The position numbers and the translations under genes were made by a program. Below, one piece after another: positions 1-23,333 of a stretch of 23,333 nt of DNA. Origin of the DNA: a virus; IMG/VR virus record IMGVR_UViG_3300046012_001165, positions 1-23,333 of that record; one strand, written 5' to 3'. The notes beneath the pieces are model-generated. The model saw only the letters and a program-made list of their open reading frames with translations, was not told the DNA's origin and did not search any database. Position 1 is the stretch's first letter; each line of letters opens with the position of its first letter.

Positions 1-683
1 AGGCCGAGCGCCAGATAAAGCCGATGCAGATAATAGATCTGATTGATGGTGCAGCGGTGCGGCCGCGCGTCGCGACGGGGCTTTACGGCGGGATGGCCGC
101 TGCGGCGCGGCCGCGCGTCGCGATCGCCGCTGCGCGGCCCGAGCTGAACCACATGCTCGCGCCCCGCCCGCAGCGGCGGCATTGATACCTCGGGTGGCGG
201 GGTGTCGCGAGCCAGCGACCATGGATTGAGACTGGGATCGTGCGCCGCCCATACCTTGGCGCGGATTTCCGGCGCCCGCAACATGGGGCGCCAGTACCAG
301 CCGACATAGCCCTGCTCGCGCGCCTCCCGTGCCAGCACGGCGGCGACGACAGGCGGCAAGACGTGGTCGGCCGGCCCGAGGGCCGTGCGCTTGATGTCCC
401 AGGCGCCCATCGTCCAAGCGGCGGCGATGGCGAGGCCGTCGATGGCGGTGAGCTGGGGCAACAGCACCACCGTCTCCGGCACGCGGCTCTCCACCATCAG
501 TCCCACGCCGGCCGGCAACTCCTGCGGGTCGATGCCGCCGTCGTCGTCGACAAAGGCCGCCCAGTTGAGGGCGAGGCACGCCGTACCGCTGATCAGTGGC
601 GCCCACACGGTCACGCCGCTGATCGGATGATCGGTGACGGCCGCCTCGCGCATGACCGTTTCGAGGATCGGGTTGGGGCTCAT
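1..683 (-). CDS. Hypothetical protein, partial (runs off the left edge)
   Basis: On the minus strand an open frame starts at ATG 683 and runs without a stop to base 1, at least 227 codons. Its ATG overlaps the stop of the gene starting at 1015 (ATGA), so it is the third gene of a leftward operon. The first 150 or so residues look like an ordinary globular protein, with Trp-rich stretches (VTVWAPLI, VGWYWRPML). A short 'D-P-S-L-N-P-W' segment follows, then an Arg/Pro/His-rich stretch (about residues 180-215) containing an in-frame repeat of RDARP. I do not recognise the family and assign no function. Confidence that it is a gene rests on length, coupling to its neighbour and protein-like composition. 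The C-terminus is outside the window. Confidence 0.7.
   Translation of the reverse strand, partial: MSPNPILETVMREAAVTDHPISGVTVWAPLISGTACLALNWAAFVDDDGGIDPQELPAGVGLMVESRVPETVVLLPQLTAIDGLAIAAAWTMGAWDIKRTALGPADHVLPPVVAAVLAREAREQGYVGWYWRPMLRAPEIRAKVWAAHDPSLNPWSLARDTPPPEVSMPPLRAGREHVVQLGPRSGDRDARPRRSGHPAVKPRRDARPHRCTINQIYYLHRLYLALG
59..123. repeat. 17-bp direct repeat, 48 bp apart
   Basis: The 17-mer gcggccgcgcgtcgcga occurs at 59-75 and again at 107-123. The offset of 48 bp is 16 codons, so it encodes a repeated RDARP peptide in the partial minus-strand gene. It may be a simple in-frame duplication. Confidence 0.6.
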
Positions 684-1015
684 TCCCCGACCTCGATTTC
701 GGCCGGCACCACCCAGCCATTGACCGGATGATAGCGTGACAGCTGCGGATCATGATCCCAGCTTCGCGGGCCCGGCACGGTGATCCGGCCCGTGACGGTC
801 TCGGCGACCATGGCAAAGCCGGCCCCGGTCAGCGCCTCGTAGGGCTCGTGCACGGTGACGCGCTCGACGGCACAGCCCTGGCGCTCGTCCAGCGTGATCC
901 GCATGGCGCGCTCGATGGCCGCCGCCGGGCTCGCAAACGGCCCCTCGATGGCCGGCCGGCCGGCACCGATGTCGCTGACGACGCGATAGTATTCGCCGGT
1001 TACTGAGAGTTGCAT
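680..1015 (-). CDS. Hypothetical protein (111 aa)
   Basis: Second gene of the leftward operon, starting 10 bp after the stop of the gene at 1026-1352 and overlapping the next gene by ATGA at 680-683. The 111-residue product begins with a beta-like stretch and carries R-S-W-D-H-D-P-Q near residue 85. A similar P-W-D-H-D-P-E motif occurs in the protein at 8890-9390 in the right block, so the two may share a short domain found in phage proteins. No signal peptide or membrane segment is seen. I do not recognise a family. Confidence 0.65.
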   Translation of the reverse strand: MQLSVTGEYYRVVSDIGAGRPAIEGPFASPAAAIERAMRITLDERQGCAVERVTVHEPYEALTGAGFAMVAETVTGRITVPGPRSWDHDPQLSRYHPVNGWVVPAEIEVGE

Positions 1016-1025
1016 CGATCCGCCC

Positions 1026-1352
1026 TCAGTGCGTGCTGTAGCGGGCGCCGCGCCCGTACATCTTTTCGGTCAGCGTCGCCGACCGGCCGGCGTCCGTCTC
1101 GAGCCAGGCCACCGCCTCGGCGGCGACACGAGCGGCGATGGCGGCGTAAAAGGCGCGGATCGCGGCGACGTCCTCCTCGCGCACGACGGCCTTGGCGCCG
1201 CCGGCGAGGGCGAGGTAATGGACCCCCAGCTCGCGGCTGTATTCGAGGTTGCTGGAGTACGAGCGCGCCTGCCCATTGACCTTGACGCCGGTGTGCTTGT
1301 CGATTTCGAGGCTGGCGCCCTTCGGGGTGGCGATGGTGAGAGTATCGGTCAT
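1026..1352 (-). CDS. Hypothetical protein (108 aa), first gene of the leftward operon
   Basis: The product of 108 residues starts MTDTLTIATPKGASLEIDK, has an alternating hydrophobic N-terminal half that looks like beta structure, and a long Ala-rich helix at about residues 55-95. It is the promoter-proximal gene of the operon 1352 down to 1. The promoter with the 23-bp palindrome lies about 60 bp upstream. No catalytic motif is visible. It is likely a small phage or island protein of unknown role. Confidence 0.65.
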   Translation of the reverse strand: MTDTLTIATPKGASLEIDKHTGVKVNGQARSYSSNLEYSRELGVHYLALAGGAKAVVREEDVAAIRAFYAAIAARVAAEAVAWLETDAGRSATLTEKMYGRGARYSTH

Positions 1353-1413
1353 TTTCGCTTCTCCGGCCTCAGTTCCCGCGAGGCCGCCGGTGTCAATCGC
1401 TGCTGACCATCAA

Positions 1414-1442
1414 CTTATATGTGATCCACATATAAGCCACAA
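1414..1442 (-). promoter_or_regulatory. Leftward promoter with 23-bp palindromic operator in the spacer
   Basis: On the minus strand TTGTGG (1442-1437) and TATAAG (1419-1414) are separated by exactly 17 bp. The bases 1414-1436 form a perfect palindrome with 10-bp arms, CTTATATGTG and CACATATAAG, around a 3-nt centre. A dimeric repressor bound there would block the promoter. It would drive the operon starting at 1352. The cognate regulator is not identified; HTH proteins at 1992 or 3267 are possibilities only. Confidence 0.7.
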
Positions 1443-1500
1443 GCGAAAAGCGACACAGCCGGTACGATTTTTTGTCCGGTCGCGCTCGCGCTGGCGGGAC

Positions 1501-1529
1501 TCAACAATCCCGGTTCGCGGCCCTATATC
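1501..1529 (+). promoter_or_regulatory. Possible rightward promoter for the gene at 1536
   Basis: TCAACA (1501-1506) and TATATC (1524-1529) are 17 bp apart. The ATG at 1536 is only 6 nt after the -10 box, which would give a nearly leaderless mRNA. No clear Shine-Dalgarno is seen before this ATG, which fits. The -35 box is weak. Confidence 0.4.
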
Positions 1530-1535
1530 TGCGGC

Positions 1536-1733
1536 ATGTCCAGTAGCCCGCGTACCCCGAGAGCCACCGTCAAGGTCCGCCGCCTGCCCAAGGTCGGCGA
1601 CGTCGTCATGGTCCCGGCCAAGGTCACGCGCCTGGCGGGCGCCGGCGACGATCTGCAGATAACCATCGAGCTCCGGAACGGCCATCGGGCGACCTCCCGG
1701 CCGGAGGTGCTGCTGCGGGACGAGGATCGCTGA
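1536..1733 (+). CDS. Small hypothetical protein (65 aa)
   Basis: A 65-residue, basic-to-mixed protein with two short beta-rich segments, VGDVVMVPAKVTRL and DLQITIELRNGHRAT, resembling a small SH3-like or KOW-like barrel. I cannot place it in a named family. The gene is divergent from the operon starting at 1352 and has a leaderless-type promoter candidate just upstream. Its 3' half overlaps a low-confidence minus-strand gene (1624-1869). Composition favours this frame over the opposing one in the overlap. Confidence 0.55.
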   Translation: MSSSPRTPRATVKVRRLPKVGDVVMVPAKVTRLAGAGDDLQITIELRNGHRATSRPEVLLRDEDR

Positions 1734-1869
1734 CCGGCGGGTCTATCGCCGCCCGGGCCGATTCGATGCCGAGCAGCGCCTCGATCTCGTCGAGGGCATC
1801 ATCATCGCCGGGATGGGGCAGCGCGGCCGGCCGAGGCGGCGGCTCGCCGGAATTGGGGACGCGCACCAT
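1624..1869 (-). CDS. Possible small acidic/Pro-rich protein
   Basis: The frame starts at ATG 1869 with a strong Shine-Dalgarno (GGAGGAGG, read on the minus strand) just upstream. The first 45 residues look protein-like, with an acidic helix DDDALDEIEALLGIESARAAI. From about 1735 down, the frame becomes Arg/Pro-rich and overlaps the gene at 1536-1733, so the C-terminal part looks like a shadow. It may be a real small gene with a convergent overlap, or a truncated one. No function is assigned. Confidence 0.35.
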   Translation of the reverse strand: MVRVPNSGEPPPRPAALPHPGDDDALDEIEALLGIESARAAIDPPVSDPRPAAAPPAGRSPDGRSGARWLSADRRRRPPGA

Positions 1870-1919
1870 GCCCTCCTCCCCCGATGGACGCGGGCGCATT
1901 GTGGCCCGGTGCCGCCGCG

Positions 1920-1975
1920 ACCACAATCCCTCGCGGCTGTTCTCATTCCGTTCACGGTGCTACGATTGCCGCCTC
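1920..1975 (+). repeat. Leader/promoter-like repeat, copy 1
   Basis: The stretch beginning ccacaatccctcgcggc and containing tccgttcacgg is clearly similar to 4766-4816, with small gaps. Both copies precede a small gene encoding MPE(H/Q)-type peptides. In copy 1 a TACGAT hexamer could serve as a -10 box. I read these as duplicated upstream regions of related small genes. Confidence 0.5.
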
Positions 1976-1991
1976 GACGTTGGAGGCGCTC

Positions 1992-2162
1992 ATGACCGTC
2001 GCAATTAAAGCCCCGCTCACCAGCCGCGCCCAGGCCTACGCCGCCGCGCATCCCGATGCGTCGCCGGCCGAGATCGCCCGGGTGCTTGGCGTCCGGACGG
2101 CCGAGATCGCCGCCGCCCTGCGGCGCGACCGCCGGCCGCGCCGCAAGTCCACTGCCGGCTGA
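1992..2162 (+). CDS. Small HTH-like protein (56 aa)
   Basis: The ATG at 1992 follows a GGAGG Shine-Dalgarno with 5-nt spacing. The 56-residue product contains a compact helix-turn-helix-like core (DASPAEIARVLGVRTAEIAAAL, about residues 22-43) followed by an Arg/Lys-rich tail, so a DNA-binding role is likely. The architecture resembles the N-terminus of the protein at 16919. It is followed by a tiny gene starting at 2162 (TGATG overlap). Its 3' part overlaps the C-terminal, non-native part of the broken nuclease gene on the other strand. Confidence 0.6.
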   Translation: MTVAIKAPLTSRAQAYAAAHPDASPAEIARVLGVRTAEIAAALRRDRRPRRKSTAG

Positions 2163-2233
2163 TGCCCGAGCAGCATTACAAGCCCAAGTCGCGGCCGCGC
2201 CGGAAGTGCTCGCCCTCGATCATCCTGCCATAG
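2162..2233 (+). CDS. Tiny peptide gene, probably truncated (23 aa)
   Basis: ATG 2162 overlaps the TGA of the upstream HTH gene. The peptide MPEQHYKPKSRPRR resembles the start of the peptide encoded at 4817-4894 (MPEHYHKRKWRLRP). From about 2194 the sequence becomes the antisense of the integrase fragment, so the last nine codons and the stop are foreign. This copy is therefore probably truncated by the same rearrangement that broke the nuclease gene. Function unknown. Confidence 0.4.
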   Translation: MPEQHYKPKSRPRRKCSPSIILP

Positions 2234-2295
2234 ACGATCTCCGCCATGGCCGGGGTGACGCTGGCGATCGGGTAGGTGCCGAGGGCGATGCCGGC
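2194..2295 (-). repeat. Integrase gene fragment (copy of 6256-6357)
   Basis: By hand alignment these 102 bases match 6256-6357 at a constant offset of 4062 with five differences. In the integrase frame it encodes AGIALGTYPIASVTPAMAE and following residues, corresponding to about residues 133-167 of the 400-aa integrase. It lies in the same orientation as that gene. Confidence 0.85.
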
Positions 2296-2460
2296 TCGGC
2301 CACGCCTTGCACTCGATGTAGAGGTCGAGGGCCGGCACGTAAAAATCGAGGCTGCGGCGGCTGCCCGGCGGCGATACCTCCCGCTCATAGGCAAATCCTG
2401 CAAAGTCCAGTGCGGCGGCGATGACCGCTTCCACCGGGTCAAGCCCGCCGGAGCGCCGGC

Positions 2461-2844
2461 TCATAGCTCCACCTCCTCGGGGTAGATTTCGATGGAAAAG
2501 GGCAGCATCTGCTCGGCCAGCGGTGCCGGCGCGTCGCCCAGGCGGGGATGCGCGAGGAATGCGTACGCCTCGTCCCGCCCGACCATCCGCACCTGCCCGC
2601 CATCGTTGATCAGCCATTTGGTGCCGCCGGCAAAGCGCTGGCCGTCCCAGTGCGAGTGTCTGCATTCGGCCGCCTCGCCCGGGTGCAGGATCAGCGACCA
2701 ATGGCGGTAGCTGGCGCCCTTTTTGAGCTTCGTCGGCGCCACGAAGTCGCGCAGAAAATCACCGTCCGCGCCCAGGTGCAGCCGGGCCAGATAGCCGCGC
2801 CGGTCTGCTTTTTTAGCCGCCGAAATGCCGATGAAAAAGTCCAT
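2461..2844 (-). CDS. Hypothetical protein (127 aa)
   Basis: Middle gene of the operon 3148 down to 2036. It starts one base after the upstream stop (2846) and ends with an ATGA overlap with the nuclease remnant. The protein begins MDFFIGISAAKKADRRGYLA and has a central basic/aromatic segment (KKGASYRHWSLILHPGEAAECRHSHWDG) with several His and Cys that could bind metal. The C-terminus is acidic. It is soluble, with no membrane segment. I do not recognise the family. Confidence 0.65.
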   Translation of the reverse strand: MDFFIGISAAKKADRRGYLARLHLGADGDFLRDFVAPTKLKKGASYRHWSLILHPGEAAECRHSHWDGQRFAGGTKWLINDGGQVRMVGRDEAYAFLAHPRLGDAPAPLAEQMLPFSIEIYPEEVEL

Positions 2845-2845
2845 T

Positions 2846-3148
2846 TCAGGCCTCCTTCTCGATGCCCGCCACGGCGATGTCCCAGGCGCGCTCGAACTCT
2901 CCGACCTTGCCGAGCTCGAGGCCGAAGGCGGCGCAGACTGCCTCGGCCGCGTCCCGGTTCTTGTTGACCTTGCCCCAATGGTCGCCCTTGCGAAACTTGG
3001 GCGGCGTGTCGTTCTCGCGGCTCGACCAGCGCAACTCGCCCGAGCCGTTGGAGGCCTCGACGAGATAGACCGCCGTGCGCGTCGTGCCGTTGACGTACAG
3101 CCGGCGCTGGCCGGCGTTGGTGGTGAAGGTGCGAAGCGAGTAGGTCAT
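2846..3148 (-). CDS. Hypothetical protein (100 aa), first gene of a regulated operon
   Basis: Start ATG 3148 is preceded on the minus strand by AAGGGG with 6-nt spacing. The 100-residue product has a beta-rich N-terminus (YSLRTFTTNAGQRRLYVNG, TAVYLVEA), a polar middle, and a helical C-terminus with a Lys/Asn-rich segment. No catalytic motif is seen. The gene is divergent from the HTH regulator at 3267 and is controlled by the triple-operator region between them, so it is likely part of the element's early or lysogeny-controlled set. Confidence 0.65.
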   Translation of the reverse strand: MTYSLRTFTTNAGQRRLYVNGTTRTAVYLVEASNGSGELRWSSRENDTPPKFRKGDHWGKVNKNRDAAEAVCAAFGLELGKVGEFERAWDIAVAGIEKEA

Positions 3149-3158
3149 CTGTATCCCC

Positions 3159-3232
3159 TTGCCAGAATGTCTGCTACAGATATAATGTCTGTGGCAGACA
3201 TAAAGCAAGAGGAAAATATCTGTGGCAGAGAT
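3159..3232. promoter_or_regulatory. Divergent promoters with three palindromic operators
   Basis: Three 17-bp sites share the pattern ATGTCTG-N3-CAGACAT: 3167-3183 (imperfect), 3185-3201 (perfect) and 3216-3232 (imperfect). The rightward promoter is TTGCCA (3159-3164), 16 bp, then TATAAT (3181-3186). The leftward promoter is TTGCTT (3208-3203), 17 bp, then TTATAT (3185-3180). Site 2 exactly fills the leftward spacer and site 1 covers the rightward spacer. This is the layout of a repressor-controlled divergent switch; the HTH protein at 3267 is the obvious candidate regulator. Confidence 0.8.
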
Positions 3233-3266
3233 TTTTTGCGAGCCCGGAACGGCTGAGGTAACCACC

Positions 3267-3503
3267 GTGATTGTGGAGCATGAGCTTTGGCAGCTGCGGG
3301 CGAAGAATGCGGGGCTGCCGCAGAAGCTGCTGGCCCGCCTCGCCGGCGTGACCGAGACCAATGTCTCGCTGCAGCTGCGGGGCAAGTTTGCGGCCGGCAC
3401 GCCGACCTACATCAAAACCATCATCCGCGCCTGGGAGATGCTGGACCAGGCGCAGCGCGAGGCGCTGATCGCCGCGACCGAGGCCGGCGACGAGCTCCGC
3501 TGA
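3267..3503 (+). CDS. XRE/Cro-type HTH transcriptional regulator
   Basis: The product is small, with an HTH core LPQKLLARLAGVTETNVSLQLRGKF near its N-terminus followed by a helix, typical of single-domain Cro/XRE repressors. I favour GTG 3267, which has a GAGG eight bases upstream and gives 78 residues. An earlier GTG at 3222 has a good AGAGGA but lies inside operator 3 and adds 15 residues whose codons are unlike the rest. The gene sits directly downstream of the three operators, so it probably autoregulates. The recombinase gene follows 3 bp after its stop, suggesting joint control. Confidence 0.7.
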   Translation: MIVEHELWQLRAKNAGLPQKLLARLAGVTETNVSLQLRGKFAAGTPTYIKTIIRAWEMLDQAQREALIAATEAGDELR

Positions 3504-3506
3504 GCC

Positions 3507-4718
3507 GTGGCCGCGCGCACCGGCCACCCGCAGGCGCCGGGCCTGCGCTGGCGCCGCGGCAGCCCGGCGTGGCTGCCGCCGCAGGAAGCCATTGCCGCCG
3601 GCTATCGCCCCAGCCGCGTCGCCCTCGATCATCTGGCCGACCGGCCGGAGCTCCTGAAGGCGCGCTGCGCCGCCCTCAATGCCGACCTGCGGCTATGGCT
3701 GGCGGGCTATCGCGACGATCCCGCGGTTTTCGACGGCTCGCTGCGCAACCTGCTCGTGCTCTATCAGCAGCATCCGGAGAGCTCCTACCAGGCGCTGCGG
3801 CCCTGGACGCAGGCGACCTACGCCAGCTACCTCAGCTATCTCAGGGCGACGGTCGGCGAACGACCGATCGAGAGCATCACCGGACTGGACCTGGTGCGCT
3901 GGCAGCGCGACTGGACGGCCGGGGGCGTGCACCTTGCCAAGGCGATGCAGCTGCGCACCGTGCTGTTGTCCGCCAGCCGCTTCGGCGCCTCATTGCGGGC
4001 GCCCGGATGCGCCGAATTCGCAACGGTCATCCGCGAAACCCGCCGCGGCTTCGGCCGGCCGAGGCCGCGCGATGCGGTCCTCACGGCCACCGACGTGGCC
4101 GCGGCGCGCAAGGCGGCGCACGCCGCCGGCCGACCCTCGCGGGCCATGGTCTACGCCATCGTCTACGAAACGACGCTGCGGCTCTACGACGTAATCGGCC
4201 GCTGGTGGCCGGCCGATCGGGCGCCGGCGTCCGAGGTTGTCGACGGGCAGGGGCGGCTCTGGGTCGGGCTGTGCTGGGAAGACATCGACGACGATCTGGT
4301 GCTGCGCTACGTCCCGTCCAAGACGGCCGGCTCGACCGGCCTCGGCATCCTCTACCCCCTCGCCACCGCCGCGCCGATGGTGATGCAGGAATTGCGTCAC
4401 CACCCGCTCAAGCGCCGCGCCGGCCCGCTGATCGTCAACGAGCGCACCGGGCTGCCTTACACGCCCGGCGCCTTTCAGCGGGGCTGGCGCGAGGACCGGG
4501 CCGCCCTCGGCCTCGACAACAACATCTGGGCTCGCGACATGCGGGCCTCCGGCATCACCGAGGCCCGGGCCGGCGGCGCGGCGCTCGACGACGCCGGCAA
4601 AGTGGCGGGCCACGCCGGCACCCGCACGACGGGCAGTGTCTACGACCGGGCGGCGCTCGAGGCCGCCGAGCGCTTTGCCGCTGCACGGCTCAAGCTGAGG
4701 GCAAAGCGGCGGCGCTGA
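3507..4718 (+). CDS. Tyrosine recombinase (phage-type integrase)
   Basis: GTG start 3 bp after the regulator stop; 403 residues, a normal integrase length. The N-terminal third (about 1-185) has a core-binding-like helical region including SYLSYLRATVGERPIESITGLDLVRW in outline. Catalytic candidates lie in the C-terminal domain: Arg225 in TTLRLYD, Lys272 in PSKTAG, Arg346 in ARDMRASGITEA, His369 in AGHAGTRTT, and nucleophile Tyr379 in SVYDR. Box II has Arg-Asp-Met-Arg rather than His-x-x-Arg. It would insert or excise the left-hand element. It is unrelated in detail to the second integrase at 5551-6753, so two elements meet here. Confidence 0.85.
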   Translation: MAARTGHPQAPGLRWRRGSPAWLPPQEAIAAGYRPSRVALDHLADRPELLKARCAALNADLRLWLAGYRDDPAVFDGSLRNLLVLYQQHPESSYQALRPWTQATYASYLSYLRATVGERPIESITGLDLVRWQRDWTAGGVHLAKAMQLRTVLLSASRFGASLRAPGCAEFATVIRETRRGFGRPRPRDAVLTATDVAAARKAAHAAGRPSRAMVYAIVYETTLRLYDVIGRWWPADRAPASEVVDGQGRLWVGLCWEDIDDDLVLRYVPSKTAGSTGLGILYPLATAAPMVMQELRHHPLKRRAGPLIVNERTGLPYTPGAFQRGWREDRAALGLDNNIWARDMRASGITEARAGGAALDDAGKVAGHAGTRTTGSVYDRAALEAAERFAAARLKLRAKRRR

Positions 4719-4765
4719 GAGCGGCGTCAGACGCTGCCCGATTGTGTGCCGCGAGTTCTTGAGCC

Positions 4766-4816
4766 ACAAGCCCTCGCGGCTTGACGTTCCTCTTCCGTTC
4801 ACGGCAGCCTTGGGCC
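4766..4816 (+). repeat. Leader/promoter-like repeat, copy 2
   Basis: This stretch begins ccacaagccctcgcggc and contains ttccgttcacgg, matching 1920-1975. A TTGACG at 4778-4783 could be a -35 box, but no convincing -10 follows at the right distance. It directly precedes the small gene at 4817. Confidence 0.5.
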
Positions 4817-4894
4817 ATGCCCGAGCACTACCACAAGCGGAAATGGCGGCTGCGCCCCGAGTTCGGCCTGCAGCAGCTGGGCGACGAGCCTTAG
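4817..4894 (+). CDS. Tiny basic peptide (25 aa)
   Basis: The peptide MPEHYHKRKWRLRPEFGL continues to a 25-residue product. Its start closely resembles that of the peptide at 2162, and its upstream region resembles the one at 1920, so selection or recent duplication may have kept it. No strong Shine-Dalgarno is seen. Its stop overlaps the stop of the nuclease gene on the other strand by 3 nt. Function unknown. Confidence 0.4.
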   Translation: MPEHYHKRKWRLRPEFGLQQLGDEP

Positions 4895-5343
4895 CCGGCC
4901 GGGCACCAGGGCAGCTTGTGGCCGATCCATTGGTGCGCCAGGCCCTCGGCCACCAGCTGCTGTCCCACCGACCGACCGCCGATTTTAATCGTCCGGAGCG
5001 CGCGGCCATAGACGTCGACCGGCCGGCGGCCGACCTGCACGGCGGCGAACGGCGCGCTGCTCAGCAGCTGCTGCAGCCGCAGCGTCGCCCGGTCGCCCAG
5101 CCGCTTCTCGGCCGCGCACCGGTAGCCGCCCCGACCGGGATGCACCTCCGGCGCATCGATATCCTCGAGCCGGATCTTCGTCCCGCCGAGCCAGAGGGTA
5201 TCGCCGTCGACGACGCACGTCCGGGCCCAGTGCACCGCGCACAGCGGTATCGCCGTCGACGACGCCACGACCGGCTGAGCCGGCCACAGAAGTGCAAGCG
5301 CGAGTATCCCGAATTTTCTGAAATTGGGGCTTTTGGAGGCCAT
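4891..5343 (-). CDS. Secreted thermonuclease-like (SNase family) protein
   Basis: 150 residues. A signal peptide is visible: basic start MASKSPNFRKFG, hydrophobic ILALALLWPAQPVVA, and likely cleavage near Ala27-Ala31. The mature part is a staphylococcal-nuclease fold: VVDGDTLWLGGTKIRLEDID, with Asp46/Asp48 at the metal site, and Arg58, Asp63 and Glu66 with the same spacing as Arg35, Asp40 and Glu43 of S. aureus nuclease. Arg114 in DVYGRALR matches Arg87. It should cleave DNA or RNA phosphodiesters with calcium, outside the cytoplasm. I chose ATG 5343 because it begins the signal peptide. It lies immediately beside the tRNA half, so it may be cargo at the element edge. The paired Cys (35, 43, 76, 147) suggest disulfides. 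Confidence 0.85.
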   Translation of the reverse strand: MASKSPNFRKFGILALALLWPAQPVVASSTAIPLCAVHWARTCVVDGDTLWLGGTKIRLEDIDAPEVHPGRGGYRCAAEKRLGDRATLRLQQLLSSAPFAAVQVGRRPVDVYGRALRTIKIGGRSVGQQLVAEGLAHQWIGHKLPWCPAG

Positions 5344-5404
5344 TCGCCCTGCTTTCGGGGGACGGGCTTTCAGAGCCGGCGTTGACTCCATTGCGTCGAT
5401 CACA

Positions 5405-5443
5405 GCTTTGCAATCCGCTGCGTAACCACTCCGCCACGTGGCC
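5405..5443 (-). pseudogene. 5' half of a tRNA-Cys(GCA) gene; candidate attachment-site relic
   Basis: Read on the minus strand, 5443 to 5405 gives the acceptor 5' strand, a D-arm with GGTTA, the 5' anticodon stem and the loop TTGCAAA with anticodon GCA (5411-5409). This matches the usual bacterial tRNA-Cys. After the loop the sequence GCTGT no longer pairs well with the stem, and no T-arm or 3' acceptor follows, so this is not a functional tRNA. Integrases commonly use tRNA genes as attachment sites; the break at the anticodon loop next to int supports that. Confidence 0.75.
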
Positions 5444-5489
5444 TCTGGGGGCAGGTTGATAAATAGGGGCAGGGACTTAAGCAAGAGTC

Positions 5490-5533
5490 AAAAAATGGGC
5501 GTTCTGAAGAGAGTCCGCAGCGCTTCAGAACGC
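5490..5533 (-). terminator. Intrinsic terminator of the int operon
   Basis: A perfect 11-bp inverted repeat, GCGTTCTGAAG (5499-5509) and CTTCAGAACGC (5523-5533), has a 13-nt loop. On the minus strand it is followed within 4 nt by six T (5495-5490). It lies 18 bp after the integrase stop. Confidence 0.75.
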
Positions 5534-5550
5534 TTTCTGAAATAGCCCCC

Positions 5551-6753
5551 TCATTTGTTCGCCACGAGGTAGGCGTGGCGGCGGCGGGTGGCGGCGAGGA
5601 CGCGCTTTTCGGTGCGCTTGGCGTAGCCCTCGTAGGCCCGGCTGCGGTGCGCCGAGAGGGCGCGGCCCTGGCCGTCGGTGAGCTCGGCCTCCTCGAGCTC
5701 GGTCATGCCGCCATGCCGGCAGGCGTCGAGGCTGAACGTCTTCGGCAGGCCGGCGGCGTCGGCCACCTTGCGCACCAGCTGGGCGAAGCGGGTGGGCTCG
5801 TAAAGCGTGCCGTCGGGCCTGAGGATCATCGGCACGCCGCGGCGCGGCAGACCGGCCAGCACCGCCTCGGCATCGCCGTAGAACAGCATCGTGCCCTCGG
5901 CCGTGGTCTCGCTGAGGACGTGCTGGACATGGGCGCCGGTCTTGTGGTGCTCGATCCGGATGGTGCGGCCGGGCACATAGCCCGACCAGGTGACGTAGCC
6001 GCCGAGCACGTTCTCGGGGCGCTGCAGCCACTCGAAGCAGATCACCGCCGCGGCCGCCAGCTCGGGCTGCTTGAGCTCGATCGCCTTGGCGGCGAAGGCA
6101 TAGACCGCCTCGCGGTCGTGCGCCGGCTTGACCTGGCTCTGGTAGCCGACGAGCTGCACGCCCACCCAGGGGTTCGGCACGTCGCGCCGGAACTCGCGCG
6201 GGTAATGGGGCTGCATCAGCCGCCAGGCGGTCTTGCAATACATCACCGCCTTCTCGCCGCGCCGGTAGCGCTCGCCCTCGATCATCTTGCCATAGACGAT
6301 CTCGGCCATGGCCGGGGTGACGCTGGCGATCGGGTAAGTGCCGAGGGCGATGCCGGCCTTGGACTTAATGGCGAGGACCTGGTCGAACAGCCGACGATAG
6401 TCGGGCCGGGCCCGCTCGCCCACCCGGCGGCGGAAGATTTCGCTCTCGAGGTAGGTTTCGATGAGCCAGGCGACCGAGCCCGGCGGGGCATAGCGGCGAA
6501 TCGGCGGCGCCTTGCCGGTGCCGAAGCTGCCACCGCCGGTGCGCCACTCGTCGAAGCGGGCATTGTGGGGCAGGGCGGCGGCATCGAGCTCGGTTTGCGA
6601 CAGGCCGGCGCCGAGCGGCTGGGAGGCGAAGGGGAAGCGACGGCCGAGGGCTTCGGCCTGCCGGCGCCAGTAGGGCGGGGGGTTCCAGTAGTAGGCGGGG
6701 GCGCCGGCGGCCGACCGCTTGGCGATGACGAAGCGGGGCAATGCGATCGTCAT
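5551..6753 (-). CDS. int: Tyrosine recombinase (phage integrase)
   Basis: 400 residues from ATG 6753 (MTIALPRFVIAKR), 2 bp after the stop of the excisionase-like gene. Residues 1-90 are a Tyr/Trp/Pro-rich N-terminal region seen in alphaproteobacterial phage integrases. A SAM-like core-binding region (about 90-200) follows, then the catalytic domain: Arg245 in LQRPENVL, Lys271 in HHKTGA, Arg346 in DACRHGGMTE, His369 in SAHRSRAYEGY, and Tyr377 (or Tyr374) as nucleophile. It carries out site-specific integration and excision with Xis. It ends the leftward operon and is followed by a terminator and the tRNA-Cys half. A 102-bp piece of this gene is duplicated at 2194-2295. Longer upstream starts are rejected because that sequence is a shadow of the upstream genes. 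Confidence 0.92.
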   Translation of the reverse strand: MTIALPRFVIAKRSAAGAPAYYWNPPPYWRRQAEALGRRFPFASQPLGAGLSQTELDAAALPHNARFDEWRTGGGSFGTGKAPPIRRYAPPGSVAWLIETYLESEIFRRRVGERARPDYRRLFDQVLAIKSKAGIALGTYPIASVTPAMAEIVYGKMIEGERYRRGEKAVMYCKTAWRLMQPHYPREFRRDVPNPWVGVQLVGYQSQVKPAHDREAVYAFAAKAIELKQPELAAAAVICFEWLQRPENVLGGYVTWSGYVPGRTIRIEHHKTGAHVQHVLSETTAEGTMLFYGDAEAVLAGLPRRGVPMILRPDGTLYEPTRFAQLVRKVADAAGLPKTFSLDACRHGGMTELEEAELTDGQGRALSAHRSRAYEGYAKRTEKRVLAATRRRHAYLVANK

Positions 6754-6755
6754 GG

Positions 6756-6992
6756 TCAGAAGTCCTGGGCGGCGTCCGCGACGTCCAGCTCCGCCGATGC
6801 GCCGATCGCCCGGTCCAGATCGTCCCTGAGCCAAAGCTTCCTCCGCCCGTCGTTGACCTTGGGCTGAGGGTATTCGGTGCCGACCCGGCTGGTAAAGGCC
6901 TCGACGCTCGGCTCGCCGCAATAGCCGGCGGCATAGGCGGCCGGCATGCGGCGGGGCCAGGAGCCCAGCGGGATTGCGGCGGGCCGGGCCAT
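6756..6992 (-). CDS. Excisionase-like small DNA-binding protein
   Basis: 78 residues, with a winged-helix/AlpA-like pattern: residues 16-50 read MPAAYAAGYCGEPSVEAF, then a Pro-rich turn (YPQPKVNDGRRKLW) and L-R-D-D-L-D. This is the usual layout in excisionases and MerR-like directionality factors: HTH, then 'P.p....g.r.w...dld'. The start at ATG 6992 overlaps the upstream stop by one base, and int follows 2 bp later, so Xis and Int are co-translated. The acidic tail is typical of small phage regulators. It could alternatively be a general HTH_17-type regulator. Confidence 0.75.
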   Translation of the reverse strand: MARPAAIPLGSWPRRMPAAYAAGYCGEPSVEAFTSRVGTEYPQPKVNDGRRKLWLRDDLDRAIGASAELDVADAAQDF

Positions 6993-7411
6993 CAGGTGCG
7001 GCCCCGGCTGCCGGCGACGGCGATCGGGCGGCGGACGGGCGGGGCGATCGGGCGGGCCTCGAGGATGGGGACGCCGGCGTGGCCGAGCGCCCGGCTGGCG
7101 TCGGCGATGATGCGGTGCAGCGAGCGGCGTTCGAGGCCGGGGCCGAGGTCGACCAGCGTCGGGCCGGCGAGCTCGCGCACCGAAAGCGCCGACAAGGCAG
7201 CGGCCGTGGCGGCGAGGGCGGCGGCGAGCAGGGCATGGCTGTTGACGGCGGCAAGGGCGAGGGCGAGATCCGCATCGACCCCGGCGTTGGTGCGCTCGCC
7301 GTAGAACACGGCGAGTTGCTGGCCATCGGCGGCGGCGATCAGGTGGCCGTGGCCGAGCCGGCCGGCATCGCGCCAGGGGAGGGGGCTGTGCATGAGGGGG
7401 CGGGTGCTCAT
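6992..7411 (-). CDS. Phage hypothetical protein (139 aa)
   Basis: The N-terminal half contains the pattern HSPLPWRD...AVFYGERTNAGVDADLALALAAVNSHALLAAAL, in pieces familiar from many small phage proteins that precede the recombination genes ('...N.d..fiv.avN.h..Ll.aL'). Function is unknown. The C-terminus is Arg/Pro-rich and overlaps the excisionase start by one base. It lies 3 bp after the preceding gene, within the leftward early operon. Confidence 0.7.
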   Translation of the reverse strand: MSTRPLMHSPLPWRDAGRLGHGHLIAAADGQQLAVFYGERTNAGVDADLALALAAVNSHALLAAALAATAAALSALSVRELAGPTLVDLGPGLERRSLHRIIADASRALGHAGVPILEARPIAPPVRRPIAVAGSRGRT

Positions 7412-7414
7412 GGC

Positions 7415-7723
7415 TCAGGCGCTCCCTTCGGTGGGCAGGTCGGCCATCAGCTTGGCGGCATAGGCGTCGAGCTCGTCGGCGACCAGCGACAGCTTGCGCA
7501 TGTCGCTCTCCGTCGCCTCGGCACCGGAATCGAGCATGGTCATGATGCTGGCCCACAGGTGCTGCGCGCCGGCCATATAGGCCTTGTGCATTTCCTCGAG
7601 CTGGATGGCTGGGGCATCCATCGGGATGGCGGCGAGGCGCAGGCCGATCCAGCCGGCCTCGATCAACTGGCCATCGTCGGCGAGCCGGCGGGTGAGACGT
7701 TCCAGGTAAGCGCGGTCCGCCAT
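7415..7723 (-). CDS. Phage hypothetical protein (102 aa)
   Basis: The sequence LTRRLADDGQLIEAGWIGLR at the N-terminus, followed by MDAPAIQLEEMHKAYMAGAQH and ASIMTMLDSG, matches a small helical protein family often seen in rhizobial-type prophages. I recall it only as of unknown function. ATG 7723 overlaps the upstream stop (ATGA). It is all-helical in appearance with no membrane segment. Confidence 0.75.
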   Translation of the reverse strand: MADRAYLERLTRRLADDGQLIEAGWIGLRLAAIPMDAPAIQLEEMHKAYMAGAQHLWASIMTMLDSGAEATESDMRKLSLVADELDAYAAKLMADLPTEGSA

Positions 7724-7965
7724 CACTCGCCTCCGCGCGGCAGGTAGATGCGGGCGGGCGCCGGGCCGGAGACCTCGATGCTGTAACCGCCCTTGCGGCT
7801 GTCGCCGCGGCTGACCTTGACGGTGACGCCGGGCAGCCGCTTGCCGGACGGGTCGAGGCCACCGATCTGCTCGAGCACTTCGTCCGCCATGCGCTGGCGG
7901 AGCTCGTCCTCGGTGACGGTGGCGCGGAAGCTGATGCTGTCGGGGGCGATGAGCTTGACCATCAT
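7723..7965 (-). CDS. Hypothetical protein (80 aa)
   Basis: 80 residues starting MMVKLIAPDSISF, with a helical middle (DELRQRMADEVLEQIGG) and a beta-rich C-terminus (GVTVKVSRGDSRKGGYSIEVSG). Translation is coupled at both ends by ATGA overlaps. No family is recognised. Confidence 0.65.
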   Translation of the reverse strand: MMVKLIAPDSISFRATVTEDELRQRMADEVLEQIGGLDPSGKRLPGVTVKVSRGDSRKGGYSIEVSGPAPARIYLPRGGE

Positions 7966-8510
7966 GTGGTCTCCAGGCGGTGCGGCAGGCCGTGCCGCGC
8001 GGAGGTGGCGTTGAACTTGGCGACAACGGCGGCGCCGAGCTCGATGCCGGCGGCGTTGGCGAGATCGCCGAGCACCAGCAGCAGGCCGCGCGCCGCGATC
8101 CGCGTTGCCGACACGGTTTCCGCCGCGGCGAGCCGCCCGGCGAACACCATGGCGCTGCTGCCCCGCACCGACAGGCCGATGCCGAAGGGCGGCACGACGG
8201 GGGCGATCTCGCCGAAGTGGTCAAAGCCGAAATCCTGCCCCTCGCTGGCCAGCAGCAGGTCGAGGTAGATCACCGTGTCGGCCAGCTCGTCGGCTAGGTC
8301 GCGCAGCAGCTCGGGCGCGCTCTTGCCGTTGCCGATGATGGCATCGCGCTCGCGGTTGAGCTTTTTGACGAGGTTGAGCGCCTGGCCGAGCTCGCCGCCG
8401 ACGGCGACCAGCCAGTCGGGATAGCTCCAGGCATCGAGCGGCAGGTGCCAGCCCTCGGTGCAGCTGGCGACGGTGGCGCGGCGGAAATCGGCGAAGCTGA
8501 GCGGGGGCAT
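7962..8510 (-). CDS. MazG-like nucleotide pyrophosphohydrolase
   Basis: 182 residues. The first 100 resemble the all-alpha NTP pyrophosphatase (MazG-like) fold. Acidic metal-ligand candidates are Glu40 in VGGELGQALNLVKKLNRE and Glu75/Asp78 in LADELADTVIYLDLL, giving the E...ExxD pattern. A predicted helix pair lies between them. Such phage enzymes hydrolyse NTPs or dNTPs to the monophosphate and may tune nucleotide pools or alarmones. The last 70 residues form a second helical region with unclear role. It sits mid-operon with short overlaps. The first EExxE motif is incomplete, so catalytic activity is likely but not certain. Confidence 0.75.
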   Translation of the reverse strand: MPPLSFADFRRATVASCTEGWHLPLDAWSYPDWLVAVGGELGQALNLVKKLNRERDAIIGNGKSAPELLRDLADELADTVIYLDLLLASEGQDFGFDHFGEIAPVVPPFGIGLSVRGSSAMVFAGRLAAAETVSATRIAARGLLLVLGDLANAAGIELGAAVVAKFNATSARHGLPHRLETT

Positions 8511-8893
8511 CAGACGTCACCTTGCAGCTGGGAAGGGCCTTGCGCCTCTCGCCGGGCATCCCACATCGCCAGCGTCATCAGCCGGCCGGTGATGCTGTTG
8601 GTGCGGCGCCCGAGGGCGCGGGCGATCTCGGCGGTGCTCCGGCCGGCCGTGGCCAGCCCGAGCAGCTCGGCGTCCTCTTCCGGGCTGAAGCGGCGCACCT
8701 GGTGGTTGCCGCGCGTGGTGAGCATCGGCATCCTCGATGGCGCGATCGTCGATCCATCCGGCCGGTCGGCGCCGACCTTGAGGCAGTTCCAGCGGATCAG
8801 CCCCTTGGAATAGCCGAGCCGTCGCCCGATCCAGGCGTAGGATTTTCCCGCCTCGCGCCACGCGGCCATTCGGTCGATCTGCTCGGGGGTCAT
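8510..8893 (-). CDS. HTH / SANT-Myb-like DNA-binding protein
   Basis: 127 residues with two helical repeats. The first, MTPEQIDRMAAWREAGKSYA plus WIGRRLGYSKGLIRWNCLKVG, is a resolvase-like HTH. The second, RRFSPEEDAELLGLATAGRS then TAEIARALGRRTNSITGRLMTL, is a typical phage SANT/Myb-like or GcrA-type 'ees.ll.l...G.s..eIA..LgR....v..r'. Between them is a linker. A regulator or DNA-binding role is likely. It overlaps both neighbours (4 nt upstream, 1 nt downstream). Confidence 0.75.
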   Translation of the reverse strand: MTPEQIDRMAAWREAGKSYAWIGRRLGYSKGLIRWNCLKVGADRPDGSTIAPSRMPMLTTRGNHQVRRFSPEEDAELLGLATAGRSTAEIARALGRRTNSITGRLMTLAMWDARREAQGPSQLQGDV

Positions 8894-9390
8894 CGCGCAC
8901 CGAGCTCGGTCGAGGAAAAGCTGTGCGCGGCGGCGGCGATGATCTCGGGCCAGAGGGCGCCGATCTCGGCCGTCGAGAAGTTGCGCTGCCGCAGCGCGAC
9001 CAGCAGGTCGCCGGGATTGGGCATCAGGCCGGCGATGATGCCGGCGGCGTGGGCGACCCGCTCCTTGCGGTACTCCGGATCATGGTCCCACGGGTTGACC
9101 GGCGGCTGCGGCCGGTCGTGGCGGACCACTTCCGGGTTGGCGAGGCGCTTGGCGTCGCCGATCGAGGCGTCGAGCTCGCCGTCGGAGAGGTCGCAGGTCT
9201 CCTCCGCCTGGCGGAAATCCTCGCGCGTCGTCGGCTGGCCCTGGTGCGCCTGGCGGCGGATCACCGCCAGCATGCGTTCGGGGACGGTGAGGGCCGCCAG
9301 CGCCGGCGCCAGCGGGATGCGTCGCCGGGCGGCGGCGAATTGGCCGGCCCTGCCGGCAGAGGAAAGTGTCTCGAGCGAGGAATCGAGCAT
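8890..9390 (-). CDS. Hypothetical protein (166 aa)
   Basis: Starts at ATG 9390, overlapping the previous stop. A GTG three bases upstream is less likely. The first 35 residues are low complexity. A helical region with LTVPERMLAVIRRQAHQGQ and REDFRQAEETCDLSDGELD follows, then NPWDHDPEYRKERVAHA, then a helical end. The helix pattern could be a DNA-binding or replication-loading role, but I recognise no named domain. Confidence 0.65.
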   Translation of the reverse strand: MLDSSLETLSSAGRAGQFAAARRRIPLAPALAALTVPERMLAVIRRQAHQGQPTTREDFRQAEETCDLSDGELDASIGDAKRLANPEVVRHDRPQPPVNPWDHDPEYRKERVAHAAGIIAGLMPNPGDLLVALRQRNFSTAEIGALWPEIIAAAAHSFSSTELGAR

Positions 9391-9638
9391 CACGCACCTG
9401 CCCGGTCGAGCGCGGCGCGGAAGGCGAGGACGGCGGTGGCGATGCGCGGGGCGATGGTGATGCGGACGTAGTCCTCGTTACGGTCGGCGGCGGCGTAGCG
9501 GAGCTGGGCGTCATAGGGCGCAACGAAGGCGCGGGCGGCCGCGACGAGTTCGGCCGCCGGGCCGAAGCGCCGCGCCGCGGCGACGGCATCGAAGAGGTTG
9601 ACGGGGTCGTCGGCAGGGGTATCGGGGGAGTCGAGCAT
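9390..9638 (-). CDS. Hypothetical protein (82 aa), first gene of the leftward early operon
   Basis: ATG 9638 has an excellent Shine-Dalgarno (GGAGG, 5-nt spacing on the minus strand). The 82-residue product is mostly helical: NLFDAVAAARRFGPAAELVAAARAF and a second half with RIATAVLAFRAAL. It is directly downstream of the CI-controlled promoter at 9691-9663, so it would be the first leftward early protein. No family is recognised. The next gene overlaps its stop. Confidence 0.7.
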   Translation of the reverse strand: MLDSPDTPADDPVNLFDAVAAARRFGPAAELVAAARAFVAPYDAQLRYAAADRNEDYVRITIAPRIATAVLAFRAALDRAGA

Positions 9639-9662
9639 GTTGCCCTCCAGTGGTGAGACTGG

Positions 9663-9691
9663 ATGTAAGCATAACTTACATAAACTGGCAA
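9663..9691 (-). promoter_or_regulatory. Leftward early promoter with CI-type operator
   Basis: TTGCCA (9691-9686), a 17-bp spacer and TTACAT (9668-9663) form a promoter on the minus strand. The perfect 19-bp palindrome ATGTAAG-N5-CTTACAT at 9663-9681 overlaps the -10 box and spacer. The same palindrome controls the cro-like promoter at 11240-11258, so the CI protein encoded nearby very likely represses both, like the left and right promoters of lambda. Confidence 0.85.
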
Positions 9692-9698
9692 TGCCGAA

Positions 9699-9713
9699 GT
9701 CAGTTGAACTGAC
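9699..9713. promoter_or_regulatory. 15-bp perfect palindrome
   Basis: GTCAGTTGAACTGAC, with 7-bp arms around one base, lies just upstream of the leftward -35 box and does not match the CI operator. It could be the binding site of an activator or a second regulator. No partner is identified. Confidence 0.5.
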
Positions 9714-9774
9714 GTGGCGATGGGCACTGGCGCTTGCTAGGGTGGGGAGAAGCCGAGGGGGCGGTGCTCCCCGG

Positions 9775-10371
9775 ATGAAATTCGTCGCGGGAAACTGGCT
9801 GGCCGACATGCCGGTGACCGCCGTGAAGAAGCGCGGCCGGCTCGAGGAACTGCGGATCCTCAAAAGTGCGTTCCGGCACGAATCGGTGAAGGCCTCGGAT
9901 ATCCTCGCGGCGGAAATCGTCACCGAGACGAACCGGACGTCGATCCTGGCAAAGGTTGGATGGGGCGCCGCAGGCGCCGTCGCGCTCGGGCCCCTGGGGC
10001 TGCTGGCAGGCGTGATCGGTGCCGGCCACAAGCAGGAACGGGTGATCGCTATCGGCATCCGGGACGGCCGCCGGGCCCTGATAAAGGGCACGGCGGCAGA
10101 AGCGGAAATGCTGCTCGCCGCTGCATTCTCGAATGCCGTTGCGCCGCCGACGGCGATCGAGGCAGCGCCGGTCGATAACAGCAAATGGTCGAAGCGCGAT
10201 CGCGAGGCGCATCAGCGCAGCCTGCTGCCGCCGGCGATGCCGGTGGCAAGTGCGCCTGCCGCTGTGGACACCAGCAAGTGGTCGAGACGCGACCGCGAGG
10301 CCTACGAACGGACTCGGGCTGCCGCGCTGCTGGCCGCGACCGTCGGCGCTCCGGACGACTCGCCGGCCTGA
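9775..10371 (+). CDS. Glycine-zipper / bPH-like protein with duplicated C-terminal motif
   Basis: 198 residues from ATG 9775; the start is uncertain because no Shine-Dalgarno is visible. Residues 1-60 are polar. Residues 62-83 are a hydrophobic glycine-rich hairpin (AKVGWGAAGAVALGPLGLLA), followed by RVIAIGIRDGRRALIKGT. That order, glycine hairpin then 'v.f.v.f.dGr', is common in proteins with a PH-like fold of unknown function. The C-terminal part holds two copies of V-D-(N/T)-S-K-W-S-(K/R)-R-D-R-E-A, about 30 residues apart. The gene lies between the leftward promoter and cI, a position where phages often carry lysogeny-expressed (moron) genes such as superinfection exclusion proteins. That role is inference. 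Confidence 0.7.
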   Translation: MKFVAGNWLADMPVTAVKKRGRLEELRILKSAFRHESVKASDILAAEIVTETNRTSILAKVGWGAAGAVALGPLGLLAGVIGAGHKQERVIAIGIRDGRRALIKGTAAEAEMLLAAAFSNAVAPPTAIEAAPVDNSKWSKRDREAHQRSLLPPAMPVASAPAAVDTSKWSRRDREAYERTRAAALLAATVGAPDDSPA

Positions 10372-10384
10372 GCGCGACTGGCGT

Positions 10385-11170
10385 TCAGTGGCGGGTGCGT
10401 CGCGGTGATGCGCCGGCCGGCAGCCGGGCGGCTTCCTCCCGGCGGGTGAAGACCCGGTGGCAGGCCATGACATGCTGGCGCACGAACAGCACCGACTGGC
10501 CGGGCGGGTTGAACTGGTAGGTGACGATCTGCGCCGGCGTTTCGTGGTCGTACTGCTTGATGAATGATTGCGGCTGGCCGTTGGCGCTGTCGCGCTCCTG
10601 CACGATCACGATGTCGGCCTGCCGGATCGTCCGGTGCGGCGAGACGAAGACGCGCTCGCCGTCCGCATAAACGGGCAGCATCGAGGTGCCCTTCACCGTG
10701 AGCGCGTAGAGGTCGGCCTCGTCGGCGAGGCCCGGCGGCGGCGCGATGAACTCCACCGGCTCAGGGGTCAGGATGAAGCCGCCGCGGCCGAGCTCCCCAG
10801 CCGCCACCACGCCATAGAGCGGCGTGACTTCTGCACCGGCCTCCTGCCTGCCGCGCGGCGGCTTCGGCTTGGGCGGCCGCCGGAACGGCTTGCCGATCTC
10901 AAATAGCAGCTCGCCCGCCGGCGCGGCGCCGCGGTTGAAGTGCAGCCAGTCGAGGGATGCGCCAGTCAGCTCGGCCAGGGCGGCGGCATTGCGCTGGCTG
11001 ATTCCGGTGGTGTCGTTCTCCCAGTTGGTGACCGACACCCGCGTGACGCTGGTCGGCCGGCCACCGCCGGCGTCTCTTTTCAACAGCGTCGACAGCGCCG
11101 CCGCCAGCTCCTCCTGCTGCAGCCCCATCGCATTGCGCAAAAAGGCAATTCTGGCGCCGATCGTGTCCAT
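10385..11170 (-). CDS. CI-type phage repressor (XRE HTH plus S24 peptidase)
   Basis: 261 residues from ATG 11170. Residues 1-75 are an XRE HTH (ARIAFLRNAMGLQQEELA, then VSVTNWENDTTGIS). After a Pro/Lys linker comes a LexA/UmuD-type S24 domain: a candidate cleavage site Ala124-Gly125 in VVAAGELG, nucleophile Ser163 in VKGTSMLPVY, and Lys205 in QSFIKQY as general base. Family knowledge says such repressors hold the lysogenic state and self-cleave with RecA upon DNA damage. The three ATGTAAG-type operators are the expected targets. Its promoter appears leaderless, as for lambda cI. Confidence 0.9.
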   Translation of the reverse strand: MDTIGARIAFLRNAMGLQQEELAAALSTLLKRDAGGGRPTSVTRVSVTNWENDTTGISQRNAAALAELTGASLDWLHFNRGAAPAGELLFEIGKPFRRPPKPKPPRGRQEAGAEVTPLYGVVAAGELGRGGFILTPEPVEFIAPPPGLADEADLYALTVKGTSMLPVYADGERVFVSPHRTIRQADIVIVQERDSANGQPQSFIKQYDHETPAQIVTYQFNPPGQSVLFVRQHVMACHRVFTRREEAARLPAGASPRRTRH

Positions 11171-11177
11171 GCCGGCG

Positions 11178-11206
11178 AGGCTAGCGTAAGGTGGCCTTAC
11201 GTCCAA
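11178..11206 (-). promoter_or_regulatory. Repressor (cI) promoter with operator; leaderless
   Basis: On the minus strand TTGGAC (11206-11201), 17 bp, then TAGCCT (11183-11178). The operator CGTAAG-N5-CTTACG (11185-11201), a diverged form of the 19-bp site, fills the spacer. The ATG at 11170 begins 7 nt after the -10 box, so the mRNA would begin at or next to the start codon. No Shine-Dalgarno precedes this ATG, which supports a leaderless message. Confidence 0.75.
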
Positions 11207-11229
11207 TGTCGGATGCACTGACTTGCCTC

Positions 11230-11258
11230 TTGCGATGTTATGTAAGTTGCGCTTACAT
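11230..11258 (+). promoter_or_regulatory. Rightward early (cro) promoter with CI operator; leaderless
   Basis: TTGCGA (11230-11235), 17 bp, then TTACAT (11253-11258). The perfect 19-bp palindrome ATGTAAG-N5-CTTACAT (11240-11258) contains the -10 box. The ATG at 11266 is 7 nt after the -10 box, so translation probably starts on a leaderless mRNA. Confidence 0.85.
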
Positions 11259-11265
11259 CGCGGCC

Positions 11266-11511
11266 ATGACGACTCATGAGTCCACATCGCCGCTGGAGCG
11301 CGCCAAGGCCGCCGCGGGCGGGGTTGCCGCCCTGGCGGCGGGGCTGAGCCGGGGCGGCAGGGCGATCTCGTCGCAGGCGATCAGCCAGTGGCGGCAGGTG
11401 CCGGCGGCCCGCGCCCTCGAGGTCGAGGCGCTGACCGGGATTTCCCGCTTCGAGCTCCGGCCCGACATCTACGGCCCGGCACCGGCCGCCAGCCCGTCGA
11501 GGGTGGCCTGA
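11266..11511 (+). CDS. YdaS/Cro-like HTH regulator
   Basis: 81 residues. Residues 10-60 fit the YdaS/Cro-like fold: SPLERAKAAAGGVAALAAGL, then AISSQAISQWRQVPAARA and LEVEALTGISRFELRPDIYG. This pattern ('a...aGg...lA..lg.....iSqW..VPa.r...ve..tGvsr..LRPDiy') is well known for small regulators divergent from phage cI genes. It is the first gene of the rightward operon and would oppose CI to start lytic growth. I prefer MTTHES at 11266 over an ATG at 11191, which lies upstream of the promoter. Confidence 0.85.
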   Translation: MTTHESTSPLERAKAAAGGVAALAAGLSRGGRAISSQAISQWRQVPAARALEVEALTGISRFELRPDIYGPAPAASPSRVA

Positions 11512-11512
11512 C

Positions 11513-11659
11513 ATGCGGCGGCGCGCCCCGACCGTGCTGGAGGTGGGGATCGTCCTCGTCGCGGCGTCCGCGGCGGCGCTGCTCGCCATCCTCTATGTCG
11601 TCCACCTGGTGCTCGACGCCGTCGGCACCACGCTCATCTTGCTCATGGGGCTGTCCTGA
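11513..11659 (+). CDS. Small membrane protein (48 aa)
   Basis: Starts one base after the regulator stop. The basic head MRRRAPTV is followed by a hydrophobic span from about residue 9 to 47 (VGIVLVAASAAALLAILYVV and onward), sufficient for one long or two short transmembrane helices. The next gene overlaps by TGATG. It is part of the coupled rightward operon; its function is unknown. Confidence 0.6.
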   Translation: MRRRAPTVLEVGIVLVAASAAALLAILYVVHLVLDAVGTTLILLMGLS

Positions 11660-11835
11660 TGCGTGACGATCGCGACCTGCTCGATGCGGACTTCGAGCCC
11701 TCGCCGGTGGCGCGGCGGGCGACGGCGCGGGCCGGGCGCCGGCACGCGCTGCTGGTGCAGTGGGGCATCGCCGGGCTGCTGCTGCTCGGCGCCTGCCTCA
11801 TGGTGATGACCGCCATCATGGCGAGGCCGTTCTGA
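11659..11835 (+). CDS. Small single-pass membrane protein (58 aa)
   Basis: Residues 1-30 are charged (MRDDRDLLDADFEPSP, then Arg/Ala-rich), and residues 34-54 form one transmembrane helix (WGIAGLLLLGACLMVMTAIM). Both ends show TGATG overlaps, so translation is coupled. It is paired with the preceding membrane protein. Function unknown; small membrane proteins in this place can act in host takeover or exclusion, which is speculation here. Confidence 0.6.
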   Translation: MRDDRDLLDADFEPSPVARRATARAGRRHALLVQWGIAGLLLLGACLMVMTAIMARPF

Positions 11836-12122
11836 TGGCCCGGCACGGCTTTTCCACCCTTTGCGCCCTGGCCCGCCGCGACCGGCTGCGGATCGAGCTG
11901 GCGCAGGTCGAGCGGCAGTTGCTGGCGCTCGGCTTCGCCGATCCCGATGCGGCGCCAGGCCCGGCGCCGGCGAGCCCGCCGGCGCGGCTGATCAAGCCGG
12001 CGCGGCTGCTGCAGCCGCGCGAGCTGGCGCGGCGCGATGCCGGGCGGCACGGCGCGTTCCGCCTCGGCCCGGACCGGCCGGCGTGGCGGCCCGGCGAGCC
12101 GGTTGCCGGAGGCGCGCTATGA
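11835..12122 (+). CDS. Hypothetical protein (95 aa)
   Basis: 95 residues. The first 35 form an amphipathic coiled-coil-like helix (LCALARRDRLRIELAQVERQ and LLALGF). The remainder is Pro/Ala/Arg-rich and probably disordered. Start ATG 11835 overlaps the previous stop and the TGA at 12120-12122 overlaps the next ATG. No family recognised. Confidence 0.6.
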   Translation: MARHGFSTLCALARRDRLRIELAQVERQLLALGFADPDAAPGPAPASPPARLIKPARLLQPRELARRDAGRHGAFRLGPDRPAWRPGEPVAGGAL

Positions 12123-12412
12123 AGTTTTCCCTTTCCATTCGGCGCGGGGCTCTCCTGCCGCGCCGGAGCGGTTCCGCCGGGACAGACCTCCTCCCCGTTG
12201 CGGCGGACCACCCGGAGGGGCGGGCAGACCATGGCCGCCCCACCGGTTACTGGCTGGCGATGCGCCCTGCCCCCCAGCAAGGGGCGCATCGCCGGTATCT
12301 TTTTACCGCCGGCGATGCAGAAGCGGATGGGGGAAAGGCGGGCTGCCATGAGACGGGTTTAGCCGGCCGCGCCGGCGGCGTCGCCGGCAATTACGAGGGG
12401 CAATTGCCATGA
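12119..12412 (+). CDS. Possible protein (97 aa) in a hairpin-rich stretch
   Basis: The frame MKFSLSIRRGALLPRR runs from ATG 12119 to TGA 12412 and overlaps its neighbours at both ends by ATGA, which favours a real gene. However, the protein is low in hydrophobic order and the DNA is full of inverted repeats (12141-12164, 12256-12293). A different frame, ATG 12231 to TAG 12362 (MAAPPVTGWRCALPPSKGRI in its first 20 residues, 43 aa), is also protein-like, so which frame is translated is open. Confidence 0.4.
   Translation: MKFSLSIRRGALLPRRSGSAGTDLLPVAADHPEGRADHGRPTGYWLAMRPAPQQGAHRRYLFTAGDAEADGGKAGCHETGLAGRAGGVAGNYEGQLP
12256..12304 (+). terminator. Strong hairpin followed by T5; possible attenuator
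   Basis: A perfect 12-bp inverted repeat GGCGATGCGCCC (12256-12267) and GGGCGCATCGCC (12282-12293) with a 14-nt loop is followed after 6 nt by TTTTT (12300-12304). The distance to the T run is a little long for a classic terminator. A second hairpin with 7-bp arms lies at 12141-12164. Their place inside the early operon, before the CII-like gene, suggests a conditional terminator. Confidence 0.45.
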
Positions 12413-12903
12413 GGCCCTACAAGCCCCGCCTCCCCGGGAGCGCCCACGATGCGCTCGCCAACATGGTGGCACAGATCGGCGAGAGCCAGGTGCCGTCCGG
12501 CAACGGCATGCAGATGTTCGCCGACTTCGAGGACCGCTCGATCAACACGCTCTACCACGAGCTCGATCCGGCCGGTCCGTCGCAGGTTTCCTATGCCCGC
12601 GTGGCGCGAGCGGTGAGCCATTTCAAGGTGCGGGCCCCCGCCGACCACATGGCCGCCTGCGCCGGCGGCATCTTCGTCAAGCTCCCCGAGCCCGGCAAGG
12701 GACGCTGGGGCGAGCTCACGGCGGAGACGGCCGAGGAAATGGGGCAGGTGACCGCCGAGATCGTGCGCGATCTCCTGACCGGCGAGGTGACTCCGGCCGC
12801 GGCACGCCACCTGCTGCCGGAGCTGTTCGAACTGGTGCGGCACCTCAGCGACCTGGTCGCACTGGCCCAGTCGGCCCTCGGGGAGGGCGGCCATGCCGGC
12901 TGA
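12409..12903 (+). CDS. Phage CII-like regulatory protein
   Basis: 164 residues. The start, AHDALANMVAQIGESQVPSG then EDRSINTLYHELDPAG and VSYARVARAVSHFKVRAPAD, fits the layout of the phage regulatory protein CII family of P2/186-type phages: 'HdALa.mv..ig.....a...gks..tLyhelnP......sy.q......l..AP..hmA.l.gg.fv'. The C-terminal half is helical, suited to oligomerisation. It would act as an HTH transcription activator in the lysis/lysogeny decision. The position after the Cro-like gene agrees. The HTH is not perfectly canonical, so I keep it as CII-like. Confidence 0.65.
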   Translation: MRPYKPRLPGSAHDALANMVAQIGESQVPSGNGMQMFADFEDRSINTLYHELDPAGPSQVSYARVARAVSHFKVRAPADHMAACAGGIFVKLPEPGKGRWGELTAETAEEMGQVTAEIVRDLLTGEVTPAAARHLLPELFELVRHLSDLVALAQSALGEGGHAG

Positions 12904-13195
12904 GCTTATCCCGGGCGGCGCGACCGAGCAGGCGGCGATAGCCGGCGGGCGCGCCCTGGCGCTGCAACTCTCGACGCTCATCGCCGGCCACCGCATCGAG
13001 ACCGGCCTCTATGCCCTGGTCACCCAGTTGATCGGCCTCGTCCTCGTTTCGGCCGACAGCCTCGAAGAGGCGAAATCGCTGTTCGACACGATCGGCCGCG
13101 ATGTCCTCAACGGCGTCGAGCTCAACTGGGACCAGCACGCCGCCGCCCGCGCTGCCGGCGAGATCGCCGGGTCGGCCGTGAGGCTGCGGCAATGA
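12893..13195 (+). CDS. Hypothetical protein (100 aa)
   Basis: Starts 11 nt inside the end of the CII-like gene and ends with ATGA coupling to the next gene. The sequence is helical: ATEQAAIAGGRALALQLSTL, then a hydrophobic segment YALVTQLIGLVLVSA that is amphipathic rather than membrane-like, then an acidic/aromatic region. No family recognised. Confidence 0.6.
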   Translation: MPAELIPGGATEQAAIAGGRALALQLSTLIAGHRIETGLYALVTQLIGLVLVSADSLEEAKSLFDTIGRDVLNGVELNWDQHAAARAAGEIAGSAVRLRQ

Positions 13196-13446
13196 GCCAA
13201 CAGCGCTTCATCGGGCCGGACGGCCGGGAATATGTGTCGATCGTTGTCGGCCGTAGCCGGCCGTTCGCGGCGGCCGTGATCCGGGCCTGGGGCCGGGTCG
13301 ACGGCGCCGACCACTGGCCGGTGCTTGCCTACAAGGCGTTTTCGGTCCCGGCCGAGATTTTCGATGGCCCGATCGTGAGCCAGGCCCGCGCCGAGGTCGA
13401 GGCGAGCGAAGCGGCCGATGGCCGGACGGAGCGCTCCGATGGGTGA
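13192..13446 (+). CDS. Hypothetical protein (84 aa)
   Basis: 84 residues starting MSQQRFIGPDGREYVSIVVG, with a beta-rich first half and an acidic helical C-terminus. It overlaps the preceding gene by 4 nt and the methylase by 8 nt. No motif or family recognised. Confidence 0.55.
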   Translation: MSQQRFIGPDGREYVSIVVGRSRPFAAAVIRAWGRVDGADHWPVLAYKAFSVPAEIFDGPIVSQARAEVEASEAADGRTERSDG

Positions 13447-14494
13447 GCTCGCGCTCTACGACGCCGCCCGGTCCGCCCTGTCCAGCGCGCTGCGCATCGA
13501 CGAGGTGCAGCAGGTCCGCGACCAGGCGGAGCGCATGCGGCTCTATGCCAGGCAGGCCAACGACCGGGGGCTGATGGCCGATGCCATGGAGATCCAGCTG
13601 AGGGCCGAGCGGCGGCTCGGCGAGCTCCTGATCGAGGCCAAGGCGCAGGGACAGATCGTCGCGCACCGGCATAAGCGTTCCGAGGGCGAACAGTTTCCGG
13701 TGGTGCGGCTGGCCGAGGCCGGCATCGGGCGCAAGCTCTCGATGAAGGCGCAGCAGCTCGCCGAAGTGCCGGAGGCGGCGTTCGAGACGGTGCTGGAGCG
13801 GGCGCGGGAAAAGATCGAGGTCGGCCGGGCGGTGCTGGTCAATCCGGCCAAGGACTTTTCGACGCACGACAAGCAGCTCCGGCGCAAAATCCGCGAGGCC
13901 CAGCTCGGCGCGCGGCAGCGGGCGCTGCCGGCGAAGCAGTACGGGGTGATCTATGCCGATCCGGAGTGGCCGTTCGCCACCTGGTCGGAGGCCGGCAAGG
14001 GCCGGGCGGCCGAAAATCACTATCCGACCTCGCTGCTGCCGGTGATCGCCAGCCGGCCGGTCGAGCGCATAGCCGCCGCCGACTGCGCGCTCTTCCTCTG
14101 GATCACCCGGCCGCTGCTGCCGGCCGGGCTCGCGGTGCTCGAGGCCTGGGGCTTTGCCTATGTGACGTCGTTCATCTGGGACAAGGTCGAGGCCGGCACC
14201 GGCTACTGGGCCCGCGACAATGCCGAGATCCTGTTGCTCGGCCGGCGCGGCGACATCCCGTGCCCCGCCATGGGCACCCAGTATCCGGCCCTCGTCGCCG
14301 AGCGCAAGCGCGGCCACAGCGTCAAGCCGGAGTGGGCCGCCGCCATGATCGAGGCCTATTTCCCGCATTTGCCGAAAATCGAGCTCAACGCCCGCGCCCA
14401 CCGCCCCGGCTGGGACGCCTGGGGACTCGAGGCGCCGGAGGATGGCGCCGCGTCGCGCACGCTCGCCCGTGCCTTCGAAGAGGCCGGACAATGA
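13439..14494 (+). CDS. MT-A70 family DNA N6-adenine methyltransferase
   Basis: 351 residues from ATG 13439. Residues 1-165 are a helical, charged N-terminal domain of the type often found before phage/plasmid MT-A70 enzymes (ALRIDEVQQVRDQAERMRLY, then AERRLGELL). The catalytic domain begins at YGVIYADPEWPF: Asp174-Pro-Glu-Trp177 replaces the usual D-P-P-W. ENHYPT, CALFLWITRPLL, GFAYVTSFIWDK and GYWARDNAEILLLGRRG follow in family order. It should transfer methyl groups from S-adenosylmethionine to adenine N6 in DNA, perhaps to resist host restriction or to time replication. No restriction enzyme is seen beside it. The D-P-E-W variant is unusual. Confidence 0.85.
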   Translation: MGELALYDAARSALSSALRIDEVQQVRDQAERMRLYARQANDRGLMADAMEIQLRAERRLGELLIEAKAQGQIVAHRHKRSEGEQFPVVRLAEAGIGRKLSMKAQQLAEVPEAAFETVLERAREKIEVGRAVLVNPAKDFSTHDKQLRRKIREAQLGARQRALPAKQYGVIYADPEWPFATWSEAGKGRAAENHYPTSLLPVIASRPVERIAAADCALFLWITRPLLPAGLAVLEAWGFAYVTSFIWDKVEAGTGYWARDNAEILLLGRRGDIPCPAMGTQYPALVAERKRGHSVKPEWAAAMIEAYFPHLPKIELNARAHRPGWDAWGLEAPEDGAASRTLARAFEEAGQ

Positions 14495-14799
14495 GCGGGG
14501 TCAGCGTCTTGAGGGCGGTGCGCTCGGTGCAACCGGCATCCCCTGAACGGCTGGGCACCCAGACCCGGGCCCGCAACACCTTGCGGTATCGGCTGCGCGA
14601 CGCGGCCGGCTGGCTGCACATGGGCGATTTCTCCCGCCGCGCCGCCGACCCGATCTACGGCTGGATCGGCTTCAGGGGACACCTCGAGGCGCTGCTGGCG
14701 CGGCATCCCGGCCTCGCCATGCTGGAGGTGGTCGAGGTCGCGCCCGACAAGACCGCCGCCATGGGTGACCCCGGGCACAAGCTTCGGCGGTGGCAATGA
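14491..14799 (+). CDS. Hypothetical protein (102 aa)
   Basis: Coupled at both ends (ATGA with the methylase and with the ParB-like gene). The 102-residue, basic product contains ARNTLRYRLRDAAGWLHMGD then FSRRAADPIYGWIGFRGHLE, and a helix-strand C-terminal part. A small nucleic-acid-binding or accessory protein is possible. I do not recognise a family. Confidence 0.6.
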   Translation: MSGVSVLRAVRSVQPASPERLGTQTRARNTLRYRLRDAAGWLHMGDFSRRAADPIYGWIGFRGHLEALLARHPGLAMLEVVEVAPDKTAAMGDPGHKLRRWQ

Positions 14800-16922
14800 C
14801 CGAGACCCCGATCCCACCCGAACATACGGCTCGGGCTCGAAACAGGAGCTTACCCGAAATGACCGATATCCAGATGGTGCGCCTGGGCGATCTTGCCCCC
14901 GATCCGGTGGCGATCGCCGGGCAGGAACAGCGCCTTGCCCGCCTCGATGACCTGCTGGCCTCGATCCCGGCCAAGGGGGTGCTGCAGTCGCTGCGGGTGC
15001 GGCCGTGGGACCCGGCCCGGGTGGTCGAGGCCGAGGGCCGCAAGGGCAAGAAAGGCAAGAAGGCCGCGGCCGCGGAGCCCCAGCCGCTCTATGGCGTGAT
15101 CGCCGGCAACCGGCGGCTGGCAACGCTGCGCCGGCTCTGCGCCGAGGGCGGCAGCATCAAGGGCGAGGCGGTCACCGCCGACATGCTGGTACCTGTGCTG
15201 GTCGGCGACGAGGACGATGCCGATGCCTACGAGATCACCTCGGCCGAGAACCTGCTGCGCCTGCCACTGACGCCGGTCGAGGAATTCCGCGCCTACCAGA
15301 AGATGGCGGCCGAGGCGTCGCCGAAGGAGATCGCGGCCCGCTTCGGCGTGCCGGAAAAGCGGGTGCGGCAGCGCCTCAGGCTGGCGCAGCTGCATCCCGA
15401 GGTGCTCCAGGCGCTCGAGGCCGGCAAGATCGGCATGGCGGCGGCCGAGGCGTTTACGCTGGCCGATCCCGACTGCCAGGCGACCTATCTAAGGAAGTCG
15501 AGCAGCTGGCAGCTCGACGCACAAAACGTCCGGGCTGCCTTCACGGATCAGCTGGTGCGCAGCGACAGTCCGATCGCCAAGCTGATCGGCAAGAAAGCGT
15601 ATGTCGAGGCCGGCGGCCAGATCCTCGCCGATGATTTTGGCAATGTCGGCTACTGGATCAGCCCGGAAATCATCGCAGGCCTCGTCGAGGCGCGTTGGGC
15701 CGAGCAGAAGGCCGCCTGGCTGGCCGAGGGCTGGCTGTTCGCCGAGACCGTCGACGAGTTCGGCACGGACAGGTACGGCAGCTATCTCGTCCTGGGCTAC
15801 TCGACCAAAAAGCTCGAGCCCGAGCCGTTGCCGCTCGGCGACGCGCTGGCCGCCGAGGTGGCCGAGCTCGAGGCGACGATCGCCGCGATCCGGGGAAAAC
15901 ATCCCGAGCTCAGCGACGACTACTGGGGCGAGAGCGAGGAGGAGGAGGAAGACAGCCCCGAGCTCGAGGCCGCCGAGGCCGAGCTCAAGGCGCAGGATGC
16001 GCGGCTGCGGCAGATCCGGCGCGAGGCGCCGGTGGCCTTTGCCGCCGAGCAGAAGGCGGTCTCGGGCGTCGTCTACTGGCCGGGCGGCCAGCGTGAGCCG
16101 ACTTTCGGCGTCGTGCGGCCGGGCACCAAGGTGCCGGGCGAGGCGGGGGAGACGGGTGGCGGCCGCACCGGCAAGGCGCCGGCGACGCTGGCGCTGCCCG
16201 GCGATGCCCGGATGGCCGATCTAAGCCGGCAGGTGACGGCGGCGCTGCGGCAGAAGGTGGCGGGGATGCCGGTTGCCGCGCTGCAGATCCTGGTGGCGGC
16301 GCTGCACGTGAGCTGGACGCAAGGCTATGGCGCTCCGGTCGAAATCAGGGGGGCAAAGCGCAGCTCCGACGTGGACTTCTCGGCCCGCGGTTACGACATC
16401 GCCGGCAATAGCCGGCCGCTGGGCATGGGCTTTGCCGGCGCGCTCGACTGGGCGGCTAAGCAGGATATTCCCGGGCTGCTGGTCTATCTCGCAGAACTGG
16501 TCGGACCGAATGTCGGCGTCGAGCGGCAGAGCGGCGGCTTTGCGGAGCATGAGCGGGCCATCATCGATTTTGTCGACCCCGGATTCCCGGGCTTCGACGC
16601 CGAAGCCTACTTCGCCGGCGTCAGCAAGCCGGTGGTGGTCGAGGCCTGGAACGAAATGCACCTCGCCGTGACGCAGCTGCGCGGTCAGGCGACGGAGAGC
16701 GGCGATCCGGCGCCGGCGATCCCGCCGTTCAGCCCGGCCGGCAAGAAGGGCGACATGGCGGCCGCGGCGGCCGCTGCCGCCCGCCTCACCGGCTGGCTGC
16801 CGCCCCAGCTCCGCACCCCCTCCTATGCCGGCCCCGGCCCGAAGGCGGCCGAGACCGAGGGCGAGGCTGCCGGGGCGGGCGCCGGCGCCGATGAGGACGG
16901 CGAGCGCGAGGCGGCGGAATGA
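14796..16922 (+). CDS. ParB/Srx-fold protein (ParB/RepB/Spo0J family)
   Basis: 708 residues from ATG 14796 (ATGA overlap); ATG 14859 with AGGAG upstream is an alternative. Residues 22-155 are a ParB N-terminal domain: IQMVRLGDLAPDP, then GVLQSLRVRP, the G-x-R-R box GVIAGNRRLATLRRL (Asn105-Arg106-Arg107), and SAENLLRLPLTPVEEFRAYQ. An HTH follows (about 175-196, SPKEIAARFGVPEKRVRQRL). The middle holds an acidic coiled region with S-E-E-E-E-E-D, and the C-terminus is Pro/Ala/Glu-rich. Family members act in plasmid partition or as CTP-dependent clamps; large phage versions like this are often called 'ParB-like nuclease'. No ParA is in the window, so a partition role is uncertain. Confidence 0.85.
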   Translation: MTETPIPPEHTARARNRSLPEMTDIQMVRLGDLAPDPVAIAGQEQRLARLDDLLASIPAKGVLQSLRVRPWDPARVVEAEGRKGKKGKKAAAAEPQPLYGVIAGNRRLATLRRLCAEGGSIKGEAVTADMLVPVLVGDEDDADAYEITSAENLLRLPLTPVEEFRAYQKMAAEASPKEIAARFGVPEKRVRQRLRLAQLHPEVLQALEAGKIGMAAAEAFTLADPDCQATYLRKSSSWQLDAQNVRAAFTDQLVRSDSPIAKLIGKKAYVEAGGQILADDFGNVGYWISPEIIAGLVEARWAEQKAAWLAEGWLFAETVDEFGTDRYGSYLVLGYSTKKLEPEPLPLGDALAAEVAELEATIAAIRGKHPELSDDYWGESEEEEEDSPELEAAEAELKAQDARLRQIRREAPVAFAAEQKAVSGVVYWPGGQREPTFGVVRPGTKVPGEAGETGGGRTGKAPATLALPGDARMADLSRQVTAALRQKVAGMPVAALQILVAALHVSWTQGYGAPVEIRGAKRSSDVDFSARGYDIAGNSRPLGMGFAGALDWAAKQDIPGLLVYLAELVGPNVGVERQSGGFAEHERAIIDFVDPGFPGFDAEAYFAGVSKPVVVEAWNEMHLAVTQLRGQATESGDPAPAIPPFSPAGKKGDMAAAAAAAARLTGWLPPQLRTPSYAGPGPKAAETEGEAAGAGAGADEDGEREAAE

Positions 16923-17782
16923 ACAGCCACAACCAGCCGGTGCTGGGCTATCCCAGCAAGAAGGCCGCCATCCTGGCGCAGGCGCGCGCCGGCGAGCTGC
17001 CGGCGGTCATCGCCGGCAAGATTGGCTCGACCGACGCGGCGGTACGTACGGCGATCAAGCACATGCGTGTTGCCGGCCAGCTGCCGCCGGGCCGCCGCCG
17101 GGCGGGCGAGGCGACGGCAAGCCAGTCGGCGCCAGTGGTGCCGCCTGTGCCTGTGCCCGCCGACGCCGGGGTGATCGGCAAGGCGGAGCGGCTGATTTTG
17201 GCGACGCACGGCTACATCGCCGAGGCGCTCGGCCTGTCGCTGCCGGAGCTGGCGGCGGTCGCGGTGCGGCTGCTGCTGGTGCCGGCGGCCGACGCGCTGC
17301 CGGCGGCGATCGAAGCAAGGAATATCCCGAGAGGGGAGTCCGGTACGGCTCGCGAGGCCCCCGACGGGGGCATTGGAGACCTGAAACAAGGGACTGAGTC
17401 CGCTCCCCGCACCCCCTCCGAACAGGCGCGCAACGATGGGCCGCTGGACGAGCCGACGCGGGACGACGACGAGGCCGAGCTCGCCGCGCTCGAGGCGGCG
17501 GCCGGCGAAGACGTCCCGGCCGATGAGCCGGAGCCCCCGCAGCCGGAGCCGGAAGCGGAAACCGGGGGGGGCCTGCCGGCCGTTGCGGCGGCCCTGCCGC
17601 CGGTCCTCGATGGCCCGTCGCGCTTCCGGCTGACCGATGGCGGCGGGCAGTACCTGCGGCTCGACGGGCTCGGGCTGACGCGCGACCTCGGCAAGGCGTG
17701 GAAGGGCACGGCGCCGCAATACGAGACCGTCTACAAGCGCACGCCGCAATGGCGCGGGCTTGATCCGGTGCCGGCGCCATGA
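16919..17782 (+). CDS. HTH protein with disordered linker and C-terminal domain (287 aa)
   Basis: Residues 12-50 form an HTH (PSKKAAILAQARAGELPAVI then GKIGSTDAAVRTAIKHMR), a common phage N-terminal layout. A helical region (about 80-125) follows, rich in LPELAAVAVRLLLVPAADAL. Residues 135-215 are a Glu/Pro/Asp-rich linker whose start has less biased codons. The last 70 residues resemble a compact domain (RFRLTDGGGQYLRLDGLGL, then WKGTAPQYETVYKRTPQW). Function unknown; DNA binding is likely. It is coupled upstream by ATGA and lies between the ParB-like and AAA+ remnant genes. Confidence 0.65.
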   Translation: MNSHNQPVLGYPSKKAAILAQARAGELPAVIAGKIGSTDAAVRTAIKHMRVAGQLPPGRRRAGEATASQSAPVVPPVPVPADAGVIGKAERLILATHGYIAEALGLSLPELAAVAVRLLLVPAADALPAAIEARNIPRGESGTAREAPDGGIGDLKQGTESAPRTPSEQARNDGPLDEPTRDDDEAELAALEAAAGEDVPADEPEPPQPEPEAETGGGLPAVAAALPPVLDGPSRFRLTDGGGQYLRLDGLGLTRDLGKAWKGTAPQYETVYKRTPQWRGLDPVPAP

Positions 17783-17819
17783 GCGCGACGCGGTGCAATC
17801 GAAAGCCAGGGGGATGACC

Positions 17820-18446
17820 ATGACGTTGGGGCACAATACCGGCTCGGCGGAAGAGCTGATGGCGTTCATCGAGCGGCGGGAGCGGCTCGAGGCGGAGCGC
17901 CGCGACCTCGGCGCCGCCTGGATCAACACGCTGCTGCAGCGCCTCGAGCGGCACAAGGGCTTCGTCGTCGCCGCCACCAATTTCGGCCAGTCGATCGATC
18001 CGGCGATCTGGCGCCGCTTCGACATGCACCTGTCGCTCGAACTGCCCGGGCCGTTCGAGCGCGAGCAGATTCTCAAGCGCTACCTGTCGCCGTTCGGGCT
18101 GCCCGCGGCGTCCCTGGCGGCGCTCGCCGAGGCCTTTTCGACGGCGAGTCCGGCCCTGATCCGGCAGTTTTGCGAGCACCTCAAGCGGGCGCTCGTCATC
18201 GGGCCGCGGCTCGGCCACGACATGCGCAAGACCGCCGTCATCGGCCGCATCACCGCCTCGGTGCAGCCGCATCCCGAGCTGGGCAAGCCGCCGATGTGGG
18301 CGACGGCGGCGGCCGACCGGGCGCGTGACCGCGCCATCGCCGCGCTGCCCTGGCCGCTGCCGCAGGCGAGCGAACTTGCCGCCGAGCCGGCGCCGCCCGA
18401 GCCGGCCGCGCCGAACGTTGTGGCGGGCGGCGGGCGGCGGGGATGA
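17820..18446 (+). CDS. Chimera: GapR (DUF2312)-like N-terminus fused to the C-terminal half of an AAA+ ATPase
   Basis: I chose ATG 17820 because AGGGGG lies 6 nt before it. Residues 1-32, MTLGHNTGSAEELMAFIERR plus ERLEAERRDLG, are the typical start of phage GapR/DUF2312 proteins. From about residue 34 the protein becomes AAA+: NTLLQRLERHKGFVVAATNF has the sensor-1 Asn54, and DPAIWRRFDMHLSLELP has the arginine-finger region (Arg65-Arg66). The small lid domain follows (about 76-125). The Walker A and Walker B motifs are absent, so it cannot hydrolyse ATP alone. An in-frame deletion joining two neighbouring genes would explain it. The C-terminal tail is Pro/Ala-rich. It may be a dead remnant or a new small protein. 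Confidence 0.75.
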   Translation: MTLGHNTGSAEELMAFIERRERLEAERRDLGAAWINTLLQRLERHKGFVVAATNFGQSIDPAIWRRFDMHLSLELPGPFEREQILKRYLSPFGLPAASLAALAEAFSTASPALIRQFCEHLKRALVIGPRLGHDMRKTAVIGRITASVQPHPELGKPPMWATAAADRARDRAIAALPWPLPQASELAAEPAPPEPAAPNVVAGGGRRG

Positions 18447-19678
18447 GCGATGGCACGAAGATCGAATGGACCGACGCCACCTGGAATCCGATCACCGGGT
18501 GCACGCTGGTGAGCGAGGGGTGTCGCCACTGCTATGCCGCCCGGCTGGCGGCGACGCGGCTCAGGCACCTGCCGTCGCGGCAGGGGCTGGCGCGGCTCAA
18601 TGCAGCCGGCGAGGCGAAATTTACCGGCGAAGTGCGGTTCAACGGCGATGTGCTCGAGCAGCCGCTCAGGTGGAAGCGGGCGCGGATGATCTTCGTCTGC
18701 GCGCACGGCGACCTGTTCCACGAGTCGGTGCCCGACGAGATGATCGACCGCATCTTCGCCGTGATGGCGCTCTGCCCGCAGCACACCTTTCAGGTGCTGA
18801 CCAAGCGGCCGGAGCGGATGCGGGCGTGGTTCTCGGAGCGTTGGCAATCAGCCCCGGCGCAGAAGCTGAGCTTTGGCACCGACACTATCGACATGCCGGC
18901 AGAGACGCGCGGGGAAGATCGGCGCGACCAGGTCAACCGCGAAGTCGAAGAGATCTGCCACTCATCCGAGGGGATGCACCGGCGGTTCTTCGACGGGCAC
19001 AACGATGCGCTGTGGACCCCGGATGGCGCGAGCGTTGCCGGCTCCTTCGCATGGCCGCTGCCCAACGTCTGGCTCGGCACCAGCGTGGAGGATCAGCGGC
19101 GGGCCGATGAGCGCATCCCCGAGCTGCTGGCGACGCCGGCCGCGGTGCGGTTTATCTCGGCCGAGCCGCTGCTCGGTGGAATCGATCTTACCGTCATGCG
19201 CCGCGGTCCCTCAGAGATCGACCCGGGGCGTGAGCGGGTGGAGAGCTATTGGTGCGACGGGTTGACGGGGCAGCGCGGCGTTCTTATGCGCAATGGCGAT
19301 TGCCTAGAGGCGCCCGGCGACTTCGGGCCGCATATCGACTGGGTGATCGGCGGCGGGGAGAGCGGGCCCGGCGCGCGGCCGAGCCACCCGCAATGGTTTC
19401 GCGACCTCCGCGACCAGTGCGCCAGCGCCGGCGTCGCCTATTTTCATAAGCAAAACGGCAACTGGCGCCCGTGGAGCGCAGAGCTGCCGGCGTCCCGCCT
19501 CGCCTTCATGGCCACAGACGGCAGCGTCAAGCTCGATCCCACCAAGGCTGACCTCAAGCTGGCTATCGACCAGGCCACGGCCGGGCATGACCTCTGGCAG
19601 CTGATGGCCGATGTCGGCAAGCACGCCGCCGGCCGGCTCCTCGATGGCGTCGAGCACAACGCGATGCCGGTGCCATGA
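18443..19678 (+). CDS. Phage Gp37/Gp68-type protein (DUF5131)
   Basis: 411 residues with ATGA coupling on both sides. The start, TKIEWTDATWNPITGCTLVS then EGCRHCYAARLA, is diagnostic: Cys20, Cys27 and Cys30 form a C-x6-C-x2-C cluster resembling radical-SAM iron-sulfur sites. FICAH-like RMIFVCAHGDLFHESVP, QVLTKRPERM, NVWLGTSVEDQRRADERI and FISAEPLLGGID follow in family order, then DWVIGGGESGPGARP. The family's reaction is not settled as far as I know; iron-sulfur or radical chemistry is inferred from the cluster. Two polar insertions, around residues 135-190 and 252-290, may be lineage-specific. Confidence 0.88.
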   Translation: MSDGTKIEWTDATWNPITGCTLVSEGCRHCYAARLAATRLRHLPSRQGLARLNAAGEAKFTGEVRFNGDVLEQPLRWKRARMIFVCAHGDLFHESVPDEMIDRIFAVMALCPQHTFQVLTKRPERMRAWFSERWQSAPAQKLSFGTDTIDMPAETRGEDRRDQVNREVEEICHSSEGMHRRFFDGHNDALWTPDGASVAGSFAWPLPNVWLGTSVEDQRRADERIPELLATPAAVRFISAEPLLGGIDLTVMRRGPSEIDPGRERVESYWCDGLTGQRGVLMRNGDCLEAPGDFGPHIDWVIGGGESGPGARPSHPQWFRDLRDQCASAGVAYFHKQNGNWRPWSAELPASRLAFMATDGSVKLDPTKADLKLAIDQATAGHDLWQLMADVGKHAAGRLLDGVEHNAMPVP

Positions 19679-19896
19679 CGGGGGAGACGACGCGGTTTCA
19701 TCGCGAGCGGCTGGCGCGGATGCTGCGGGACCTCGAAGTGTCGCCGGCCTCGCTGTTCGCCGATCGCGAGCTGGCGATCGTCGATGACGCCAGCGGTCGG
19801 CGGCTGACCGCGCCGCTCGGCAACCAGACGCTCGCCGAAGGGCTGATTTCGGCGGTGAAGCTCGCCGCGGCCGGGTTGCGGGAGGGCGGGCGATGA
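19675..19896 (+). CDS. Hypothetical protein (73 aa)
   Basis: 73 residues, start overlapping the previous stop (ATGA). It is mainly helical (RFHRERLARMLRDLEVSPAS, then a short beta turn around SGRRLTAPL, then a helix). No family recognised. It is one of a run of small coupled genes between DUF5131 and the ASCH protein. Confidence 0.55.
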   Translation: MTGETTRFHRERLARMLRDLEVSPASLFADRELAIVDDASGRRLTAPLGNQTLAEGLISAVKLAAAGLREGGR

Positions 19897-20126
19897 GCGA
19901 GTGGGACAGTTTGCCGGCGGCGCGGCAGCAGGAAATCCGGGAATGGAACCGGCGTCACCATGGCTCGGTGGTGGGCGAGATCGCGGCGCGCGAGGTCGAC
20001 GCCCAGGAAGCGGCACGGGCGGCGATCGTCGTCTTTCTCGTCGCCGGCGGCTTCGACGCCGCCGCGGCGGCCGTCGCGACGGCAACCTTCGAGCGTCCCC
20101 CGGCGCCGGAAGCGGGGATGCCGTGA
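19893..20126 (+). CDS. Hypothetical protein (77 aa)
   Basis: 77 residues with a polar N-terminus (MSEWDSLPAARQQEIREWNR) and a long Ala-rich helical remainder containing ARAAIVVFLVAGGFDAAAAA, which could be membrane-active but is probably a packed helix pair. Coupled by ATGA upstream and GTGA downstream. Function unknown. Confidence 0.55.
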   Translation: MSEWDSLPAARQQEIREWNRRHHGSVVGEIAAREVDAQEAARAAIVVFLVAGGFDAAAAAVATATFERPPAPEAGMP

Positions 20127-20587
20127 AAGTGCTCACCGTCTGGCAGCCCTGGGCAAGCCTGATCGCCATCGGCGCCAAGCCGTTCGAGTTCCGCGGCGGC
20201 CGGCCGCCGCGCTCCTGTGTCGGGCGGCGCATTGCCATCCACGCCGGCAAGCGGGCTCTGGTGATCGACGAGCTGGCCGACCTCGTGGTGCGGCTGCGCT
20301 CCGGCGACGCCTGGACCACCTGCCTCAAACCCGACCTGGCGCTGCCGCTGCTGGTCAGGGCGATGCGGGCGCCGGACCTGCTGCCGCGCGGCGCCATCCT
20401 CTGCACCGCGGTGCTCGGCCCGGCCCGCGACGGCTGGGATATCGCCAGGGCGTTCGGCGGGCCGGTCAACGATTCCGATCGGGATCAGAAGGCCAATTTC
20501 GGCTGGCCGCTCGGCGACATCGAGCTGGTGCTGCCGCCGGTCGAGCATCGCGGCCGGCAGGGCTGGTCGGAATGGAGCGGCCGATGA
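20123..20587 (+). CDS. ASCH/PUA-domain protein
   Basis: Starts at GTG 20123 inside a GTGA overlap. 154 residues; the opening KVLTVWQPWASLIAIGAKPF plus EFR is the hallmark of phage ASCH-domain proteins ('L.vwQPWAslia.G.K.yEtR'), and GRRIAIHAGKRAL gives the next conserved element. RGAILCTAVLGPARDGWD and FGWPLGDIELVLPPV complete the beta-barrel. ASCH domains are RNA-binding or ligand-binding barrels related to PUA. The cellular target is unknown. Confidence 0.85.
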   Translation: MKVLTVWQPWASLIAIGAKPFEFRGGRPPRSCVGRRIAIHAGKRALVIDELADLVVRLRSGDAWTTCLKPDLALPLLVRAMRAPDLLPRGAILCTAVLGPARDGWDIARAFGGPVNDSDRDQKANFGWPLGDIELVLPPVEHRGRQGWSEWSGR

Positions 20588-20814
20588 CCGCCCCGGCGCC
20601 GATCGTCGTCATCTGCACGCTGCGGCGCGACAGCGGCGCGGCGGTGCTGGTCGCCGACAGCGGCAACCCCGAGCTCGAGGCCTGGCTGCCGCGCAGCCAG
20701 GTGCTGATCGAAAACGGCATGTTCGGCCGGCTGCGCATCACCATGCCGGCCTGGCTCGCCAAGGAGAAGGGCTTCCTCGGCGGCCCGGCGCCGGGGCAGG
20801 GGAGGCTGCTGTGA
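20584..20814 (+). CDS. Hypothetical protein (76 aa)
   Basis: 76 residues, beta-rich start (PIVVICTLRRDSGAAVLVAD), a central ELEAWLPRSQVLIENGMFGR and the ending ITMPAWLAKEKGF. This 'WlP.sqv....' pattern resembles small phage proteins that end with 'i.mp.wLa..kgl', of unknown function. GTGA coupling to the next gene. Confidence 0.6.
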   Translation: MTAPAPIVVICTLRRDSGAAVLVADSGNPELEAWLPRSQVLIENGMFGRLRITMPAWLAKEKGFLGGPAPGQGRLL

Positions 20815-21092
20815 GCCGCTATTTCTTTGCCCAGGCGCTGACCCCGGGGTTCTGCGCGCCGATCCTCTGGGGGGTGCGGCAGGGCATTGCGGTGGCGGAG
20901 ATCGCCGCCGGCCTCGAGCTCGACCCGGCTTTGGTCGTGGTGGCGATCGAGGAAAACAGCCCGGTGCGGTTTCCGCCGCCGGCGCGGCAGCCCGTGCCGC
21001 TCGAGCCGAAGCGCCGCGACCCGGCCTATCGGGCCTGGATGCGCAGCCGGCAGGGCGCCGCCGCGGCGTTGCGGGCGGGGGCGCCGCCATGA
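20811..21092 (+). CDS. Hypothetical protein (93 aa)
   Basis: Starts at GTG 20811. Residues 20-45 (ILWGVRQGIAVAEIAAGLEL then DPALVVVAIEE) could be a short HTH. The remainder is Pro/Arg-rich. ATGA couples it to the replication gene. A DNA-binding accessory protein is possible. Confidence 0.55.
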   Translation: MSRYFFAQALTPGFCAPILWGVRQGIAVAEIAAGLELDPALVVVAIEENSPVRFPPPARQPVPLEPKRRDPAYRAWMRSRQGAAAALRAGAPP

Positions 21093-22039
21093 TCTCCCTC
21101 GGCTGGCTCGATGCCATGACCGCCTGCGGCCTCGACGAGGCCGAGCAATTGCGGCTGATCCGCGAGCTCTTGGCCATCCGGGCGCGGCGGCGGGCGGCGC
21201 GGGCCGCGGCGAAGCTGAACAACCATGACATGGCTGACGTGAGAGGCGGGGCGAATGCTGCCCTCACCCACGACACGGCTGTCGTGATTCAGGCGCCGCA
21301 GCGCCACGGCCACGTGCACAATGGCAGCCACAAGACGGTGGCCCGGGCGGCACTGCTGCGGCAGCCGCGACTGACGCCGGCGGCGCGCGTCATCGGCGAG
21401 CAACTGGTCGAGCACGCCGATGCGGCGGGCCGCTCCTTCTGGTCGCTGGGCCGCATGGCCAGGGATTCCGGGGTTTCGCCGCGCACGGCGAGCCGGGCGG
21501 TGCAGCAGCTGGCGGCGTTCGGGCTGCTCGGCGTCGTGGTGCACGGGGCCGGGCGGACCAACAGCTACAGGCTCGACTGGGCGGCGCTCGCCCGGGTCGC
21601 CGCCGGGGTGCCGGCGAAGCTGAACAATCACGCCAAAGCCGCGCCAATCACGACAGCGGTGACCGCCAATCACGACAGCGGTGTCGCGGAAATACTGAGT
21701 CCTAATCCTGAGTCTGAGTCAGTGCCGGTGGCGAGTCACCGCGCGCGGGCGGCGCCGGACTGGCAATTGCCGCTCATGGTGCCGATCCATGGCGGGCGCG
21801 GCACGGCAGCAGCACAAGGATCGCCGGCCTATGGCGCGGCGGGGCAGCGGCTGTGGGACGCTATCGGCCGGCATGGCGCGGCCGGCGAGCACGATCTGCG
21901 GCGGCAGCTGCTCGATCTGGTGAGCGGCGATCCCGGCCTCGCGGCCCGGGCGACCTTCGCCGAGCTCCGGCAGCCCGGCAGCGGCCTCGGCGTGCTGCTG
22001 GCGGCCACCGGCCCGCCGGCGCAGGCGGCCGGGGGATGA
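21089..22039 (+). CDS. Winged-helix replication-initiator-like protein (lambda O type)
   Basis: 316 residues. A coiled, Arg/Ala-rich start is followed by a central winged helix (about 95-165): ARVIGEQLVEHADAAGRSFW, then SLGRMARDSGVSPRTASRAV, QQLAAFGLLGVVVHGAGRTN and SYRLDW. This is the pattern of phage replication proteins of the O type ('.a..vl..L...an.....w.s...LA...g.s.rTv.r.l..L...Gll......gr...Y.l'). The C-terminal half is variable. The gene contains repeats near 21625-21720 and an inverted match at 21269, as expected if the initiator binds within its own gene. A helicase or loader gene is not seen beside it, so the role is inferred. Confidence 0.65.
   Translation: MISLGWLDAMTACGLDEAEQLRLIRELLAIRARRRAARAAAKLNNHDMADVRGGANAALTHDTAVVIQAPQRHGHVHNGSHKTVARAALLRQPRLTPAARVIGEQLVEHADAAGRSFWSLGRMARDSGVSPRTASRAVQQLAAFGLLGVVVHGAGRTNSYRLDWAALARVAAGVPAKLNNHAKAAPITTAVTANHDSGVAEILSPNPESESVPVASHRARAAPDWQLPLMVPIHGGRGTAAAQGSPAYGAAGQRLWDAIGRHGAAGEHDLRRQLLDLVSGDPGLAARATFAELRQPGSGLGVLLAATGPPAQAAGG
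21269..21286. repeat. Palindrome CACGACA-N4-TGTCGTG
   Basis: Seven-base arms around a 4-nt centre. Its right arm, read in reverse with the next bases, gives AATCACGACAGC, the same core as the direct repeats at 21643 and 21665. Confidence 0.65.
21625..21720. repeat. Iteron-like cluster; candidate replication origin
   Basis: GCCAATCACGACAGCGGTG occurs perfectly at 21643-21661 and 21665-21683 (22-bp period), and its core CAATCACG also at 21625-21632. Just downstream is a less G+C-rich stretch with CTGAGTC three times (21695, 21708, 21714). Direct repeats inside an O-like gene followed by an easier-melting stretch resemble the lambda origin layout. Confidence 0.55.
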
Positions 22040-22068
22040 TAGGGGCTTTGGAAAACAGGGGCGGGCAG

Positions 22069-22695
22069 ATGGCGTGGTACGTGGTGCAGACGAAGCCGAA
22101 CAGCGAACGCAAGGCGGCACGCGAGCTCAGGGCGGTAGGGCTGCGCGTGCACCTGCCGCGCCTGGCGCTGCGGCGGCGCAACCGGAGCGGCATCGAGATC
22201 GAGGGACGCCGCTTCAAGCCGCTGTTCGCGGGCTACCTGTTGGTGCGCTTTCCGCCGGCGCTGCACGTCGACGGGCAACCCCGGTTCGACCTGGTGCCCG
22301 GCCACCAGCTGCCGTTGCGTTGGGCCTATGGCGCCGACCGCGAGTTGCACCAGGTGCCGGGCGGCACGGTCGAGCACGCCCACGTCGCGCGGCTGCTCTG
22401 CTGTGCGGCCGACGGTGAGGCGCGGCCGCTGGCGCTGCCCGACCGCGAAGTGCGCGACTACCTGCGCCGGCAGCACGCGCATGCCTACGACGCCGCCGCG
22501 ATCGAGCGGCTGGCGCGCCAGGAGCGGCGGGCGAGGTTCCAGCCGGGCAGGTCGGTGCGCATCAACGAGGGCCCGTTCGCCGGCTTCCTGAGCACGATCG
22601 TGGCGGTCGACGGCGACGCGGTGCGGCTGCTGCTCGACATTTTCGGGCGGGAAACGATGACGACGGTGGAGATCGGGCAGCTCGAGCCGGGATGA
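22069..22695 (+). CDS. NusG-like transcription elongation factor
   Basis: 208 residues from ATG 22069, which has AGGGG 7 nt upstream and begins MAWYVVQTKPNSERKAAREL, the classic NusG N-terminal (NGN) start. ATG 22036 overlaps the previous stop but would add 11 non-conserved residues. The NGN domain continues through PLFAGYLLVRFPP. The KOW domain is at about 158-190: FQPGRSVRINEGPFAGFLST then VDGDAVRLLLDIFGRETMTTV. A 70-residue insertion separates them. NusG paralogues bind RNA polymerase; a specialised copy at the end of a phage early operon may act in antitermination of late genes. Confidence 0.88.
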   Translation: MAWYVVQTKPNSERKAARELRAVGLRVHLPRLALRRRNRSGIEIEGRRFKPLFAGYLLVRFPPALHVDGQPRFDLVPGHQLPLRWAYGADRELHQVPGGTVEHAHVARLLCCAADGEARPLALPDREVRDYLRRQHAHAYDAAAIERLARQERRARFQPGRSVRINEGPFAGFLSTIVAVDGDAVRLLLDIFGRETMTTVEIGQLEPG

Positions 22696-22815
22696 GCCTT
22701 GCGAATCGGCGCGCCGCGGGCGTACGCGTCTGTGTAGGACGATTCCCTGTGCCCCGCCGCGCTCGACGCGATATCCGAAGGGGCCTGAGCTGCGGCGTTT
22801 GCCCGGGGGAACCCA

Positions 22816-22886
22816 GCCGATCCAGTGCAGGATCGGCGCCATGGCTGGCTCGCCCGCGATTCCGGTAAGTGTTCCGTGGCGGAACA
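22816..22886 (+). other. Hairpin and palindrome in the 204-bp gap before the HNH gene
   Basis: Between 22696 and 22899 I see no convincing gene. It holds a perfect 8-bp hairpin GCCGATCC (22816-22823) and GGATCGGC (22830-22837) with a 6-nt loop and no T run, and a palindrome TGTTCCG-TGG-CGGAACA (22870-22886). The palindrome has the same 7-3-7 geometry as the left-block operators but a different sequence. It may be a regulatory site for the late region. Confidence 0.45.
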
Positions 22887-22899
22887 GTTCGAGGGCGAA

Positions 22900-23280
22900 A
22901 TGAAGAGCGGCCCGCGCCTCGGCGCCATGAAGCCGAGGCTCGCGCAGCTCGATACGCGGCGACTGAAGCCGGCGCCGAAGGTGGTGGACGCGTTCTACCA
23001 TTCGGCGGCCTGGGTGGCCTTGTGTGCGGCGATCAAGCGCGAGCGTTGGCCGCGACTGCTGGCGCTGCAGGGGCACTGCTGCGAAGACCCCGAATGTCGC
23101 GCCGAGCACAGCGCTATGACGCGCATCTTCTTCGACCACGTGCTCGAGCGGCGCGATCGTCCGGACCTTGAGCTCGACAGGGCCAACATCATGGGGCGCT
23201 GCGGCGCCTCGCACAGCCTCAAGACGGCTCGTGCCCGCGCCCAACGTCTCGGCACCCCTGCCGAAAGCACGACGGGGTAG
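22900..23280 (+). CDS. HNH endonuclease
   Basis: 126 residues from ATG 22900, with GAGGG upstream; ATG 22927 is an alternative and a GTG at 22825 lies in the hairpin. MKPRLAQLDTRRLKPAPKVV and DAFYHSAAWVALCAAIKRER are typical of phage HNH proteins beside terminase genes. Zinc ligands Cys60/Cys61, Cys66 and Cys101 are seen. The active site includes FFDHVLERRD (Asp79-His80), Asn96, and His105 in GASHSLKTARAR. It probably nicks DNA during packaging, working with the terminase expected just beyond the window. Confidence 0.85.
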   Translation: MKSGPRLGAMKPRLAQLDTRRLKPAPKVVDAFYHSAAWVALCAAIKRERWPRLLALQGHCCEDPECRAEHSAMTRIFFDHVLERRDRPDLELDRANIMGRCGASHSLKTARARAQRLGTPAESTTG

Positions 23281-23333
23281 GGGGTATAAATCTCTGGAAC
23301 CCGCCTTGGGGTCCGGACCGCCAGGGGCTTTCT

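Follow-up and report, generated by a model that had tools for sequence, protein, structure and literature searches.

The stretch of DNA analysed here (the window), taken from an IMG/VR virus record, was 23,333 bp long with a G+C content of 71%. The contig was probably a fragment of a phage genome, so further operator sites may lie elsewhere in the phage. The divergent genes cI (minus strand) and cro (plus strand), both encoding HTH proteins, had the arrangement of a lambda-type immunity region, and CII-like, replication-O-like, NusG-like antiterminator and integrase genes rounded out a lambdoid early region. The genes, predicted promoters and predicted operators were as follows.

3507-4715: phage integrase (family match)
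8510-8893, minus strand: gene of the leftward operon, HTH_38/D5-like transcriptional regulator (family match)
9390-9638, minus strand: first gene of the leftward operon, 82 aa, without a family; GGAGG precedes its ATG
9663-9691, minus strand: PL, predicted leftward promoter, TTGCCA (9686-9691)-N17-TTACAT (9663-9668), layout as in relatives
9663-9681, minus strand: OL1, predicted strong operator ATGTAAG-N5-CTTACAT, ATGTAAGCATAACTTACAT, 0 mismatches, at the end of the PL spacer and over the -10 box
9699-9713, minus strand: OL2, predicted variant operator GTCAG-TTGAA-CTGAC, a perfect palindrome, 7 bp ahead of the PL -35 box
9775-10371, plus strand: gene lying between OL and cI and converging on cI (weak match to phrog_20920)
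10385-11170, minus strand: cI, HTH_3 and Peptidase_S24 repressor (domain families), recognition helix RVSVTNWE
11178-11206, minus strand: Pc, predicted cI promoter, TTGGAC (11201-11206)-N17-TAGCCT (11178-11183), deduced from the sequence
11184-11202, no strand assigned: OR3, predicted weaker operator GTAAG-GTGGC-CTTAC, GCGTAAGGTGGCCTTACGT, 3 mismatches, in the cI promoter spacer
11208-11222, no strand assigned: OR2, predicted variant operator GTCGG-ATGCA-CTGAC, imperfect, one base from the cI -35 box
11230-11258, plus strand: PR, predicted cro promoter, TTGCGA (11230-11235)-N17-TTACAT (11253-11258), layout as in relatives
11240-11258, plus strand: OR1, predicted strong operator ATGTAAG-N5-CTTACAT, ATGTAAGTTGCGCTTACAT, 0 mismatches, in the cro promoter spacer and over the -10 box
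11266-11511, plus strand: cro, YdaS/P22-Cro-type HTH protein of 81 aa (domain families)
12409-12903, plus strand: CII-like regulator of the rightward operon (family match)
21089-22036: replication-O-like gene (family match)
22051-22695: NusG/KOW-domain protein of the phage transcription antiterminator family (family match)

The gene at 9775-10371 occupied the place of lambda rex, and a search with it found no relatives.

The palindrome ATGTAAG-N5-CTTACAT was found three times in the 23,333 bp when up to three mismatches were allowed, and nowhere besides. The chance expectation at this threshold was a mean of 0.07 matches, and three matches never occurred in 100 shuffles. With at most two mismatches, only the two perfect copies (OL1 and OR1) were found in the phage's own record. 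The first-pass annotation had placed one such site at each of three promoters (leftward, cro and cI) and had proposed that a motif frequent across the genome would count against them; the coordinates, the 0, 0 and 3 mismatches and the 17-bp spacer of each promoter were all borne out, and the motif was rare in the window. In OR3, the core GTAAG-N5-CTTAC was intact and the mismatches were confined to the outer bases. The strong operator was placed identically in PL and PR, where it took up the last part of the spacer, with its right arm serving as the -10 box, and OR3 filled the spacer of TTGGAC-N17-TAGCCT ahead of cI. A generic sigma-70 consensus scan scored PL, PR and Pc below its threshold, so that the promoters were called from the alignment and from the layout common to the relatives, and not from a consensus score. 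The predicted transcription start of PR coincided with the cro ATG. Judged by promoter position, the cro and cI transcripts would both begin at or near the ATG, and the cI mRNA is probably leaderless.

Single-sequence searches of the viral and genome collections with CI found nothing, and the relatives were obtained with a two-sequence CI alignment, which recovered 16 viral contigs and 14 loci in bacterial genomes. At 90% CI identity, these 30 loci represented 15 lineages. All of them carried the CI helix RVSVT[NQ]WE; the search pattern contained this recognition helix, so the link between helix and operator was partly built into the sample. A strict GTARG-N5-CYTAC site was located in the short interval upstream of cI, inside the cro promoter spacer, in 14 of the 15 lineages, and the L140 lineage had only GTAAA-N5-TTTAC. 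The strict site occurred again 1.0-3.4 kb downstream of the cI start, at a TTGAC-type promoter of the leftward operon, in 12 lineages; no OL was seen in two Mesorhizobium lineages. The 6 kb upstream of cI held 31 strict sites over the 30 loci, and the remaining approximately 327 kb held 25, of which 24 were at OL and one was an OR3, leaving no strays. Shuffled versions of these loci gave 0.2 strict sites in all. The first and second sites were separated by 34-36 bp at both OL and OR. The window agreed with the group in its CI helix (RVSVTNWE), in the strict site at the cro promoter and in the spacing of the OL pair, although the second member of that pair, OL2, is of the variant form GTCAG/CTGAC. 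The analysis thus showed directly that the sites exist, that they are rare and conserved, that their spacing is fixed and that they go with the CI helix. A small conserved protein divergent from the OL promoter was also observed in three relatives (L138, 7779-8027; L145, 7114-7377; L148, 9053-9301), and it started with F/Y-YVVQPY in two of them.

When the window was scanned with a matrix built from the relatives only, OL1 ranked highest and OR1 next. The fourth and fifth places were taken by 9697-9715, which holds OL2, and 11206-11224, which holds OR2. Outside OL1 and OR1, only three positions in about 23,300 scored this high, and the chance of such a position at any of the three expected offsets was approximately 4 in 10,000 per promoter. 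The position at rank 3 (2385-2403) was discarded as a chance match, as it lay away from the switch and its core was broken. The centre of OL2 was 34 bp from that of OL1, the centre of OR2 was 34 bp from that of OR1, both variants lay upstream of the strong sites, and both carried the same change at position 3 (GTC for GTA). OL2 and OR2 were taken as predicted operators because of their high matrix rank and the 34-bp offset seen also in the relatives. OR3 ranked only 10th, its spacer base lowering the score, and it lay 56 bp from OR1, compared with 48-51 bp in the relatives. Conservation in relatives with the same CI helix strongly supports the main proposal of the first-pass annotation, that all three promoters carry CI operators and that the one on the cI side is weaker. 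Its description of a complete switch with three sites did not hold, since it had overlooked OL2 and OR2, which are separated from OL1 and OR1 by the 34 bp typical of the group. On the sequence evidence, the predicted layout comprises five sites (OL1, OL2, OR1, OR2 and OR3) and replaces the three-site picture.

The two proteins that could read these sites were compared with their relatives. The S24 domain of CI retained Ser163, Lys205 and an Ala-Gly pair (in YGVVAAGE), from which self-cleavage and SOS induction are likely. A single-sequence search with CI gave no PDB match. The AlphaFold model of CI had a mean pLDDT of 77 and an intact five-helix DNA-binding domain with residues 44-51 as the recognition helix. 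The best solved match of its N-terminal part was P22 c2 (TM 0.91), and a profile comparison of the DNA-binding domain likewise put P22 c2 first among solved proteins (5e-13); for the C-terminal part, the best solved matches were lambda CI and LexA. In CI, the turn joining HTH helices 2 and 3 was extended by approximately 14 residues, which AlphaFold modelled by lengthening helix 2 and adding a loop. Cro had five additional residues at the same place in its own HTH turn, and neither insertion was found in any aligned relative.

Very probably, the sites are the operators at which the repressor encoded by the phage itself, CI, acts, within an immunity region of the lambda type. The main competitor for the role of reader is Cro, either acting chiefly or reading the sites equally with CI, with CI possibly acting elsewhere. 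Cro and CI commonly use common operators in lambdoid phages, the Cro of the window is YdaS/P22-Cro-like, and the relatives have Cro proteins similar to one another. The recognition segment of Cro nevertheless differed between the window (SSQAISQW) and the relatives (HQAFYSW or HNALYSW), yet the operator core was kept, as was the CI helix. A search with Cro returned mixed loci, mostly with other CI helices, and these served as controls. None of the twelve loci with other CI helices, which included phages AmM-1, RR1-A and 16-3 as well as L166, contained a strict site, and those with a YdaS-like Cro carried different palindromes, such as the ACAAAT-CC-ATTTGT that occurs twice in L128. L166, the sole relative from a search with the ParB-like gene, shared that gene at 47% identity but had a different CI N-terminus. 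Since the site was present with the helix RVSVT[NQ]WE and absent with others, including L166, it followed the CI helix and not the backbone or the Cro type, and a reading chiefly or equally by Cro is quite unlikely. In L128, the 16-3-like operator palindrome ACAAATCCATTTGT, at 6924 and 7971, flanked the cI of that prophage on both sides.

It is also conceivable that the palindrome is the site of a host regulator such as LexA or CtrA, or a chance palindrome or hairpin. The exact motif occurred in at least 120 other viral contigs in which no CI or Cro relative was found in the available DNA around it, so the bare motif alone proves nothing and cannot serve as a marker. Against this stand the chance expectation of 0.07 in the GC-rich window and the promoter position and spacing fixed in 14 of the 15 lineages. 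The alphaproteobacterial LexA site is GTTC-N7-GTTC and the CtrA site is TTAA-N7-TTAA, and the motif resembles neither. Such an origin is thus highly improbable, and the assignment to CI is preferred. An unlikely refinement of this assignment is a switch with two codes, in which the GTAAG sites (OL1, OR1 and OR3) would be read mainly by CI and the GTCRG/CTGAC sites (OL2 and OR2) mainly by the diverged Cro, with the loops in the HTH turns adapting both proteins. It was suggested by the position-3 change common to OL2 and OR2 and by the insertions in the HTH turns of CI and Cro.

With CI as the reader, we infer binding, repression, cooperativity, activation and induction as follows. CI dimers on OL1 and OR1, between and over the -35 and -10 boxes, would block RNA polymerase at both PL and PR, which would silence cro and the leftward operon. 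The weaker OL2 and OR2, just upstream of each -35 box, may add repression or provide cooperative contacts. OR2 adjoins the -35 box of cI in a position like that of lambda OR2, and might activate cI. At OR3 in the cI promoter, high levels of CI (or Cro) would turn cI down, and the site would thus serve for negative autoregulation or as the place where Cro acts. DNA damage would probably induce the phage via CI self-cleavage, because the S24 serine, lysine and Ala-Gly pair have been kept.

Several known systems resemble the window. In Rhizobium phage 16-3 (NC_011103), an S24-type repressor gene, C, is likewise flanked by operators at PR and PL, with two sites each (OR1, OR2, OL1 and OL2) overlapping or abutting the promoter boxes. 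The 16-3 operators are ACAA-N4/6-TTGT, its repressor has another recognition helix and its OL directly follows the c gene; the 16-3 C repressor and CI were 27.5% identical in the C-terminal half only, and the window lacked the combination of ACAA-N4/6-TTGT operators and matching HTH that marks the 16-3 C family. Salmonella phage P22 c2 provided the closest solved DNA-binding domain, with the long insertion between helices 2 and 3 present in the window CI alone. As in lambda, OL and OR flank the cI region between leftward and rightward early operons, with a CII-like gene, an integrase and a cleavable-type S24 repressor; predicted operators of the same sequence were repeated at PR/PRM and PL, and CI combined an HTH with an S24 domain holding the serine, the lysine and the predicted cleavage pair. 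In contrast to the closely packed lambda operators, those of the window were 34 bp apart around the -35 box, with two OL sites instead of three, a NusG-like antiterminator and a convergent gene between OL and cI. The prophages of Mesorhizobium, Brucella, Xanthobacter, Camelimonas and other Hyphomicrobiales (L136-L165) had the operator core, promoter position, 34-36 bp pairs and CI helix of the window, but their arms were mostly GTAGG, their HTH turns lacked the insertions, OR3 was at -48 to -51, and their CI proteins were 23-33% identical to that of the window. A literature search for the GTAGG/CCTAC operator group, with most subscription journals outside its coverage, found no match. As read from its sequence, the switch is a well-supported, previously undescribed member of the lambda/P22/16-3 kind, an ordinary type of switch. 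It pairs a single CI recognition helix with a single DNA site and provides, for a phage known from sequence alone, an immunity specificity that can be tested directly. The operator signature reads across approximately 15 alphaproteobacterial prophage lineages, few of which have studied switches, and can predict which of these prophages have common immunity.

Two further sequence features were also observed outside the immunity region. A 102-bp direct repeat, 95% identical, was present at 2194-2295 and 6256-6357, 4062 bp apart, and its second copy lay inside a minus-strand reading frame (5551-6738) with no Pfam or PHROGs family match. At 1414-1436, an AT-rich perfect palindrome with 10-bp arms, CTTATATGTGATCCACATATAAG, was located within the 71% G+C contig.
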